Shown: positions 1 to 64,000 of the stretch, piece by piece | Layout: the number at the start of each line of letters is the position of its first letter | Numbering within the stretch: the stretch's first letter is position 1 | NCBI RefSeq assembly: GCF_024296665.1 | Contig: NZ_CP100762.1 | Coordinates: 2,976,001-3,040,000, forward strand | Length of the DNA: 64,000 bases | Reading direction: 5' to 3' | Origin: Salinilacihabitans rarus | Lineage (GTDB): Archaea > Halobacteriota > Halobacteria > Halobacteriales > Natrialbaceae | Made by a program: the position numbers and the translations under genes | Notes under the pieces: model-generated | What the model saw: only the letters and a program-made list of their open reading frames with translations | What the model was told of the DNA's origin: nothing | Databases searched by the model: none

Positions 1-1167
1 GTGACGACGACGGGGGCGACGGCGATAACCGACTTCGACGCCCACTCGCGGGCGATCCTGCTGTGGCGACAGCTCATCCAGTGGCTCGGCGGGCTCGGCA
101 TCCTCGTGCTCGCGACGGCCATCCTCTCGCGGCTCGGCGTCGCCGGCGCGCAACTGATGGAGACGGAGACGCAGACGCGGGACGTGACGAAGCTCACGCC
201 GCGGATCTCCGAAACCGCGAGGCTCCTCTGGAGCCTCTACATCGGCATCACCGTCGCGCAGATGGGGCTGCTCTACGTGCTTCACCTGCTCGGGCTGGCG
301 CCGAACATGACGCTCTACGACGCGGTCGCCCACCCGCTGACGACCGTCTCCACGAGCGGCTTCTCCCCGCGACCGGAGAGCCTCGCGGCGTTCTCCCCGG
401 CGGTCCAGTGGGTCACGACCGCGTTCATGGCGGTCGGGGCGACCAACTTCATCCTCATCTACCTCGTCTTGCAGGGGCGGTTCGAACGGCTCTACCGGAG
501 CGACGAGTTCCGCTTCTACGTCGGCGTCCTGCTCGGGTTCGGCGCCGCCGTCGCCGCCCTGCTCGCCGTCGAGGGGCCGTCGCTCGGCGGCGTCGAGGCG
601 ACCGTCCGCCACGCGCTGTTTCAGGTGGTCTCCATCACGACGACGACGGGGTACGCCAGCGTCGACTTCAACGACTGGTCGGCGTCCGCGAAGAACCTGC
701 TGTTCGTCTGTATGTTCATCGGCGGGATGGCCGGCAGCACGACGTGTTCGATCAAGGCGCTGCGCTGGCTCGTGGTGCTCAAGGCGTTCCGGCGGGACCT
801 CTTCGTCGCCGGCCACCCGGCCGCCGTCCGCCCGGTTCGGCTGAGCGGCGAGGTCGTCGACGAGGGGACGATCAGGGACATCTACGCGTACACGCTGGTC
901 AGCCTCGTGTTCTTCATGGCGGGGACGGTGTTCGTCGTCCTCGACACGGCCCGGTACGGCCTGACGATCGGCGAGTTCGACGCGATGAGCGCGGCGGCGG
1001 CGACCTTCTTCAACGTCGGCCCGGGGTTCGGCGTCGTCGGCCCCTTCGAGACCTACGAGGTGTTCCCGCCGGCGACGAAGGTCGCGATGATCCTGCTGAT
1101 GTGGACCGGCCGCATCGAGATCATCCCGGTGCTGGTGTTGCTGACGCCGGCCTACTGGCGCCGGTGA
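1..1167 (+). CDS. trkH: TrkH family potassium uptake protein, C-terminal part
   Basis: Membrane subunit of a Trk/Ktr-type K+ uptake system, which works with a cytoplasmic TrkA/KtrA NAD-binding subunit; haloarchaea use it to hold molar internal K+. The 388 visible residues carry TrkH pore-loop (selectivity filter) signatures: TTGAT at the very start, STSGFSP near residue 117, TTTTGYAS near 214 and NVGPGFG near 338, with hydrophobic helices between. It ends with the family-typical GRIEIIPVLVL tail. TrkH proteins usually have about 480-550 residues, so the first helices and the true start lie upstream of the window. The GTG at position 1 is not the start. No trkA is visible downstream; it may lie upstream. 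Confidence 0.93.
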   Translation: MTTTGATAITDFDAHSRAILLWRQLIQWLGGLGILVLATAILSRLGVAGAQLMETETQTRDVTKLTPRISETARLLWSLYIGITVAQMGLLYVLHLLGLAPNMTLYDAVAHPLTTVSTSGFSPRPESLAAFSPAVQWVTTAFMAVGATNFILIYLVLQGRFERLYRSDEFRFYVGVLLGFGAAVAALLAVEGPSLGGVEATVRHALFQVVSITTTTGYASVDFNDWSASAKNLLFVCMFIGGMAGSTTCSIKALRWLVVLKAFRRDLFVAGHPAAVRPVRLSGEVVDEGTIRDIYAYTLVSLVFFMAGTVFVVLDTARYGLTIGEFDAMSAAAATFFNVGPGFGVVGPFETYEVFPPATKVAMILLMWTGRIEIIPVLVLLTPAYWRR

Positions 1168-1234
1168 CCGCCGGCTCCCGGCGTCGAGCGCCCGTACCGC
1201 GGGATTTTTGCGGGTGGCCCCGGTGGGGACGGCC

Positions 1235-2509
1235 ATGACGCTCGATCCGGTTCACTTCGACGGCATCGCGCGGCTCGCGCGACGGATCGACGGCGGCGCC
1301 GACGAGCGCGACCACCGCGAGTTCGCCGAGACCGTCTGGACCGAGTTCCTCGATCCCCTCACCGACGAGCGGGGGCGACTCGTCCTCGAACCCGTCGAGT
1401 CGCTCTCGCGGCACCTCGTCGACCGCGAGGGCGTCGCCCTCCGCGAGCGGCCGTTTCCGACCGAACACGGCCTCGACGCCGGGACGATCAACCCGACGAC
1501 GTTCCGCAACGGGCTGGTCATCGACATCGCGCAGGCGGCGATGAGCGCGACGCCCTCGGACCTCGAACTGCACCGCTCGCGGACGGTCGTCGCGACGGTC
1601 CACTCGAACGACGAGACCGCGACCGTCGACGACCGCTGGGATCGCTTCGACGAGGGGTACAGCCGCTCGCGGGCGGTCAAGGTGCCGCCGCTGCCGCGGT
1701 TCGCCGAGGGGGTCGTCCACGCGCTCGCGCTCTACCTCGCCGAGAGCACCCACGCCCGCGAGCACGCCGGCGACGTGGACGACCTGCTCGTCCTCGACGG
1801 GCCGCTGTACCCCCGCGGGCTGTTGCGCTGGAGCGACCGCCACCCCGACCTCGCGGACTTCCTGCTCGAGGACCCCCGGCCGACGACGGTCCTCGAAAAC
1901 TACGTCCGCCTCGTCGAGGAGTTCGTCGAGCGGGACGTCCCGCTCGTCGCGTTCGTGAAGAACCCGGCGACGCGGGTGCTCACCCGAACCGTCAAGCGGA
2001 CAGGAGCCGACGCGCCGTGGGCCGACGACGCCGCCTTCTTCTCGCGGGTGCTGGAGCGCGGCGAGTACGTCGACGACGTCGACGGCCCGCGCTGGGAGCG
2101 CGAGGAGGACGCGCTCACGTACACCGGCTGGTTCCGCTCGCGCGGCGGCGTCGACCGGCCGCTATCGGCCGACGGCGACGCTCTGGGGGTCGAACGACGG
2201 CTCGACACCGAGCAGTACGAGGTGACGTTCTTCGTCGTCTACGATCCCCGCGAGGACCTCGTCTACCGGATCGAGGCACCGTACGCGTTCACCCGCGACC
2301 CGGAGGTCCGCGAGCGGCTGACGATGCAACTGCTGAGCGACGTCGCGATCGCCGGCGGCCCGCCGCGGATCGTCGAGAAGGCCGACGAACTCGCCCGGAT
2401 CAGCGCACGCGAGAAGCGGTCGCTCCGGGAGACCCTCGAAGAGCGGTTCGAGACGACGTGGGACCGCAGCTACGACGACGTCCGCTGGCCCGAGGAGTAC
2501 GACGCCTGA
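1235..2509 (+). CDS. nurA: DNA double-strand break repair nuclease NurA
   Basis: Predicted NurA 5'-3' nuclease, which resects DNA ends together with the HerA hexameric helicase/translocase and Mre11-Rad50. The 424-residue protein resembles the halobacterial NurA family: a central region with GLVIDIAQAAMS and then a basic and acidic helical core including LVLDGPLYPRGLLRW and FVKNPATRVLTRTVKR, which fit the conserved acidic-site strands of this fold. The ATG at 1235 is preferred over an in-frame GTG 27 bases upstream, because the family begins close to MTLDPVHFDG. herA lies on the same strand about 6 kb downstream rather than next to it, so the usual tight herA-nurA linkage is loosened here. 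Family call is confident; catalytic residues were not mapped. Confidence 0.85.
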   Translation: MTLDPVHFDGIARLARRIDGGADERDHREFAETVWTEFLDPLTDERGRLVLEPVESLSRHLVDREGVALRERPFPTEHGLDAGTINPTTFRNGLVIDIAQAAMSATPSDLELHRSRTVVATVHSNDETATVDDRWDRFDEGYSRSRAVKVPPLPRFAEGVVHALALYLAESTHAREHAGDVDDLLVLDGPLYPRGLLRWSDRHPDLADFLLEDPRPTTVLENYVRLVEEFVERDVPLVAFVKNPATRVLTRTVKRTGADAPWADDAAFFSRVLERGEYVDDVDGPRWEREEDALTYTGWFRSRGGVDRPLSADGDALGVERRLDTEQYEVTFFVVYDPREDLVYRIEAPYAFTRDPEVRERLTMQLLSDVAIAGGPPRIVEKADELARISAREKRSLRETLEERFETTWDRSYDDVRWPEEYDA

Positions 2510-2513
2510 CCCC

Positions 2514-4322
2514 TCAGACGGGCTCTAGACGCTCGATAGAGCGTTCGTACGCTCGCTCGACGCGCCGGCGCTCCTCCTCGTCGCCGTCGCGGCGGCGCTT
2601 GACGTCGTAGCCGTAGATACCCGGGCCGTCGTCGTCCCCGTCGCCCGACCGCAGGCGGACCCTGTCCGGGCGGTCTGCCGTCGTCGGCTCGGCGTAGTCG
2701 CGTTCGAGCCACTCCTCGACGGAGACGGCGTGGCGCTTCTGGGCCGGGTCGCGGTACAGCCCCGGCAGGACGTTGTACGCGCAGAACGGGGCGACGCGGC
2801 CGTCGGGCATGCTGTAGTGGATGTCACAGCGTTCGACCCGGTCGACGTCGTAGTTGTACGGGTCCATGAAGTGCATCGTGCCGAGGAACAGCGCGTTCCG
2901 GTGGAACTCGACGAGGCCCTCGTAGCTGCCGGCGGTCAGCGCTTCGAGCAGCCAGCGGCCGATCCGGGCGCCGTCGGGGGCGGCGTCGGCGTCGACCGTG
3001 CGGTGCAGTTCCCACGCGAGTCTGGCGGCCGCGCGGGCCCGGTCGAGGCGGCCGAGGTCGCCGTCGTAGTGGCCCGCGAGGTCGTCGAGCGCCGCGAGGA
3101 ACGCGTCGACTTCGAGGAAGTCCGTGATGGGGACGAGGTCGTCGCCGTCGACGTACACGTAGGTCGCCATCCCGCAGGCGAAGTGATTCGAGAGCCGGTA
3201 GGACGGCTCGCCGGACCACGCCTCGACGAAGTCGCTGACCGCGGTCACGCTGGGGATCGGGTACCACGACGCCGCCGGGACCGCGCCGTCGGTGCCCCGT
3301 TCGATCGCCCGGATCACGTCGGGGATGGTGACCCGCTGGCGTGCGCGCTCGTGGTCGGGCATCCGCCCGACGAACGAGACGGGCTGGAAGTTCACGCCGC
3401 GGACGACGTCGCTGTTCGCGGCCGCGAACCGGACGACGTCGCCGAGTTGGTCCACGTTCTCGCCGCCGATGACCGTCGGCACGAGCACGACCGGGAGGTC
3501 GGCCTCGCGGTACGTCCTGATCGCCGCGGGCATCTCCCAGAAGTTTTTCACGTTGAACTCGGGGTCGAAGCCGTCGAAACTCGTGTAGATCGTGTTGACG
3601 CCGGCGTCGCGCAGGCGCTCGGCGAGGTCGAGGTCGCCCGCGAGCCGCCCGCTGTGGGTGTTCAACTGGACGTGGTCGACGACCTCCGAGACGGCCGCGA
3701 CGACCTCGACGATGTCGTCGCGTACCGTCGGCTCCCCGCCGGTCAACTGGATCGCGTTGCAGCCGATCGGCTCCTCGTCGGCGACGGTCTCGACCATCTC
3801 GCGGATCTCCTCGACCGTCGGCTCGTACAGCGGGTCGTCCTCCTCCGCGTAGAAGAAACAGTACCAACACGAGAGGTCACACCGGTTCGTGACGGTCACG
3901 TTCCCGAGCCCCGTGTGGGACTCGTGGAGCGGACAGAGCCCGCAGGACGCCGGGCAGTCGACCCCCTCGGAGTCGACGGCGGCGTGGGCGGACGCGAGGT
4001 AGTCGCCCTCGTCGCGCCACCGCTTCGCGCGGTAGTAGAGCCCCGCGTCCCGCCAGTAGACGTCCCGGACGACGCCGTGGTCGGGACACTCCTTCGCCAG
4101 CCTGATCTCGCCGGCCTCCTCGTAGACGACCATCGGAATCGTCGTCGGAACCCCGTCGCCGTCGGCGACGCAGGCCGGACAGAGGCTCCCGGTCAGCTTC
4201 AGGTACCGCTCGGCCGTCGGCGCCACCCGCCGCGCGAACCGGGACGCTTCTCCGCCGTCGACTGGCGCGTGCTCGGACACCGTCGGTTCCTCCGCCGGCC
4301 GCTGGTCGGGTCGGCTCTTCAT
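2514..4322 (-). CDS. Radical SAM protein of the MJ0619/Tes (tetraether synthase-like) family
   Basis: A 602-residue radical SAM enzyme. The SAM-cluster motif CX3CX2C is at Cys148, Cys152 and Cys155 (NRCDLSCWYC), followed by the GGEPT SAM-binding segment. Extra cysteine sets suit auxiliary Fe-S clusters: CPAC at 48-51, CPDHG at 79, CPASCGLC at 123-130, and a C-terminal CDIHY...PFCAYN region. This order (N-terminal CPAC, a CGLC knuckle before the radical SAM core, C-terminal PFC) matches the MJ0619/Tes group, whose Methanosarcina member joins lipid tails to make tetraether or macrocyclic lipids. Whether this copy does that is inference, since most haloarchaea are thought to make diethers. The ATG at 4322 is preferred over a 15-residue upstream extension. 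It is convergent with nurA, with four bases between the stops. Confidence 0.75.
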   Translation of the reverse strand: MKSRPDQRPAEEPTVSEHAPVDGGEASRFARRVAPTAERYLKLTGSLCPACVADGDGVPTTIPMVVYEEAGEIRLAKECPDHGVVRDVYWRDAGLYYRAKRWRDEGDYLASAHAAVDSEGVDCPASCGLCPLHESHTGLGNVTVTNRCDLSCWYCFFYAEEDDPLYEPTVEEIREMVETVADEEPIGCNAIQLTGGEPTVRDDIVEVVAAVSEVVDHVQLNTHSGRLAGDLDLAERLRDAGVNTIYTSFDGFDPEFNVKNFWEMPAAIRTYREADLPVVLVPTVIGGENVDQLGDVVRFAAANSDVVRGVNFQPVSFVGRMPDHERARQRVTIPDVIRAIERGTDGAVPAASWYPIPSVTAVSDFVEAWSGEPSYRLSNHFACGMATYVYVDGDDLVPITDFLEVDAFLAALDDLAGHYDGDLGRLDRARAAARLAWELHRTVDADAAPDGARIGRWLLEALTAGSYEGLVEFHRNALFLGTMHFMDPYNYDVDRVERCDIHYSMPDGRVAPFCAYNVLPGLYRDPAQKRHAVSVEEWLERDYAEPTTADRPDRVRLRSGDGDDDGPGIYGYDVKRRRDGDEEERRRVERAYERSIERLEPV

Positions 4323-4436
4323 ACGAAGTGATACGTGTGTCGAGCCGATACGTGTGTATTGGAGCACGCCAACCCGTCTCGGATTAGTTACACGAGGTGG
4401 CGCGAACGCCGCGAGGGCGGGCCGGCGTCGCGGCCC

Positions 4437-5186
4437 TCAGGACTCGGGGCCCTCGGTGAAGCCGACCGTCCGGTCGGCGTCCGTGAACCACGTCACCAGT
4501 TCCGACTCCGCCCGGCGGAGCCGGTAGGAGAGCGTCGACCGGGGCAGGTCGAGTTTCTCGGCCAGTTCCTCGAGGGTGATCCGCCGCGGCACGTCGTAGT
4601 AGCCGTACTCGACGGCGTAGTGCAGGACCCGGCGGTGTTTGAGGGGCAACAGCCGCTCGGTCCCCGTCCCGCCGAGCCGTCGCCCCTGCACGTCGGTGTA
4701 CTGGCTCAGTTTCGCCCGGACCCGCCCGTCGAGGCTCCCGTGGAGGTCCTCGAGGAACGACTGGACCGCCGGGTCGCCGGGGAGGAGGAGCCGCCACGTG
4801 TAGTGGCGGCCGTCCCACTCCGTCTCGAAGACGATGCCGTCGCCGAAGTGGTCGAGGGCGAGGTGGGGCAGGGAGACGGCGTCCGGGGGCCGTCGCCACC
4901 AGGCGTAGGCGACGAACGACTCCTCGGTGCGGTCGAGGACGACCGTCTCGCGGTCGGCCGCCTCGGCGGCGTCGAGGCGGTCGATCGGCACGTCGTGATC
5001 GAGGTACCCGTCCTCGATAGCCGCCAGCGCCTCCCGGGTGCCCGCCGCGTAGTCGACCCGCCAGAGCGTCTCCGGGGTGGCGTGACACGCGAGCGACCGG
5101 ACGGTGGCGCCGTGGTGGGCCGCCAGCGCGTCCGCCAGCGGCGACCGGCCCGAAGCGTACTCGAGGTCGACGACGAACTCCCGCAT
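4437..5186 (-). CDS. Bat-type helix-turn-helix transcriptional regulator (HTH-10)
   Basis: A 249-residue regulator of the bacterio-opsin-activator (Bat) C-terminal type. The N-terminal two thirds form the sensor-like region common to halobacterial HTH-10 proteins. The C-terminus carries the DNA-binding helix-turn-helix, with LTLEELAEKL-like and LPRSTLSYRLRRAE helices at about 208-235. The ATG at 5186 begins MREFVVDLEY, a typical start for the group; the open frame extends far upstream but without family character. The regulated target is unknown. It lies between the Tes-like gene and a DUF7113 gene on the same strand, so it could control either. Confidence 0.82.
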   Translation of the reverse strand: MREFVVDLEYASGRSPLADALAAHHGATVRSLACHATPETLWRVDYAAGTREALAAIEDGYLDHDVPIDRLDAAEAADRETVVLDRTEESFVAYAWWRRPPDAVSLPHLALDHFGDGIVFETEWDGRHYTWRLLLPGDPAVQSFLEDLHGSLDGRVRAKLSQYTDVQGRRLGGTGTERLLPLKHRRVLHYAVEYGYYDVPRRITLEELAEKLDLPRSTLSYRLRRAESELVTWFTDADRTVGFTEGPES

Positions 5187-5227
5187 ACCCGTTCCTATCG
5201 GCCGGTCGTAAAAAGCCGCGTCGCCTC

Positions 5228-5563
5228 TCAGGACGGCTCCCCTTTGGTGACCTCGATCTCGACCGCCTCGGGGTCGACGCCGACCCGGGCGAACTGGGTC
5301 CGGATGTGGTCTTTCGCGGCCCCGATCGCCTGCTCTCTGGTGTCGAAGCCGCGGGGCATCGGGGACTCGAACGCGATGTGTACTTCCCGGTCGTCGATGA
5401 GCTGGACGGTCCCGCCGCTGTCGACCTCGTAGAACTCGTCGCAGATCCAGACGTAGGGGGCGTCCTCGTCGGGCGACCCGGGGAACGTGGGCGCGCGCTC
5501 GCCCCGTTCGAATATCGTGCCCGTGAGGGTGGTCCCCCCGGCGGAACCCTCGACGAGTATCAT
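5228..5563 (-). CDS. DUF7113-type small halobacterial protein
   Basis: A 111-residue acidic protein beginning MILVEGSAGGTTLTGTIFERG, which I recognise as a halobacterial family of unknown function (DUF7113, from memory). It has short beta-rich segments, a DAPYVWICDEFYEV patch and a C-terminal helix rich in Ala and Asp. There are no membrane segments or signal peptide. The start at 5563 is the only ATG giving the family N-terminus. It lies 41 bases upstream of the Bat-type regulator on the same strand, so the two may be cotranscribed. No function can be assigned from sequence. Confidence 0.7.
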   Translation of the reverse strand: MILVEGSAGGTTLTGTIFERGERAPTFPGSPDEDAPYVWICDEFYEVDSGGTVQLIDDREVHIAFESPMPRGFDTREQAIGAAKDHIRTQFARVGVDPEAVEIEVTKGEPS

Positions 5564-5824
5564 GGTGCGGTCGGGGTTCGGTCGCCGCGCTCGTCGTGTG
5601 TCCCCGCGAGCCCGGGCGAGCCGGTTCGACCGCCTGCTCGGTGCATACCACCGTTCTACGCCCTCGCGACGGAAAAACCCGACGGGGGTGGTCCGAACCC
5701 AACAGTGCCCGTACAAACGCGAATCAACTCGCCGACGGATGTTCGACGGATCGGGCGAGAAACCGGGTATTCGGCGGCGTTCGGTCCCGTTCCCCGTCGC
5801 AGGCCGGACGTATCAGCTCCCGAA
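5564..5824. other. Gene-poor intergenic stretch between divergent genes
   Basis: Together with the adjacent palindromic promoter this makes a gap of about 310 bases between the minus-strand DUF7113 gene and the plus-strand HTH regulator. Open frames crossing it are Arg-rich and show no family character. A weak T-run on the minus strand near 5660-5675 could belong to a promoter for the minus-strand gene, but it is far from the start. I see nothing else. Confidence 0.5.
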
Positions 5825-5863
5825 CCCAAATTGTTTTGGGGACGGGTTTAACCCTGTACAGGG
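5825..5863 (+). promoter_or_regulatory. Promoter with stacked palindromes before the two-module HTH gene
   Basis: Three symmetric elements lie within 39 bases. CCCAAA-N4-TTTGGG occupies 5825-5840. GGGTTTAACCC at 5844-5854 contains the TATA-like TTTAA. CCCTGTACAGGG, a perfect 12-base palindrome, occupies 5852-5863. The start codon at 5877 is about 28 bases from the TATA, so the transcript is probably leaderless. A palindrome just downstream of TATA is where a repressor would block initiation; autoregulation by the encoded HTH protein is inferred. Confidence 0.5.
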
Positions 5864-5876
5864 GATCGATCCGGTA

Positions 5877-6509
5877 ATGAGTTCGGACGCCCACGGCGAC
5901 AGCGGCGGCGGCGACCGCGGCCCCGCGTCGGGGCCGACGAGGGCCGAGTGTGACGTCTTCGGCCACTCGCGACGGATCACCGTCCTTCAGGTTCTCGAAG
6001 CCGAGTCGACGGCTACCGTCCGGGAACTGGCCGGCCGCATCGCCGCCCGCGACGTCTCCCGGGCGGTGTCCGACGTCACGCCCGCCGAGCGCCGACGCGT
6101 GACGATCTCGCTCGTCCACGACCACCTCCCTCGACTCGTCGATCACGGCGCCGTCGAGTGGGACCGCGAGGCGGAGACGGTATCGCTCGCGGCCGACGCC
6201 ACGCCAGTCGACGGCTCGCTGCTCGAAGCGTGGGCGACGCTCGACGACGAGGCGTTCCGGACGCTCGCGCACCCGGCCCGACTGGCCGTCCGCGAGGTAC
6301 TCGCCGGGGCGGAGTCGACGCTCTCGGTCGACGAACTGGCCCGTCGGCTCGCCGCCCGCGCGGGGCCGCCGGCCGGCGACGCGGACCGCCTCGCGGTCGA
6401 ACTCCACCACGCCCACCTCCCCGCGATGGCGGCGGCCGGCCTCCTCGACTACGACGCCGCCGCGGGAGCCGTCTCGGCCCGCGACCCGCTGTCGATGCCC
6501 GGTCAGTAG
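5877..6509 (+). CDS. Two-module winged-helix regulator (DUF7344-like)
   Basis: A 210-residue protein made of two similar winged-helix modules. The first (about residues 25-110) begins with CDVFGHSRRITVLQVLE and continues into VRELAGRIAARD and VTISLVHDHLPRLVDHGAV. The second (about 125-200) begins EAFRTLAHPARLAVREVL and repeats the pattern as VDELARRLAAR and VELHHAHLPAMAAAGLLDYD. The repeated L..H.HLP...GL.. pattern is typical of halobacterial DUF7344 HTH domains. It likely binds DNA as a regulator. The start at 5877 follows a TATA-like element by about 28 bases. Target genes are not known; palindromes in its own promoter make autoregulation plausible. Confidence 0.72.
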   Translation: MSSDAHGDSGGGDRGPASGPTRAECDVFGHSRRITVLQVLEAESTATVRELAGRIAARDVSRAVSDVTPAERRRVTISLVHDHLPRLVDHGAVEWDREAETVSLAADATPVDGSLLEAWATLDDEAFRTLAHPARLAVREVLAGAESTLSVDELARRLAARAGPPAGDADRLAVELHHAHLPAMAAAGLLDYDAAAGAVSARDPLSMPGQ

Positions 6510-6616
6510 CCGCGCCCGCCGTGAACGACGCCGAACTCGCCGCTCCCGTTTTCCCGACCCGCGCGCTCGCCCCGTCGGGCGACACGCGTATGCCGCTCAC
6601 GCCGGTAGTGGGTGCC

Positions 6617-7720
6617 ATGAGCGACGGCGCGACGCCCACCCGACGGCGGGTGCTCGCCTCCGGCCTCGCCGGCACCCTGCTGTTGGCCGGCTGTCTCGGC
6701 GAGGACGGCGACGACGCCGACGAGGACGCCCCGCCGTCGTTTCCGGCGGTCGAGGACCCGCCCGAGGCCGTCTACCGCCCGACCCACCGCGAGGCCGTCC
6801 GCGCGCTCGACCCGGTGCGCGCCGGCCCGTACGCCGTCGAGCCGATGGTCACCTACCCCCACCGGTTCTGGACCGTCACCGGCCGGGACGCCGAGCGCGT
6901 GGACCCCGCGGCCGGCGACGACGTCCACCTGATGGCGACCGTCCGCGACGCCGAGACGGGAACCGTCGTGCCGCTCGGCGCGGGCGTCGAGTTCTCGGTC
7001 TCGCGTGCGAGCGAGGGCGACGACGAGGGCGAGACCGTCGCGGAACGGCGGCCGTGGCCGATGCTCTCGCAGGGGATGGGCTTTCACGTCGGCGACAACG
7101 TCGCCCTCGACGGCGACGGCACCTACCGCGTCGAGGGATCGATCGACCCGCTCGACGCGACGCTGACCGGCGCGTTCGCCGACCGACTCGGCGGGGCGGC
7201 CGACGTCGCGTTCTCGTTCACGTTCGACGACGACCTCCGGCGACTCGCCGCCGAGGTCGACTACCTCCCGGAGTCGGAGTGGGGCGAGCGGGGCGCGCTC
7301 GACCCGATGCAATCGGCCGACGGCGACGCCCCCGCGGCGCTCCCGCCGGCCGAGGACCTCCCCGGCGCGCTTCAGGGGACCCCCGAGACCGGCGACGCGG
7401 TTCTGGCGACGACGCTGCTCGAACCGGGGTCGCGGGTCGCCGACGGCTGGTACCTCGCCGTCTCCGCGCGGACGCCGTACAACCGGTTCCCGCTCCCGGC
7501 GGCGACCCTCGAAGCGACCCTCGCGGGCGGCGAACCGATCGGCCTCTCGGCGGCGCTCGACCCCGAACTGGGGTTTCACTACGGCGCGGGCGTCGACGCG
7601 CCCGCCGACGGCGACGCCCTCGCGATCGAGACCCGGGCGCCGCCGCAGGTGTCGCGCCACCAGGGGTACGAGACCGCCTTCCTCGAGATGCCGCCGGTGA
7701 CGACCACGATCACGCTATGA
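6617..7720 (+). CDS. Tat-type lipoprotein of the P19/Tpd iron-binding family (DUF7350-like)
   Basis: A 367-residue exported lipoprotein. It begins with a twin-arginine-like TRRRVLASGLAG segment and a lipobox LAGC at about residues 22-25, so it should be anchored outside the membrane. The segment MGFHVGDNVALDGDGTYRV near residues 154-172 resembles the signature of P19/Tpd periplasmic Fe2+-binding proteins, and VHLMATVRD resembles their metal-site strand. A second beta domain follows (about 250-365). Role in iron or copper uptake is inferred from this similarity. The downstream cohesin-like gene overlaps by four bases (ATGA), so the two are translationally coupled. An in-frame ATG at 6590 is possible but would push the signal inward. 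Confidence 0.65.
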   Translation: MSDGATPTRRRVLASGLAGTLLLAGCLGEDGDDADEDAPPSFPAVEDPPEAVYRPTHREAVRALDPVRAGPYAVEPMVTYPHRFWTVTGRDAERVDPAAGDDVHLMATVRDAETGTVVPLGAGVEFSVSRASEGDDEGETVAERRPWPMLSQGMGFHVGDNVALDGDGTYRVEGSIDPLDATLTGAFADRLGGAADVAFSFTFDDDLRRLAAEVDYLPESEWGERGALDPMQSADGDAPAALPPAEDLPGALQGTPETGDAVLATTLLEPGSRVADGWYLAVSARTPYNRFPLPAATLEATLAGGEPIGLSAALDPELGFHYGAGVDAPADGDALAIETRAPPQVSRHQGYETAFLEMPPVTTTITL

Positions 7721-8478
7721 CCCGGAGCCGATACCGCCGCCGACGAACCGCTCGCGCGCCCGGGCGACTCGCCGTCGCGCTCGTCGCCTGCGCCCTCCTC
7801 GGAGCCGCCGCCTTCGGGGCCGTCCTCGGGACCGTCGCCGCCGGCGACCAGCTCGCGACCGTCTCGCCGTCGCCCGAGGCGGTCGCGGCGTCGCCGGGCG
7901 AGGAGGTCGAGGTCGACGTGCTGATGCGGAGCAACGGCGGCCACGCCGGCGAGGGCGTCGTCTCGGTCGCGCTCGTCGCGCAGTACCACCCCGACTACCT
8001 CGAAGTGGTCGCCGTCGAGGCGGGGCCGTGGCTCGCGGGCGACGGGACCGAGGTCCGCGCCGAGGCCACGGTCGCCCACGAGGCGGGGACGGTCGTCCTC
8101 GACCAGCGCCGCGAGCCGCCCGCGGGCGGCGCGACCGGCGAGGACCGCCTCGCGACGCTGACCGTCGCGGTCGCCGAGGACGCCCCGCCGTCGACGGCGA
8201 CGGTCTCGTTCGCCGAGACGGCCGTCGAACTGGAGGGCGACTGGCCGTTGCCGGTCTACGACCGCGACCTCGCCGTCGAGATCGACGGCGGCGGGGAGCC
8301 CGCCGGGACGTTCGACCACCCGGACCCGGACGCCGTCGACGGCGAGACGCGGCGCGTCGACGGCCCCGCGGACGACGGCGGCGACGCCGACCGGATCGCC
8401 GGACTCCCGCTCACGGCGGCGGCGCTCGCGGTCGCGACGGCGCTCGTCCTCGCGCTCGCGGCCCGGCGGCGCTCGTGA
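7717..8478 (+). CDS. Surface-anchored protein with a cohesin-like domain
   Basis: A 253-residue exported protein. A basic N-terminus and hydrophobic helix (residues about 16-42) form a signal or anchor. A beta-rich domain then spans about 48-190, with VSPSPEAVAASPGEEVEVDVLM and LATLTVAVAEDAPPSTATVSF strands like those of cohesin and dockerin-partner folds. A Gly/Asp-rich linker leads to a C-terminal transmembrane helix (about 228-250) ending in ARRRS. It starts within the stop codon of the upstream P19-like lipoprotein, so the pair probably works at the cell surface together. No dockerin partner is visible in the window. The cohesin call rests on pattern only. Confidence 0.55.
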   Translation: MTRSRYRRRRTARAPGRLAVALVACALLGAAAFGAVLGTVAAGDQLATVSPSPEAVAASPGEEVEVDVLMRSNGGHAGEGVVSVALVAQYHPDYLEVVAVEAGPWLAGDGTEVRAEATVAHEAGTVVLDQRREPPAGGATGEDRLATLTVAVAEDAPPSTATVSFAETAVELEGDWPLPVYDRDLAVEIDGGGEPAGTFDHPDPDAVDGETRRVDGPADDGGDADRIAGLPLTAAALAVATALVLALAARRRS

Positions 8479-8492
8479 ACGGAGGGAAACGC

Positions 8493-8500
8493 GTTTTACG
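8493..8500 (+). promoter_or_regulatory. TATA element of herA
   Basis: A TTTTACGG element preceded by GGGAAACGCG, a good BRE-like stretch, lies about 26 bases before the herA start codon. This fits a leaderless herA transcript, independent of the upstream cohesin-like gene, whose stop lies just before. Confidence 0.55.
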
Positions 8501-8521
8501 GACCGTCCGGATATCACGTAC

Positions 8522-10330
8522 ATGACCGATCTGGGCGACTTCGGCGAGTTCGACGCCGACGGCGGCGACGAGGACGACGGGGCGCCGTCGGGCGACGCGG
8601 CGGAAACCGACGACCGCTTCGAGACGGTGCCCGTCGAACCGAGCGGCGCGGACGCCGGGATCGGGACCGTCTGCGTCTCGCGGGGGCTCCGGATCGCCGA
8701 GGACGAGGAGGACACGACACTGCAGGCGTACGTCACCGCCGGGAACCGCTCGGCGGTCCGGATCGGGACGTACCTGCTCGCGCCCTACCCGGACGGGGAG
8801 ACGCTGTTCTGTCGCATCTCGGGGCTGGAGTACGCCCAGCAGTACCGCGCCGACGACGCGACGGAGATCCACGCCCGGCGGGCGATGCGCCGCGACGGCT
8901 TCGACGAGGACGACGAGGCCGACTACAAGTTCGTCGCCTCGCTCGACCCCGTCGCGGTCCTCTACGACGACGGGGACGACCTCAAGCGGCGGATGACTGA
9001 CCGCGTCCCGAAGCCGGGGACGGTCGTCCGCGAGGCAAGCGACGTCGAGGAGATCAAGACCGGGCTGAAGATCCCCGAGGCGGGCGTCTTCCTCGGGCAC
9101 CTCTCGGTCGGCGGCGAGAAGGTCCGGACCGCGGCCTCGCCGCCCACCATCGACTACCGGCTGAAAGACGACTACGAGGCCGGCGACCCGCTGGTCTTCC
9201 GACACACGCTGATCGCCGGCGGGACGGGGTCGGGCAAGACCCACGGCGCGAAGAACGTCCTGCGACAGTACCTGAGCGAGGCGCGGACCTACCCCATGGA
9301 GGACGGCCGCGAGGTCCAGCCGGCGGTCGTCCAGTTCGACCCGCAGGACGAGTACGCCCAGATGCACGACGACAACCCCGACCTCGACGGCGAGTTCGCT
9401 CGCCGACTGGAGCGCGAGGGGATCGCCTACGGCGGCCACGACGACACGGTCGCGTTCGTCCCGAAGGTCGGCACCGCCTCCTACGCCGCGGGCCACCACC
9501 GCGCCGAGCAGGTCGAGTTCACCGTCCCGTTCTCGATGGTCTACGACAACCCGTGGCTGGTCGCCGGCAGCGGGCTGAACGACAACCAGTACGGCGCGCT
9601 GGTGAGCGTCCTCCTGCCGCGGTTCCGGCGCCACTACGGCGACGGCGGCACCTACGAGGAGTTCACGACGTTCCTCGACGACCCCGCGCTGCGCGAGGAA
9701 CTCGACGAGTCCGGCCGCGTCCACGAGGCGACGTTCGACGCCGTCCGCCGGCGCGTGCTCGGCTTCTCGCACGTCTTCGATCAGGACGCCCGGCCGATCA
9801 CCGACCTCGTCGGCGAGTTCGTCCGACCCGGCCGGCTCTCGGTCGTCCCGACCTACCACGTCAACGACTCGCGCGCGACGGAGACGGTCGTCCTCGCGCT
9901 CTCCTCGCTGCTGATCGACCAGAAGCTCTCGAACGACCCCGACTACGAGCGCATCGAGGAGACGCCGCTCGTGCTCGGGATGGACGAGGCCCACAACTTC
10001 CTCTCGGAGGCCGACAGCGTGCAGGCGGGGAAGGTGATCCGGAAGTTCACCGAGGCGGCAAAGCAGGGCCGCAAGGAACGGCTCGGCCTCTTCCTGATCA
10101 CGCAGGACCCACAGGACATCGACGACGCCGTCTTCAAGCAGATCAACACGACGATCGTCCTCAACCTCGGCGACGAGGACGCCATCAAGAGCGTCAACAT
10201 CCCCTCGAATCTCGAATCGAAGGTGCCGTACATGGAGAAAGGTCAGATGGTCGTCTACTCGCCGGACAACTCCGAACCCGTCGAGTTGATCGGCCTCCCG
10301 AAGTGTCTGACCCGCCACGGGCGGGACTGA
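8522..10330 (+). CDS. herA: HerA family DNA helicase/translocase ATPase
   Basis: A 602-residue hexameric ATPase that drives DNA end resection with NurA. A HAS-barrel-like N-terminal region (about 45-200) precedes the RecA-like ATPase core. The Walker A motif GGTGSGKT is at 233-240, and Walker B LGMDEAHNF is near 480. FLITQDPQDID and VLNLGDEDAIKSVN follow in the sensor region. The C-terminus QMVVYSPDNSEPVELIGLP is typical of the halobacterial form. An acidic extension of about 40 residues precedes the barrel. A clear TATA lies 26 bases upstream, so it has its own promoter. nurA lies upstream on the same strand, separated by six genes on both strands. Confidence 0.9.
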   Translation: MTDLGDFGEFDADGGDEDDGAPSGDAAETDDRFETVPVEPSGADAGIGTVCVSRGLRIAEDEEDTTLQAYVTAGNRSAVRIGTYLLAPYPDGETLFCRISGLEYAQQYRADDATEIHARRAMRRDGFDEDDEADYKFVASLDPVAVLYDDGDDLKRRMTDRVPKPGTVVREASDVEEIKTGLKIPEAGVFLGHLSVGGEKVRTAASPPTIDYRLKDDYEAGDPLVFRHTLIAGGTGSGKTHGAKNVLRQYLSEARTYPMEDGREVQPAVVQFDPQDEYAQMHDDNPDLDGEFARRLEREGIAYGGHDDTVAFVPKVGTASYAAGHHRAEQVEFTVPFSMVYDNPWLVAGSGLNDNQYGALVSVLLPRFRRHYGDGGTYEEFTTFLDDPALREELDESGRVHEATFDAVRRRVLGFSHVFDQDARPITDLVGEFVRPGRLSVVPTYHVNDSRATETVVLALSSLLIDQKLSNDPDYERIEETPLVLGMDEAHNFLSEADSVQAGKVIRKFTEAAKQGRKERLGLFLITQDPQDIDDAVFKQINTTIVLNLGDEDAIKSVNIPSNLESKVPYMEKGQMVVYSPDNSEPVELIGLPKCLTRHGRD

Positions 10331-10360
10331 GTGCGGCCGGACGCGCGGCTTCCGCCCCCG

Positions 10361-11677
10361 TTACAGGTACCCCAGCAGCGTCCCGCCGAGTACCAGCACC
10401 CACGTCGCGGCGCCGGCGACGAGCATGTCGTTCCAGCGCGACTCGCGGGTCGCCCGCTTTGCGGCCCCGGCGGCGATCAGGCCGAGCGCGATCACGACGA
10501 GCATCCGCTGGCCGACCACGTCGATCGGCAGCGAGTCGACGCCGAGCAGGCCGTAGTCGAGCCAGATCGCGACCGCGAGGCCGCCACTCGCCGCCACGGC
10601 GGCGTCGAGGCGGCGTTCGAGCCCGGCGGCGAGCAGGTACGTCGCGGCGGGCAGGCCGACGCCGACGATCGGGTAGAGCAGCGCCGCGATGGCGTGCATC
10701 GAGAGGAAACCGGCGTGGCGTTCGAGGGCGATTCCGCCGATCCGGACCCCGAGGACGACCGCCACGGCCGTCACGACGAGCAGGAGGTGGCCGGTCTCCA
10801 GCCGGTCGGCCGCGGCGGCGAGGCGGCGCCGGTCCGTCTCGGTCAGCCGGTCGTCGACCGCCTCGCTCGCGCGCTCCCCCATCGTCGCGCCGACCAGCAG
10901 CGGCGCGAGCGCCAGTCCGAGGAGGTCGACGACCGTCGCCCAGCCGTCGGCGTCGGAGGGGCCGTCGTTGGCGAGGTAGACGCGGCTGACGTCGTCGCGC
11001 ACCTCGATCCCGGGGAGGGCCATGAGGTCGGCTTCGAGGCGCGACTGGGCGGCCTCGACGCCGTCGACGCGGTGGCGCAGGGTGAACCAGTCGAAGTGCT
11101 CGGTGTGGGTCTGCATCGCGACCCAGTCGCCGTCGGGGCTCTCGTACAGCCGGACGTGGTAGCGCTGGCCGTAGTAGCTCCCGTCGTGGAGTTGCCCGCT
11201 CTCCTCGATCCACTGCCCGCCGTCGCCGTCGTGGACGTAGGCGTAGCGGGTCGCGCCGGTGGTCCGCGTCCACGCGATTTCCGTCGCGCCGAGTTCGAGC
11301 CCCTCGTCGACGGCGTCGACGCCGTCCTCGTCGGTCCCGTTTCCGACGTCCAGCGCGTGGGTTCCGGGGTCGGCCTCCTCGTGGGCCTCGTCGGTCTCCT
11401 CCCAGTCGGTGTCGCCGGCCTCGCGGAGGAGCCGCGTCACCTCGTCGGCGTCGCCGACGACGACGACGTTGATCGGACTGCGCTCCTCGAACGCCTGCCG
11501 CGAGTTGAGGTACGGCCAGAAGCCGCCGTCGCCGTCGTTCGGCCGCACGATCCCGGGGTCGTCGGTCTCCGCGGGGGCGACCTCGGCGGTCGACGGCGAC
11601 AGCAACAGTGACGGGCCGCCGACGAACGCAGACGCGATCGCGAGCAGGACGGCCGCGACGACGACGGAACGGCGCAT
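10361..11677 (-). CDS. Membrane protein with an LssY-C-like extracytoplasmic domain
   Basis: A 438-residue protein of unknown function. An N-terminal signal or anchor helix (about 4-28) is followed by a long soluble acidic region (about 40-240). In that region SPINVVVVGDADEVTRLLREAG and QRYHVRLYESPDGDWV resemble the LssY C-terminal domain. The C-terminal half (about 245-438) is hydrophobic and contains perhaps six transmembrane helices. It is convergent with herA and stands alone. The soluble part probably faces outward. LssY_C similarity is by eye and is not decisive. No catalytic motif was recognised. Confidence 0.6.
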   Translation of the reverse strand: MRRSVVVAAVLLAIASAFVGGPSLLLSPSTAEVAPAETDDPGIVRPNDGDGGFWPYLNSRQAFEERSPINVVVVGDADEVTRLLREAGDTDWEETDEAHEEADPGTHALDVGNGTDEDGVDAVDEGLELGATEIAWTRTTGATRYAYVHDGDGGQWIEESGQLHDGSYYGQRYHVRLYESPDGDWVAMQTHTEHFDWFTLRHRVDGVEAAQSRLEADLMALPGIEVRDDVSRVYLANDGPSDADGWATVVDLLGLALAPLLVGATMGERASEAVDDRLTETDRRRLAAAADRLETGHLLLVVTAVAVVLGVRIGGIALERHAGFLSMHAIAALLYPIVGVGLPAATYLLAAGLERRLDAAVAASGGLAVAIWLDYGLLGVDSLPIDVVGQRMLVVIALGLIAAGAAKRATRESRWNDMLVAGAATWVLVLGGTLLGYL

Positions 11678-11743
11678 TCGACTCGGCGTTACGGGGGCAG
11701 CCGTATCAATCCTAGCCTCTCCGATACGTGCAGTGAGGGCGGC

Positions 11744-12172
11744 TCAGACGTCGGGACCGACGGTGAGGACGGGTGCGGGCGCCGTCCGGACGACGCGCTG
11801 GGAGACGCTGCCGACGACGTTGCGCTCGTAGTCGTCGCCGCTGGTTCCCATCACGATCAGGTCCGCACCGACGGCGGCGGCGTAGTCGACGATGCGCTCG
11901 GCCGGGTGGCCGGTGTCGACCGCCGTCTCGGCGGCGACGCCGCGTCCGTCCGCGGCGGTCGCCGCCCCGTCGACCGCTTCGAGCGCGCGCTCGCGGAGGT
12001 CCTCGCGAACCGCTTCGACCCGTTCGTCGTCGAGGACGAGGAACGCGCGGTCGTCGACGACGGAGAGGACGTGCAGCGTCGCACCCCGCGTCTCGGCGAC
12101 GTCGATCGCGTGCTCGAGGGCGGTCGCCGACTGCTCGCTCCCGTCGGTGGGAAAGAGGATGGTCTCGTACAT
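11744..12172 (-). CDS. Universal stress protein family (UspA)
   Basis: A 142-residue single-domain Usp, probably a cytoplasmic dimer that binds ATP. It starts MYETILFPTDGSEQS and ends with the nucleotide loop GTSGDDYERNVVGSVSQRV, then APAPVLTVGP. The loop has G-2X-G-8X-GS spacing; the usual form has nine residues in the second gap, so nucleotide binding may be altered. The ATG at 12172 is chosen because upstream codons lack Usp character. It is a monocistronic-looking gene. The specific stress role is unknown, as for most of the many haloarchaeal Usp paralogues. Confidence 0.9.
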   Translation of the reverse strand: MYETILFPTDGSEQSATALEHAIDVAETRGATLHVLSVVDDRAFLVLDDERVEAVREDLRERALEAVDGAATAADGRGVAAETAVDTGHPAERIVDYAAAVGADLIVMGTSGDDYERNVVGSVSQRVVRTAPAPVLTVGPDV

Positions 12173-12251
12173 CCGTACCGATCGTTCGGTCGGGGCGGAA
12201 AAGAACTTCTCCATCCGTTCTCGTGCCGCGGGAACCCCGAAATCGGGGGGT

Positions 12252-12614
12252 TCAGGCGCCCGGAATGCCGAGCGCGTCCGGCGCGACGATCCCGAGGACG
12301 GAAAAGCCGTAGACGATCGCCACGGCGACCGCCCACGCGACGACGCCGATCGCCACCGCCGTCCCCCAGCCGCCGGGGTAGCGCCAGTTGATGATGCCGA
12401 CCCAGGCGATCAGCATCAACACCACGCCCAGAAGCGGGATCCAGCCGACGAGGTAGCTCGCCGCCGCCCAGACGATCGCGCCGATCAGGGCGGTCAACAC
12501 GGCGTTTCCGAGGCCGGCGTCCGAGTCGACGATCAGCCGCGCGCCGACGAGGATGGCGACCGTCCCGACGACCAGACTGAGCGCGAAGATCAGGGCTGCG
12601 TCTACCGCCGACAT
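12252..12614 (-). CDS. Small four-helix membrane protein
   Basis: A 120-residue hydrophobic protein with about four transmembrane helices (roughly 5-25, 35-58, 62-78 and 88-112) and short acidic loops. I do not recognise a family with a known role. It starts one base after the stop codon of the upstream amphi-Trp gene on the same strand, so the two form a tight two-gene operon and may be functionally linked. Function unknown. Confidence 0.72.
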   Translation of the reverse strand: MSAVDAALIFALSLVVGTVAILVGARLIVDSDAGLGNAVLTALIGAIVWAAASYLVGWIPLLGVVLMLIAWVGIINWRYPGGWGTAVAIGVVAWAVAVAIVYGFSVLGIVAPDALGIPGA

Positions 12615-12615
12615 C

Positions 12616-12855
12616 TCAGGGTTTCCAGCTAAGTTCGAGTTCGATCGTCTCGCGCTGCCCGCGAATCTTCGACGATCGTTCGATGACCTCGATCGAGACG
12701 TCGACGTTGTTCGCCGGCTGGAGGTGTACCATCCGGTTCCCGACGCCGATGGCGATCTCGTCGTCCCCGCGTTCGAGTTCGTCCGCGAGATTCTGGAGGT
12801 ACTCCGCCAGTTCGGGGCGCGTCATCGTCTCGTCGGCTGTCGTCCGTTGAGCCAT
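12616..12855 (-). CDS. Amphi-Trp domain protein
   Basis: A 79-residue acidic protein of the amphi-Trp family, recognisable from its ending TIELELSWKP and the preceding acidic helix region PELAEYLQNLADELERGDDEI. The family is small, widespread and of unknown function; the conserved Trp-Lys-Pro end is its hallmark. It is the first gene of a two-gene unit with the four-helix membrane protein. The divergent neighbour is NAD kinase. Confidence 0.85.
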   Translation of the reverse strand: MAQRTTADETMTRPELAEYLQNLADELERGDDEIAIGVGNRMVHLQPANNVDVSIEVIERSSKIRGQRETIELELSWKP

Positions 12856-13008
12856 GCCGGACAGTAAGCGGCGTCCGCGGGAAAAGTATGGTCAGCGAAC
12901 ACCCGCGTAACACGATTTTACTCCGATTCGGCTGTCATCCGGACGTTGCGCTCGCCGGCCGGGTCACGACAGGGGGCTTTTTGGCCGCCCGGGGGCTACC
13001 GGCGGACG

Positions 13009-13839
13009 ATGGAGGTCGACGTCGGAATCGTCGCCCAGCGCGACAACGAGCGGGCCCGCACCCTCGCCGCGAGGCTGGTCGAAGCGATCGAAGACGGCGG
13101 CGACCGCGCGGTCGTCGACGAGTCGACCGGCACCGCGGTCGACGCCGAGACGGTCCCGGTCGCCGAGATGAACGGCTGTGACTTCGTCGTGAGCATCGGC
13201 GGCGACGGCACCTTCCTGTTCGTCGCGCGCGAGGCCGGCGACGCCCCGATCCTCGGCGTCAACCTCGGCGAGGTCGGGTTCCTCAACGCCGTCGCGCCCG
13301 AGGACGCCGTCGACGCGGTGACCGACCTCGTCGCGGACGTCCGCGAGCGCGGCGCGGTCGACGGCCGCGAGGTGAGTCGACTGCGCGCCTGCGGCGACGG
13401 CTGGGACCTGGCGCCCGCGCTCAACGAGGTCGTCGTCCACGGCCCCCGGCGGGGCCGCGGCGGCGGCGTCGACGTCGAGGTCCGCGTCGACGGCCGGACG
13501 TACGCATCGAGTCACGCCGACGGCGTCCTCGTCGCGACGCCGACGGGGTCGACCGCCTACAACCTGAGCGAGGGCGGGCCGCTCGTCCGCCCGACGGTCG
13601 ACGCGCTCGTGGTCACCCAGATGTGCGCGGCCGAGGCGATGCCGCCGCTGGTCGTCGATCAGGGAAGCGACCTCTCGCTCGTCCTCTCGGGGACAGAAGC
13701 CGCCTACGTCATCAGCGACGGGCGCAACCGGCGGCGGGTCGACCCCCCGGCCGAGGTGACGGTCGAACTGGCCGACGACGCGGTCACGCTGGCCGGCCCG
13801 CCGGTGAGCTTCTTCGACGCGCTCGGAAAACTCGAGTGA
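13009..13839 (+). CDS. nadK: NAD kinase
   Basis: Phosphorylates NAD(H) to NADP(H) in the cytoplasm. The 276-residue protein has the invariant GGDGTFL motif near residues 64-70, NLGEVGFL near 85-92, and the diagnostic ATPTGSTAYNLSEGGP near 174-189. The start at 13009 gives a normal N-terminus, MEVDVGIVAQ. A TATA-like GCTTTTTGG about 28 bases upstream suggests leaderless transcription. The NAD de novo operon nadABC lies about 40 kb away in the same window but is not linked. Confidence 0.93.
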   Translation: MEVDVGIVAQRDNERARTLAARLVEAIEDGGDRAVVDESTGTAVDAETVPVAEMNGCDFVVSIGGDGTFLFVAREAGDAPILGVNLGEVGFLNAVAPEDAVDAVTDLVADVRERGAVDGREVSRLRACGDGWDLAPALNEVVVHGPRRGRGGGVDVEVRVDGRTYASSHADGVLVATPTGSTAYNLSEGGPLVRPTVDALVVTQMCAAEAMPPLVVDQGSDLSLVLSGTEAAYVISDGRNRRRVDPPAEVTVELADDAVTLAGPPVSFFDALGKLE

Positions 13840-13845
13840 GCCGGG

Positions 13846-14484
13846 TTACGAGCCCTCGACGAGTCGTTCCAGCCGTTCCGGCGGCACGACGCCGCGGGCG
13901 GCGTCGCCGTCGGCGACGAACGTCGGGACGCCCGTGACGCCGTCTCGCTGGGCCTCGGCGAACCGCTCGTCGAGGCGCTCGCGGAGACTCTCGTCCGCGG
14001 TCGCCTCGCGGACCTCGTCGGCCGGGAGGCCGACGTCGGCGGCGAGGTCGGCCAGCACGTCCGCGTCGCCGATATCGCGGCCCTCGCGCCAGAGCGCGTC
14101 GTAGATCGCGCGGTCGAAGGCGAGCCAGCGGTCGGGGTGCTCCTCGCGCACGTAGAGGGACGCCTGCTGTGCGAACAGCGAGTCGACCTCGGTCGCTATC
14201 TCCTGGGCCATCTCGACGTCGTAGCGCTCCTGGAGTCGGCGGACGTTCTCCCGCGCCCGCTCGTAGTACTGTTCGTCCTTGCCGTCGTCGGCCGAGCGGT
14301 CGATCGAGCCGTCCGGCCGGCGCTTATCGCGCCGGAGGTCGAACGGGTGCCAGTCGACTTCGAGGGGGTCCTCGCGGGACTCGCGGTACCGCCTCAGGGA
14401 CTGTCGCCCGAGGAAACAGAACGGGCAGACGTAGTCGGCGTAGACGACGATCCGGTCCGTCGCGTCCGCGTCGGTGGACGTCAC
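13846..14484 (-). CDS. DsbA family (FrnE-like) thiol oxidoreductase
   Basis: A 212-residue thioredoxin-fold oxidoreductase with the active site CPFC at Cys20 and Cys23, a helical insertion (about 50-160) and the cis-proline loop TGVPTF near 184-189. It lacks a signal peptide, so it acts in the cytoplasm. FrnE-like proteins isomerise or reduce thiols, and 2-hydroxychromene isomerases share the fold. A GTG at 14484 is chosen as start because a TATA-like ACTTTT lies about 25-30 bases before it; an alternative GTG eight codons upstream overlaps that element. It is convergent with nadK. Confidence 0.85.
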
Positions 14485-14527
14485 GGTCGGAGTAGGGCGT
14501 CGCCGCACAAAAGTCGCCGGAAGTCGG

Positions 14528-15250
14528 TCAGGCGTCGGCGCGGTCGCTCCCGTCGCTCGCCGTCTCGGGGAGGTTCGGGTCGCGGTGGGGGTTGCGACCG
14601 TACGCCGGCAGTTCGTCGTCGAGTTGGGCCTTCAGCACCCGACGGAGCCGGTTGAGGCTCGTCGTGTCGAGGCCGTGCTGGGCCGCGAGACGCTCGAACG
14701 TCGGGTCGTCGGTGATGTCGTGGGCGCGGTACTGGCCGAACAGTTCGTCCATCCGCTCGGGCGAGAGCGACCGCACGTCGAGGTCGTCCAGCCCGAAGTA
14801 CGCCCGCCGGTCGACGTCGACGACGTGGCGGATCACCACGAGCGCGACCTTCGAGATGGCGCGCTGGCTACCGAACTCGGTGAGATCGATCTCGTCCATC
14901 ACGCCCAGCGCGAGGTCGCGCTGCCACGGCGTCAGTTCGAGGGCGTTGCACAGCGCCTGCGTGGTCCGCAGTCGGTCGAGGCGGTGGGCGCGCTCGCCGT
15001 ACCCCGGCGTGGCCGCGTGCTGTTCGTCGTGGAGTCGGCGGACGCTCTCGGAGAGGTCCGCGTTCGGCGACTCCGCTCGTCCGATGACGGTCGCACTCGG
15101 CGTGACGATCCCCCACCGGCGGACGGTCGCGTCCCGCTGGACCTCGGCCCGCGAGAGCGATCCGGACCCGGGACGCGTCTCGAGCCGTCGCTCGTCCTCG
15201 GCGGCCGTCGGTTCGACGCCGGCCCCGGTCGAGGCGCCGTTCCAGCTCAT
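14528..15250 (-). CDS. DNA-directed RNA polymerase subunit epsilon (halobacterial)
   Basis: A 240-residue protein matching the halobacteria-specific RNA polymerase-associated subunit epsilon. Recognisable blocks are [66 protein letters not shown] and the end [11 protein letters not shown]. The helical core resembles cyclin/TFIIB-like repeats. It is thought to copurify with RNA polymerase; its precise role is not known. The ATG at 15250 is preferred over a TTG ten codons upstream. A GGTTTTTG element on the minus strand lies about 30 bases before the ATG. Confidence 0.9.
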
Positions 15251-15432
15251 CTCGTTGGTGGCTCGGACGTAGACCGTCAAAAACCCTCGCTCGCATCCTC
15301 GCGGATTGATACGTTCCGTCGGACGAGCGTCGGACGGATTCGAGACCCGCGCCGGGGTCGGAGGGCCGGACGAACGACGAGAGCGAGGCTCGAACGGGCC
15401 GTACCGGCGGCTCGACGCGATCGGTCGACCGG

Positions 15433-15479
15433 CGAAAATCCCTTCGTAGCTTCAGCTTGTGACGAGAGGCACTTAAAGG
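15433..15479. repeat. Imperfect repeat upstream of mptA, copy 1
   Basis: First and most divergent of three related ~45-base units between RNA polymerase epsilon and mptA. It shares CGAAAATCCC, then TTGTGAC and the terminal CACTTAAAGG. The TTAA core looks like a TATA element on either strand. Upstream (15251-15432) I see only the promoter side of the epsilon gene. Confidence 0.75.
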
Positions 15480-15571
15480 GTCCCGGGGGTCGGGGTTCGA
15501 TGCGGCAGTCGGACGAGCGAGCCCGGCCGCTCGGCGGAACGCGGAAGCGAGAGAACCGCGAAAAGCGACGA

Positions 15572-15614
15572 TCTCCCGTCGTATCTCCACCTTGTGACCA
15601 GAGACACTTAAAGG
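15572..15614. repeat. Imperfect repeat upstream of mptA, copy 2
   Basis: Shares TCGTATCTCCACCTTGTGAC and CACTTAAAGG with copy 3. On the minus strand, downstream of the TTTAAG, it reads into CGACG-N6-CGTCG followed by CTTTTC, which could fold as a hairpin. Its end lies 136 bases after the end of copy 1. Confidence 0.8.
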
Positions 15615-15675
15615 CCGTCGAGGCCGCGCCCCGCTCTCGGACGGCCGAAGGCGCGGCTCGAAGCGACGAATCGTC

Positions 15676-15722
15676 CGAAAATCCCCTCGTATCTCCACCT
15701 TGTGACCAGAAGCACTTAAAGG
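15676..15722. repeat. Imperfect repeat upstream of mptA, copy 3
   Basis: Nearly the consensus of the set: CGAAAATCCC, TCGTATCTCCACCTTGTGAC and GCACTTAAAGG. It ends 108 bases after copy 2 and about 92 bases before the mptA start. The spacing between units is unequal and the sequences between them are unrelated, so this is a dispersed element family, not a simple tandem repeat or CRISPR array. Confidence 0.8.
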
Positions 15723-15771
15723 ACGCCGGCGACCGACCGCCGCGGCGGGTCGGACGCTCGACGGGAATGCT

Positions 15772-15790
15772 CCTTTCGAAAGGCCTAATC
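15772..15790 (+). promoter_or_regulatory. mptA promoter with palindrome
   Basis: CCTTTCGAAAGG, a perfect 12-base palindrome at 15772-15783, abuts a weak TATA-like CCTAATC at 15784-15790. The mptA ATG follows about 28 bases later, so the transcript is probably leaderless. The palindrome includes a BRE-like CGAAAG and could be an operator. Confidence 0.5.
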
Positions 15791-15814
15791 GGCCGCTGTC
15801 CCGAAGAAACGTCA

Positions 15815-16747
15815 ATGAGTCACCAGCTGCCGGACGTGCAGGCGACGTCGCCCGAGGTCACCGTCGGACTGAACCGGGTCGGCGTCACGGGCGTCGACAA
15901 ACTCGTCAAGATCGCCCGCGAGGACGACCGTCCCATCGTCCTGACCGCCGAGTTCGAGGTGTTCGTCGACCTCCCCTCGTGGCGCAAGGGGGCGGACATG
16001 AGCCGCAACATGGAGGTCATCGACGAGACCCTGGAGGAGGCGACCCGGGAGGAGGCCTACCGGGTCGAGGACGTCTGCGGCGACGCGGCCGAGCGGCTGC
16101 TCGAGAAACACGACTACACCTCGCGCGCGGAGGTGTCGATGACCGCGGAGTTCATGCGCCGCGAGCACACCCCCGCGAGCGACCGCGAGACCCAGCACAC
16201 CGTCGACGTCGTCGCCTCCGCGACGGCGACCGACGAGGGCACCCGCGAGGAGATCGGCGCCCGCGTCACCGGGATGACCGTCTGTCCCTGCTCGCAGGGG
16301 ATGTCCGTCGCCCGCGCGAAGCAGAAACTCGAGGACCTCGACGTCGAGGCGGAGGTCATCACGGAGTTCCTCGACGAGATCCCCCAGCCGGGTCACTCCC
16401 AGCGGGGCCACGCGACGCTCGCGATCGAGGCCGACGGCGCCCCCGACGTCGACCTCAACGACGTGATCGACGTCGCGCGCGACTCGATGAGCGCGCACAT
16501 CTACAACCTCGCGAAACGCCCGGACGAGGACCACATGACCTACGAGGCCCACGCGAACGCCAAGTTCGTCGAGGACTGCGTGCGCTCGATGGCCGAGGGC
16601 GTCCTCGAGGAGTTCGGGCACCTGCCGGACGACGCCGTGATCACGATGAGCCAGTCGAACGACGAGTCGATCCACCAGCACAACGCCCACGCGGAGCGCG
16701 TCGTCGAGATGGGGACCCTGCGCGCGGAAGTCAACGGCGAGGACTAG
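15815..16747 (+). CDS. mptA: GTP cyclohydrolase MptA (FolE2/GCYH-IB family)
   Basis: Fe(II)- or other metal-dependent GTP cyclohydrolase that opens the archaeal pterin pathway (towards tetrahydromethanopterin-like or folate cofactors). The 310-residue protein has the family motifs VCPCSQGMS near 150 (metal-ligand cysteine) and [13 protein letters not shown] near 190 (conserved His), plus the C-terminal [16 protein letters not shown]. The start gives [10 protein letters not shown]; the long upstream open frame runs through the repeats and is not coding. The final TAG shares the tetranucleotide CTAG with the convergent TrmB gene stop. Confidence 0.95.
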
Positions 16748-17547
16748 AACTCGAGTGCCGTCGCCTCCTCCCAGCGCGGGAGGAACTCGTCGTGGACGTC
16801 GGTGGCGAACTCGGGGTCTTTGAGGTCGATCATGCCGAACGCCTCACCGGAGGAGAGCGGGTTCGGCACCTGGATGCAGACCTCGACGTCGTCGATGATG
16901 TCGAACGTCCCCGTCACGTCCTCGCTCGTGCGCACCGCGAAGTCCTCGCGCGACTGCAACGCCCGCTGGTAGCGCCGGCCGACGCTCGGCGAGAGCGAGT
17001 CCACGAGGTCGCGGCTCATCAGGACGTCGACCTCGACGCCGCGGTCGAGCGCGTCCTCGAGGTTGGCGAGCACCTCCTCCCCGACGGTGCGGATGTCGAT
17101 CTGCGGGGAGGGGTCGGCGGCGACCATGACGATGTGGCGGTCGGCGGCGGTCAGCCGTTCGAGCAGGAGGTCGATGGTCTCCTCGGGGCCGACGGCCGCG
17201 GTCCAGAACTGATCCTCGACGGGTTCGGCCGCCTCGAGTTCGTCCGAGAGTTCGTCGACGATCGACTCGTACTGCTCGGCTTTCTCCTCGAGTTCGCGCT
17301 TCTTGTCGTCGAGCAGGCGGTCCAGCGCCGTCGCGGGTTCGACCGCGACGTACTTCTTGGGACGGCTCGCGGTCTGGCTGCGCACGAGGTTGTACTGCTC
17401 GATGCTGTTTAACACGTCGTAGATCCTCCCCATCGGGACGTCGCTCGCGCGGGACAACTCTTTGGCGGTTGTGGGCCCCGTATTCAGCAGCGCCCGGTAC
17501 GCGCGCGCCTCGTACTCCGAGAGGCCGAGGTCCCTGAGAGTGGCCAT
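16744..17547 (-). CDS. TrmB family transcriptional regulator
   Basis: A 267-residue regulator. The N-terminal winged helix (about 1-70) reads [44 protein letters not shown], the canonical TrmB HTH. A coiled segment, [24 protein letters not shown], follows, then a C-terminal regulatory domain (about 115-265) of the PLD-like TrmB type. Such proteins control sugar or central metabolic genes in archaea; the target here is unknown. The promoter is strong (see TATA entry). Its stop overlaps that of mptA by four bases, so the two are convergent. Confidence 0.9.
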
Positions 17548-17573
17548 GTCGATGTAACTTCCGACCGCGAAGA

Positions 17574-17579
17574 TATAAA
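17574..17579 (-). promoter_or_regulatory. TATA box of the TrmB-family gene
   Basis: On the minus strand this reads TTTATA within GGTTTATATCTTCG, centred about 29 bases before the start codon at 17547. It is one of the clearest TATA boxes in the window and supports a leaderless transcript. An inverted pair GGTTGT...ACAACC-like flank is not obvious. Confidence 0.65.
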
Positions 17580-17629
17580 CCCTGTGGTAGTTTTACAACC
17601 GAGGGATTGTTGACCCGCGGTCCGCCGCC

Positions 17630-19270
17630 TCACTCGAGCAGCGATCGGACCCGCTCGCCCACCGCCGCGGGGGTCTCGGCGGGGTCTGCCGTCCGGTCGC
17701 CGCGTTCGACCACGACGGTCCCCGCCGAGACCCCGTCGGCTTCGGGGACGACCACTTTCTCGTGGTCGGCGACGCGCAGCGCGGCCCGGTGGAGGTCCGC
17801 GCCCGCGTCGGTCCCGACCCGGACGACCAGCGGTTCCTCCAGGAGGCGCGCCGCGACCGAGGCGTAGCGGGCGACCTGCACGCCGAAGCGGTCGCTCGCG
17901 CCCGCGAAGTCTTCGAGGGTCTCGCGGGCGACCTCGCGGTAACGCGTCTCGCCGGCGTGGACCGAGAGGTCGAGCAGCGCGTCCGCAAGCGCCACGTTGT
18001 CGTCCAGCGGCCGGAGCGGCCGCGAGAGCAGCCCCGCGCCGGTCGCGGCCGCGTCGACGAACGAGTCGCCGTCGCGCAGGCGGTCGATCGTCGCGTCGGC
18101 GACCGCGACCGCCTCCGCGGTCGTCTCCGCCCCGAGGACGCTCCGGGCCGAGAGCAACGCGCCCAGCACGCGCGCCTGGTTCGCGAGCAGGCACCGCTCG
18201 CCCTCGTCGCCGTCCTCGCGGTAGTGGACGACGACGCCGTCGTCGAGCAGGTCCTCGCGCAGCGTCCGGAGCGCCCGCTCGGCGTACCGGCGGGCGCGCT
18301 CGTCGTCGGTGTAGGCGTGGTAGGTACACAGCGCCTCGACCGCGAGGGCGTTCGCGCCCGCGAAGACGGTGCCGTCGACCGGCGGGTCGGCCGCGGCCTC
18401 GCGGTCGCTCGCGTCGAGGGTGTAGTCCTCCGGGTCGCCGGGGGCCTGACTCGCGGCGAACGCGCCCGCGCCGCGGTCGGCCCGCCACAGCGTCGTCGTC
18501 AGGTACTCGATGGTCCGCTCGGCGGGCCCGCGGTACTCCTCGCGGCCCGTGTAGAGGTAGGCGTTCGCGAACGCGCGGACGAGCGCGGCGTTCGAGTCGA
18601 GCAGCTTCTCGTGCTGGAGGCCGGCCCAGTCGCGCTCGGTCGCGAAGCGGTAGAAGCCGCCCTCGTACTCGTCGAGGAGGTTGGCGGCGACGGCGTCGAA
18701 CGACCGCAGCGCCATCTCGCGGTCGCGCTTGAGCGCGAACTCCAGTGCGTCCGGCAGCGGGAACTTCGGCGCCTCGTCCCAGCCGCCGGCGACCTCGTCG
18801 TAGCGCTCGGTCAACTGGCCGAGCATCGCCCGTTCGACGTCGGGCGTGAGCTCACCGGACGGGGGGTCGTCGTCCTGCAGGGGCCGGGGGATCCGTCCGG
18901 CGTCGGCGCCTTTCGTCTCCCACATCGTCCGGACGCTGTCGAGTACCTGCCGGAGGCCGTCGGGGCCGAGGTAGCCCGCGCCGGTCAGCAGCGAGCCGTC
19001 GGGGGCGAGAAAGACCGTCGACGGGAACCCGCCCATGTTGTACCGGTCGCGGACGCGCGGGCGGCGGTCGACGTCGACCCGGACGGGGACGAAGCCGTCG
19101 TTGACGTTCGCCGCGATGGTCGGGACGGCGTAGGTCTCCCGATCCATCTCGTGGCAGCCCTCGCACCAGCTCGCGGTGAGCGAGAGCAACACGGGGACGT
19201 CGGCCTCGGCGGCCGCCGCGAAGGCGTCCTCGCCCCACTCGCGCCACTCGACCCGCGTGACGTCTTCCAT
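17630..19270 (-). CDS. DUF255 thioredoxin-fold protein (YyaL/SSP411-like)
   Basis: A 546-residue protein of the DUF255/YyaL family. An N-terminal thioredoxin-like domain (about 1-135) has the CEGC active site at Cys36 and Cys39, then DRYNMGGFPSTVFLAPDG. A long alpha-toroid domain of the six-hairpin glycosidase type follows. The family is also called spermatogenesis-associated 20-like; its activity is not settled. Family members are often near 700 residues, so this is a short form, as is common in haloarchaea. The ATG at 19270 is chosen because the thioredoxin domain begins directly after it. It lies about 70 bases downstream of the GDPD gene on the same strand. Confidence 0.85.
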   Translation of the reverse strand: MEDVTRVEWREWGEDAFAAAAEADVPVLLSLTASWCEGCHEMDRETYAVPTIAANVNDGFVPVRVDVDRRPRVRDRYNMGGFPSTVFLAPDGSLLTGAGYLGPDGLRQVLDSVRTMWETKGADAGRIPRPLQDDDPPSGELTPDVERAMLGQLTERYDEVAGGWDEAPKFPLPDALEFALKRDREMALRSFDAVAANLLDEYEGGFYRFATERDWAGLQHEKLLDSNAALVRAFANAYLYTGREEYRGPAERTIEYLTTTLWRADRGAGAFAASQAPGDPEDYTLDASDREAAADPPVDGTVFAGANALAVEALCTYHAYTDDERARRYAERALRTLREDLLDDGVVVHYREDGDEGERCLLANQARVLGALLSARSVLGAETTAEAVAVADATIDRLRDGDSFVDAAATGAGLLSRPLRPLDDNVALADALLDLSVHAGETRYREVARETLEDFAGASDRFGVQVARYASVAARLLEEPLVVRVGTDAGADLHRAALRVADHEKVVVPEADGVSAGTVVVERGDRTADPAETPAAVGERVRSLLE

Positions 19271-19339
19271 GCTCGGTTCGAGGCACGTCCGCGGGGTAAG
19301 ACCTTCGTTCGCGGGCGGGACCGGCGTCGGCACGGGCCG

Positions 19340-20302
19340 TCAGCCCCCGCGGAGCGCGCCCCAGCGGACGACGCCGGCGTAGTCGACGAACAGCCCGTCG
19401 ACGCCGGCGTCGACGAGTTGCTCGACCTCGTACCAGGTGTCGACCGTCCAGACGTTCACCGGCAGGTCGCGGTCGTGGGCCTCGGCGACGACGTCGACCG
19501 CCTCGTAGGACTCGTCGTCGAAGAACGGCGTGCCGTGGATCATCTCCATCGGCGGGTTGATCGCCTCGGTGTCGTACTCGTCGGTGACCGCGAGGCCCTC
19601 CTCGATCGAATCCCACAGGAGGTACGCCGCGGGCAGGGCCGGCGCGAGGTCCCGGACGGTCGCGAGCGCGCCCTCCCAGAACGTCGAGAACAGGAGGTCG
19701 TTCTCGTAGCGAGTGGCGACGTCGAGCACCGTCTCGAGCCACGCCCACTCCTCGCGCTCGGCCTCGGGGTCGTCAACGCGGCCGAACTCCACGTCCGGCG
19801 ACCCGGCCTTGATGTCGACGTTGACGCCGACCGACGACGGTACGGCCTCCATCGCCTCCGCGAGCGTGGGGACCGTCTGGCCGCTCTCCATCACTTCCGC
19901 CGAGAAGACCGTCTCGGACGGCGTCTCGTAGATCACGCCGTCGACGTCGGTCAGGCTCCCGAGGTGTGCGTCGTGGAAGACGGCGATATCGCCGTCACCG
20001 GTGGGGAAGACGTCGAGTTCGACCCAGTCCGCTCCCCGCCGGGCGGCGCCGTCGTTCGACCCGCCCCGCGTCGAGAGTTCGAACGCCGCGACGGTGTTCT
20101 CGGGATAGGTGTCCGCGTAGCCGCGGTGTGCGATGACCGTCGCCCGGTCGTCGCGGCCCTCGCGACCCTCGCCCGCGGCGTCGGCGGCGCGCTCGCCGTC
20201 CGATCCGACCGCGCCGACCGCCGACGCCGCGGCGCTTCCGGCGACCGCCGCGCCCGTTCCAGCTACGAACCGCCGTCGGTTGAGCATGCTCGCGTCTCGC
20301 AT
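19340..20302 (-). CDS. Tat-exported glycerophosphodiester phosphodiesterase
   Basis: A 320-residue secreted phosphodiesterase that would release glycerol phosphate from glycerophosphodiesters outside the cell. The N-terminus MLNRRRFVAGTGAAVAG is a twin-arginine signal. GDPD catalytic motifs follow: AHRGYADTYPENT (His, Arg, Glu), then WVELDVFPTGDGDIAVFHD (Glu/Asp metal ligands and second His). The barrel continues to LVDAGVDGLFVDYAGVV. The ATG at 20302 is chosen because a GTATAC element lies about 30 bases upstream; the ATG five codons further in is a possible alternative. Confidence 0.88.
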   Translation of the reverse strand: MRDASMLNRRRFVAGTGAAVAGSAAASAVGAVGSDGERAADAAGEGREGRDDRATVIAHRGYADTYPENTVAAFELSTRGGSNDGAARRGADWVELDVFPTGDGDIAVFHDAHLGSLTDVDGVIYETPSETVFSAEVMESGQTVPTLAEAMEAVPSSVGVNVDIKAGSPDVEFGRVDDPEAEREEWAWLETVLDVATRYENDLLFSTFWEGALATVRDLAPALPAAYLLWDSIEEGLAVTDEYDTEAINPPMEMIHGTPFFDDESYEAVDVVAEAHDRDLPVNVWTVDTWYEVEQLVDAGVDGLFVDYAGVVRWGALRGG

Positions 20303-20330
20303 GACGTCCGCGTGGCCCACGACCCGCGAC

Positions 20331-20336
20331 GTATAC
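20331..20336 (-). promoter_or_regulatory. TATA-like element of the GDPD gene
   Basis: GTATAC within the minus-strand AAACGTATACGTC, about 30 bases before the start at 20302, with a GAAAC BRE-like flank. It is one side of the divergent region between GDPD and fxsA. Confidence 0.5.
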
Positions 20337-20488
20337 GTTTCCGTGAGATACAGGAATTGATTACTACCGAAGGCGACTCGCAGGTTCGTTCGGCCGCGGC
20401 GCCGTCGCGGGAACCGTCGGGAGTCCGGCCGAATCCCGGGCCGAAACGAGAGTAAAGCGTTTTCACCTTTCGGAAGCTACCTGCGGGT

Positions 20489-21082
20489 ATGCTCCGGTGG
20501 CTCTTCGCGCTGTTGCTCATCCCGCTTCTCGACGCGGTGTTGCTGGCGGTCCTCGTCAGCCAGTTCGCGGCGGTTAGCTGGGTCGCGATGGTGTTGCTGG
20601 TCGTCCTGACGGGCCTCGTGGGGATGTTGCTCGTCCGCGCGGAGGGCCGCCGGACGATCCGGAAGATCCAGCGGTCGCTCTCCCGCGGCGAGCCGCCGAC
20701 GAACGAACTGCTCGACGGCGCGTTGCTGATCGCCGCGGGCGCGTTCCTGCTCACGCCGGGGCTGGTGACCGACCTCATCGGCTTCCTGCTGGTGTTCCCG
20801 GTCACCCGCATTCCGATCCGGGCGGGGATCAAGCGGTTCGTCGTCGTCCCGTACGTGGACAAGAAGGCCGACGGCTTCGCCTCCGGGAACGTCTGGACGT
20901 TCGGCTTCCCGCAGGGCGAGGGGTCGCCGGGCGGGACGACCGGCGGGTCACGTTCGACGGGAACGGGCGGCACCTACGACCTCTCGGAGGACGCCTACAC
21001 CGTCGAGGAGGACGACGACTCGTACACGATCGACTTCGGCGACGAGTCGTCCGGGGACGAGGACGACCGCCGCGCTCGCTAG
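20489..21082 (+). CDS. fxsA: FxsA family membrane protein
   Basis: A 197-residue protein with the FxsA domain: two N-terminal helices (about 3-24 and 28-52), a short cytoplasmic segment GRRTIRKIQRSLSRGEPPTNELLDGALL, then two further hydrophobic helices (about 80-112). An acidic Gly/Ser-rich tail follows that is longer than in bacterial FxsA. Bacterial FxsA suppresses phage exclusion by F plasmid PifA; its physiological role is unknown. An AGCGTTTTCACC element about 30 bases upstream could be its promoter. Confidence 0.88.
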   Translation: MLRWLFALLLIPLLDAVLLAVLVSQFAAVSWVAMVLLVVLTGLVGMLLVRAEGRRTIRKIQRSLSRGEPPTNELLDGALLIAAGAFLLTPGLVTDLIGFLLVFPVTRIPIRAGIKRFVVVPYVDKKADGFASGNVWTFGFPQGEGSPGGTTGGSRSTGTGGTYDLSEDAYTVEEDDDSYTIDFGDESSGDEDDRRAR

Positions 21083-21112
21083 CGGTTCTCACGGGTCCCC
21101 GAGAAAGAAACG

Positions 21113-21118
21113 TTTAAA
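21113..21118 (+). promoter_or_regulatory. tRNA-Ile promoter (BRE/TATA)
   Basis: GAAACG-TTTAAA, a near-ideal haloarchaeal BRE plus TATA, centred about 33 bases before the first base of the tRNA. Confidence 0.75.
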
Positions 21119-21149
21119 CCTCCCACCGGGCAACGTGGTGATGCGAAGC

Positions 21150-21223
21150 GGGCCAATAGCTCAATTAGGTTGAGCGCCACTCTGATAAGGTGGAGGCTCT
21201 CGGTTCAAATCCGAGTTGGCCCA
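21150..21223 (+). tRNA. tRNA-Ile (anticodon GAT)
   Basis: A complete cloverleaf. The acceptor arms GGGCCAA and TTGGCCC pair fully, followed by discriminator A. The D-arm AGCTCAATTAGGTTGAGC is present. The anticodon stem CCACT/GGTGG encloses loop CTGATAA with anticodon GAT. The T-arm CTCGGTTCAAATCCGAG is canonical. No intron is present, and CCA is not encoded (the sequence continues ATAC). It is an isolated tRNA with its own strong promoter. Confidence 0.97.
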
Positions 21224-21417
21224 TACTTCTGCGACGGACGATTTTGCGAGTGGCATCCTGCTCGGTCTCGAACGGTCCGTAGACGCCCGAAAACGCCGGG
21301 CAGGTCCAACACCGCGGCCGAGTCCGGCGGGCGCGGTCGAACGGTCCGGCCGATTGCACGGGGCCTCCGATCCGAGTCGGGTGTATCTTTATTACTGGTC
21401 AGCGGGACAGCAGTTCC

Positions 21418-22755
21418 ATGGCCGATGGTAGCGCACCACGAGACGGGACGGATCCCATCGGACTCCTCGACGCCGTCGCGATCGAAGTCGGTCTCATCGT
21501 CGGCGGTGCGCTGTTCGCTCTCGTCGGCGTCGGCGTCTCGATCGCCGGTGCCGGGGTGCTCGTTTCCTTCGCCATCGCGATCGCCATCGCGGCGCTCGGG
21601 CTCGTTCCGACCGCGCTGCTGGGGGCGACGGTTCCCACGACCTGCGGTCACTACCGGTATCCCGCGCGGTTCGTGTCGCCGCCGCTCGCGTTTCTGGCGG
21701 CGTGGGGCCTGGGCGTCAGCATGTTCACCGGCGGCCTGCCGCTGTACGCGTTGACGGCCGGCGAGTATCTGACGTCGCTGGTCTCGCTCCCGCCGGCGGT
21801 ACTCGGTCTCGCGGTGTTGACCCTGTTTTTCGTGCTGAACCTCTTCGGCATCCGGCTCGCCGCCCGCGTCCAGACGCTCATGTTCGTCGCGCTCGTGGCC
21901 GCGCTCGGATCCTTTATCGCGTTCGGCCTGCCCGCGGTCGACGGCGCGAACCTGACGCCGCTGTTTGGCGATCCCGTGGGCATCGTCGCCGGCGCGGGCG
22001 TCCTCTACTTCGCGTGTCTGGGCGCGAATTTCGTCATCGACGTCGGCGGCGAGGTACGGGACGCCACCGTCACGATCCCCCGGTCGTTTCTCGTCAGCGT
22101 GCCGCTCGTGTTCGTACTCTACGTACTCGTCGCGGCCGTCGCCATCGGTGCGGTCGGCGTCGAGACGATGGCGAACGAGACGCTCTTCGTGCCGGCCGAA
22201 CTGGTCCTCTCGCCCGCGTTTCAGACGCTGTTCGTCGTCGGCGGGGCGCTCTTTGCCGTCGCGACGAGTCTCAACGCCGCGTTCATCCTGATCCCGCGGT
22301 ACGCACGCGCGCTCGTCGAGGACGGCATCTTTCCCGCCGTGTTCGGCGTCACGAACGATCGGTTCGGGACCGCCCACTGGACCCTGCTCGCGACCTACCT
22401 GCTCGGCGCCCTCGTCATGCTCGCCCCGCTCCCGTTCGAAGCCCTCGGAACGATGCTCGCGTTCGGCGGCGCGCTGGTGGTCACCGCGGTGATGCTCGCG
22501 GTCGTCGCCGTCGTCCGCGATCCGCCGCCGGAGTTCGACCCGTCCACGTTCCCCGTCCCGACCCGGTACGTCCGCTGGATGGCCGGGCTCGCGGTCCCGT
22601 CGAACCTGCTTCTCATCGCGTTGCTGGCGACGCAGTCGACGCGGCTGTTTCTCGTCTGGCTCTCGCTGCTCGTCGCCGGATTCGGCGTTTACGTCGTCCG
22701 AACGAATTATTACGACGCGGAGGGCACCTCGCCCACGGAGCATCCGAGACGATGA
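21418..22755 (+). CDS. APC family amino acid permease
   Basis: A 445-residue integral membrane transporter of the amino acid-polyamine-organocation type, with about twelve hydrophobic helices. The first helix pair (IGLLDAVAIEVGLIVGGALFALVG) resembles the unwound TM1 of APC carriers. Helix 6 (LYFACLGANFVIDVGGEVRDATVTIPRSF) has the family-typical glutamate-proline pattern. Its substrate is unknown. TATCTTTATTAC about 30 bases upstream is a likely promoter. The next gene starts inside its stop codon (ATGA), so transport and the 3-hydroxyacyl-CoA dehydrogenase-like enzyme are translationally coupled. Confidence 0.85.
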   Translation: MADGSAPRDGTDPIGLLDAVAIEVGLIVGGALFALVGVGVSIAGAGVLVSFAIAIAIAALGLVPTALLGATVPTTCGHYRYPARFVSPPLAFLAAWGLGVSMFTGGLPLYALTAGEYLTSLVSLPPAVLGLAVLTLFFVLNLFGIRLAARVQTLMFVALVAALGSFIAFGLPAVDGANLTPLFGDPVGIVAGAGVLYFACLGANFVIDVGGEVRDATVTIPRSFLVSVPLVFVLYVLVAAVAIGAVGVETMANETLFVPAELVLSPAFQTLFVVGGALFAVATSLNAAFILIPRYARALVEDGIFPAVFGVTNDRFGTAHWTLLATYLLGALVMLAPLPFEALGTMLAFGGALVVTAVMLAVVAVVRDPPPEFDPSTFPVPTRYVRWMAGLAVPSNLLLIALLATQSTRLFLVWLSLLVAGFGVYVVRTNYYDAEGTSPTEHPRR

Positions 22756-23855
22756 CCGTCGAGACTACGGGCGTGGTCGGCGCCGGGCTCATGGGGCGTG
22801 ACATCGCCGGGCTGTTGGCGAACGCCGGATACGACGTGGCGCTCGTCGACGTCGATCCGGACGCGCTGGATCGAGCGCGGGCGGTTCACGAATCCGCTCT
22901 CGCGGACGAGTTACGGGCGGGCGGACTCGACGTCTCCGGGACGCCGGCCGACCGCATCGCCTACGGGACGGACCTCGAAGCGCTCTCGGACGCCGACTTC
23001 GTCGTCGAAGCGGTCCCCGAGGACCTCGAACTCAAACGCGACCTCGCCGGTTCGCTGGAGGGCGTGATCGACGACGACGCCGTCCTCGGAACGAACACGT
23101 CGTCGCTGACCCCCGGCGACGTCGCCGCTGGCATGGAGCGTCCCGAGCGGGTCGTCCTCTTTCACTTCGCGAACCCGGCGATGCGCCGCGACCTCGTCGA
23201 GGTCGCCGGCGACGACGCGACCGATCGCGCACTGGAGACGGCCCACGACGTCGCGCGGGCGATCGACCGCCGGCCGATCCGGCTCCGACGGGAGTACAGG
23301 GCAAACGGGCTGTCTCGTCTGTCGGCGAGCATCAAGTGCGCCGCGACGTGGGAACTCCTCGAAGCGGCGCCGGCCGCGGTCGACGTCGGGGCCCGAAACG
23401 TCGGGTTCGACCGCGGACCGCTGGAGTTGATCGATCTCATCGGTCTCGACGTTCACCTCGCTACCGTCGACAACCTGGCCGAGACGTACGGCGACCGGTA
23501 CGCACCGCCACCGGAGTGGCGCACCCGGATGGAAGCGAGGGTCGCCGACGGCCGTCTCGGGAAGAAAACCGGCGCGGGATTTTTCGAGTGGGACGGCGAG
23601 ACGTGTGTGATCCCGGAGCCGGCGGAACCGCACGACGTCACGCCGATCCTGGCGGCGCTGGTCAACGAGGCCCACCGTCTGGTCGACGACGGCGTCGGGG
23701 ACCCGGAGACGATCGACGAGATCCTGAAACGCGGCTCCGGCGGCGACGTCGGGCCGTTCGACGTCGAGGCGATGTTCGGCCGCGAGTCGCTCCGCGAGAC
23801 GCTCGAACGCCGGCGTCGAGAGACGGACGCGCCCGTCTACGAGCCCGTCTTCTGA
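22752..23855 (+). CDS. 3-hydroxyacyl-CoA dehydrogenase family protein
   Basis: A 367-residue NAD-dependent dehydrogenase. The Rossmann fold starts GVVGAGLMGRDIAGLLANAGYDV. NTSSLTPGDVAAGM and FHFANPAMRRDLVEV follow, where the histidine matches the catalytic His of the family. The C-terminal domain has KKTGAGFFEW. A second weaker C-terminal domain (about 290-345) is present. It overlaps the APC permease by four bases. Substrate unknown: it could be a 3-hydroxybutyryl-CoA enzyme or act on an unrelated 3-hydroxy acid. Codon use is slightly less GC-biased than the window average, as in neighbouring genes. Confidence 0.82.
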   Translation: MTVETTGVVGAGLMGRDIAGLLANAGYDVALVDVDPDALDRARAVHESALADELRAGGLDVSGTPADRIAYGTDLEALSDADFVVEAVPEDLELKRDLAGSLEGVIDDDAVLGTNTSSLTPGDVAAGMERPERVVLFHFANPAMRRDLVEVAGDDATDRALETAHDVARAIDRRPIRLRREYRANGLSRLSASIKCAATWELLEAAPAAVDVGARNVGFDRGPLELIDLIGLDVHLATVDNLAETYGDRYAPPPEWRTRMEARVADGRLGKKTGAGFFEWDGETCVIPEPAEPHDVTPILAALVNEAHRLVDDGVGDPETIDEILKRGSGGDVGPFDVEAMFGRESLRETLERRRRETDAPVYEPVF

Positions 23856-23886
23856 CCGCGGACCGGATACCGGCGGTGTCGCCCCC

Positions 23887-25539
23887 TCACACGAGTATCG
23901 GGGGCATGGCGTACGGATCGACCTGGACGTCGAGCAGCGTCGGCTCGTCGCTCCCGATCGCCCGTTCCAGTTCGTCGACCAGCGCCGCCGGCGTTTCGAC
24001 TTTCGCTCCACGACAGCCGAATCCGCGAGCGACCTGCGCGTAGTCGACGCCCTCGTGGAACTCCGTCGAGAGCTGGAAGTTGTCCGTGGCGATCTGGCTC
24101 GCCTTCGAGGAGCCGAGCCCGTCGTTGTTCATCACGACGACGGTCACCGGGAGCGATTCCCGGACCGCGGTCTCGAGGTCCGCGACGTGATAGCCGATGC
24201 CGCCGTCGCCCGAGAGCGCGACGACGGGGCTGTCGGGACGGGCGACCTGAACGCCGAGCGCTTGCGGCAGCGCGGCGTTGATGCCGTCGCTGCCGCGTGC
24301 CTGAACGTACCCGAGTCCGGGCTCCTCGACCTCGTAGAACGCCCCGGTGAAGAACCCGGAGAAGCTCGTCGCACTGACCAGCACGCCGTCGCCGGGGACG
24401 AGGCGATTCAACTCGGCGACGACGCGCTGGGGGAGCACCGGTTCGTCGTCGCTCGCGAGTTCGTCCTCGTGGAACTCGCGCCACTCGGCGCGGTCGGTCG
24501 CGAGCCGTTCGATGCGGTCGGCCCGCGACTCGTAGTCGTCGGCGTCGACGCGTTCGAGCAGGCCGTGGAGGGTCTCGCGAACGTCCGCGAGGATTCCGAC
24601 GTCGGGCTCGACGTTTCGGCCCAGCCACGCCGGGTCGAGGTCGACGTGGACGACGGACGCCTCGTCCGGAACGAGCGACCACCCCACCGTCGTGAGGTCG
24701 CCAAAGCGCGTCCCGAGGCCGATCACGAGGTCCGCGCTCTCGAGTGCGTCGTTCGCGACCTCGCAGAACCCCCACCGGCCGGCGACGCCGAGCGCGTACG
24801 GTTCGGTCTCCGCGACGGCGCCTTTCCCGTTGATCGACGTGACGACCGGCGTGTTCGTCCGCCCGGCGAACGCGGCGAGCGCGTCGCTCGCGCCGGCCCG
24901 GACGACTCCCTCCCCGGCGAGGACGACCGGCGCGTCGGCCTGCTGGAGTAACTCGACGGTCGAGGTCAGTTCGGTCTCGCCCGGTGCCGGCCGTTCGGCC
25001 GGATAGGTCGCGTCGAGGGCCTCGGACGGCGAGTAGTCGGACGACGCTTCGAGGACGTCGCCGGGGACGTTGACGTGGGCTGGCTTCGGTACGCCGGTCG
25101 TCATCCGCCGGAGTGCGGTCTCGACCGCCTCGACCGCGCGGCTCCCCGATTCGACGTCGTACGTGACGCTCGCGTGCGGTTCGAGGATGGCCTCGTTGTC
25201 GGCGTCCTGGATGACCTCGCGGCTGCGGATTCCGCGCTCGTTGTCCCCCGTGATCGCCAGGACCGGACTCGATGCGCCGTCGGCCTCGCACAGCCCCGCA
25301 CCCATGTACGCGGCGCCGGGGCCGCCGACGCCGTCGACGACGCCGACACGCCGACCGGCGCGCGCGTAGCCGTCCGCCATCAGCGTCGCGCTCGCCTCGC
25401 TCCGGGCCAGGACGTGTCGAATCGACGACGCCGCGAGGCTCGAGTAGTAGGGATCCATCTGCTCGCACGGGAACCCGAACACCGTATCGATGCCGCTCGT
25501 TTCGAATACTCCGACGATCTGGTCTGTCGTGTCTGTCAT
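23887..25539 (-). CDS. Thiamine diphosphate-dependent enzyme (acetolactate synthase/benzoylformate decarboxylase superfamily)
   Basis: A 550-residue enzyme with the three domains of ThDP decarboxylases/carboligases. The N-terminal Pyr domain includes FGFPCEQMDPYYSSL and the region around SEASATLMADGYAR, with the conserved Glu48-like catalytic glutamate. A central FAD/CoA-type domain follows (about 190-320). The C-terminal PP domain has ALSGDGGIGYHVADLETAVRE...VMNNDG, the metal/ThDP motif. It is distinct from the ilvB pathway copy by context and lacks a partner ilvN. It is convergent with the permease-dehydrogenase pair. Substrate unknown; a 2-oxo acid decarboxylase or sulfoacetaldehyde/oxalyl-CoA-like role cannot be separated by eye. 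Confidence 0.82.
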   Translation of the reverse strand: MTDTTDQIVGVFETSGIDTVFGFPCEQMDPYYSSLAASSIRHVLARSEASATLMADGYARAGRRVGVVDGVGGPGAAYMGAGLCEADGASSPVLAITGDNERGIRSREVIQDADNEAILEPHASVTYDVESGSRAVEAVETALRRMTTGVPKPAHVNVPGDVLEASSDYSPSEALDATYPAERPAPGETELTSTVELLQQADAPVVLAGEGVVRAGASDALAAFAGRTNTPVVTSINGKGAVAETEPYALGVAGRWGFCEVANDALESADLVIGLGTRFGDLTTVGWSLVPDEASVVHVDLDPAWLGRNVEPDVGILADVRETLHGLLERVDADDYESRADRIERLATDRAEWREFHEDELASDDEPVLPQRVVAELNRLVPGDGVLVSATSFSGFFTGAFYEVEEPGLGYVQARGSDGINAALPQALGVQVARPDSPVVALSGDGGIGYHVADLETAVRESLPVTVVVMNNDGLGSSKASQIATDNFQLSTEFHEGVDYAQVARGFGCRGAKVETPAALVDELERAIGSDEPTLLDVQVDPYAMPPILV

Positions 25540-25585
25540 CGTGGCTCAACTCGAACCGCGTCTCGATCCCCCATGCGAGTCAATC

Positions 25586-25601
25586 GCACAAAAAGATGTG
25601 C
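25586..25601. repeat. Small inverted repeat before the ThDP enzyme gene
   Basis: GCACA-N6-TGTGC lies 47-62 bases before the start of the ThDP enzyme gene, around an A/T run that could be a distal promoter element. Short, and possibly chance. Confidence 0.35.
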
Positions 25602-25704
25602 CCGAAAACTGACGTGACGCGTTACAGACGGCGATCCGGCGGGCGGATACGATACCCGCCGGAGGATTTATCCGTCGAATCGACGACGACCTCCGTGAGA
25701 ATCG

Positions 25705-25937
25705 ATGACAGAACGCGTTCTGGTTCTGGGTGCCGGTGGCGTGATCGGACGGAAATGCAAGACGCGACGAGTACGGCCGCGTCGGTCGGCACGGAACTCC
25801 TGCTCGACGGTCGACTCGACGGCGGCGCCGGCGTCCGACCGCCCGAGGTGGCCGTCCCCCCGGAACCGTTCGTCGACCGCCTCCGGTCGGAACCCGGGCT
25901 GGAGTTCTGGACCGGACGCTGTCGAAGAGTCGCGTGA
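25705..25937 (+). pseudogene. Remnant of a saccharopine dehydrogenase-like gene
   Basis: The segment starts with a convincing dinucleotide-binding N-terminus, MTERVLVLGAGGVIGRK, which then runs out of family character. In a different frame from about 25755 to the stop at 25937 there is a C-terminus of the saccharopine dehydrogenase/reductase type: VGTELLLDGRLDGGAGVRPPE, then a PPEPFVDRL segment. Head and tail are joined with about 1 kb of middle missing and a frame change. This is what an internal deletion would leave. A TATA-like GGATTTATCC lies about 37 bases before the ATG. The tail alone could be read as a 60-residue ORF, but I think the relic is more likely. Confidence 0.5.
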
Positions 25938-25988
25938 GCGACGCCGACGACCGCACGATACAAGGGCGCGCTCCACTCGAACCCTGAT

Positions 25989-26897
25989 ATGGAACTCCTC
26001 GGCCGGTTGGCGGCGCTGCTCGTCCTGCTGGTGGCGGGGACCGGCCTGCGACTCGTCGGCCTCCTCGACGAGTCCCGGACGGCGCGGCTGAACGCCGTCG
26101 CCTACTACGTCGCGCTGCCGGCGCTCGTCTTCGTCTCCACGTACGACCGGGCGATCGGCGACCTCCTCTCGGCGGAGTTGCTGGCGGGGCTCCTCGCGGT
26201 GCTGTTCGCGACGGCGGCGCTGGCGTGGCTCGTCCACCGGAACCGCCCGTCGAGCGCGCGCCGGAGCGTCGCCATCGTCCAGTCGTACCACTCGAACCTC
26301 GGCTACCTCGGCCTGCCGCTCGTCGCGGCGACGTTCGACGCCGACGTCACCGCGATCGCGAGCGTGATCCTCGGCGTCTTCTCGCTGGCGCAGGTCCCGC
26401 TGACGATCCTCGTGCTCGTGCGGATCACCGACGGCGACGCGACGCTCGGCCACGAACTGGGACGGCTGGTCCGGAATCCGGTGCTGGCGGCGCTGGTCGC
26501 CGGCCTCGCGGTCGGGTCGACGGCGCTCGTCGTTCCGGGGCCCGCCGCGGCCGGCCTCGACGCGCTCGGCTCGGCCGCCCTCCCGCTCGCGTTGCTCTGT
26601 GTCGGCGCGTCGCTCGAACTCGACGCGCCCTCGCTGGACGTCGGGGCGACGGGTTCCGTGATCGCGCTCAAGGTCGGGTGCATGCCGGCGCTGGCGTGGC
26701 TCGTCTTCTCGCTGCTCGCCGTCGACGCCGCGACGTTCACCGCCGGCGTCGTGATGCTCGGGACGCCGACGGCCGTCTCGACGTTCGTGTTCGCGAGCGA
26801 ACTCGGCGGCGACGCGGCGTTCGCATCGCTCAACGTCTTCGCCACGACGGTCGCGTCCGTCGGGACGCTGTTCGTGCTGATCCTCCTGGTGGCCTGA
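25989..26897 (+). CDS. AEC family transporter (auxin efflux carrier-like)
   Basis: A 302-residue membrane protein with about ten transmembrane helices in two inverted halves. YYVALPALVFVSTY and SYHSNLGYLGLPLVAATF are typical of AEC carriers, and the second half has GVVMLGTPTAVSTFVFASELGGD. AEC proteins export or import organic anions such as malate or auxin-like compounds; the substrate here is unknown. The gene lies directly after the saccharopine-like remnant and stands alone. Confidence 0.87.
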   Translation: MELLGRLAALLVLLVAGTGLRLVGLLDESRTARLNAVAYYVALPALVFVSTYDRAIGDLLSAELLAGLLAVLFATAALAWLVHRNRPSSARRSVAIVQSYHSNLGYLGLPLVAATFDADVTAIASVILGVFSLAQVPLTILVLVRITDGDATLGHELGRLVRNPVLAALVAGLAVGSTALVVPGPAAAGLDALGSAALPLALLCVGASLELDAPSLDVGATGSVIALKVGCMPALAWLVFSLLAVDAATFTAGVVMLGTPTAVSTFVFASELGGDAAFASLNVFATTVASVGTLFVLILLVA

Positions 26898-26931
26898 GGG
26901 GGCGACTCGTTCGTCGGCCGGTGTGACGCGG

Positions 26932-27360
26932 CTACGGCCGCTCGCGGAGACACTCCAACCGGCGACGACGCCACCGGCGTCGTCGCGCCGTCTCGCGGTC
27001 TAACGGCGCCGCGTCGACGAGGTCGCCGTCCTCGACGGTGACGAGCAGGACGTCGCCGTCCTCGACGTCCGGCAGGTCCTCGCGGGGGACGACCAGCTGA
27101 TCGACCACCTCGCCGTCCGCCTCGAGCAGCAGGACGACGTGTTCGCCGTCGACGACCCGGTCGACGACCGCGACGGACGTGCGAGGGCGGTTCGCGCGGC
27201 CGGCGCCGAGGGTCGGTTCGGCGCCCCGTTCGAGCCGTTCGCAGGGCGGTGTGGCGGCTTCGGCCCGTACGCCGGCCGCGGCCGGGAGCGCCAGCGCGGC
27301 GGCGAGAAGCGAGGCGAGCGTTCGCAGTGCGGTTCGACGCGTGCTGGCTGTGCGCGACAT
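26932..27360 (-). CDS. Exported DUF3006-like protein
   Basis: A 142-residue protein with a basic N-terminus and a hydrophobic signal (about 10-32). A small beta-rich domain follows (about 62-125): VAVVDRVVDGEHVVLLLEADG and VVPREDLPDVEDGDVLLV, the pattern of DUF3006 (also found beside S-layer or beta-lactamase-like proteins). It ends in an unusually Arg-rich stretch (ETARRRRWRRRR). Function unknown. Confidence 0.65.
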   Translation of the reverse strand: MSRTASTRRTALRTLASLLAAALALPAAAGVRAEAATPPCERLERGAEPTLGAGRANRPRTSVAVVDRVVDGEHVVLLLEADGEVVDQLVVPREDLPDVEDGDVLLVTVEDGDLVDAAPLDRETARRRRWRRRRLECLRERP

Positions 27361-27537
27361 GGGCCGTCTGGCCGCGGATTCCTACATAAACTCGCGGACG
27401 GGCCGACGGACGTGACGAGCCGTGACAGTCGGTTCGAGCGGAGTCTTTGCCTCGCTCACCAAAATACTCAACCCCGTGTCAGGAATACGTTCCACGGAGC
27501 GCGCCGGGGCTCCCGCGCGACTCAGGAGACCGATCCG

Positions 27538-29223
27538 ATGAGCGAGACACCACAGCGCGAGCGCGACCGCATCGACCCGGAGTTCGACCACCTGCGGGCG
27601 GAGGGGGTCGACGAGGAGCGACTGGAGGAGTTGCTCGACCCCTACGCGATCGGCCGGGACGACCACGAGAACGCCCCGGCGTTCGTGATCCGCGCCGACG
27701 AGGTGCAGGCGGCGCTGACGACGCTGCGCGACGAGGCCGGCTTCGACCACCTCTCGTGTATCACGGCCCAGGAGTACGAGGACCGCTACGAATCGATCTA
27801 CCACCTGACGAAGTACGACCAGCGGACCCACGAGGTGAGCCTCGTCGTCCCGCTGCCGACGGACGACCCGGTCTGCCAGACGGCCGAACCGGTGTTCAGG
27901 TCGGCCGACTGGGCCGAACGCGAGAACTTCGACCTCGTGGGCATCGCCTACGAGGGCCACCCCGACCCCCGGCGGATCCTCCTGCCGGAGACGTGGCAGG
28001 GCCACCCCCTCTCGCTGTCGTACGATCAGGACAGGCCACAGGTCGTCCGGTTCGCCGAGCACGCGAACCCGCTGGAACCCGACCACCGCGACGCCGAGTC
28101 GGACACGATGTTCCTCAACATCGGGCCACACCACCCGGCGACCCACGGCGTCTTGCACCTGAAGACGTCGCTTGACGGCGAGACGGTCGCCGACGTCGAC
28201 CCGGACATCGGCTACCTCCACCGCTGTGAGGAGCAGATGTGCCAGCAGGGCACCTACCGCTACCAGATCATCCCGTACTCGAACCGCTGGCACTACACGT
28301 CGAACCTGCCCAACGAGTGGGCCGTCGCCCGCGCCATCGAGGACCTCGCCGACATCGAGGTGCCCGAGTACGCGCAGGTGCTGCGGACGATGTCGACGGA
28401 ACTCGGGCGGATGCTGGGACACTTCCTCGCGCTGGGGACGTTCGCGCTGGACGTCTACGGCGACTTCACCGCCATCTTCCAGTACGCATTCCGCGACCGC
28501 GAGGAGGTCCAGAACATCCTCGAAGACCTCACCGGCCAGCGGATGATGTTCTACTTCTTCCGGCTTGGCGGGGTCGCCTGGGACCTGCCGGAGCCCCGCG
28601 AGGAGTTCATCGAGAAGACGCGCGACTTCCTCGACGGCCTGCCACGGAAGATGGACGAGTACCACGCGCTGCTGACGGGCAACGAAATCTTCCAGCTACG
28701 CTGCGTCGACACGGGCCACCTCGACCCCGAAACCGCCAAGCAGTACGGCTGTACGGGCCCCGTCGCCCGCGGTTCGGGGATCGACTACGACCTCCGCCGG
28801 GACGACCCCTACGGCTACTACCCGGAACTCGACTGGAACGTCGTCACCGAGGACGGCTGCGACAACTACTCGCGCGTGCTCGTCCGTCTGGGCGAAGTCG
28901 AGGAGAGCGCCAAGATCGTCGAGCAGTGTCTGGACCTGCTCGAAGATTGGCCGGCGGACGAGCGGACCGTCCAGAGCAACGTCCCCCGCACCCTGAAGCC
29001 GGAGGCGGACACCGAGACCTACCGCGCCGTCGAGATCGGAACGGGCGAACTCGGCATCTACGTCCGCTCGGACGGCTCGAACAAGCCCGCGCGGTTCAAG
29101 ATCCGCAGCCCGTGTTTCCACAACCTCGCGGCGCTGCCGGAGATGGCCGAGGGCGAGTACGTCCCGGACCTGATCGCCTCGCTCGGCAGCCTCGACATCG
29201 TCCTCGGGAGCGTCGACCGCTGA
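27538..29223 (+). CDS. nuoCD: NuoCD fusion, NADH-quinone oxidoreductase-like (orphan copy)
   Basis: A 561-residue fusion of complex I subunits C and D. The NuoC part covers about 1-180 (VIRADEVQAALTTLRDEAGFDHLSCITAQ). The NuoD (49-kDa) part starts with NIGPHHPATHGVLHLKTS near 196. It continues with GYLHRCEEQMCQQGTYRYQ, LTGQRMMFYFFRLGGVAWDLP and the end PDLIASLGSLDIVLGSVDR. NuoD lines the quinone pocket. In haloarchaea nuoCD normally sits inside the nuoABCDHIJKLMN operon, but here no other nuo gene is present on either side. It looks intact, with its own promoter-like CCAAAATACTC about 70 bases upstream. It may be a second copy or have a separate role. Confidence 0.88.
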   Translation: MSETPQRERDRIDPEFDHLRAEGVDEERLEELLDPYAIGRDDHENAPAFVIRADEVQAALTTLRDEAGFDHLSCITAQEYEDRYESIYHLTKYDQRTHEVSLVVPLPTDDPVCQTAEPVFRSADWAERENFDLVGIAYEGHPDPRRILLPETWQGHPLSLSYDQDRPQVVRFAEHANPLEPDHRDAESDTMFLNIGPHHPATHGVLHLKTSLDGETVADVDPDIGYLHRCEEQMCQQGTYRYQIIPYSNRWHYTSNLPNEWAVARAIEDLADIEVPEYAQVLRTMSTELGRMLGHFLALGTFALDVYGDFTAIFQYAFRDREEVQNILEDLTGQRMMFYFFRLGGVAWDLPEPREEFIEKTRDFLDGLPRKMDEYHALLTGNEIFQLRCVDTGHLDPETAKQYGCTGPVARGSGIDYDLRRDDPYGYYPELDWNVVTEDGCDNYSRVLVRLGEVEESAKIVEQCLDLLEDWPADERTVQSNVPRTLKPEADTETYRAVEIGTGELGIYVRSDGSNKPARFKIRSPCFHNLAALPEMAEGEYVPDLIASLGSLDIVLGSVDR

Positions 29224-29281
29224 CGGCGACGCTGCGGCTCTCCTCGCGCTCGCGTCCGTGCTGCCGGCCCGCGACGCCCGC

Positions 29282-29569
29282 TCACCCCTCGGTTCGCTCC
29301 CTGAGGTAGGCCAGACAGTACTCCCGGGCCTCCTCGATCCGCTCGGCGGCGTCGCCTTCCGCCTCGTCCTCCAGCCCCGCCAGTTTCTCGGCCACCTCGG
29401 ACACGCGGTCGACCTTCGGCCCCGGGTCGTCCTGGGTCCGCGCGCCGTCGAGTTCCTCGGCCAGCCCCTCCTGCAGCGAGTCGACCTGCGTCTGGACCGG
29501 CCGGTCGGCCGCGTCGCTCGCCCGCCGGAGTTCCTCGCGCGCCCGTTCGAGGGAGTCGGCTTCGCCCAT
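29282..29569 (-). CDS. Small helical protein (DUF7553-like)
   Basis: A 95-residue, highly charged and entirely helical protein: LERAREELRRASDAADRPVQTQVDSLQEGLAEEL, then VDRVSEVAEKLAGLEDEAEG. I associate it, tentatively, with halobacterial DUF7553. There is no membrane segment. It likely forms a coiled coil or helical bundle. Function unknown. The ATG at 29569 is the first Met giving the family start, MGEADSLERA. Confidence 0.65.
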   Translation of the reverse strand: MGEADSLERAREELRRASDAADRPVQTQVDSLQEGLAEELDGARTQDDPGPKVDRVSEVAEKLAGLEDEAEGDAAERIEEAREYCLAYLRERTEG

Positions 29570-29627
29570 AGCTCCGCTCACGGCCGCCGGACGGAAAGCG
29601 ACCGGGCGGCGAGCGCCGGGCGCGGCC

Positions 29628-31046
29628 TCAGCCGTCGCGCCACTCGACGGGGCCCGCGGCCGCGAGGTCGGCGGCGAGCGCGTCGAACCGCTCGAACGAC
29701 AGCGGCGGCGGGTGGGCCCGCCGCGCGCGTATCTCGTCGGGGAGGTCCGCGTGGTAGCGCACGAGCGTCTCGACGTCGTAGGGGTAGGCCGCCGGGTCGA
29801 CGCCGACGAAGCCGCTTCGCTCCCGCGCGCGGTCGAGCGCCGCCCGCCACCGCGAGGCGGGGGCGAAGCCCGCCGACTCGACGCCGTGGGAGAACAGCGT
29901 CGCCCGGACGTCGTCGTACGGCCGCGTCCCGTCGAGGTACGATTCGAGGCGCCGCACGTCGGGCCGGGTGTTGAACGCCGCCCAGTACGGCACGGAGCCG
30001 GTTCGCAGCGTCCACCACGGCTCGACGAGCGCGAACGACTGGACGAGCAGCCGCCCCGACGGCCGCCCCCGCTCCGCGTACCGGCGCCGGTAGCAGTCGG
30101 CGACGAACGCGCTCAGTTCCCGGGGGTCGTCGAACGAGAGCCGGCGAACCTCGTAGCCGCGCTCGTCGGCGAGGCGCTCGACGTCCTCGCGGAGCGCGGG
30201 GTCGAAGCCCCACTCGGCCTCCGGGACCGTCCCGTCGGGGTCGGGGGTATCCCACGTCCGCCGGTCGGCGCCCCGAGCGGCGAGGAATCGAGCGATCCGC
30301 TCGCTGCCGTCGTAGTACTCCCGCGGGGCGAGGCCGCCGAGGCCGCCGACCTGGTAGGTGTGGCGGTCGCCGAGGTCGACCGCCGGCCACTCGTAGCCGC
30401 ACTCGACGGTGACGACCGTCCCGCCCGGTTCGAGGACGGTCCCGAGGAACTCCTCGTAGGCCTCGCCGAGGCGACGGCTCTTCGTCCGGAAGTACGCGAG
30501 CCGCCGGACCATCAGCCGGTCCTGGTTCGGGTCGTGCATCTGGTGGAGGGCGACGTCGGGGTTGGCCGCGAGGAACGGCCCGGCGTGTCGGGCGCCCCAC
30601 GCGGCGTCCTCGCGGATCGCGTCGGGGTGTAGCGACCGCCTGACGGGAACGAGGAACGTCTGGGGGAGCCACGGAATCCCGAGCAGGGCGGCGAGGAACA
30701 CCGCGGCGCCGTTGCTCGACCCGATCAGCACCGCCGGGTACCCTCTGGCGGGGTACCGCTCGGTGACCCAGCGGCGGAAGGCCTCGACGTCGACGTCCCC
30801 CAGCCGTCCCGGCGGCGTCCCCTCGTTCGCTCCGCCCCACGTGTACGCCGAGGTCCGCACCCGGCGGGGGAGGCGGTTGAGAAGGGGCGTCGCCGCCGTC
30901 AGCTTCGGGTGGACCAGCCCGAGCGCGGGGAACTCCTCGCCGCGGAGGTAGCTGGCGGTCGCGCGGACGAAGACGGTCGTCGAGTCGAAGTTGGCGAGGC
31001 CGTGGGGGGTCGACCGGTCGGCGGCGAGCAGCCGCGAGAGCCTCAT
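29628..31046 (-). CDS. Uncharacterised protein with a hydrolase-like nucleophile elbow
   Basis: A 472-residue soluble protein I do not recognise. Residues 100-125 read RGYPAVLIGSSNGAAVFLAALLGIPWLPQ, where GSSNG sits like the G-x-S-x-G elbow of alpha/beta hydrolases (Ser111). It is followed by a strand and HQMHDPNQDRLMVRRLAYFR. A second region (about 200-290) resembles a nucleotide or carbohydrate enzyme only loosely. The C-terminal third is rich in Arg and aromatic residues. No signal peptide is present. It faces the divergent acidic-protein and methyltransferase pair. Function unknown. Confidence 0.65.
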   Translation of the reverse strand: MRLSRLLAADRSTPHGLANFDSTTVFVRATASYLRGEEFPALGLVHPKLTAATPLLNRLPRRVRTSAYTWGGANEGTPPGRLGDVDVEAFRRWVTERYPARGYPAVLIGSSNGAAVFLAALLGIPWLPQTFLVPVRRSLHPDAIREDAAWGARHAGPFLAANPDVALHQMHDPNQDRLMVRRLAYFRTKSRRLGEAYEEFLGTVLEPGGTVVTVECGYEWPAVDLGDRHTYQVGGLGGLAPREYYDGSERIARFLAARGADRRTWDTPDPDGTVPEAEWGFDPALREDVERLADERGYEVRRLSFDDPRELSAFVADCYRRRYAERGRPSGRLLVQSFALVEPWWTLRTGSVPYWAAFNTRPDVRRLESYLDGTRPYDDVRATLFSHGVESAGFAPASRWRAALDRARERSGFVGVDPAAYPYDVETLVRYHADLPDEIRARRAHPPPLSFERFDALAADLAAAGPVEWRDG

Positions 31047-31214
31047 CGGTTCGACGGACCGGCGGTCGATGTCGGTGGCGCTGTCGGTCGCACGGAGCCG
31101 TCGCCTACCACGGCCGGACGGTTAATACCCGCCGGCTCAGGTGACGGGCCAAGCTTCAACCGTGCCCGCGGCGTACGTCGGCCGCCACGGAACGCGGTTC
31201 GTGGACGTGATACC

Positions 31215-31424
31215 ATGGGATCCGAGACAACGGGAGGAGACGCACTGGATCGGCGGCTGGCCGACGGCGTGCCGGTCGCCGACGGCTCCGGCGAGACCGG
31301 ACGGGACGAGACGGACGCGGAGTCGGACGACGAGGACGAAGACGAGGACGAGTGGGACCGGCAGGACGAGACCGACGCCGAGCCGCCGCGGGAAGGCGAG
31401 GACGAGGACGACGCGGACTCGTAA
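31215..31424 (+). CDS. Small, extremely acidic protein
   Basis: A 69-residue protein. Its middle and end are almost entirely Asp/Glu (for example ESDDEDEDEDEWD), with one Trp and no hydrophobic core. It is probably disordered. It lies eight bases before the methyltransferase gene on the same strand, so cotranscription is likely. It could also be non-coding. Its N-terminus MGSETTGGDALDRRLADG and its stop position support translation only weakly. Confidence 0.5.
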   Translation: MGSETTGGDALDRRLADGVPVADGSGETGRDETDAESDDEDEDEDEWDRQDETDAEPPREGEDEDDADS

Positions 31425-31431
31425 CCGTCGA

Positions 31432-32151
31432 ATGCGCGACCCGCTGGGCCTGCTCAGACGCGGTCTCCGACGCCCGCTGAAGATCCCGCGGTACGTCTTC
31501 GGACTTCTGGTCCCCTCCTCGCGGTGGGGGCCGACGTGGCGCAAGCGCGGCGGGGTCGTCCGCTTCGAACCCGGCGGCTACGCCGCGAGTCCGCGCGACC
31601 GGCCCGAGTTCGCCGCGAACCTCTACTACGAGGCCTCCGGGCTGTGGGCGGCGCTTGCGGCCCACCTCGACGAGCGGCCGGCGCGCTCGCTCGAAGTCGG
31701 CTGCGGCTACGGGCGGCTCTCGCCGTGGATCGCGGCGTGGTCCGACGAGTTCCTCGGCGTCGACCCCGACGAGGGGGCGCTCGACCGGGCGGCGACGCTG
31801 TACCCCGGCCTCGCGTTCGCCCCGGGGCGGGCGGACGCGCTGCCGGCGCCGGCGGACGCGGCCGGGCTGGTCGTCACGTGGACGGTCCTCCAGCACGTCG
31901 ACGATACGGCGATTCGCGCGGCGGCGGCCGAGATCGAGCGGGTGCTCTCCCCCGGCGGGACGCTCGTCTGCTGTGAGCGAACCGGGCCGCCGGGCGACGG
32001 CCACCTCCACCCGCGGTCGGTCGGCGCGTACGACCGGCTGTTCGCCGGCCTCGACCTCGTCGACGTCCGCCAGCGGCCCGCCGAGCCGACGTGGGGCGAG
32101 TCGATGCCGTCGGCCCGGCCGCCCGAGCGCCTGCTGGTCTTCCGGGGGTGA
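31432..32151 (+). CDS. Class I SAM-dependent methyltransferase
   Basis: A 239-residue methyltransferase. Motif I is SLEVGCGYGRLSPWIA (about 85-100), the SAM acidic residue is in FLGVDPDE, and motif II is VVTWTVLQHVDD, followed by LSPGGTLVCCE. The first 80 residues include basic and hydrophobic stretches (RRGLRRPLKIPRYVFGLLVP) that might contact a membrane or a nucleic acid. The methyl acceptor is unknown. It follows the small acidic protein gene by seven bases. Confidence 0.85.
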   Translation: MRDPLGLLRRGLRRPLKIPRYVFGLLVPSSRWGPTWRKRGGVVRFEPGGYAASPRDRPEFAANLYYEASGLWAALAAHLDERPARSLEVGCGYGRLSPWIAAWSDEFLGVDPDEGALDRAATLYPGLAFAPGRADALPAPADAAGLVVTWTVLQHVDDTAIRAAAAEIERVLSPGGTLVCCERTGPPGDGHLHPRSVGAYDRLFAGLDLVDVRQRPAEPTWGESMPSARPPERLLVFRG

Positions 32152-32388
32152 CGGCGGGGCGTCCCGATACCCAACTGGTTAGGCGCAGCCTTCCTGTCCG
32201 CACGTGCGCTACGGTAGCGTACCGTCCGGAGACGGACGGCGGCCCCGGGGGCGCACGTGGGAAAACGACGGGGCCGATTTTCGATTCCCTCCCTCCCTCC
32301 CGAGGAGACCCCGTGTGCCGGCGGACGGGGGCTGCCACGGACCCCGTTCCGTCACCCCTGCCGAACCCTCCGTCCACCTCGCCCGCGA
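32152..32388. other. Intergenic stretch after the methyltransferase gene
   Basis: A gap between convergent genes. It holds a short palindromic hairpin CGCTAC-G-GTAGCG near 32207-32219 and a CCTCCCT-rich tract near 32280-32300. No supportable gene was seen. Either could help transcription termination. Confidence 0.4.
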
Positions 32389-34655
<2,267 letters not shown>

Positions 34656-34659
<4 letters not shown>

Positions 34660-35162
34660 CGGTCCTCGATCACCACCGCGCGAACCGCCTTCGGTCCGTG
34701 GGCACCCGTCACGAGCGCGCCCATGTCCGCCGTCGCGCTCGGGCCGGTCGCGAGCACCGTATCCGCGTCCCCGTCCCGGACGGCCTCGCCGAGGCGGTCG
34801 AACGCCGCCCCCATGTCCGGGAGGACGTCGCTCGCGGCGACGACCGCCACGTGGACGTCGGCGTAGAGGCTGGTCGGCTCCTCGCCGGCCGGCGAGGCCC
34901 GGATCGCGACCGAGCCGTAGTCGGCGACCGCGAAGTCGACGGCCGTGATCGCGGTCGTCGCCGCCTCCAGTTGCGCCGGCGTCGGCGCCGTCTCGACGCC
35001 CTCGGGGAGCGAGACGCCGTCGAACGGGAGGGGAACGCCGACGACGGGGGCCTCGACGCGGTCGGCGAGGACGGCCTCCGCGCCGGCGGCGTCCGTCCGC
35101 TCGACCGCCACGTCGAGTCGACGCAGGGACGCTTCGAAGGTCTCCGTGACGTCGGTCTCCAT
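34656..35162 (-). CDS. lutC: LUD-domain protein LutC
   Basis: A 168-residue LUD-domain subunit of the lactate utilisation complex. Segments such as AITAVDFAVADYGSVAIRASPAGEEPTSLYADVHVAVV and LATGPSATADMGALVTGAHGPKAVRAVVI are typical. It is the first gene of the lutC-lutAB operon and its stop overlaps the lutAB start. The ATG at 35162 is preferred to far upstream alternatives; a BRE (CGAAACGAT) and TATA-like TGTGATA lie about 20-37 bases before it. It is divergent from lctP. Confidence 0.88.
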
Positions 35163-35180
35163 TGGTATCGCGTTATCACC

Positions 35181-35254
35181 TATCACAATGATCGTTTCGC
35201 CGGTCCGGCGCGCTCGCGCGATCGTTTCGAGTCGAAACGTACAAAAGAATATTA
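35181..35254. promoter_or_regulatory. Divergent lutC/lctP control region with palindrome
   Basis: The motif ATCGTTTCG occurs at 35191-35199 and again at 35221-35229, where it is the left arm of the palindrome GTTTCGA-G-TCGAAAC (35224-35238). On the minus strand the first copy is the lutC BRE, next to TATCACA (35181-35187). The palindrome's right arm is a BRE for the plus strand, before an A/T-rich TATA with AATATTA at 35248-35254. The two promoters thus share a compact symmetric control region, a likely target for one lactate-responsive regulator. Confidence 0.6.
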
Positions 35255-35285
35255 TGTTCCTCCGTAGAATGTGCCACCGACTCTC

Positions 35286-35384
35286 ATGAGTCTGGCTCGC
35301 ACACACACGACATCCGACGTTCGGCATCGCAGATCACCGTCCGCGTTCGCGCGCCGCGTCGACGAGGTGAGCGCCGATGGCTAG
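35286..35384 (+). CDS. Leader ORF overlapping the lctP start
   Basis: A 32-codon ORF (MSLARTHTTSDVRHRRSPSA...). Its ATG lies about 35 bases after the TATA-like element, so it may be the first, nearly leaderless, start of the mRNA. It ends at a TAG that overlaps the lctP ATG by eight bases. The lctP start has a Shine-Dalgarno-like GAGGTGA about five bases upstream. This arrangement would couple lctP translation to the leader. The peptide is not conserved by eye and may have no function of its own. Confidence 0.4.
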   Translation: MSLARTHTTSDVRHRRSPSAFARRVDEVSADG

Positions 35385-37188
35385 CCCGCTCGAACTCGTC
35401 GCGGCGGCGTTCCCGCTCCTGGTCGTCGGGGCGTTGCTCGTCGGCCTCCTGTGGCCGGCGACGCGCGCGATGCCGCTCGCCTGGATCGCCGCGCTGGTCG
35501 TGGGCTATGCGGTGTGGGGGAACTCGGTGGATTACCTCGTCGGCGCCTCGCTCGTCGGCGCCATCACCGCCTTGGAGATCCTCTGGATCGTCTTCGGCGC
35601 GCTCGTGCTGCTGTACACGCTGATGCAGGCGGGCGCGTTCGACCGGATCAACCGGGGTTTCGCCGCCGTCTCCGACGATCGGCGGGTACAGGTCGTGTTG
35701 CTGGCGTTCTTCCTCGCGACGTTCATCGAGGGGGCGGCGGGCTTTGGCACGCCCGCCGCGGTCGTCGCGCCGCTGTTGCTGGCGCTTGGCTTCCCGGCGC
35801 TTGCGGCGGTGATCGCGGCGCTGATCGGCCACATCATCGCCGTCACCTACGGCGCCGTCGGGACGCCGATCATCGTCGGCATCGAGACGCCGCTGCGCGC
35901 CTACGAGGACGCCATCGTCGCCGACGGCGGGATGACCGTAGCGGAGTACGCGGCCGAGGTCGCCGCCTGGGCCGCGACCTATCACACGCTCGTCGGCTTC
36001 GCGATGCCGCTGTTCGCCGTCGGCATGGTCGTCTACTTCTTCGGGGAGGAGCGCTCGATCGAGCCCGCCCTGGAGGTGGCGCCGCTTTGCCTGTTCGCCG
36101 GGGTCGCGTTCGCGGTCCCGTACTGGGCGTCGGCGTGGTTCGTCACGCCGGAGTTCCCCAGCCTGATCGGCTCGATGGTCGGCGGCGCGGTCACGGTGGC
36201 CGCGCTGCGCGCGGGCTACTTCGTCCCCGACGACGAGTGGGAGTTCCCGCCCCGGGAGGAGTGGCCCGCCCACTGGCTCGGCACGATCGAACCGGGCAGC
36301 CCCAGCGAGATCGACGCGCCCGGCGTCGGCGGCGCTGGCGGCGACGCGCCGGCCGCTGACGGCGGCACGCCGTCGACGTCGGTCTCGGCCGCGGGCGAGA
36401 TGTCGCTGCTCCGGGCGTGGTCGCCGTACGTGTTCCTCGTCCTCTTGCTCGTCGTCACCCGCGTCTCCGATACGATCAGCGAGTTCCTCACCGAGGGCGT
36501 GATCGTGCCGATCGAGACCGGCGTCGGCGAGTTCGTCGTCGGCGTCGTCCTCGCCTGGAACGGCATCCTCGGGTACGAGAACCTCGAAGCGGGCATCGGG
36601 TGGCTCAACGTGCCCGGCTTCTGGCTGATACTGAGCGCGCTCGTCGCCATCCCGCTGTTCGGGATGAGCCGCCGACAGGTGCGGGACGCGTGGTACGAAG
36701 CCGGCGAGAAGATCGTCTCGCCGTTTATCGCGCTGGTGTTCGTCATCGCGATGGTGCAGGTGATGATCAACGCCGGCTCCTACCCGGGGGCGGCGATCGA
36801 GGAGAGCATGATCGAACTCCTCGCGGTCGCGACCGCCGACGCGACCGGTGCCGCGTACCCGACGATCGCCGCGCTGATCGGCGCGCTCGGGGCCGCGATG
36901 ACCGGTTCGAACACCGTCTCGAACATCACGTTCAGCGGCTTCCAGTTCACCGCGGCCCGGGAACTCGGCCTGTCGACGCAGCTCATCGTCGGCGCGCAGG
37001 CCGTCGGCGGCGCCATGGGCAACCTCGTGGCGATCCACAACGTCGTCGCCGCGCTGGCGACCGTCGGCCTCGTCGGTCAGGAGGGCCGGGTCATCCGGTT
37101 GAACCTCATCCCGCTGGCCTACTACGCCGCGTTCGTCGGCTTCTGGGTCCTGCTGTTCGTCTACGCGCTCGTGCCGGGCGCGTTCTGA
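35377..37188 (+). CDS. lctP: L-lactate permease LctP
   Basis: A 603-residue lactate/glycolate:cation symporter of the LctP family, with about thirteen transmembrane helices. Diagnostic segments are FIEGAAGFGTPAAVVAPLLLALGFPALAAVIAALIGH, GAVGTPIIVGI, and later MTGSNTVSNITFSGFQ with AQAVGGAMGNLVAIHNVVAA. A soluble Gly/Ser/Pro-rich loop (about 290-350) is longer than usual. The start follows a strong GAGGTGA ribosome-binding site. It is the first structural gene of the plus-strand lactate unit and is followed by dld after about 130 bases. Confidence 0.92.
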   Translation: MASPLELVAAAFPLLVVGALLVGLLWPATRAMPLAWIAALVVGYAVWGNSVDYLVGASLVGAITALEILWIVFGALVLLYTLMQAGAFDRINRGFAAVSDDRRVQVVLLAFFLATFIEGAAGFGTPAAVVAPLLLALGFPALAAVIAALIGHIIAVTYGAVGTPIIVGIETPLRAYEDAIVADGGMTVAEYAAEVAAWAATYHTLVGFAMPLFAVGMVVYFFGEERSIEPALEVAPLCLFAGVAFAVPYWASAWFVTPEFPSLIGSMVGGAVTVAALRAGYFVPDDEWEFPPREEWPAHWLGTIEPGSPSEIDAPGVGGAGGDAPAADGGTPSTSVSAAGEMSLLRAWSPYVFLVLLLVVTRVSDTISEFLTEGVIVPIETGVGEFVVGVVLAWNGILGYENLEAGIGWLNVPGFWLILSALVAIPLFGMSRRQVRDAWYEAGEKIVSPFIALVFVIAMVQVMINAGSYPGAAIEESMIELLAVATADATGAAYPTIAALIGALGAAMTGSNTVSNITFSGFQFTAARELGLSTQLIVGAQAVGGAMGNLVAIHNVVAALATVGLVGQEGRVIRLNLIPLAYYAAFVGFWVLLFVYALVPGAF

Positions 37189-37275
37189 CCGCCTGACCGC
37201 GGCGGACGGCGGCGCGGACCGCGGCCGCGATCTGCCGTCCCATTCTTGTCGCCGCGGGCGCAATCGATATTCGAC

Positions 37276-37301
37276 GACCGCCGACCGCCGACCGCCGACC
37301 G
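37276..37301. repeat. Heptanucleotide repeat GACCGCC x3 before dld
   Basis: Three exact GACCGCC units plus a partial fourth, lying 18-43 bases before the dld start codon. A promoter or leader spacer whose length could vary by slippage. Confidence 0.8.
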
Positions 37302-37318
37302 AAGGACACGTGATCCAC

Positions 37319-40300
37319 ATGGCTACCGACCCGACCGAACCGACCCCCGCGGCCGATCCCCGCGCCGACTACGACTACCGCAGCGACGACGTCGACCGAC
37401 CCGCGCTCGTCGACGACATCGAACGCCTCGTCGACGGCGACGTCCGCGCCGACTCCTACTCCCGGCGGCTCTACGCGACCGACGCCAGCATCTACGAGGT
37501 GACGCCCATCGGCGTCGTCTTCCCGACGTCGACGGCGGACGTCGCCGCCGTCGTCGAGTACTGCGCCGAGCGCGAGATCCCCGTCCTCCCGCGGGGCGGC
37601 GGGACGAGCCTCGCCGGCCAGACGGTCAACGAGGCCGTCGTCCTCGACTTCACCCGGTACATGGACGCCGTCGTCGAGGTCGACTCCGACGCCCGCCGGG
37701 CGACCGCGCAGGCGGGCGTCTACCTCGGGACGCTGAACGAGGCGCTTTCCCCCCACGACCTCAAGTTCGCGCCCGACCCCGCGTGGGGTGACAAGAGCGC
37801 CCTCGGGGGCGCCATCGGCAACAACTCGACCGGCGCCCACTCGCTGCAGTACGGCAAGACCGACGCCTACGTCGAGGAGTGCGAGGTCGTCCTCGCCGAC
37901 GGCACCGTGACGACCTTCGGCGAGGTCGCCATAGAGGACCTCCCCGACCTCGCGGCCGGCGACGACCTCGAATCGCGGATCTACGCGGAGGTCGCGCGGA
38001 TCCTCGACGAGGATGGCGACCTGATCGAGGAGACCTACCCCGACCTCAAACGGAACGTCTCGGGGTACAATCTGGACTGGCTCGTCAGCGAGGCACGCGG
38101 CACCTCGGAGCGCGCGAACGGCGAAGCCGTGAGCGAGGACGCCCGCGGCGCCGAGCGGGGCGTCGGCGAACCCGACGCCGACGGCGGAACGATCAACCTC
38201 GCGAAACTGCTCTGTGGCAGCGAGGGGACGCTCGCGATCGTCACCGAGGCGACGGTTTCCCTCGAACCCGTCCCGGAGACCAAGAGTATGGCGCTGCTCG
38301 CGTACGACTCGGTGCTCGACGCGATGCGCGACGTCGCGCCCATCGTCGAACACGACCCCGCCGCCGTCGAGGTCCTCGACGACGTGCTGATCGACCTCGC
38401 CCGCGGGACCGCCGAGTTCGCCGGGGTGACCGAGATGCTGCCCGACGGCACCGGCGCCGTCCTGATCGTCGAGTTCTACGCCGACGATCCGGCCGACGGC
38501 AGGCGGAAGGTGGCGAACTTACTCGCCGACCGCTGCCCGGCCGTCGACCCCGAGGGCGAGGCCGACCCGACCGACGAGCGGACGAGCCTCGACGCCGACG
38601 TGCTCGCGTTCGACGCCCTCGAAGCCTACGACGAGGAGAACCGGGCGAAGATCTGGAAGCTTCGCAAGTCCGGGCTGCCGATCCTGCTCTCGCGGACGAC
38701 CGACGAGAAGCACGTCGCGTTCGTCGAGGACACGGCCGTCCCGCCCGAGCACCTCCCGGAGTACGTCGCCGACTTCCAGGCGGTACTGGAGGACCACGAC
38801 ACCTACGCGAGTTTCTACGCCCACGCCGGCCCCGGCGTGCTCCACATCCGGCCGCTCGTGAACACGAAGACCGGGGAGGGCGTCGAGACGATGGCCTCGA
38901 TCACCGACGCGGTGACGGACCTCGTCGTCGAGTACGGCGGCTCGGTCTCCGGCGAGCACGGCGACGGCCGAGCGCGCACGCAGTGGAACCGGAAGCTGTA
39001 CGGCGAGGAACTCTGGGAGACGTTTCAGGAGCTGAAGACGGCGTTCGACCCCGACTGGCTCCTGAATCCCGGTCAGGTCGTCTTCCGCGAGGACGACCCG
39101 ACGGACATGACCGAGAACCACCGGTTCGGCCCCGACTACGCGTTCGAGGCGGAGTTCGAGCCGGTCTTGCGGTGGGAGAACGACGACGGCTTCCGGGGGA
39201 TGGTCGAACTCTGTCACGGCTGTGGGGGCTGTCGCGGCGAGCAGTCGACCACGGGCGGGGTGATGTGTCCCACCTTCCGCGCCAGCCGCGAGGAGATCAC
39301 CAGCACCCGCGGCCGGGCGAACGCGCTCCGGGAGGCGATGAACGGCGAACTCGAACCGGGCGAGGCGTTCACCGACGAGTTCGTCGAGGAGGTGATGGGG
39401 CTGTGCGTCGGCTGCAAGGGCTGTGCGATCGACTGCCCGAGCGAGGTCGACATGGCCAAGCTGAAAGCCGAGGTGACCCACGAGCACCACCGGCGCAACG
39501 GCGCGACCCTGCGCGACAGGCTGTTCGCGCGCGTCCACGACCTCTCGCGGCTGGGCAGCGCGCTCGCGCCGCTGTCGAACGTCGCGCCGAAGCTACCCGG
39601 TGTGCGACGCCTGCTCGAATCGACGGTCGGCATCGACGCGGACCGGCCGCTGCCGACGTTCCACGCGACGACGTTCCGCGACTGGTTCGAGAAGCGCGGC
39701 GGCGCTCGCGTCCCCGAGGCCGACGCCGAGCGCCGGGCCGTCGTCTACCCGGACACGTTCACGAACTACAGCAACCCCGCGGCCGGGAAGGCGGCGGTTC
39801 GCGTCCTCGAAGCCGCGGGGGTCCACGTCGCCGTCCCGGATGCCCCCGGCGACACGGGTCGGCCCGCGTTCTCGAAGGGCTTCCTCGACCGGGCGCGCGA
39901 GACGGCCCGGGAGAACGTCGACGCCCTCGCGCCGTACGTCGAGGACGGGTGGGACGTCGTCGTGATCGAGCCGTCCGACGCGGTGATGTTCCAGTCGGAC
40001 TACCTCGACCTCCTCGGCGAGGAGGCCCGGCCGCTCGCCGAGCGGACCGACGGCGTCTGCGAGTACGTCGACGTCTTCCGGCTCGACGAGCGCCTCGCGT
40101 TCGACGAGACCGGCGAGCGACTGACCTACCACGGCCACTGCCACCAGAAGGCGACGGCGAAGGACCACCACGCCGTCGGCGTGCTCCGGCGCGCGGGCTA
40201 CGAAGTCGACCCGCTGGACTCCGGCTGTTGCGGGATGGCCGGCAGCTTCGGCTACGAGGCCGAACACGCCTCGATGAGCGACGCCATCGCGTCGGTGCTG

Positions 40301-40435
40301 TTCGAGCAGGTCGAGGAGGGCGACGGCGAGCGGGTCGTCGCCCCCGGCGCCTCCTGCCGGACCCAGCTGTCGACCCGGCCGGGCGGCGAGGAGCCGCCGA
40401 CGCCGATCGAACTGGTGGCGGCGGCGCTCGAGTGA
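37319..40435 (+). CDS. dld: FAD/Fe-S fusion dehydrogenase, D-lactate or glycolate type (Dld/GlcD-GlcF)
   Basis: A 1038-residue flavin and iron-sulfur dehydrogenase. The FAD-binding part (about 40-540) has PTSTADVAAVVEYCAEREIPVLPRGGGTSLAG and WGDKSALGGAIGNNSTGAHSLQYG. The Fe-S part (about 600-720) has CHGCGGCRGEQ and CVGCKGCAIDCPSEVD. Two CCG-domain blocks end in HGHCHQKATAKDH and CCGMAGSFGYEAEHA. It resembles D-lactate dehydrogenases that pass electrons to quinones. An acidic insert, RGTSERANGEAVSEDARG, near residue 260-295 interrupts the FAD domain. An in-frame GTG nine bases upstream is an alternative start. Next to lctP and lutABC, so a lactate role is preferred over glycolate. Confidence 0.88.
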   Translation: MATDPTEPTPAADPRADYDYRSDDVDRPALVDDIERLVDGDVRADSYSRRLYATDASIYEVTPIGVVFPTSTADVAAVVEYCAEREIPVLPRGGGTSLAGQTVNEAVVLDFTRYMDAVVEVDSDARRATAQAGVYLGTLNEALSPHDLKFAPDPAWGDKSALGGAIGNNSTGAHSLQYGKTDAYVEECEVVLADGTVTTFGEVAIEDLPDLAAGDDLESRIYAEVARILDEDGDLIEETYPDLKRNVSGYNLDWLVSEARGTSERANGEAVSEDARGAERGVGEPDADGGTINLAKLLCGSEGTLAIVTEATVSLEPVPETKSMALLAYDSVLDAMRDVAPIVEHDPAAVEVLDDVLIDLARGTAEFAGVTEMLPDGTGAVLIVEFYADDPADGRRKVANLLADRCPAVDPEGEADPTDERTSLDADVLAFDALEAYDEENRAKIWKLRKSGLPILLSRTTDEKHVAFVEDTAVPPEHLPEYVADFQAVLEDHDTYASFYAHAGPGVLHIRPLVNTKTGEGVETMASITDAVTDLVVEYGGSVSGEHGDGRARTQWNRKLYGEELWETFQELKTAFDPDWLLNPGQVVFREDDPTDMTENHRFGPDYAFEAEFEPVLRWENDDGFRGMVELCHGCGGCRGEQSTTGGVMCPTFRASREEITSTRGRANALREAMNGELEPGEAFTDEFVEEVMGLCVGCKGCAIDCPSEVDMAKLKAEVTHEHHRRNGATLRDRLFARVHDLSRLGSALAPLSNVAPKLPGVRRLLESTVGIDADRPLPTFHATTFRDWFEKRGGARVPEADAERRAVVYPDTFTNYSNPAAGKAAVRVLEAAGVHVAVPDAPGDTGRPAFSKGFLDRARETARENVDALAPYVEDGWDVVVIEPSDAVMFQSDYLDLLGEEARPLAERTDGVCEYVDVFRLDERLAFDETGERLTYHGHCHQKATAKDHHAVGVLRRAGYEVDPLDSGCCGMAGSFGYEAEHASMSDAIASVLFEQVEEGDGERVVAPGASCRTQLSTRPGGEEPPTPIELVAAALE

Positions 40436-40512
40436 GCCGGCGACGCGCGCCCGCGGCGGCGTGTGAAAGGCGGCATTACTAAAGGACCGCCGGGGTGGAG
40501 AACGGTATCGCA

Positions 40513-40773
40513 ATGCTCGAGGTCCCGCTGCAGCTGATCGACCAACTGCTTCTCGACTTCCACGTGGGGCACGTCCTGCTCGTCGCGTTCGTGCTGGCGA
40601 TCCTGGCGACGATCCCGGTGGGGTCGCTGCGCGTGCTCGGGCTCACTATCATCACCTTCGGCGCGATCTTCCTGCTGACGCCGGTCGAGGCGGCCGGCGA
40701 GACGTACCTCTTCCGGCTCGCGGGCGTCGCGCTGCTGGTCGTCGGGCCGATGCTGTACGTGGGCGGGCGCTAG
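40513..40773 (+). CDS. Small membrane protein, three-helix
   Basis: An 86-residue hydrophobic protein with about three helices (roughly 5-38, 40-58 and 62-84) and the short segment HVGHVLLVAFVLAILATIPVGSLRVLGL. An ATTACTAAAGG element lies about 30-38 bases upstream. Its end shares the tetranucleotide CTAG with the convergent ahbAB stop. Function unknown. Confidence 0.7.
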   Translation: MLEVPLQLIDQLLLDFHVGHVLLVAFVLAILATIPVGSLRVLGLTIITFGAIFLLTPVEAAGETYLFRLAGVALLVVGPMLYVGGR

Positions 40774-41858
40774 TCGCCGCCGAGCAGGTCGTCGTAGCGC
40801 GCGCCGGTCTGTTTCAGCGTCTCCGTCGAGTAGAGGCGCTCGTGGTCGAACGGGAGGTAGTCGGCCGCGAGTTCGTCGATCTTCGCGTCGACGGCCGCCG
40901 GGTCGCGGCCGTGGATCATCGTGAAGAGGTTGTACGGCCAGCCCTGCTCCGGCCGGCGCGGACGGTGGTAACAGAGGGTGACGTACGGCAACTCCCCGGC
41001 GGCCTCGCCGCGGGCGTCGCGTTCCCCGTCGGGGACGTCCCAGACGACCATGCAGTTGGCGTCGAAGCCCGTGACGACGTGGTTGACGACGCAGCCGATC
41101 CGCTTGATGCAGCCGTTCCCTCGCAGGCGGTCGATGGCCGCGAGCACGTCGTCGACGTCGGCGCCGAGCGCGTCGGCCACGTCGCGGTAGGGCGTCGCCG
41201 ACGGCGGGAAGCCGTCCTGGATCTCGAGCAGGAGGTCCGCCTCCAGCGCCGAGAGGTCGCCCGCGGCGTCCTCGCTGATCCGGGTCGCCGAGGCGTCGGT
41301 CCCCTCGCCGGCGCTTACGGCGTCGCCGGTCGCCGGGTCAGCGCCCCCCCGGTCCGCGCTCTCGCGTGCGAACCGGTCGGCGTTGACGACGGGGAACTCG
41401 AGGTCGATGTAGTAGTCGGTGAGCATCGGCAGGACGAGCACCTCGCGGCCCGTTCGCTCCTCGATCTCGTCGAGGATGCGGTCGCGGGTCTCCCGGGAGC
41501 CCGCGGTCACCACGAACCACATGTTCCACTCGTGGTCGCGGGCGTAGTTGTGGTTCACCTGCCGGTAGCCGTTGATCACCTCGGCGATCTCGTCGAACCG
41601 CTCCTCGGGCGCCTGGACCGCCGCGAGCGTCGACGAGCCGATCACCGGCGGATTGAGAACCGCGCCGAACCGCCGGAAGATCCCGTCGTCGTACAGCCGG
41701 CGGACGCGCTCTATGGCCTCCGTCTCGTCGATCCCGAGGTCCTCCCCGACGGCCCGGAACGGGCGCTCCTCGACCGGGAACCCGCTCTGGTAGCCGTCCA
41801 CGATCGCCGCGTCCACGTCGTCTACGGTTTCGCGCCAGTCGCCCGACCCCGTGCTCAT
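40770..41858 (-). CDS. ahbAB: Siroheme decarboxylase, AhbA-AhbB fusion
   Basis: A 362-residue protein with two tandem Lrp/AsnC-like modules. It is commonly mislabelled as a transcriptional regulator. Module 1 (about 12-165) has IGSSTLAAVQAPEERFDEIAEVINGYRQVNHNYARDHEWNMWFVVTA. Module 2 (about 205-360) has VNHVVTGFDANCMVVWDVPDGE and WPYNLFTMIHGRDP, ending ERLYSTETLKQTG. The NHNYAR...HEWNMW and YNLFTMIHGR patterns are those of AhbA/AhbB or NirD/NirL, which decarboxylate siroheme in the alternative heme pathway. Other haem genes are not adjacent. Confidence 0.85.
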   Translation of the reverse strand: MSTGSGDWRETVDDVDAAIVDGYQSGFPVEERPFRAVGEDLGIDETEAIERVRRLYDDGIFRRFGAVLNPPVIGSSTLAAVQAPEERFDEIAEVINGYRQVNHNYARDHEWNMWFVVTAGSRETRDRILDEIEERTGREVLVLPMLTDYYIDLEFPVVNADRFARESADRGGADPATGDAVSAGEGTDASATRISEDAAGDLSALEADLLLEIQDGFPPSATPYRDVADALGADVDDVLAAIDRLRGNGCIKRIGCVVNHVVTGFDANCMVVWDVPDGERDARGEAAGELPYVTLCYHRPRRPEQGWPYNLFTMIHGRDPAAVDAKIDELAADYLPFDHERLYSTETLKQTGARYDDLLGGD

Positions 41859-41902
41859 TGGCGGCGCTAGGGACGTGCCGAACGTAGGGGTTTCGTCTCC
41901 GG

Positions 41903-42001
41903 TCACACCGCGTCCGCGCCGTAGAGCAACAGCAACACGCCCCAGCAGACCGACCACGCGCCGAGACCGTCGTCGCGCTCGATCCGGTCGAGTTTCCGGA
42001 C
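41903..42001 (-). other. Hydrophobic small reading frame without a start codon
   Basis: On the minus strand a frame reads RKLDRIERDDGLGAWSV, then CWGVLLLLLYGADAV and stop: a charged segment followed by a hydrophobic helix, as in a small membrane protein. A TATA-like CAGTTTTTAG lies about 33 bases before its first codons. No ATG, GTG or TTG is in frame before the helix; only GTC is available near the expected start. It could be a decayed gene, a non-canonical start, or chance. The rest of this 240-base gap holds the promoter of the TrpD-like gene (GATTTAGG about 28 bases before its ATG). Confidence 0.25.
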
Positions 42002-42099
42002 GGGGGTAGTGGACGAAGACGAGCGTGGCGACTAAAAACTGCGGTCGAGACGGCCCCGAAAACGACGGGATTTAGGCCGCGCCGCACGAACGGCCGCAC

Positions 42100-43164
42100 A
42101 TGGCTCAGGCTACCCAGGAGTTCGGGGAGTGGCCGCTGAAGCGTCTCATGACCGAGGTCGTCGGCTCCGGCCACAAGTCGGCCGAGGACATGACCCGCGA
42201 GCAGGCCCGCGAGGCCTTCCAGCGCATCCTCGCGGACGAACCCGACCCGACGACGCTCGGGGCGTTCTGGCTGGCGAACCGCTGGAAGCGCAACACCCCC
42301 GAAGAGCTGGGGGCGTACGTCGACGTCATGCGCGAGGAGTCGGTCGTGGCCGCCGAACCCGACTGCGACCCCGTCGACTGCGGGGCGAACTACGACGGGA
42401 AGGGCCGGTCGGCCCTGCTCGGCGTCGCCGCGGGCGCCGTCGCCGCGGCCGCCGGCACGCCCGTCGTCGTCCACAGCGGCGACCGCGTCCCCACCCAGAA
42501 ACAGGACGCCTACAAGCACGTGCTGGACGAACTCGGCGTGCGGACGGAACTCGACCCCGAGGAATCCGCCGCGATGGTCGACGAGACCGGCTTCGGCTTC
42601 TACTACCAGCCGGCGTTCAACCCCGGCATTCGGGACCTCTACGACCGCCGCGACCGGATGGGCGTCCGGACGTTCGTCAACACGATCGAGACCGTCGCCA
42701 ACCCCGCGAACGCCGACGTCCACCTCGGCTCGTTCTACCACCTCGCGTTCGCGAAGAAGATGACCGACCTCGTCGCCGAGAGCGAGGCCCTCGATTACTC
42801 GCGGGTCATCATGTTCCAGGGGATGGAGGGCTACGACGACATCCGCCCCGGCTACACGAAGGTCGCCGACTGGAGCGAGGACGGCTTCGACGACTACGAG
42901 ATCGAGACCGCCGAGTTCGGCATGGACTTCGAGAGCGAGGACCTCGCGGTCGACGACGTGGCCGGCGACTCCGCCCGCATCACCGAGGCGGTGCTCGCGG
43001 GCGAGCGCGAGGATCGGTTCGCCGACGCGGTCGCGCTCAACGCCGCGTTCCGGATCTACGCCCGCGGCGACGTCGACGATCTGGAGACGGGCCTCGAACG
43101 CGCCCGCGACGTGATCGCCGACGGCAGCGCCGAGGCGGTACTCGACGAACTGCGGGCGTTCTGA
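42100..43164 (+). CDS. TrpD-like phosphoribosyltransferase family protein
   Basis: A 354-residue protein of the anthranilate phosphoribosyltransferase/TrpD2 superfamily. Residues about 5-80 form the helical N-terminal domain (MTREQAREAFQRILADEPDPTTLGAFWLANRWKRNTPEELGAYVDVM). The PRPP-loop region reads VDCGANYDGKGRSALLGVAAG. Canonical TrpD has GTGGD here, so anthranilate activity is doubtful; TrpD2-like proteins of unclear function differ in the same way. It stands alone between ahbAB and an SDR gene and is not in a trp operon. It has its own promoter. Confidence 0.75.
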   Translation: MAQATQEFGEWPLKRLMTEVVGSGHKSAEDMTREQAREAFQRILADEPDPTTLGAFWLANRWKRNTPEELGAYVDVMREESVVAAEPDCDPVDCGANYDGKGRSALLGVAAGAVAAAAGTPVVVHSGDRVPTQKQDAYKHVLDELGVRTELDPEESAAMVDETGFGFYYQPAFNPGIRDLYDRRDRMGVRTFVNTIETVANPANADVHLGSFYHLAFAKKMTDLVAESEALDYSRVIMFQGMEGYDDIRPGYTKVADWSEDGFDDYEIETAEFGMDFESEDLAVDDVAGDSARITEAVLAGEREDRFADAVALNAAFRIYARGDVDDLETGLERARDVIADGSAEAVLDELRAF

Positions 43165-43296
43165 GCGCCCCGGAGGCGCCGCCACGCGACCGGCTCCTTA
43201 CCACTGTTCGACGAGCGGTCGCGGAATTCAACCGGGGGAAACGCCTGTATCGAAAACAATGAACGATTTTATGTGCGACCCCCGCGACCACGGACC

Positions 43297-44058
43297 ATGC
43301 GACTCGATGGCAAGACGGTGCTCGTAACGGGAGCGGGATCGGGAATCGGACGCGCGACCGCGACGCGGTGCGCCGAGGAGGGCGCCCACGTCGTCGTCAC
43401 GGACGTCGATACCGCGGGCGGCGAGGAGACGGTCGAGCGGGTCGAGGCGGCCGGCGGCGCCGCCGAGTTCGCGGAACTCGACGTCACCGACGGCGAGCGC
43501 GTCCACGAGGTGGTAGACGCCGTCGAAGCGGAGCGCGGGCTGGACGTGCTGGTCAACAACGCCGGCGTCGGCCACCCGCCGTCGGCGCTGGAGGAGACCG
43601 ACGACTCGATCCGCGACTACGTCTTCGAGGTGAACGTCGAGGGCGTCTGGAACGGCTGTCACGCCGCCCTGCCGCACATGAAGGCGCGCGGGGAGGGTGC
43701 GATCGTCAACGTCGGCTCGCTGGCGAGTTTCGTCGGCCTCCCCAAGCAGGCGGCGTACTCGCTGAGCAAGGGCGCGGTGCTCAACATGACGCGGGCGATC
43801 GCGGCCGAGGCCGGCCCCCACGGCGTGCGCGCGAACGCGGTCTGCCCGGGGTTTACGGACACGAGCCTCGTCGAGGCGATGCTCGCGGGCTACGACGACC
43901 CGGAGGCGGCCCGCGAGCGCATGGAGCGTCAGTACCCGCTGAAACGGTTCGGCGAACCCGAGGAGGTCGCCGACGCGATCCTGTTTCTCGCCAGCGACGA
44001 GGCCTCGTTCGTCACCGGCCACGGGCTGGTCGTCGACGGCGGCTACTCGAGTTGCTGA
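43297..44058 (+). CDS. SDR family oxidoreductase (FabG-like)
   Basis: A 253-residue classical short-chain dehydrogenase. NAD(P) is bound by [12 protein letters not shown], and NNAGVGHPP follows. The catalytic triad is in GSLASF (Ser) and AYSLSKGAV (Tyr, Lys). The C-terminal [21 protein letters not shown] is typical. TDVDTAGG after the second strand suggests NAD preference. Substrate unknown. A TATA (GATTTTATG) lies about 28 bases upstream. It is convergent with the AstE/AspA-type gene. Confidence 0.87.
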
Positions 44059-44064
44059 GCGCCG

Positions 44065-45045
44065 TCACTCCCGCTCCTGTGGGATCGCGACGCTCGCGAG
44101 CTGGTCGCCGGCACGGACGGTCGCCTCCCGGCGGTGGACGTAGAGGACCCCCTCGCGGTCGGTCGCGGCCTCGTGGAGGGGCTCGTAGGTCGTCGGGTCG
44201 TAGACGGTGCCGACGGGGGTCCCCGACGGGACGACGGCCCCGAGTTCGAGGTCGGCGTTCGGGCGGAACAGCCCCGACGCCGCCGCCTTGACCTTCCCGA
44301 GGTGGTCGCGGGCGACGGTCTGTGGCCGGTCGGCGGGCTCGCCGGGGAGCATCCCGAGGTGTCGCAGGGCGTCGAGCAACCCCTCGACGCCGAGTTCGAC
44401 GGCCTCTTCGAGGATCCGCCTGTTGTACGCCAGTTCGGGCGTGATCGAGGGAATCCCCTCGCGGGCGGCGGCGACCCGCAGTTTCCCGGCGAACCCCCGG
44501 CGGTGCCACTCCTCGGAGGCGTCGTCGCCGGCGGCCTCCGCCAGCAGCAGGTCCGTGCCGAACGCCTCCGCGAGCGCCCGGGAGTCGGCGTCGCCTTCGA
44601 GGTAGACGACGTGGGGGTACATCAGCGGGCTGCCGGTGTGGAGGTCGACGACGGCGTCGGCCTCGCCGACGTACTCCCAGAGGCGGGCGGCCATCCGCTG
44701 GTGGATCGAGCCGTGTTCGTCGCCCGGCCAGACGCGGTTCATGTTCGGGTTGACGCTGTCGAGCGCCTCCGGCGTCGTGTAGGAGACGCGGTCGAAGGTC
44801 AGCGGGTCCGCGACCGGGACGGCGACGACGGTCCCCGACAGCGCCGACAGCGGGAGGCGGTCGTGGAACCGCCGGAGCACCTCCGTCCCGTTGACCTCCC
44901 GACCGTGCTGGGCGGCCTGAACGTAGAGGGTCGGGTCGCCCTCGCCGCCCTCGTAGGCGTGGACCGTCGTCGTCACGTCCACGCCCGAGGGCAGCGTCGC
45001 GAGCGTCACCTCCGTCGCGTCGTGGCCGTGGCTGCCGCCGCTCAT
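44065..45045 (-). CDS. Succinylglutamate desuccinylase/aspartoacylase family metallohydrolase
   Basis: A 326-residue zinc carboxypeptidase-fold hydrolase of the AstE/AspA family. Zinc ligands are expected in [15 protein letters not shown] (His and Glu) and [10 protein letters not shown] (His). A later [19 protein letters not shown] segment carries the catalytic glutamate type. The C-terminal beta domain (about 245-325) is present. The family deacylates N-acyl amino acids or related amides; the substrate is unknown. It is divergent from cyclophilin. Confidence 0.82.
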
Positions 45046-45131
45046 GGGCTACGTTTCGACAGCGGAGGATATGTACGTGCGGGGCGGCCCGGACCACCAC
45101 CGTTTTCACGCCGCCCGTCCTCCGCGGTGAT

Positions 45132-45650
<519 letters not shown>

Positions 45651-45878
45651 TCACCCGGTTCGCCGACCGTTTTTCCGTCACGTCAGCCGATCGATGCCGA
45701 CGCGAACGCCTACCGGACGACGATCGTCCGTGCCGGGCCGCGAAACGAACCGCCGCCCGTCGCAGGGCGAGCACCCGATCGTCGACGGGGCGACAACGAG
45801 CGCCGACGCTGCGTCGAGTTCCCTGTGTGAATCGCCGGAGACGTATAGGTTTAGTGTCGACGGACCAGGAGGAGCGGT

Positions 45879-46835
45879 ATGAACTGGACAGCCGCGGACG
45901 TTCCCGATCAAAGCGGCCGAACGATCGTCATCACGGGCGCAAATAGCGGTATCGGACTGGAGGCCACCCGCGAACTCGCACGCAACGGGGCCACCGTGAT
46001 CATGGCCTGTCGGAGCGTCGATCGGGGCGAGGCGGCCGCCCGAGACGTCCGCGAGGACGTTCCCGACGCCGATCTCCGCGTCGAGGCGTGTGATCTGGCG
46101 AGTCTCGACTCGATCCGGGCGTTCGCCGACCGTCTCGGCGACGAGCCGATCGACGGTCTGGTCAACAACGCGGGCGTCATGGCGATCCCGCGATCGGAGA
46201 CCGACGACGGGTTCGAGATGCAGTTCGGCGTCAACCACCTCGGCCACTTCGCGCTGACGGGGCTGGTGCTCGAGAACCTGCTCGGCGACGACGGCGATCG
46301 GGAGTCGCGGATCGTCACCGTCTCCAGCCGGATGCACGAGCGCGGCGAGATCGACTTCGACGACCTGCACGGCGAACGATCGTACGACGGCTGGAACGCC
46401 TACGCCCAGTCGAAACTGGCGAACGTGCTGTTCGCGTACGAACTCGAGCGGCGACTCCGCGCCGCGGACGTGAACGCCCTGAGCGTCGCCGTCCACCCGG
46501 GCTATGCGAGTACCAACCTCCAGTTCCGCGGCCCAGAACAGCGCGGCCAGCGGGTCCGGAAAGCGATCATGACGGTCATGAACGCCGTGCTGGCCCAGTC
46601 GACCGAGCAGGGCGCGCTGCCGACCCTGTACGCCGCGTCCGCGCCGGATGTCGAGGGCGGCGCGTACTACGGCCCCGGCGGCGTTTTGAACATGCGCGGC
46701 GCACCCGAGCGCCAGCTGTCTTCGGACCGATCGCACGATCGCGAGAGTGCGCGCCGACTGTGGCGGGTGTCGCGGGACCTGACCGGGGTGGAGTACGATC
46801 TCCCGAAACCGACGATCGACGAAGCGACCGTCTAG
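45879..46835 (+). CDS. SDR family oxidoreductase (retinol dehydrogenase/WWOX-like)
   Basis: A 318-residue extended-form short-chain dehydrogenase. TGANSGIGLEATRELARNG binds the cofactor and ACRSVDRGEAA points to NADP(H). VNNAGVMAIP, NHLGHFALTG, VSSRMHERG and YAQSKLANVLFAYE carry the catalytic residues. A C-terminal region, GGAYYGPGGVLNMRGAPERQ, is typical of this retinol-dehydrogenase-like subgroup. It acts on an unknown aldehyde or ketone. A TATAGGTTTAG element lies about 30 bases upstream. Codon use is slightly less GC-rich than its neighbours. Confidence 0.87.
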   Translation: MNWTAADVPDQSGRTIVITGANSGIGLEATRELARNGATVIMACRSVDRGEAAARDVREDVPDADLRVEACDLASLDSIRAFADRLGDEPIDGLVNNAGVMAIPRSETDDGFEMQFGVNHLGHFALTGLVLENLLGDDGDRESRIVTVSSRMHERGEIDFDDLHGERSYDGWNAYAQSKLANVLFAYELERRLRAADVNALSVAVHPGYASTNLQFRGPEQRGQRVRKAIMTVMNAVLAQSTEQGALPTLYAASAPDVEGGAYYGPGGVLNMRGAPERQLSSDRSHDRESARRLWRVSRDLTGVEYDLPKPTIDEATV

Positions 46836-46946
46836 TCGGGTTACCCCGGCGCTGTTGGGGGGTCGGCTCTTGCACCGGCGATTCGGCTTCGGATGGTCGA
46901 GTCGCCGATCGTAACGCGAAAGGTGACGCACGCCAAGGGGTACGTA

Positions 46947-47288
46947 ATGAGCGACGACGAGGGCATTCAACGCGCCAGCGACGTCGGTTCGAGCGACGCG
47001 CCGCCCGTCGAGGAGAAACCGTACAAGATCATCTTCGAGGCGAACCGCTGTTTCGGGGCGGGCAAGTGCGCCGAGGTCGCCGACAACTGGGAGATGGACG
47101 TCCAGACGGGCCTCGCGCGAGCGAAGACGTACTTCGTCGGCGAGGACGACCTCGAAGAGAACGTCCGCGCCGCGGAGGCCTGCCCGGCGAAGAAAGGCGA
47201 CGGCTGCATCCACGTCGTCGACCGCCGCGCCGACGAGGAGGTCGCGCCCGACCCTCACGGCGACGGGACGCTGAGCGTCGACTGGTGA
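46947..47288 (+). CDS. Ferredoxin
   Basis: A 113-residue, very acidic electron-transfer protein. The cysteine pattern C-F-G-A-G-K-C, then AEACPAKKGDGCIHV, points to a [3Fe-4S] or [4Fe-4S] type ferredoxin, unlike the plant-type [2Fe-2S] ferredoxin also found in haloarchaea. The first 40 residues are a disordered acidic extension. The ATG at 46947 is preferred over an in-frame ATG 18 codons upstream because of the SDDEGIQ family-like start. Partner enzyme unknown. It lies just before tRNA-Leu. Confidence 0.82.
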   Translation: MSDDEGIQRASDVGSSDAPPVEEKPYKIIFEANRCFGAGKCAEVADNWEMDVQTGLARAKTYFVGEDDLEENVRAAEACPAKKGDGCIHVVDRRADEEVAPDPHGDGTLSVDW

Positions 47289-47345
47289 CCGGCGGACACC
47301 GAAATGCACATCCCACACCGGCATCTACTCCCGACCGCGTTCTGC

Positions 47346-47429
47346 GCGAGGGTAGCCAAGCAGGCCAACGGCGGTGGGCTTAAGACCCGCTCCCGCAGGG
47401 GTCCGAGGGTTCAAATCCCTTCCCTCGCA
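47346..47429 (+). tRNA. tRNA-Leu (anticodon TAA)
   Basis: A complete 84-base class II tRNA. Acceptor arms GCGAGGG and CCCTCGC pair fully, then discriminator A. The anticodon loop CTTAAGA gives TAA. A long variable arm (CTCCCGCAGGGGTCC) precedes the T-arm GAGGGTTCAAATCCCTTC. No intron and no encoded CCA. Its 3' end is repeated downstream, so it is the likely integration site of a mobile element. Confidence 0.97.
47408..47429 (+). repeat. Putative attachment site inside the tRNA-Leu 3' end
   Basis: The 22-base sequence starting GGTTCAAATCCC and ending CCTCGCA recurs exactly at 47523-47544. It spans the T-arm and acceptor strand, the usual site of tyrosine-integrase crossover in archaea. Confidence 0.65.
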
Positions 47430-47463
47430 CTCGGCGCTCACTCTTTCGTGAGCGCCGAGTGCG
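47426..47463. terminator. Long perfect hairpin at the tRNA-Leu end
   Basis: A 16-base perfect stem (CGCACTCGGCGCTCAC and its complement) with a six-base loop, TCTTTC. It begins inside the last four bases of the tRNA. It has no T-run after it. It may act in termination or 3' processing, or be a recombination structure of the element relic. Confidence 0.6.
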
Positions 47464-47468
47464 GACGT

Positions 47469-47479
47469 GGGATTTGAAC
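47469..47479 (-). repeat. Inverted copy of the T-arm core
   Basis: GGGATTTGAAC is the exact reverse complement of GTTCAAATCCC in the two direct repeats, so three copies of this 11-mer lie within 130 bases, one inverted. Confidence 0.6.
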
Positions 47480-47522
47480 TAGACCGAGGTTCTGCGAGCG
47501 AAGCGGGCAGGTTCTCGGGCGT

Positions 47523-47544
47523 GGTTCAAATCCCTTCCCTCGCA
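47523..47544 (+). repeat. Second copy of the tRNA-Leu 3' end (putative att)
   Basis: An exact 22-base copy of the tRNA 3' end, 115 bases downstream of the original. It marks one end of an integrated element or its relic. Confidence 0.65.
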
Positions 47545-47654
47545 TGCCGACTCGAACGACGGTGAAAGAGTGAGCCGTGCCGAATACAGAGCGCATATCG
47601 GTCACTTCCAGAAGTCACAGATACGAATTAGTTGTGCTCAATTTCGACAATATT

Positions 47655-47852
47655 ATGCAAAAGTGGAGTCTACCGCATGATATGACGCCCCTCCAAGTGT
47701 TCGGAATCGACACACTCGGTAGTTCAGTGCTGGCGCTCATAGTCCCGTTCGTAATCGTCCTCTTTGGGACGTACTTGGGGGTTCTCGGGGCGCTACAGAC
47801 GTTCTTCGGTGAGTCGTCGTGGCAGGACGTCTCGACCGTTGAGGAAGAGTGA
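47655..47852 (+). CDS. Small single-TM protein in the AT-richer tract
   Basis: A 65-residue protein with one long hydrophobic helix (about 22-48: LGSSVLALIVPFVIVLFGTYLGVLGAL) and an acidic tail ending STVEEE. The ATG at 47655 lies about 25 bases after GAATTAG, a TATA-like element; a GTG far upstream and an inner ATG at 47682 are alternatives. The composition is lower in GC than the chromosome average. It is probably part of the integrated relic. No recognised family. Confidence 0.45.
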   Translation: MQKWSLPHDMTPLQVFGIDTLGSSVLALIVPFVIVLFGTYLGVLGALQTFFGESSWQDVSTVEEE

Positions 47853-48195
47853 AACGCTCCCCCGCCAACCGCCGATGCAGTGAGGTTGGTCAATTGACTT
47901 GAGTAGTTGGTGATAGATGTACGCCCTGTATTCAGCGCGCCGTTTCTGACAGCAATCCGGGGAGTAGGTGGGCCACTCCAGCAATTCCTTCGCCCGTACT
48001 GAACACGAGGTTCACGTAGAATCCTGACCAAATTCTAACTGCTGTTACTATCATATGCAACTCATAACGACGTCGGCCACCATCCACCGACGACCGGCAA
48101 AGAACACGAGTCGACACGTATTGGCGTGACGACGCGGACCGACGGCCGTCCCACAACGCCACCATTGATTATATCTCCAGCAGTACGGTCCGGCA
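47853..48195. other. Non-coding AT-richer tract of the putative element relic
   Basis: About 340 bases with lower GC than the rest of the window. Open frames on both strands here lack family character. ATTATATC near 48167-48174 is a clear TATA for the following gene. No integrase, plasmid replication gene or further copy of the att repeat was found. Confidence 0.5.
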
Positions 48196-48810
48196 ATGGG
48201 AATTACGGAGGACGAACTCGCCAACTCGATCATCGACGAACATCGACAGTTGGGCGAGATAATGGAGTACGACTTCGACGCCTATCCCGAAGCCCATTAC
48301 AACCACTACGGCAACCGTGGGGTGGCCGACCTGTACATCGTCGAGGAGAACGACGGTCGGCCAAACGCCAACGGATTCGTCTACGAGTTGAAGTCCGAAT
48401 ACGCGGTGCGGCAGGCGACCGGTGCGAACGAGATCATCCGACAGTTCAACAGGATGCGGGAGTTCTTTTTCGACGGGAGTTCCCACGAACGCCCCACGGA
48501 TCTCGTGCGATTTACGCTCGGGTTCGCTGGCACCGAATACAATCTGCGACACATCTACGAGAATCTGGACATGTACGCGGCGACGGTCAAGAACTCGTAC
48601 GAGTCGGACGATACCGTCGAATCCGAGTCCGTGATCCAGTTGAACGATCCGGATACGTTGTCCCCCGTCGTGGTACTCGGGAGGGCAAACGGCGAGACGG
48701 TCGAACCACTCGCCGCCGGTGACGAGTTCGGTCCGCACGTGGAGAGACGAAACGAGGAGATATTCGAACGGTGTGAAACCGTGATACGGGAGATAGCCGC
48801 CGAACAGTAG
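48196..48810 (+). CDS. PD-(D/E)XK-type nuclease-like protein of unknown family
   Basis: A 204-residue protein in the AT-richer tract. Residues 40-70 show the nuclease signature pattern: GVADLYIVEE (Asp45), a loop, then FVYELKSE with Glu64-x-Lys66. A helix with QFNRMREFF (Gln83) follows, as in Holliday-junction and restriction-type nuclease folds. N-terminal helix about 1-25 and C-terminal region about 110-204 are not recognisable. A TATA lies about 25 bases upstream, supporting a leaderless transcript. In this setting it may be a nuclease carried by the integrated relic, for DNA processing or defence. This fold call is by pattern only. Confidence 0.55.
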   Translation: MGITEDELANSIIDEHRQLGEIMEYDFDAYPEAHYNHYGNRGVADLYIVEENDGRPNANGFVYELKSEYAVRQATGANEIIRQFNRMREFFFDGSSHERPTDLVRFTLGFAGTEYNLRHIYENLDMYAATVKNSYESDDTVESESVIQLNDPDTLSPVVVLGRANGETVEPLAAGDEFGPHVERRNEEIFERCETVIREIAAEQ

Positions 48811-49089
48811 CTATACGGGTCCGTCGACTGGCCACGTTCTACGAAACGACCGGGGAGCGCGGAGGAGGACGGTGCCCGCCACGACGAGCGTACGACGCTT
48901 CGAACGGCCGTAGGCGTCGTCCGCGGTCGGCCTCCGCGTGACCGGTCGCCCGCCGCGCGCGATCGTAGAAAGTTCGGTGAACGAATCGAAAAAATTCCGC
49001 GAACCTGTCGCACGAGACGATATATTTCTCACGCTCCTAGCGTTAATTCGAAGGCAAAGCTTATACCGCGATAGTCGAGTTCGCATGGT
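48811..49089. other. Intergenic stretch after the PD-(D/E)XK gene
   Basis: The first part returns to high GC. The end holds AATTCGAAGGCAAAGCTTATA, a clear BRE/TATA about 25-30 bases before the start at 49090. Open frames on the minus strand here are not supported. No att copy is seen at this side. Confidence 0.5.
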
Positions 49090-49413
49090 ATGGCACGCGA
49101 TACGCCGGTACTGACCGAACACGACGAAGACGACCAACTGCCGAACCTCGTGACGATCGTCGGCCGGGGCGTCCCCGCGAGTTTCGAGATCACCGTCGAC
49201 GGCGAGATCGAGATGGTCGCCGACGACCCGCTCGCCGAGGCGACGGTCGTCTCGGGGACGACCGCCGAGGGAGCGATCGACGTCGGCGTCACGCGCTTCC
49301 GCTTCGCCGGCGAGATGGCGAACGTGCGCGTCGTCGACTGGAACGGCGTCGCGCTGCCCGACTCCGCGAGCGCGCCGACGGTCCACGTCGAGTACGGCGC
49401 GCCCGGCCGGTAA
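49090..49413 (+). CDS. Conserved small halobacterial protein
   Basis: A 107-residue acidic, beta-rich protein (PNLVTIVGRGVPASFEITVDGEIEMVADDP... ITRFRFAGEMANVRVVDWNGVALPDS). I do not recognise a named family; the sequence looks conserved and globular. A strong BRE/TATA lies about 25-30 bases upstream of 49090; a second ATG lies five bases upstream but in another frame. Function unknown. Confidence 0.6.
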   Translation: MARDTPVLTEHDEDDQLPNLVTIVGRGVPASFEITVDGEIEMVADDPLAEATVVSGTTAEGAIDVGVTRFRFAGEMANVRVVDWNGVALPDSASAPTVHVEYGAPGR

Positions 49414-49464
49414 GGCCCTCGTCCTTCGGCCGTCCTCGCCGACCCAGCCTCGCGGCCCCGCCGC

Positions 49465-50940
49465 TCAGAACGGGTACTCCCGGGGCTCGCGCTGGATCGA
49501 GATCCACTTCGTCGTCGTCACCTCGTCGAGGATCGACTCGGCGTTGTACCGGCCGAGGCCGGACTCCTTCATCCCGCCGAACGGGACGTGTGGCTCGTCG
49601 TTCATCGGCTGGTCGTTGACGTGGATCATCCCCGTGTGGATCCCGTCGGCGATCCGGCGGGCCTGTTCGAGATCCTGCGAGTGAACCGACCCCGAGAGCC
49701 CGTGGACCGTATCGTTTGCGACCTCGATCGCCTCGTCCTCCTCGGAGAAGGGGATCACCGGCGCGATGGGGCCGAAGTGCTCGTTGCACGCGGCTTCCAT
49801 CTCGGGGTCGACGGCCGAGAGCACCGTCGGTTCGACGACGAGGCCGTCGGCGTCGCCGCCCGTCTCGAGGGTCGCGCCCGCGTCGACGCTCTCCTCGACG
49901 AACTCCAGCATCGTGTCGCGCTGGGTCTCGTCGATGACGGGGCCGATCACCGTCTCCTCGTCGGTCGGGTCGCCGGTCGGCAGCGCCTCGGCGCGCTCGA
50001 CGAGGCGCTCGACGTACTCGTCGTACAGTTCCTCGTGGACGAGGTGGCGGTTGATCGAGATGCAGGCCTGCCCCTGGTGCATGAACGAGCCGAAGACGGC
50101 GCCGTCGACGGCCCGGTCGAGGTCCGCGCGGTCGGTGACGACGTGGACGTTGTTGCCGCCGAGTTCGAGCGCGGGCAGCGCGCAGTTGCCCGCGGCCTTC
50201 GCGGCGACCGTCTCGCCCACCTCGGTCGATCCCGTGAACGCGAGCACGCGCGGGGTCGGGTGTTCGGCCATCGCGGTGCCCACCTCGGAGCCGCTGCCGG
50301 TCACGACGTTCAACACCCCGTCGGGGAGGCCGGCCTCCTCGAAGAGCCGCGCCAGCAGCAGGCCACCCGTGATCGGCGTGTTCGACGCCGGCTTCAGGAC
50401 GACCGCGTTCCCGGCGGCGACCGCCGGCGCGACCGCGCGCATCGAGAGGTGCAGCGGGAAGTTCCACGGCGAGATGACGCCGACGACGCCGGCCGGGACG
50501 CGCTCGACGACGTTCTCCTTGCCGGGGACGATCGAGTCGGCGTGCTCGCCGTTCATCCGGAACGGGTAGCTCGCGGCCTGTTGCATCATCCCCTTCGCGG
50601 TCTGCAACTCGGCGACGCCTTTGACCCGCGTGCTGCCCGCCTCGACCGCGAGCAGTTCGAGGATCCCCTCCCAGTTCTCGGTGACGTGCTCGATCGCCGC
50701 CTCGACGACGCCCGCCCGCCGCTGGGGCGGCTGGGCGGCCCACGACGCCTGGGCCTCGGCGGCGATCCCGTAGGCTTCGTCGACGTCCTCGCTCGTGCCG
50801 GCGGGGACGGCGGCGATCGCCTCCCGGGTGTAGGGGTTCTCGACGTCGATCAGGTCGCGGTCGCCGGGGCCGGTCCACTCGCCGTCGAGGTAGAGCGCGT
50901 TCCAGCCCGCGTCGGGGGTCAGCGGAAGGTCGTCGGTCAT
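49465..50940 (-). CDS. Aldehyde dehydrogenase family protein
   Basis: A 491-residue NAD(P)-dependent aldehyde dehydrogenase. SPWNFPLHLSMRAVAPAVAAGNAVVLKPA binds the cofactor, LAFTGSTEVGE follows, ALELGGNN carries the general-base glutamate, and FGSFMHQGQACISINR holds the catalytic cysteine. The end PFGGMKESGLGRYNAESILDE is typical. The subclass resembles succinate-semialdehyde or benzaldehyde-type dehydrogenases. Substrate unknown. Monocistronic. Confidence 0.9.
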   Translation of the reverse strand: MTDDLPLTPDAGWNALYLDGEWTGPGDRDLIDVENPYTREAIAAVPAGTSEDVDEAYGIAAEAQASWAAQPPQRRAGVVEAAIEHVTENWEGILELLAVEAGSTRVKGVAELQTAKGMMQQAASYPFRMNGEHADSIVPGKENVVERVPAGVVGVISPWNFPLHLSMRAVAPAVAAGNAVVLKPASNTPITGGLLLARLFEEAGLPDGVLNVVTGSGSEVGTAMAEHPTPRVLAFTGSTEVGETVAAKAAGNCALPALELGGNNVHVVTDRADLDRAVDGAVFGSFMHQGQACISINRHLVHEELYDEYVERLVERAEALPTGDPTDEETVIGPVIDETQRDTMLEFVEESVDAGATLETGGDADGLVVEPTVLSAVDPEMEAACNEHFGPIAPVIPFSEEDEAIEVANDTVHGLSGSVHSQDLEQARRIADGIHTGMIHVNDQPMNDEPHVPFGGMKESGLGRYNAESILDEVTTTKWISIQREPREYPF

Positions 50941-51020
50941 GCGGGCGGCCTACCACCGCACCGCGAAAAAGTCCCACACCGGAAGGCGCAACCCGTTCCC
51001 GTGCCCGACGCTCGCCGCCG

Positions 51021-51446
51021 CTACGCGCGCGGGACGACCCGCGACAACGCGGCGTAGACGACCGCCGCGATCACGACGACGGCGGCGACGCCGACGAGGA
51101 CGTCGTCGGAGGCGAACCGCCACGCCAGCAACAGGATGCCGGCCGGCGCGAGCGCGAGGCCGGCCGCGGTGCGGTGGAACCCGCGGTCGGGCCGGGTCGA
51201 TGTCCGCGTCCGTTCGGCCGCGTCGTCTGCCGCCTCCGCGTACATGAAGTACGGCAGGAACAGGTACGTCCCCCCGCCGACGAGGAGGCCGACGAGCGCG
51301 CCGAACGCCGGCTCCTCGAACAGCAGGTAAGCGACGTACGCGAAGACGGGCACGTCGAACGCGCCGGCGACCGCGGCGATGTGCTCGGGCGTGAGGAGGC
51401 TGTCGGCGAACGGCTCGTCGCTCCCGTAGGAGTCGGCGTCGCTCAT
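51021..51446 (-). CDS. Small membrane protein
   Basis: A 141-residue protein: an acidic N-terminus, a hydrophobic pair (about 32-70, with AYLLFEEPAFGALVGLLVGGGTYLFLPYFMYAE), a charged loop, then two further helices (about 93-110 and 115-135). No family of known function recognised. It lies between aldehyde dehydrogenase and kptA on the same strand. Confidence 0.65.
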   Translation of the reverse strand: MSDADSYGSDEPFADSLLTPEHIAAVAGAFDVPVFAYVAYLLFEEPAFGALVGLLVGGGTYLFLPYFMYAEAADDAAERTRTSTRPDRGFHRTAAGLALAPAGILLLAWRFASDDVLVGVAAVVVIAAVVYAALSRVVPRA

Positions 51447-51498
51447 GCGGCCGGGTTTCGATCGGAGGAAGTTATATCTTCGTGACCTGTTCCCGTTC

Positions 51499-52146
51499 TC
51501 ACTCGTCTCCGCCCGGTCGCGCCGCCGAGAGGTACCGCGGCGGCACCGGCCCGGTCGTGTACGTCCCCTCGCCTCGCTTCGCGATCCGGCGGCCGTCCGC
51601 GAGCATCCCCGCGGCGTCGACGGCGAGCACGACCGGGTCGTCGGCGTGGCGGCGCCCGACGCGCCGCGCCGTCTCGCGGTCGCCCGAGAGGTGCACCCGC
51701 CGGCGGGCCATCGGCCGCAACCCCTCCTCGCGGATCGCGTCGAGGTTCTCGGGGGCCGTCCCGTGATAGAGTTCGTCGGGGACCGGCGCGTCCGTCGGTT
51801 CGAGGGCGACGTCGACGGAGTGGCCGTAGGCGGCCCGGGCGCGGCCGTCGGCGCGCTCGAACCGCCCCTTCGGGTCCGTCGCGATCACCGCGGCGACGTG
51901 CTCGGGTCGCGCCCAGTCGTACTTCCGTTCGGCCGCCCCGACGAGCGCGTCGTACTCGGTCCAGCCGTGGTCGTCGAGGGCGAGGCCGACGTCGTCGGGG
52001 AAGTGCCGGAGCGCCCCGCTGAGGAACGTCGAGAGCCGGCGACGCCGCTGGCCCGAGAGCACCGGAGAGCCGCTCGACTCGCAGGCGGGACAGGCCTCGC
52101 CCTCGAAGGGGCCGTGCTCGTCGCAGGCGCGGATCGGCTCGGTCAC
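51499..52146 (-). CDS. kptA: RNA 2'-phosphotransferase (KptA/Tpt1)
   Basis: A 215-residue enzyme of the KptA/Tpt1 family, which transfers a 2'-phosphate from RNA to NAD+. An N-terminal zinc-like motif, CDEHGPFEGEACPAC, is typical of the archaeal form. The core has LSTFLSGALRHFPDDVGLALDDHGW, then a YHGTAPENL and RRVHLSGDRETARRVG region with the catalytic Arg-His-Arg type set. The start is a GTG at 52146; the upstream frame is arginine-rich and not family-like. Archaeal tRNA splicing does not normally leave a 2'-phosphate, so its RNA substrate is unknown. Confidence 0.87.
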   Translation of the reverse strand: MTEPIRACDEHGPFEGEACPACESSGSPVLSGQRRRRLSTFLSGALRHFPDDVGLALDDHGWTEYDALVGAAERKYDWARPEHVAAVIATDPKGRFERADGRARAAYGHSVDVALEPTDAPVPDELYHGTAPENLDAIREEGLRPMARRRVHLSGDRETARRVGRRHADDPVVLAVDAAGMLADGRRIAKRGEGTYTTGPVPPRYLSAARPGGDE

Positions 52147-52438
52147 GCCCGGTCGTCGGCGTTCGAGCGGGAAAATTCGCTCGGCGTCACCGGTCGGTCG
52201 ATCCGACGGCGTCGGTCGGCGCGGGATCGGTCTCCCGTCCGACGGCGGGTGCGGTTTCGGTCCCGAGTCGCGACCGCCCGGCGCCGCTCTCCGGTGTGGT
52301 CGGCAGCGGCCGGGGAGACGACCGAGCGGCGACGTGGAGGCCGACGAAGACGCTGCCGACGGCCCGGCCGAACGTGACGAGTCGGCTGCCGAAGACGCCG
52401 GCGACGGCACCGCCGACGTGGGTCGCCCGACGGGTGGG

Positions 52439-53251
52439 TCACTCGCCGGTTCGAAAGGACAGGTCGAGCGCCGGCGCCGAGTGGGTCAGCGACCCCATCG
52501 AGACGACGTCGACGCCGGTCGCGGCGTAGTCGGCGACGGTCTCGAGCGTGATGCCGCCGCTGACCTCCGACAGGACGTCGTAGTCGGCGAGCAGGTCGAC
52601 GGCGTCCCGCGTTTCGGCGGGCGTCACGTTGTCGAGCAGGACGACGTCGGCGCCGGCCGCGGCCGCTCGCGGGGCGTCCTCGACGGACTCCACCTCGACC
52701 TCGATTTTGGTCGCGAACGAGACGCGCTCGCGGAAGTGCGAAACCGCGCCTTCGAGGCCCAGTTCGACGACGTGGTTGTCCTTGACCATGACCATGTGCG
52801 AGAGGTCGAGCCGGTGGGTGTCGCCGCCACCGGCGACGACCGCGCGCTTCTCGATGCCGCGGAGGCCCGGGGTGGTCTTGCGGGTCGCGGCGATCCGCAC
52901 GTCGGGCGATTCGGCCCGGGCCTCGTCCACGACCGCTCGCGTCCGCGTCGCGATTCCCGAGGCGTGGGCCGCGAGGTTGACGGCGACCCGTTCGCCCCGG
53001 AGCACCTCGCGGGCGGGCCCCTCGACGCGGAGGAGGTCGTCGCCCGGTTCGACCGCGGTGCCGTCCGCGAGGCGCTCGCGGACGTCGACGCCGAGGTAGT
53101 CGAAGACCGCGCTCGCGGCGTCGAGGCCCGCGACGACGCCCGCCTCCGTCGCGACGAGGCGGCCGGTCGTCTCGCCCGGAACGTCGTTGGTCACGTCGTG
53201 GTGGCCGACGTCCTCGCGGAGCCAGCGTTCGACCTGTGCGTCGGTGATCAT
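52439..53251 (-). CDS. nadC: Nicotinate-nucleotide pyrophosphorylase (quinolinate phosphoribosyltransferase)
   Basis: Converts quinolinate and PRPP to nicotinate mononucleotide, the third step of NAD de novo synthesis. The 270-residue protein has the NadC hallmarks: WLREDVGHHDVTNDV, NLAAHASGIATRTRAVVDEA, ATRKTTPGLRGIEKRAVVAGGGDTHR and VMVKDNHV, then EVEVES, LLDNVTPAE and SEVSGGITLETV. The ATG at 53251 is the family start. It is the last gene of the nadA-nadB-nadC group; a small gene on the opposite strand lies between nadB and nadC. Confidence 0.95.
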   Translation of the reverse strand: MITDAQVERWLREDVGHHDVTNDVPGETTGRLVATEAGVVAGLDAASAVFDYLGVDVRERLADGTAVEPGDDLLRVEGPAREVLRGERVAVNLAAHASGIATRTRAVVDEARAESPDVRIAATRKTTPGLRGIEKRAVVAGGGDTHRLDLSHMVMVKDNHVVELGLEGAVSHFRERVSFATKIEVEVESVEDAPRAAAAGADVVLLDNVTPAETRDAVDLLADYDVLSEVSGGITLETVADYAATGVDVVSMGSLTHSAPALDLSFRTGE

Positions 53252-53376
53252 GTAGCTGGGCCGTCGACCGGGCCGCCGATAAACGACCCGTTTTCGACGA
53301 CGTGCCCGGAGTCCGCTCGCCGAACGGGGCGGCGCGGCCACCGGCGAACGAACGGGTACGTTCACGTGCCGGTCGC

Positions 53377-53529
53377 GTGACCGCTCGCCATGCTGACTCC
53401 GGCCCGGCGTGGCTCCCGGCGGCGGTCGTCCTCGCCGGCGCCGGCTACGTCGTCGCGGCCGTCCTGATCACGGCGACGTACTACGGCGCGCAGTTGCTCA
53501 TCGCCCGGAGTCCGGCCGACTTCGACTGA
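53377..53529 (+). CDS. Small single-TM protein between nadB and nadC
   Basis: A 50-residue protein from a GTG at 53377, with one long helix (AWLPAAVVLAGAGYVVAAVLITATYYGAQLLI) and a short acidic end. It lies on the opposite strand to the nad operon, in the only gap between nadB and nadC. Its TGA directly abuts the nadB stop. A longer upstream start is possible. Function unknown; it may be coincidental. Confidence 0.4.
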   Translation: MTARHADSGPAWLPAAVVLAGAGYVVAAVLITATYYGAQLLIARSPADFD

Positions 53530-55077
53530 TCAGGGCTGTCCGCCGGCGACCGGCTCCCGCTCGTCCCCGTCGACGACGTAGTGACAGCCCGTCGACTCCG
53601 GGTTCTCGCTCGCCGCCCGCGCGATCAGCAGCGCGACGACGCTGGCGTTTCGTAGCTCGTAGAGGTCGCGGGCGGTCCGGGTGCGGACGTAGGCGGCGAC
53701 CTCGCCCTTGAGCCGCCGGAGGACGGCGCTCGCGCGGGCGACCTCGTCGGGGTCGCGTTCGAGGCCGAGCGCCTCGTCCACCGTCCGCCGCAGGCGGGCG
53801 AACTTCTCGGCGGCGAAGCGCGGGGGCAGGTCGGGGTCGCTGTCCCGGAGTTCGGGCGCCTCCACGAGTTCGGGCTCCGCGCCCGTTCCGGCGGCGTCCT
53901 CGCCGGCGCGCAGCCCCCAGACGAGCCCCTCCAGCAGGCTCGTGCTGGCGAGTCGGTTCGCGCCGTGGACGCCCGTCCGGGCGCACTCGCCGACGGCGTA
54001 GAGCCCGTCGAGGTTCGTCCGGCCGCAGTCGTCGACGTCGACCCCGCCGCAGAGGAAGTGCTCGCAGGGGGCGACGGGAATCTCGTCGCCGTCGATCCCA
54101 CGGTCGCGACACGTCGCGGCGACGTTCGGGAAGTCGGCCGCGAAGTCGAGGGGGCTCACGTCGAGGACGACTTCGCCGGTTCGCTCGCGCTCGCGGGCGA
54201 CCGCGCGGGCGACGACGTCCCGCGGGGCGAGGTCGGCGTCGGGGTGGTAGTCGGGCATGAACCGCTCGCCGTCGGCGTTCCGGAGGACGGCGCCGTCGCC
54301 GCGCAGCGCCTCGGAGAGCAGGAAAGTGTCGTCCCGCGCCGCGGGGTCGCCGCGTCGCGTCTCGTCCCCCGCGTAGGCGGTGGGGTGGAACTGGACGTAC
54401 TCCATGTCCGCGACGTCCGCGCCCGCCAGCGCGGCCATCGCGATGCCGTCGCCGGTGGCGCCGTCGGGGTTGGTCGACCGCGAGTAGAGCGCGCCGATCC
54501 CGCCGGTCGCGAGGACCGTCGCGCCGGCGTAGACCGGACGGCCGACCGGGTCGTCGTCCGTGACGACGCCGTGGACGCGGCCCTCGCGGGCGATCAGTTC
54601 GAGCGCTGCCGTCTCCTGTCGCATCTCGATCCGGTCGTGGCCGTCGAGGTAGGTCAGGAAGGGCCGCAGCACGTGCCGGCCCGTCGCGGCGTCGACGTGG
54701 AGGATGCGACGCTCGGAGTGGGCCGCTTCGCGCGCGTAGTCGAACGCACCGTCGTCGGTCTCGTCGAAGGGGACCCCGAGGGTGTCGACGAGCACGTCCT
54801 CGACGGCGTCGTCGGCCTCGCACACGAGCACGTCGACCGCGTCGGGATCGGCCGTGCCGTCGCTTGCCGCGACGACGTCCCGTTTGAGGCTCTCCGGATC
54901 GCCCCGGGTCGTCGAGATGCCGCCCTGTGCCCAGTCGGTGCTGGCGTCGTCGGGACGGCTCGCCTTCGTCAGGACGAGCACGTCCGCGCCCTCGCGCGCG
55001 GCGGCGAGAGCCGCCGCACAGCCGGCGATGCCACTGCCCACGACGAGGACGTCCGTCGTTTCGCGTGTGCCGGTCAT
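53530..55077 (-). CDS. nadB: L-aspartate oxidase
   Basis: FAD enzyme oxidising L-aspartate to iminoaspartate for NAD synthesis; 515 residues. The FAD-binding N-terminus is VLVVGSGIAGCAAALAAAREGADVLVLTK, then STDWAQGGISTTRGD. The substrate region has VQFHPTAYAGDETRRG and LLSEALRGDGAVLRNADGERFMPDYHP. CEHFLCGGVDVDDCGRTNLDGLYAVGECARTGVHGANRLASTSLLEGLVWG is the family core. It starts one base after the nadA stop. Confidence 0.95.
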   Translation of the reverse strand: MTGTRETTDVLVVGSGIAGCAAALAAAREGADVLVLTKASRPDDASTDWAQGGISTTRGDPESLKRDVVAASDGTADPDAVDVLVCEADDAVEDVLVDTLGVPFDETDDGAFDYAREAAHSERRILHVDAATGRHVLRPFLTYLDGHDRIEMRQETAALELIAREGRVHGVVTDDDPVGRPVYAGATVLATGGIGALYSRSTNPDGATGDGIAMAALAGADVADMEYVQFHPTAYAGDETRRGDPAARDDTFLLSEALRGDGAVLRNADGERFMPDYHPDADLAPRDVVARAVARERERTGEVVLDVSPLDFAADFPNVAATCRDRGIDGDEIPVAPCEHFLCGGVDVDDCGRTNLDGLYAVGECARTGVHGANRLASTSLLEGLVWGLRAGEDAAGTGAEPELVEAPELRDSDPDLPPRFAAEKFARLRRTVDEALGLERDPDEVARASAVLRRLKGEVAAYVRTRTARDLYELRNASVVALLIARAASENPESTGCHYVVDGDEREPVAGGQP

Positions 55078-55078
55078 C

Positions 55079-56212
55079 TCAGACCTCCAGCATGCGGTCG
55101 AGCGCGACCTTCGCGAGTTCCGCCTCCTCGGGGTCGACCTCGATCACGTTTCGTTCCCGTCCCTCGGCGAGTTCCTCGAGCACCCACGTCAGGTAGTTGG
55201 GGTCGATCTGGCGCATCGCGTTGCAATCCATGCAGGCGTCGCCACAGAGCGGCAGGACCTCGACCTCCGGGTGCCAGCGCCGGAGGTGGCGGGTGAGGTG
55301 GATCTCGGTGCCGACCGCCCACGTCTCGCCGGGGTCGGCGTCGGCGATCGTCTCGCGGATCGTGCTCGTCGAGCCGACGACGTCCGCGGCCTCGACGACC
55401 TCGCGGCGACACTCGGGATGGACGACCACGTTCGCGTCGGGGTGTTCCTCACGGATCGCCGCGACGTGCTCGTCGGTGAACCGTTCGTGAACCTGACAGT
55501 AGCCGTCCCAGAGGATCACGTCCGCGTCGGCGACCTCCGCAGGGTCTTTGCCCTCGGGGTCCCACGGGTCCCACTCGGCGATGCGGTCTTCCACTCCCAG
55601 CCGATAGGCGGTGTTCTCGCCGAGGTGCTTGTCGGGCAGGAAGAGCACCGTGTCGCCGCGCTCGAAGGCCCACTCGAACGCGCGGTGGGCGTTCGAGGAC
55701 GTACAGACGAGGCCGCCCTGACTCGCACAGAACGCCTTCAGGTCCGCGTAGGAGTTCATGTAGGTGACCGGGACGATGTTCGCGTCCGGCGCCGCGTCGG
55801 TGATCTCGGCCCACGCGGCGTCGACCTGCAGGGCCTCGGCCATCCCGGCCATCGGACACGACGCCTCCATGCTCGGGAGGATCACCGTCTGGTCGTCGTC
55901 GGTGATGACGTCCGCGCTCTCGGCCATGAACGTCACGCCGCCGAAGATCACGTACTCGGCGTCGGTCTCGGCGGCCCGCTTCGAGAGCCCGTAGGAGTCG
56001 CCGACGAAGTCGGCGTGCTCGACGACCTCCCGGCGCTGGTAGTTGTGGCCGAGCACGACGACGTCGTCGCCCAGTTCCTCGCGTGCCGCCTCGATCCGTT
56101 CCGTTCGCTCGTCTTCTTCGAGGTCGCGATACGCCGGCGGGAGCTGTTCGAGGTGGCCGTACTTGAACAGACTCAGTTCGGTCTCCAGGTTCGACGCGTG
56201 AACTTTCGCCAT
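55079..56212 (-). CDS. nadA: Quinolinate synthase A
   Basis: Condenses iminoaspartate with dihydroxyacetone phosphate to quinolinate, using a [4Fe-4S] cluster. The 377-residue protein has [48 protein letters not shown] and [12 protein letters not shown]. The cluster cysteines are expected in the [14 protein letters not shown] and [14 protein letters not shown] regions. The ATG at 56212 is chosen because upstream codons are arginine-rich and lie in repeats. It is the first gene of nadABC and has a strong inverted repeat upstream. Confidence 0.95.
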
Positions 56213-56246
56213 CGTTGACACCGTCGGTAATGGGCGTATCACGATG

Positions 56247-56277
56247 CCGTATTGAAAACGTTTTTCTTTCAATACGG
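56247..56277. promoter_or_regulatory. Inverted repeat upstream of nadA (candidate operator)
   Basis: A perfect inverted repeat with 11-base arms, CCGTATTGAAA and TTTCAATACGG, and a nine-base A/T-rich spacer, lies 35-65 bases before the nadA start codon, just upstream of the expected TATA position. This geometry suits a dimeric regulator of the NAD operon. Confidence 0.65.
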
Positions 56278-56279
56278 TA

Positions 56280-56335
56280 CTCGGAAGAGAACTCTTGGAA
56301 CACGGCGCTCGGAAGAGGACTCTTGGGACACCATC
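56280..56335. repeat. Two tandem 28-base units upstream of the nadA inverted repeat
   Basis: CTCGGAAGAGAACTCTTGG at 56280 and CTCGGAAGAGGACTCTTGG at 56308 repeat with a 28-base period. Each contains the near-palindrome AAGAG-N2-CTCTT. They lie between the inverted repeat and the dgcA end. They may be further operator sites or a decayed tandem duplication. Confidence 0.7.
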
Positions 56336-56358
56336 GCGAGAACGGTCGACCGTCGACG

Positions 56359-57393
56359 CTACCGCCGCGCGCCGGTGCCGGGCCGGTCGAGTGCTTCCAG
56401 ATCGATCCGCCCGCCGGGCAGCGGGACGCCGTCGACGGGGTCCTCGGCGAGCAGCAGCGAGCCGTCGAGGTCGGCGTAGTCGAGCAGCGGCGCGAGGTGG
56501 CAGGCGGCGGCGATGGAGGCGTTCGATTCGGACATACAGCCACACATCACCTGCAGGCCGTGGGCGCGTGCGGCGTGGACGATCCGGATCGCCTCCCGGA
56601 GGCCACCACACTTCATGAGTTTGAGGTTGGCGACGTCGCACCGACCCGCAACCTGTGGCACGTCGTCGGCGGTGATGCAGGACTCGTCGGCGGCGATCGG
56701 CAACGACGAGCGCTCGTAGACGTAGCGCAGTCCCCCGGGGTTCTCGGCGGGGACTGGCTGCTCGACGAACTCGAGGTCGTACGCGGCGAGGCGGTCGATC
56801 TTCCGTACGGCCTCCTTCGGCGTCCAGGCCTCGTTGGCGTCGACGTACAGTCGCGCGTCCGGTGCGGTCTCGCGGATCGTTCGAACGATCTCCTCGTCGC
56901 GGTCGGTGCCGAGTTTCACCTTCAGCGTCCCGTGGCCGCGTTCGAGGGCGAGTTCGGTCTTCTCGCGCATCGTCTCCGTGTCGTCGATGCCGATGGTGTA
57001 GGAGGTCTCGACGGTCTCGGCCGGGTCCAGCCCCCAGTAGCGGTACAGCGGCACGTCGAGACGCTTGGCGACGAGGTCGTGCAGGGCGACGCTGACCGCA
57101 CAGCGGGCGGCGGGGTTGCGCTCGACCGTCTCGCGCATCCGGCGCTCGATCCGGGCGAGCTGGTGGGGGTCGCCGACGTCCTCGACGACCGCGAGCAGGT
57201 CGGGGAGGACGGCCTCGACGGTGGCGGCCGTCTCGCCGTAGTGTGCCGAGGGACCGGCGCCGCCGATTCCGACGGTGCCGTCGTCCTCGACCTCGACGAA
57301 CACGACCTCCGCGTGGGTCTGCGTGCCGCGGGCGATGGTGAATGGGAACTCGAGCGGGAGCGAGCGGCGCTCGAAGGAGGTTTCGAGGCTCAT
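56359..57393 (-). CDS. dgcA: N-acetyl-D-glutamate racemase-like enzyme (enolase superfamily, DgcA type)
   Basis: A 344-residue enolase-superfamily protein of the dipeptide-epimerase/mandelate-racemase type. LKVKLG carries the catalytic Lys pair. Metal ligands lie in [17 protein letters not shown] and [18 protein letters not shown] supplies the second catalytic Lys, and CGCMSES is the distal loop. It overlaps dgcN by four bases. In other bacteria and haloarchaea the DgcN-DgcA pair converts D-glutamate to N-acetyl-L-glutamate. A dipeptide epimerase role is the alternative if the neighbour is ignored. Confidence 0.8.
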
Positions 57394-58409
57394 AGGAGCG
57401 CGTCGAGCACCCCCTCGGCGCCGAAGCGGACGAGGTCGGTCGCGGGCGCGCCGAGAGCGTCCGCGTACTCCTCGACGGCGTCGCGGGCCGCCCCGTCGTC
57501 GTCGATCCCGTAAGTGTTGAGCGCGCCGGCGTGGACGCGTGCGGGCGAGACCGGTTCGGCCAGCCCCTCGTAGAGGTCGACGTAGGTGGGGATCGGCGGA
57601 ATCGCGGTGTCGTAGCCGTGGGCGATCGTCTCGCGGCCGGCCTCGTGACAGAGCACCAGTTTGTCCGCCCGCGAGCCGTGGAGGATGCCGCAGGTGACCG
57701 CCGAGTAGGCGGGGTGGATAATGGTGCCCTGCCCCTCGACGAAGAGGTAGTCGTGTTCGTCGCCTTTCGCGACGATCATCTCCTCGACGGCGCCGGCGGT
57801 GAAGTCGCTGACGACGCGGTCGACCGGGTTCCCCCAGCCCTCGATCATGATGCCGGTCTGTCCGGTCGGGATCACGGCGGCGTCGTGACCTCGTTCCTCG
57901 GCCGCCCGCGCCAGTTCCATCGTCGCGGTCATCTTCCCGACGTTACAGTCGGTGCCGACGGTGAGGATCACCTCGGCGTCGACCTCGCCGGCGACCCCCT
58001 CGGCGACGGTGACGTCGTCGTGGGGCCTGCGGACGTCCCGCAGTTCGCCGCCGTACTCGGCCGCGAGGGCGGCGAACTCCTCGTCGTCTTCGAGGAAGTA
58101 GTGCAGCCCCGAGACGACGTCCCAGCCGCGTTCGAGCGCCGTCCTGACGTCCTCGCGCCAGCCGTCCTCGAAGCCGCCGCCGACGGGGGCGATGCCGATC
58201 AGCAGGGCGTCGGCGGCGTCGGGGTCGAGGTCGGACACCCCGGAGACGATGGGAGCGTCCCGAACGTCCGGGACCAGATCGTTCACCCGGTCTGCGGGCC
58301 GGTCGCGGTCGAGTACCGCGGCGACCTCGTAGTCGGCGTACCGGAGCACGCCGAGGGCGGTCTTGGCTCCGTCCGGAAACTTCTCGTGGGCGAGAATCGC
58401 GACGCGCAT
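57390..58409 (-). CDS. dgcN: D-glutamate N-acetyltransferase-like protein (DUF1611, DgcN type)
   Basis: A 339-residue DUF1611 protein. N-terminal Rossmann-like domain (about 1-130), then a P-loop-like segment, [24 protein letters not shown] (about 160-185). [34 protein letters not shown] and [13 protein letters not shown] follow, all typical. DgcN proteins acetylate D-glutamate before racemisation by DgcA. Together they give a D-glutamate catabolic step. It is the first gene of the two-gene operon. Its adjacency to the nad operon is probably incidental. Confidence 0.8.
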
Positions 58410-58484
58410 ACCCGGGCCAAGGCGGACCGGGTACTTAACGGTAGATACCGCGGCAGACCGTCGACGACGGCCTCCGACGCCCCC

Positions 58485-59390
58485 TTAGACGACGTACAGT
58501 TCGGCCGTCCAGAACGAGCGGAAGGCGTCGTCGAGCGCGGCCGCCGGCTCACCCGTCGCGTCGACGGCGGCGGTCGCGTCCGGGTCGACGCCCCGGTCGA
58601 CGAGCGCGTCGACCGCCCCGCGCTGGCCGACGAGGTACAGGCGGTCGGCGTCGCGGTCCGCGAGCGCCTCCCGGCACGCTTCGAGGTGGTCGTCGATCTG
58701 TTCGTCGCGGATGCGCTCGAAGCGCGCCTGCGAGAAGCCGCCCTTCGAGTGGTCGCCTTTCACGTCGCTCTCGAAGCCGCGGGTGTCGACGCGCTCGTCG
58801 CCCTCGTAGACGCCGAGCGCGAACAGGTCCGCGCGCACGAGCGCGAGGGCGAACCGGCCGCTCGGGCGGAACCACTCGCGGTCGAGGGCGAACCGGTCGC
58901 TCCACGTCGCCGCCACGTCGGGCGCGACTGGCGGGCCGAGGGCGACCGAGACGACGCCGGCGTCGTCGGCGCAGACGACGCAGGGGGCGGCCGCCTCGAC
59001 GAGCGTCGCCCGCTCGCCGAGGGCGTCCGCGACCGCCTCGGGAACGTCGCCGTCGGCGCCGACGGCGGCCGTCAGCGCCCCCTCGGGCCCCGTCTCGAAC
59101 GATTCGAGGCGGTCGAGCACCTCCGCGAGGCGGGGGCCGCGCAGGCGCTCGCGCCGGCGAAACGAGAGGTCGGCGCTGTCGTCGTCCTCGCGGCGTTCGA
59201 GTTCGCCTTCGAGCTGGGCGATGCGGTCTTCGAGGCGGTTCAGCCGCTCTTCGGCCGCCTGTCTTTCGGTGACGGCCTCGGCGCGGCGGTCGGACTCGGC
59301 CTCGTAGCGGCGTCGGAGCCGCTCGTTTTCCTCCTCGAGCTCGTCGATGCGCGCCTTCAGCGACGCGCGGCCGAGTAGCTCGTCGATCAT
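58485..59390 (-). CDS. Vms1/Ankzf1-like peptidyl-tRNA hydrolase
   Basis: A 301-residue protein of the Vms1/Ankzf1 release-factor fold, which frees nascent chains from stalled 60S/50S-type complexes. The first 75 residues form a coiled coil (LEEENERLRRRYEAESDRR). The catalytic loop KGGFSQARFERIRDE holds the conserved glutamine, Gln221, in the expected G-x-S-Q position. YLVGQRGAVDALVDRGVD closes the fold. The coiled coil may bind the ribosome. It is monocistronic. Confidence 0.8.
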   Translation of the reverse strand: MIDELLGRASLKARIDELEEENERLRRRYEAESDRRAEAVTERQAAEERLNRLEDRIAQLEGELERREDDDSADLSFRRRERLRGPRLAEVLDRLESFETGPEGALTAAVGADGDVPEAVADALGERATLVEAAAPCVVCADDAGVVSVALGPPVAPDVAATWSDRFALDREWFRPSGRFALALVRADLFALGVYEGDERVDTRGFESDVKGDHSKGGFSQARFERIRDEQIDDHLEACREALADRDADRLYLVGQRGAVDALVDRGVDPDATAAVDATGEPAAALDDAFRSFWTAELYVV

Positions 59391-59418
59391 CGGGTGAACG
59401 CGGGGAGTGACGGCACTT

Positions 59419-59778
59419 CTAGGTTCCGACGTCGGGCAGCCCCTCGCCGGCGAACGAGAGGAGCTGGCGGGCGCGCTCGCGGCGGGCGAGGAACACCTCG
59501 CGGAGGGCCGGCGGGTTGCGGATGCGCGTCCCGTCGAGCAGCGACTCGGGGACGGCGAGGGTGTCGGCGGGGACGCCGTCGTCGCCGTGGACGGGGAAGT
59601 GGTTCGACTCGAGTTTCATCACGAGCGGCGCGTCGAGGCGCTCGATCCCTTCTCCGGTCGCGTACACTTCCTCGTTGATCCGTTCGTGCTGGCGGCGCTG
59701 CATGACGGCGCGGTCGCCGTCGATGGGTGTCACGAAGAGGCGTCCGAGATAGTAGCTCCGCGAGAACACCTCGAACAT
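59419..59778 (-). CDS. DUF5802 family protein
   Basis: A 119-residue protein beginning MFEVFSRSYYLGRLFV, which I recognise as halobacterial DUF5802. RRQHERINEEVYATGEGIERLDAPLVMKLESNHFPVHGDDGVP is the conserved middle. Soluble and acidic. Function unknown. It lies 28 bases upstream of the Vms1-like gene on the same strand, so the two may be cotranscribed, which would hint at a translation-related role. Confidence 0.72.
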   Translation of the reverse strand: MFEVFSRSYYLGRLFVTPIDGDRAVMQRRQHERINEEVYATGEGIERLDAPLVMKLESNHFPVHGDDGVPADTLAVPESLLDGTRIRNPPALREVFLARRERARQLLSFAGEGLPDVGT

Positions 59779-59979
59779 GGTACCACTACACAGGGGGCGA
59801 ACGCCCATAACTATTCCCCGGACGGCTTAAGTCCGAGCGCTTTCAGAGCGGTCCGCTACCGGCGTGACCACCGGAATCGGGTCGAACGCTTCGAACGACC
59901 CTGAACGGTTGATATCGCGGATTGAACGGTTCGAACGGAGGTCCGTCTTTTTAAGATATCCGTCGGTACGTGTCTCGTA

Positions 59980-60621
59980 ATGACCGCGAGCCGCGCCGTA
60001 GTACTCGTCGCGCTGATCGTCGTCGGGCTCGCACTGGCGCCCGCCGGCGCGGCGCTCGACGGGGCGACCGACGACGGAGGGGACGAAGGGACGAACGAGA
60101 CGTCGATGGGCGCCGAGGTGAACACGTTCATGCACTCGAACACCGCCGGCGTCGACGACGCCGTCGAAGCGGGGATGTTCGACGCCTCCTACGAGCGCGC
60201 CGCTCCCGACGAGCGTGCGGCCGTCGTCTCCGACCGCACGCGCACCCTCGAGGCGAAACTCGACGCCCTCGAAGCCGAGCGCGCCGCCCTCGAGGAACGC
60301 GAGGGCGACCTGCCACAGCCAGCCTACGACGCCCGGATGACGCGGCTGGCCGTCGAGATATCGGCGCTCGAACGGGCGCTGAACGACACCGAGACCCGGG
60401 CGGTCGAGTCGGGGGCCGATCCCACCGAGATCCGGACGCTCCGGGGGAACGTCGCCGAACTCTCCGGCCCGGAGGTCGCCGCGGTCGCGAAGGGCATCGC
60501 CGGGGTCGAGCCCCCGCGGGGCCCGCCCGATGACACGCCCGGAGCCGGCGCGGGCACTCCCGACGGCCCGCAGAAAGACGACGCGAACGGTGACGGCGAC
60601 GCGCCGAACGACGACGACTGA
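59980..60621 (+). CDS. Exported helical protein (DUF7096-like)
   Basis: A 213-residue secreted or membrane-anchored protein. The N-terminal hydrophobic segment (about 5-25) is a signal or anchor. The body is acidic and helical, with a coiled-coil-prone region LEAKLDALEAERAALEEREGD, then ALERALNDTETRAVESGADPTEIRTLRGNVAELSGPEVAAVAKGIAG. The last 40 residues are a Gly/Pro/Asp-rich disordered tail. I link it tentatively to DUF7096. The ArsR-type regulator follows in the same direction after about 50 bases. Confidence 0.6.
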   Translation: MTASRAVVLVALIVVGLALAPAGAALDGATDDGGDEGTNETSMGAEVNTFMHSNTAGVDDAVEAGMFDASYERAAPDERAAVVSDRTRTLEAKLDALEAERAALEEREGDLPQPAYDARMTRLAVEISALERALNDTETRAVESGADPTEIRTLRGNVAELSGPEVAAVAKGIAGVEPPRGPPDDTPGAGAGTPDGPQKDDANGDGDAPNDDD

Positions 60622-60674
60622 CGGCTCGGCGCGAGCAGACACGCTTTTCAGCGCCCGTCGCTAATCTCCGGTCG

Positions 60675-61334
60675 ATGGACTCCGCCGCGTTGCTGGACCT
60701 GCTCGGGAACGAGAACCGGAGACGGATCCTCCGGCTGCTGGCCCGGAAACCCTGTTACGTGACGGAGATCTCGGAGTACCTCGGCGTGAGTCCCAAGGCG
60801 GTGATCGAGCACCTGCGGAAACTGGAGGAGGCGGGACTCGTCGAGAGCCACGTCGACGACCAGCGCCGGAAGTACTTCCACATCGCACGGAACGTCCGCC
60901 TCGAGGTGAACGTCTCGCCGTACGGCTTCGCGAGCAAGAGCGCCTACCCCGCGAGCAACGGCTTCGACATCACCACCTGCCGGCACGTCTCGCTCGACGT
61001 CTCCTGGGACGATGCCGACGACCTCGACGATCTGCTGGCGGCCCTCGAGGACCTGGAACAGGTCGAGAACGAACTCTCGCTGGCCCAGCGGTGGGTCCAG
61101 GGACAGCTGTACGACGTCCTCAATACGATCTCCTCGGAGATCGGTGCCGGCCCCGAGAGCCGGATCTACGCCGACCTGCTCGCGAGCATCCGCACGGAGC
61201 CAAAGAGCGTCGCCGACCTCAGCCACGACATCGGCGTCCCCCGCGAGGTCACCGCCGACCTGCTCGAGGTGATGGCCGACGAGGGGATCGTCCGGCGCAC
61301 CGAGCGCGGCTGGGAACTCGCGACCGAGGCCTAG
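60675..61334 (+). CDS. ArsR-type helix-turn-helix regulator
   Basis: A 219-residue regulator with an N-terminal winged helix (about 1-75): LLDLLGNENRRRILRLLARKPCYVTEISEYLGVSPKAVIEHLRKLEEAGLVES. A longer C-terminal region (about 80-215) ends in a second HTH-like segment: PKSVADLSHDIGVPREVTADLLEVMADEGIVRRTERGWELAT. No metal-binding cysteine pattern of classic ArsR is evident. It may regulate the exported DUF7096-like gene next to it. Its stop shares CTAG with the convergent membrane protein gene. Confidence 0.8.
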   Translation: MDSAALLDLLGNENRRRILRLLARKPCYVTEISEYLGVSPKAVIEHLRKLEEAGLVESHVDDQRRKYFHIARNVRLEVNVSPYGFASKSAYPASNGFDITTCRHVSLDVSWDDADDLDDLLAALEDLEQVENELSLAQRWVQGQLYDVLNTISSEIGAGPESRIYADLLASIRTEPKSVADLSHDIGVPREVTADLLEVMADEGIVRRTERGWELATEA

Positions 61335-61906
61335 ACGTCCCGGGTGAGCCCGTCGCGCAGGTCCCGCCCGAAGTAGTAGCCGAGCAGGCAGGCGAGCGCG
61401 CCGGCGCCCGCGCCCGCCGCCACCAGCGTCCGGGTCGACCCGCCGAGCAGCGCGACCGTCACGAAATCGAGGGTCGCGGCGACGCCGCCGACCGAGGCGC
61501 CCGCGACCGCGGTCTCGAGGTAGCGCCGCCGGGAGCCGACGAGGCCGACGAGGAACGCGGCGACGCCGAGGCCGAGGAAGCGCCCGACGCCGGCGAACGG
61601 GAACGCCGTCCCGCCGACGAGCAGGCCCGCCCCGAGGACGAGCACGACCGCGAGGAACCCCTTCGGCGAGAAGAGCCCCGAGAGCGCGAGTCGCGAGTCC
61701 CGCTCCGTCGCGTCGGCCTCGCCCTCTGGCGCCCGCGAGGCGGTCGCGCCCGCGACGTCCCCGCCGCGTGCGTCCGTCTCGTCGGCCGGCGCGCGAGCGG
61801 TCCCGGCGTCAGAGAGCAGCCGGTCGGTCTCGTCGAGGAGGTCGTCCGTCGAGCGCGGGCCGTCCGGCTCCCGGTTCCGCGTCGCCTCGTCCGAGCGCTC
61901 GCTCAT
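61331..61906 (-). CDS. Membrane protein with an acidic N-terminal tail
   Basis: A 191-residue protein. The first 85 residues are an acidic, probably disordered tail. Four or five helices follow (about 90-185: LAVVLVLGAGLLVGGTAFPFAGVGRFLGLGVAAFLVGLVG and later stretches). No recognised family with a role. Its start is chosen at MSERSDEATR; further upstream frames are Arg-rich. Confidence 0.65.
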   Translation of the reverse strand: MSERSDEATRNREPDGPRSTDDLLDETDRLLSDAGTARAPADETDARGGDVAGATASRAPEGEADATERDSRLALSGLFSPKGFLAVVLVLGAGLLVGGTAFPFAGVGRFLGLGVAAFLVGLVGSRRRYLETAVAGASVGGVAATLDFVTVALLGGSTRTLVAAGAGAGALACLLGYYFGRDLRDGLTRDV

Positions 61907-62010
61907 GCCCCAGTGGACGGTCGCCGTCGCCAAGGCCTTTCCCCTCGGTTCGTCCCTCGCGCTGCCCTCCGGCCGGTCGCTTTTGCCGTCGCCGGTCGTA
62001 TCCCCGCGTC

Positions 62011-62208
62011 ATGAACGCCGTCCTCGTCGTCGCCGGGCTGGCGGCCGTCGCCGCGGGGGTCGGGGCGCTCTACGCCGCGAAGCGGCTCCTGCCGGGGCTG
62101 ACGATCTCCGAGGAGGTCCGGGCGTCGCTGCGACTGCTGGTGGCGCTGTTCGCCGGCGGGCTGATCACGGCCGGGGCGTTCGTCGTCCTGCTTGGCCTGC
62201 TCGGCTGA
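62011..62208 (+). CDS. Small two-helix membrane protein
   Basis: A 65-residue protein with two hydrophobic helices (about 3-28 and 42-64) joined by a short basic-acidic loop (AAKRLLPGLTISEEVRASL). It lies about 50 bases upstream of gatD on the same strand. Function unknown; it may be conserved next to gatD, which I cannot check here. Confidence 0.65.
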   Translation: MNAVLVVAGLAAVAAGVGALYAAKRLLPGLTISEEVRASLRLLVALFAGGLITAGAFVVLLGLLG

Positions 62209-62256
62209 CCCCGGCAAAAGGGTGGCTTCAAGTCCGCGGACGCGCAAGCGCCACCC

Positions 62257-63552
62257 ATGAATCCCGGAGACCGCGTCCGCGTCGAGCGCGGCGCGCGGAC
62301 CTACGAGGGCGTGTTGCTCCCCTCGAGCACCGACGACAACCTCGTCGTCAAACTCGAAGGCGGCTACAACGTCGGCGTCGACCGCGCCGCGGCCGACGTC
62401 GAGGTGCTCGAACCGGACGTCTACGACGTCGGGAACGGCGACGAGGACGAGGCGAGTTCCGAAGTCGAGTTCGACGACGACCTGCCGACGATCGCCCTGA
62501 TCTCGACCGGCGGGACCATCGCCTCGACGGTCGACTACCGCACCGGCGCCGTCACCGCCCAGTTCGACGCCGAGGACGTCCTGCGTGCCGTCCCGGACCT
62601 CGCGGGCCGGGCGAACTACCGCGGCCGGGTCGTCGCGAACATCCTGTCGGAGAACATGGAGCCGTCCATCTGGCGGGACCTCGCCGAGGCCGTCCACGAG
62701 GAGATCGCGGCCGGCGCCGACGGCGTCGTCGTCATGCACGGCACCGACACGATGCAGTACTCCGCGGCGGCGCTGGCGTTCGCGCTGGAGACGCCCGTTC
62801 CGATCGTCTTCACGGGCAGCCAGCGGTCGGCCGACCGCCCGTCCTCGGACAACGTGATGAACGCGGTCTGTGCGGTCGAGGCGGCCAAGAGCGACTGCGC
62901 GGAGGTGCTCGTCTGCATGCACGCAAGCGAGAGCGACGACGTCTGCGCGCTCCACCGCGGCACCCGCGTCCGGAAGAACCACACCTCCCGCCGGGACGCG
63001 TTCGAGACGGTCGGCGCGAAGCCGCTGGGCGAGGTCGACTACGAGACCGGCGAGGTGACGTTCCGGCGCGACCACCGCGAGCGCGGCGAGAGCGACCTCG
63101 CGATCGCCCCCGACCTCGAAGACGAGGTCGAACTCCTCAAGTTCACGCCCGGGATGGACCCCGCACTCCTCGACGTCGTCGAGGGCAAGGCGGGACTGGT
63201 CCTCGAAGGGACGGGGCTGGGCCACGTCCACACCGACCTGATCCCGCGGATCGAGGCGTTGGTCGACGACGGGACGACGGTCGTCATGACCAGCCAGTGT
63301 CTCGAAGGGCGGGTCTGTGACCGCGTCTACGACACCGGTCGCGACCTGCTCGACGCGGGCGTGATCGAGGCTGGCGACACCCTCCCCGGGACGGCGACGG
63401 TGAAGCTGATGTGGGCGCTCGCCAACGCCGACGACGGCGCTGAACGGAGCGCTGCTGGCGGTCGAAACGCCGGGCGTTTCGACGACGTCGAGGAGGCGAT
63501 GGGCACGTCGCTCGCGGGCGAACTGCAGGAGCGGTCGGTCCCCTGGGAGTGA
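62257..63552 (+). CDS. gatD: Glu-tRNA(Gln) amidotransferase subunit D
   Basis: Asparaginase-type subunit of the archaeal GatDE enzyme that converts Glu-tRNA(Gln) to Gln-tRNA(Gln). The 431-residue protein has an N-terminal beta domain (about 1-80), then the asparaginase core: LISTGGTIASTVDYRTGAV (first catalytic Thr region), VVMHGTDTMQYSAAALAFAL (second Thr-Asp pair) and TGSQRSADRPSSDNVMN. TSQCLEGRV closes the active site. An acidic insert near 400 is normal for haloarchaea. gatE is not visible in the window. The next gene starts inside its stop (GTGA). Confidence 0.95.
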   Translation: MNPGDRVRVERGARTYEGVLLPSSTDDNLVVKLEGGYNVGVDRAAADVEVLEPDVYDVGNGDEDEASSEVEFDDDLPTIALISTGGTIASTVDYRTGAVTAQFDAEDVLRAVPDLAGRANYRGRVVANILSENMEPSIWRDLAEAVHEEIAAGADGVVVMHGTDTMQYSAAALAFALETPVPIVFTGSQRSADRPSSDNVMNAVCAVEAAKSDCAEVLVCMHASESDDVCALHRGTRVRKNHTSRRDAFETVGAKPLGEVDYETGEVTFRRDHRERGESDLAIAPDLEDEVELLKFTPGMDPALLDVVEGKAGLVLEGTGLGHVHTDLIPRIEALVDDGTTVVMTSQCLEGRVCDRVYDTGRDLLDAGVIEAGDTLPGTATVKLMWALANADDGAERSAAGGRNAGRFDDVEEAMGTSLAGELQERSVPWE

Positions 63553-64000
63553 TCGCCGTGCCGGTCGGCATCGAAATTCGGCGCGCGAGACACGACGACT
63601 ACGAGGGCGTGAAGGCGTTCACCGAGACCCTCTGGGAGGACCGCGGCGGCGACTACATCCCCCGGATCTACCACGACTGGCTCGAAGACGAGGACGAGAC
63701 CCACAAGAAGACGTTCCTCGCCGACGCGGGCGACGACGTCGCCGGCATCGTCCAGGCCGTGATGCTCTCCGAGGACGAGGCCTGGTTCCAGGGCATGCGC
63801 GTGAACCCGGCCTACCAGCGTCAGGGGCTGAGCGGTCGGCTCAACGAGGCCTGCTTCGAGTGGGCCCGCGGGAAGGGCGCCACCGTCGGCCGGATCATGA
63901 TCTTCTCGTGGAACGCCGCCTCCCTCGGCGCGGCCCGGTCGGCCGGCTTCGAGCCGACGACGGAGTTTCGTTTCGCCCACCCCGAACCCGACCCCGACGC
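63549..64000 (+). CDS. GNAT family N-acetyltransferase, 5' part
   Basis: The first 150 residues of a GNAT acetyltransferase; the gene runs out of the window. It begins at a GTG overlapping the gatD stop (a second GTG lies three codons in). The acetyl-CoA site is RVNPAYQRQGLSGRLNEACFEWAR, and NAASLGAARSAGF is the typical C-terminal motif of this group. Acceptor unknown. Coupled with gatD, so it may act on a translation component, but this is inference. Confidence 0.8.
   Translation, partial: MIAVPVGIEIRRARHDDYEGVKAFTETLWEDRGGDYIPRIYHDWLEDEDETHKKTFLADAGDDVAGIVQAVMLSEDEAWFQGMRVNPAYQRQGLSGRLNEACFEWARGKGATVGRIMIFSWNAASLGAARSAGFEPTTEFRFAHPEPDPD

Follow-up and report, generated by a model that had tools for sequence, protein, structure and literature searches.

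The window (the whole 64,000-nucleotide stretch of DNA that was analyzed) carries a nadABC operon on its minus strand. The nadA gene, encoding quinolinate synthase, was identified as an open reading frame at 55079..56212 with a PF02445 match in the window's genome. It is followed on the same strand by a gene at 53530..55077 for an L-aspartate oxidase, which we take to be nadB from the operon named in the first-pass annotation and from sequence knowledge. The third open reading frame, a nadC-like quinolinate phosphoribosyltransferase gene, occupies 52439..53251 (minus strand), and its start (MITDAQVERW) was picked by similarity. Among 100 loci, nadB adjoined nadA in 97 and nadC followed nadB in 96, the genes upstream of nadA were not conserved, and no conserved regulator gene generally adjoining nadABC was found among the neighbors. 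In the window, the upstream neighbor of nadA is an open reading frame with an enolase-superfamily (MR_MLE) domain match at 56359..57393 on the minus strand, which we do not think to be part of the regulon described below. It forms a gene pair (56359-58409, minus strand) with a gene for a DUF1611/DgcN-like protein.

A perfect 11-bp inverted repeat, CCGTATTGAAA-N9-TTTCAATACGG, is present at 56247-56277 exactly as the first-pass annotation had given it. On the nadA coding strand (minus), this operator candidate reads CCGTATTGAAAGAAAAACGTTTTCAATACGG, and it precedes the nadA ATG (56212, minus strand) by 35-65 nt. Pattern search with TTGAAA-N9-TTTCAA returned a single mismatch-free copy in the window and a single one in the 3.62 Mb host genome, and only 0.04 matches with up to two mismatches would be expected in the window. 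Perfect inverted repeats with arms of at least 11 bases were found at four other places in the window, all of them GC-rich, where ~2.4 would be expected by chance. Thus, arms of this length are not unique, and the repeat by itself is weak evidence; it becomes significant because it is conserved in all of the retrieved nadA loci. The perfect inverted repeat observed at 47426-47463, CGCACTCGGCGCTCAC-N6-GTGAGCGCCGAGTGCG, is longer, and the sequence TCGAAACGCCGGGCGTTTCGA at 63462-63482 is two mismatches off the half-site pattern and has no link to the regulon. The window also encodes an ArsR-type regulator with a Cmi2 C-terminal domain (60675-61334, plus strand), which was considered as the regulator and dropped, since it showed no link to the site.

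For the comparison, 80 haloarchaeal nadA loci were retrieved and examined together with the window, giving 81 sequences. A version of TATTGAAGRNAAAANNTWTTCAATA (TTGAA-N11-TTCAA) was located shortly upstream of nadA in 80/80 loci and in the window. The proposal of an operator candidate for the nadABC operon was therefore borne out, and the pattern search that had been suggested with it revealed conservation before nadA in 81/81 sequences rather than absence from the relatives. Column counts over these sequences delimited a 25-bp conserved core, TATTGAA-N11-TTCAATA, at 56250..56274 (minus strand), in which positions G5, A7, A13, and T20 were invariant and several others varied in one or two sequences. 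Regarding the repeat unit as first described, the inverted TTGAA half-sites were conserved, but the outer CCG/CGG was not, and the core is better given as TTGAA-N11-TTCAA, whose outer half-sites are symmetrical and whose interior contains a conserved, asymmetric AAAA. The repeat had also been placed just upstream of the expected TATA. However, it is the conserved AAAA-NN-TWTTCA within the repeat that more closely resembles the BRE/TATA, and the inner AAAA-NN-TTTTC of 56250..56274 may be this element; an overlap between the site and the core promoter is thus probable. Alternatively, the nadA core promoter could account for most of the conserved block, the inverted symmetry being incidental; in favor of this, the inner AAAA and TWTTC lack symmetry, are nearly invariant, and are spaced plausibly from the start codon. 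However, both outer TTGAA half-sites are conserved as well.

A near-exact form of the site pattern was then searched in 118 genomes of the order. As a result, 49 matches were obtained, one each in 49 genomes, and 44 of them were located before nadA by coordinates; the reversed control pattern matched in one genome only. The matches in G060 and G032 had no recognized target, and those in G065, which showed no nadA match, and G117 preceded a sodium:solute symporter (SSS) gene. The symporter gene of G117 is followed by one for a regulator of the HFX_2341 family. Among strict palindromes in the 118 genomes, 19/21 were located at nadA, SSS, MFS, or HFX_2341 genes, and the palindrome TTYGAAGA-N7-TCTTCRAA was common to three gene groups, namely SSS, MFS, and nadABC. 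We built a symmetric matrix from 64 transporter sites, with zero nadA sites included. This matrix selected the nadA site as the best match in 81/81 nadA upstream regions, in all cases above the 99% level of shuffles, and the site in the window scored 16.3 compared to a shuffled 99% level of 4.3. The recovery of the nadA sites by a matrix trained on transporter sites, together with the occurrence of the same spaced palindrome at differing distances before SSS, MFS, and HFX_2341 genes, argues against a core promoter of incidental symmetry, which we regard as very improbable. Even less credible is a function of the repeat at the RNA level or in terminating transcription of the upstream gene; although it is located between two same-strand genes, it is conserved as sequence while the genes upstream of nadA vary, and it is common to unrelated promoters. 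From these comparisons, we infer that the inverted repeat before the NAD genes is a genuine control site conserved across haloarchaea and not a product of chance.

The protein encoded beside the sites belongs to the same equivalog family (DUF6293, PF19810, NF051475) as HFX_2341/crr of Haloferax mediterranei. The HFX_2341 protein of the window's genome scored 573.5 bits over its full length compared to the NF051475 cut-off of 500. It also matched the PADLOC CARF3 model (E = 7.5e-161) and, weakly, Csa3 (E = 7e-4), and Pfam assigned DUF7776 to its C-terminus. No HTH model of Pfam matched the protein, the sequence profile search found no relative of solved structure, and domain profile searches found no Nudix, 3H, or NadR domain. 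A C-terminal DNA-binding domain has been recognized by HHpred (PMC11434293). According to the same study, deletion of HFX_2341 in H. mediterranei grown in rich medium raised the expression of genes by which amino acids and coenzymes are transported and metabolized, and RNA-seq indicated that HFX_2341 acts as a repressor of transport and metabolic genes (PMC11434293). It was published as a global, CRISPR-related repressor whose targets include cas genes, with neither a DNA site nor a ligand named (PMC11434293), whereas we read it here as a probable regulator of NAD genes. The text of that paper does not mention NAD or nicotinate, and no link between HFX_2341 and NAD was found in the open-license literature searched, although an earlier description may exist elsewhere.

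We next analyzed the association between HFX_2341 and the symporter. The SSS of the regulon is a PanF-like sodium:solute symporter, and the HFX_2341 gene is usually the next one downstream. Of the 76 genomes having both genes, 46 carry them as same-strand neighbors no more than 3 kb apart, and in 9 further ones they are within 15 kb. The palindrome TTYGAAGA-N7-TCTTCRAA, scored out of 16 with a threshold of at least 13, was located mostly ~290-360 nt upstream of the SSS start. It reached the threshold in 51/76 genomes with HFX_2341 compared to 0/6 without it and 5/1640 shuffles, where part of these SSS data had also served to recognize the palindrome. SSS promoters scoring 12 or less were observed in a third of the genomes with HFX_2341, and the window's own genome showed a score of just 13. 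The genus of G033 provided mostly fresh data, comprising 53 genomes, 51 of which have the symporter. In this genus, the palindrome was located before SSS in 43/43 genomes with HFX_2341 compared to 0/8 without it (Fisher p = 1.6e-9, a value that overstates independence because the genomes without HFX_2341 are related, a tree of 30 symporters needing at least two HFX_2341 losses). The wider set of genomes adds other families. The HFX_2341 gene is in some cases also close to nadABC. In G004, it lies directly after nadC, starting 110 bp downstream, and the HFX_2341-nadA spacing in further genomes of that genus fits this arrangement. In Natronomonas (L055), nadABC, HFX_2341, and SSS are within ~6 kb, with HFX_2341 convergent with nadABC and SSS adjoining.

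These data bear on whether the repeat could be a true operator of another regulator, HFX_2341 being merely genetically linked to SSS. Such a situation would agree with the usually large distance between nadA and HFX_2341. It would also agree with G033, which lacks HFX_2341 and has kept its nadA site; the score of 23.0 is inside the range of the relatives and shows no clear decay, indicating that the core promoter may account for some of the conservation at nadA. However, at the SSS gene, the operator and HFX_2341 were lost together, and where HFX_2341 is instead divergent from an MFS gene, the site has moved along with it into the spacer between the two. We therefore consider another regulator unlikely and HFX_2341 the preferred candidate.

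The MFS carrier was found in 13/36 genomes without SSS compared to 0/82 with SSS (p = 3e-8). The palindrome was located 75-112 nt upstream of all 13 orthologous MFS genes, and a 46%-identical MFS paralogue in G116 lacked it. The carrier gene is often divergent from HFX_2341, an arrangement seen in genomes without nadA and without the symporter, and in five genomes the palindrome lies between the two genes. The best solved relatives of the carrier are SV2 proteins, and its best matches, which were below curated cut-offs, are in the SV2/aromatic-acid branch of the MFS. The nicotinate transporter NiaP belongs to the SV2 part of the MFS; the regulon carrier resembles it in having SV2 relatives but differs in that the NiaP model gave no match. 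SSS or MFS was present in 34/34 good-quality genomes without nadA compared to 53/64 with nadA (p = 0.008), and the presence of one or the other in every nadA-less genome is expected if these carriers import an NAD precursor. Thus, SSS and MFS are candidate NAD-precursor transporter families, with a substrate suggested by this distribution. SSS as an obligatory niacin transporter of nadA-less genomes was rejected, as SSS alone showed no association with the absence of nadA (p = 0.62).

We observed site conservation, occurrence of the site at three gene groups, adjacency of genes, and joint loss of the site and its presumed regulator. On this basis, we consider it quite likely that the repeat is the nadABC operator for an HFX_2341-family regulator, which would also control an NAD-precursor transporter and repress both synthesis and uptake when NAD or one of its precursors is in ample supply. 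This regulator and its regulon, neither of which had been named in the first-pass annotation, are new proposals of the present analysis. In the proposed mechanism, HFX_2341, comprising a CARF-type N-terminal domain and a C-terminal DNA-binding domain, would bind physically as a dimer to the two TTGAA half-sites, which are 16 bp apart from center to center. The bound dimer would block TBP/TFB at the overlapping BRE/TATA, resulting in repression at nadA, and repression of synthesis and uptake in response to a presumed NAD-related ligand would probably proceed by covering the promoters. The transporter under its control would be the PanF-like SSS or, where this is replaced, the SV2/NiaP-like MFS carrier. 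HFX_2341 may also control its own gene in some genomes. In bacteria, the repressors NrtR, NiaR, and NadR control NAD synthesis genes and, in some cases, niacin uptake. The logic of one repressor for both was thus already known, but the HFX_2341 protein family and site are different.

If this is true, HFX_2341 would switch the synthesis or the import of NAD precursors, and a control of archaeal NAD synthesis would be described, with two candidate archaeal transporter families for NAD precursors named. Furthermore, a regulator that occurs in most haloarchaea and has so far been read as CRISPR-related would be assigned a DNA site, together with a small, defined regulon and a likely role in cell physiology. 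Csa3-type CARF-HTH regulators share the CARF-like N-terminal domain with HFX_2341; Csa3 is tied to CRISPR, whereas the targets of HFX_2341 found here are NAD genes and transporters. A more tentative idea, held with rather less than even confidence, is that the ligand sensed by the HFX_2341 CARF domain is not a cyclic oligoadenylate but NAD itself or a nucleotide precursor of NAD, which would tie haloarchaeal cas expression to the NAD state of the cell. HFX_2341 would then have a metabolic function within a domain family that is known for antiviral signaling.

In the window's genome, the HFX_2341 gene is located outside the window (G000:C1:1665146-1666057). A stretch of ~21 kb (G000:C1:1644230-1665190; L246, L247), likewise outside the window, separates it from the symporter gene and is flanked by a pair of 46-bp direct repeats derived from the 5′ end of HFX_2341. 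This stretch is probably an integrated element with the HFX_2341 gene as its attachment site. Short fragments of the HFX_2341 5′ end were also observed in G109, G254, G262, and G276.
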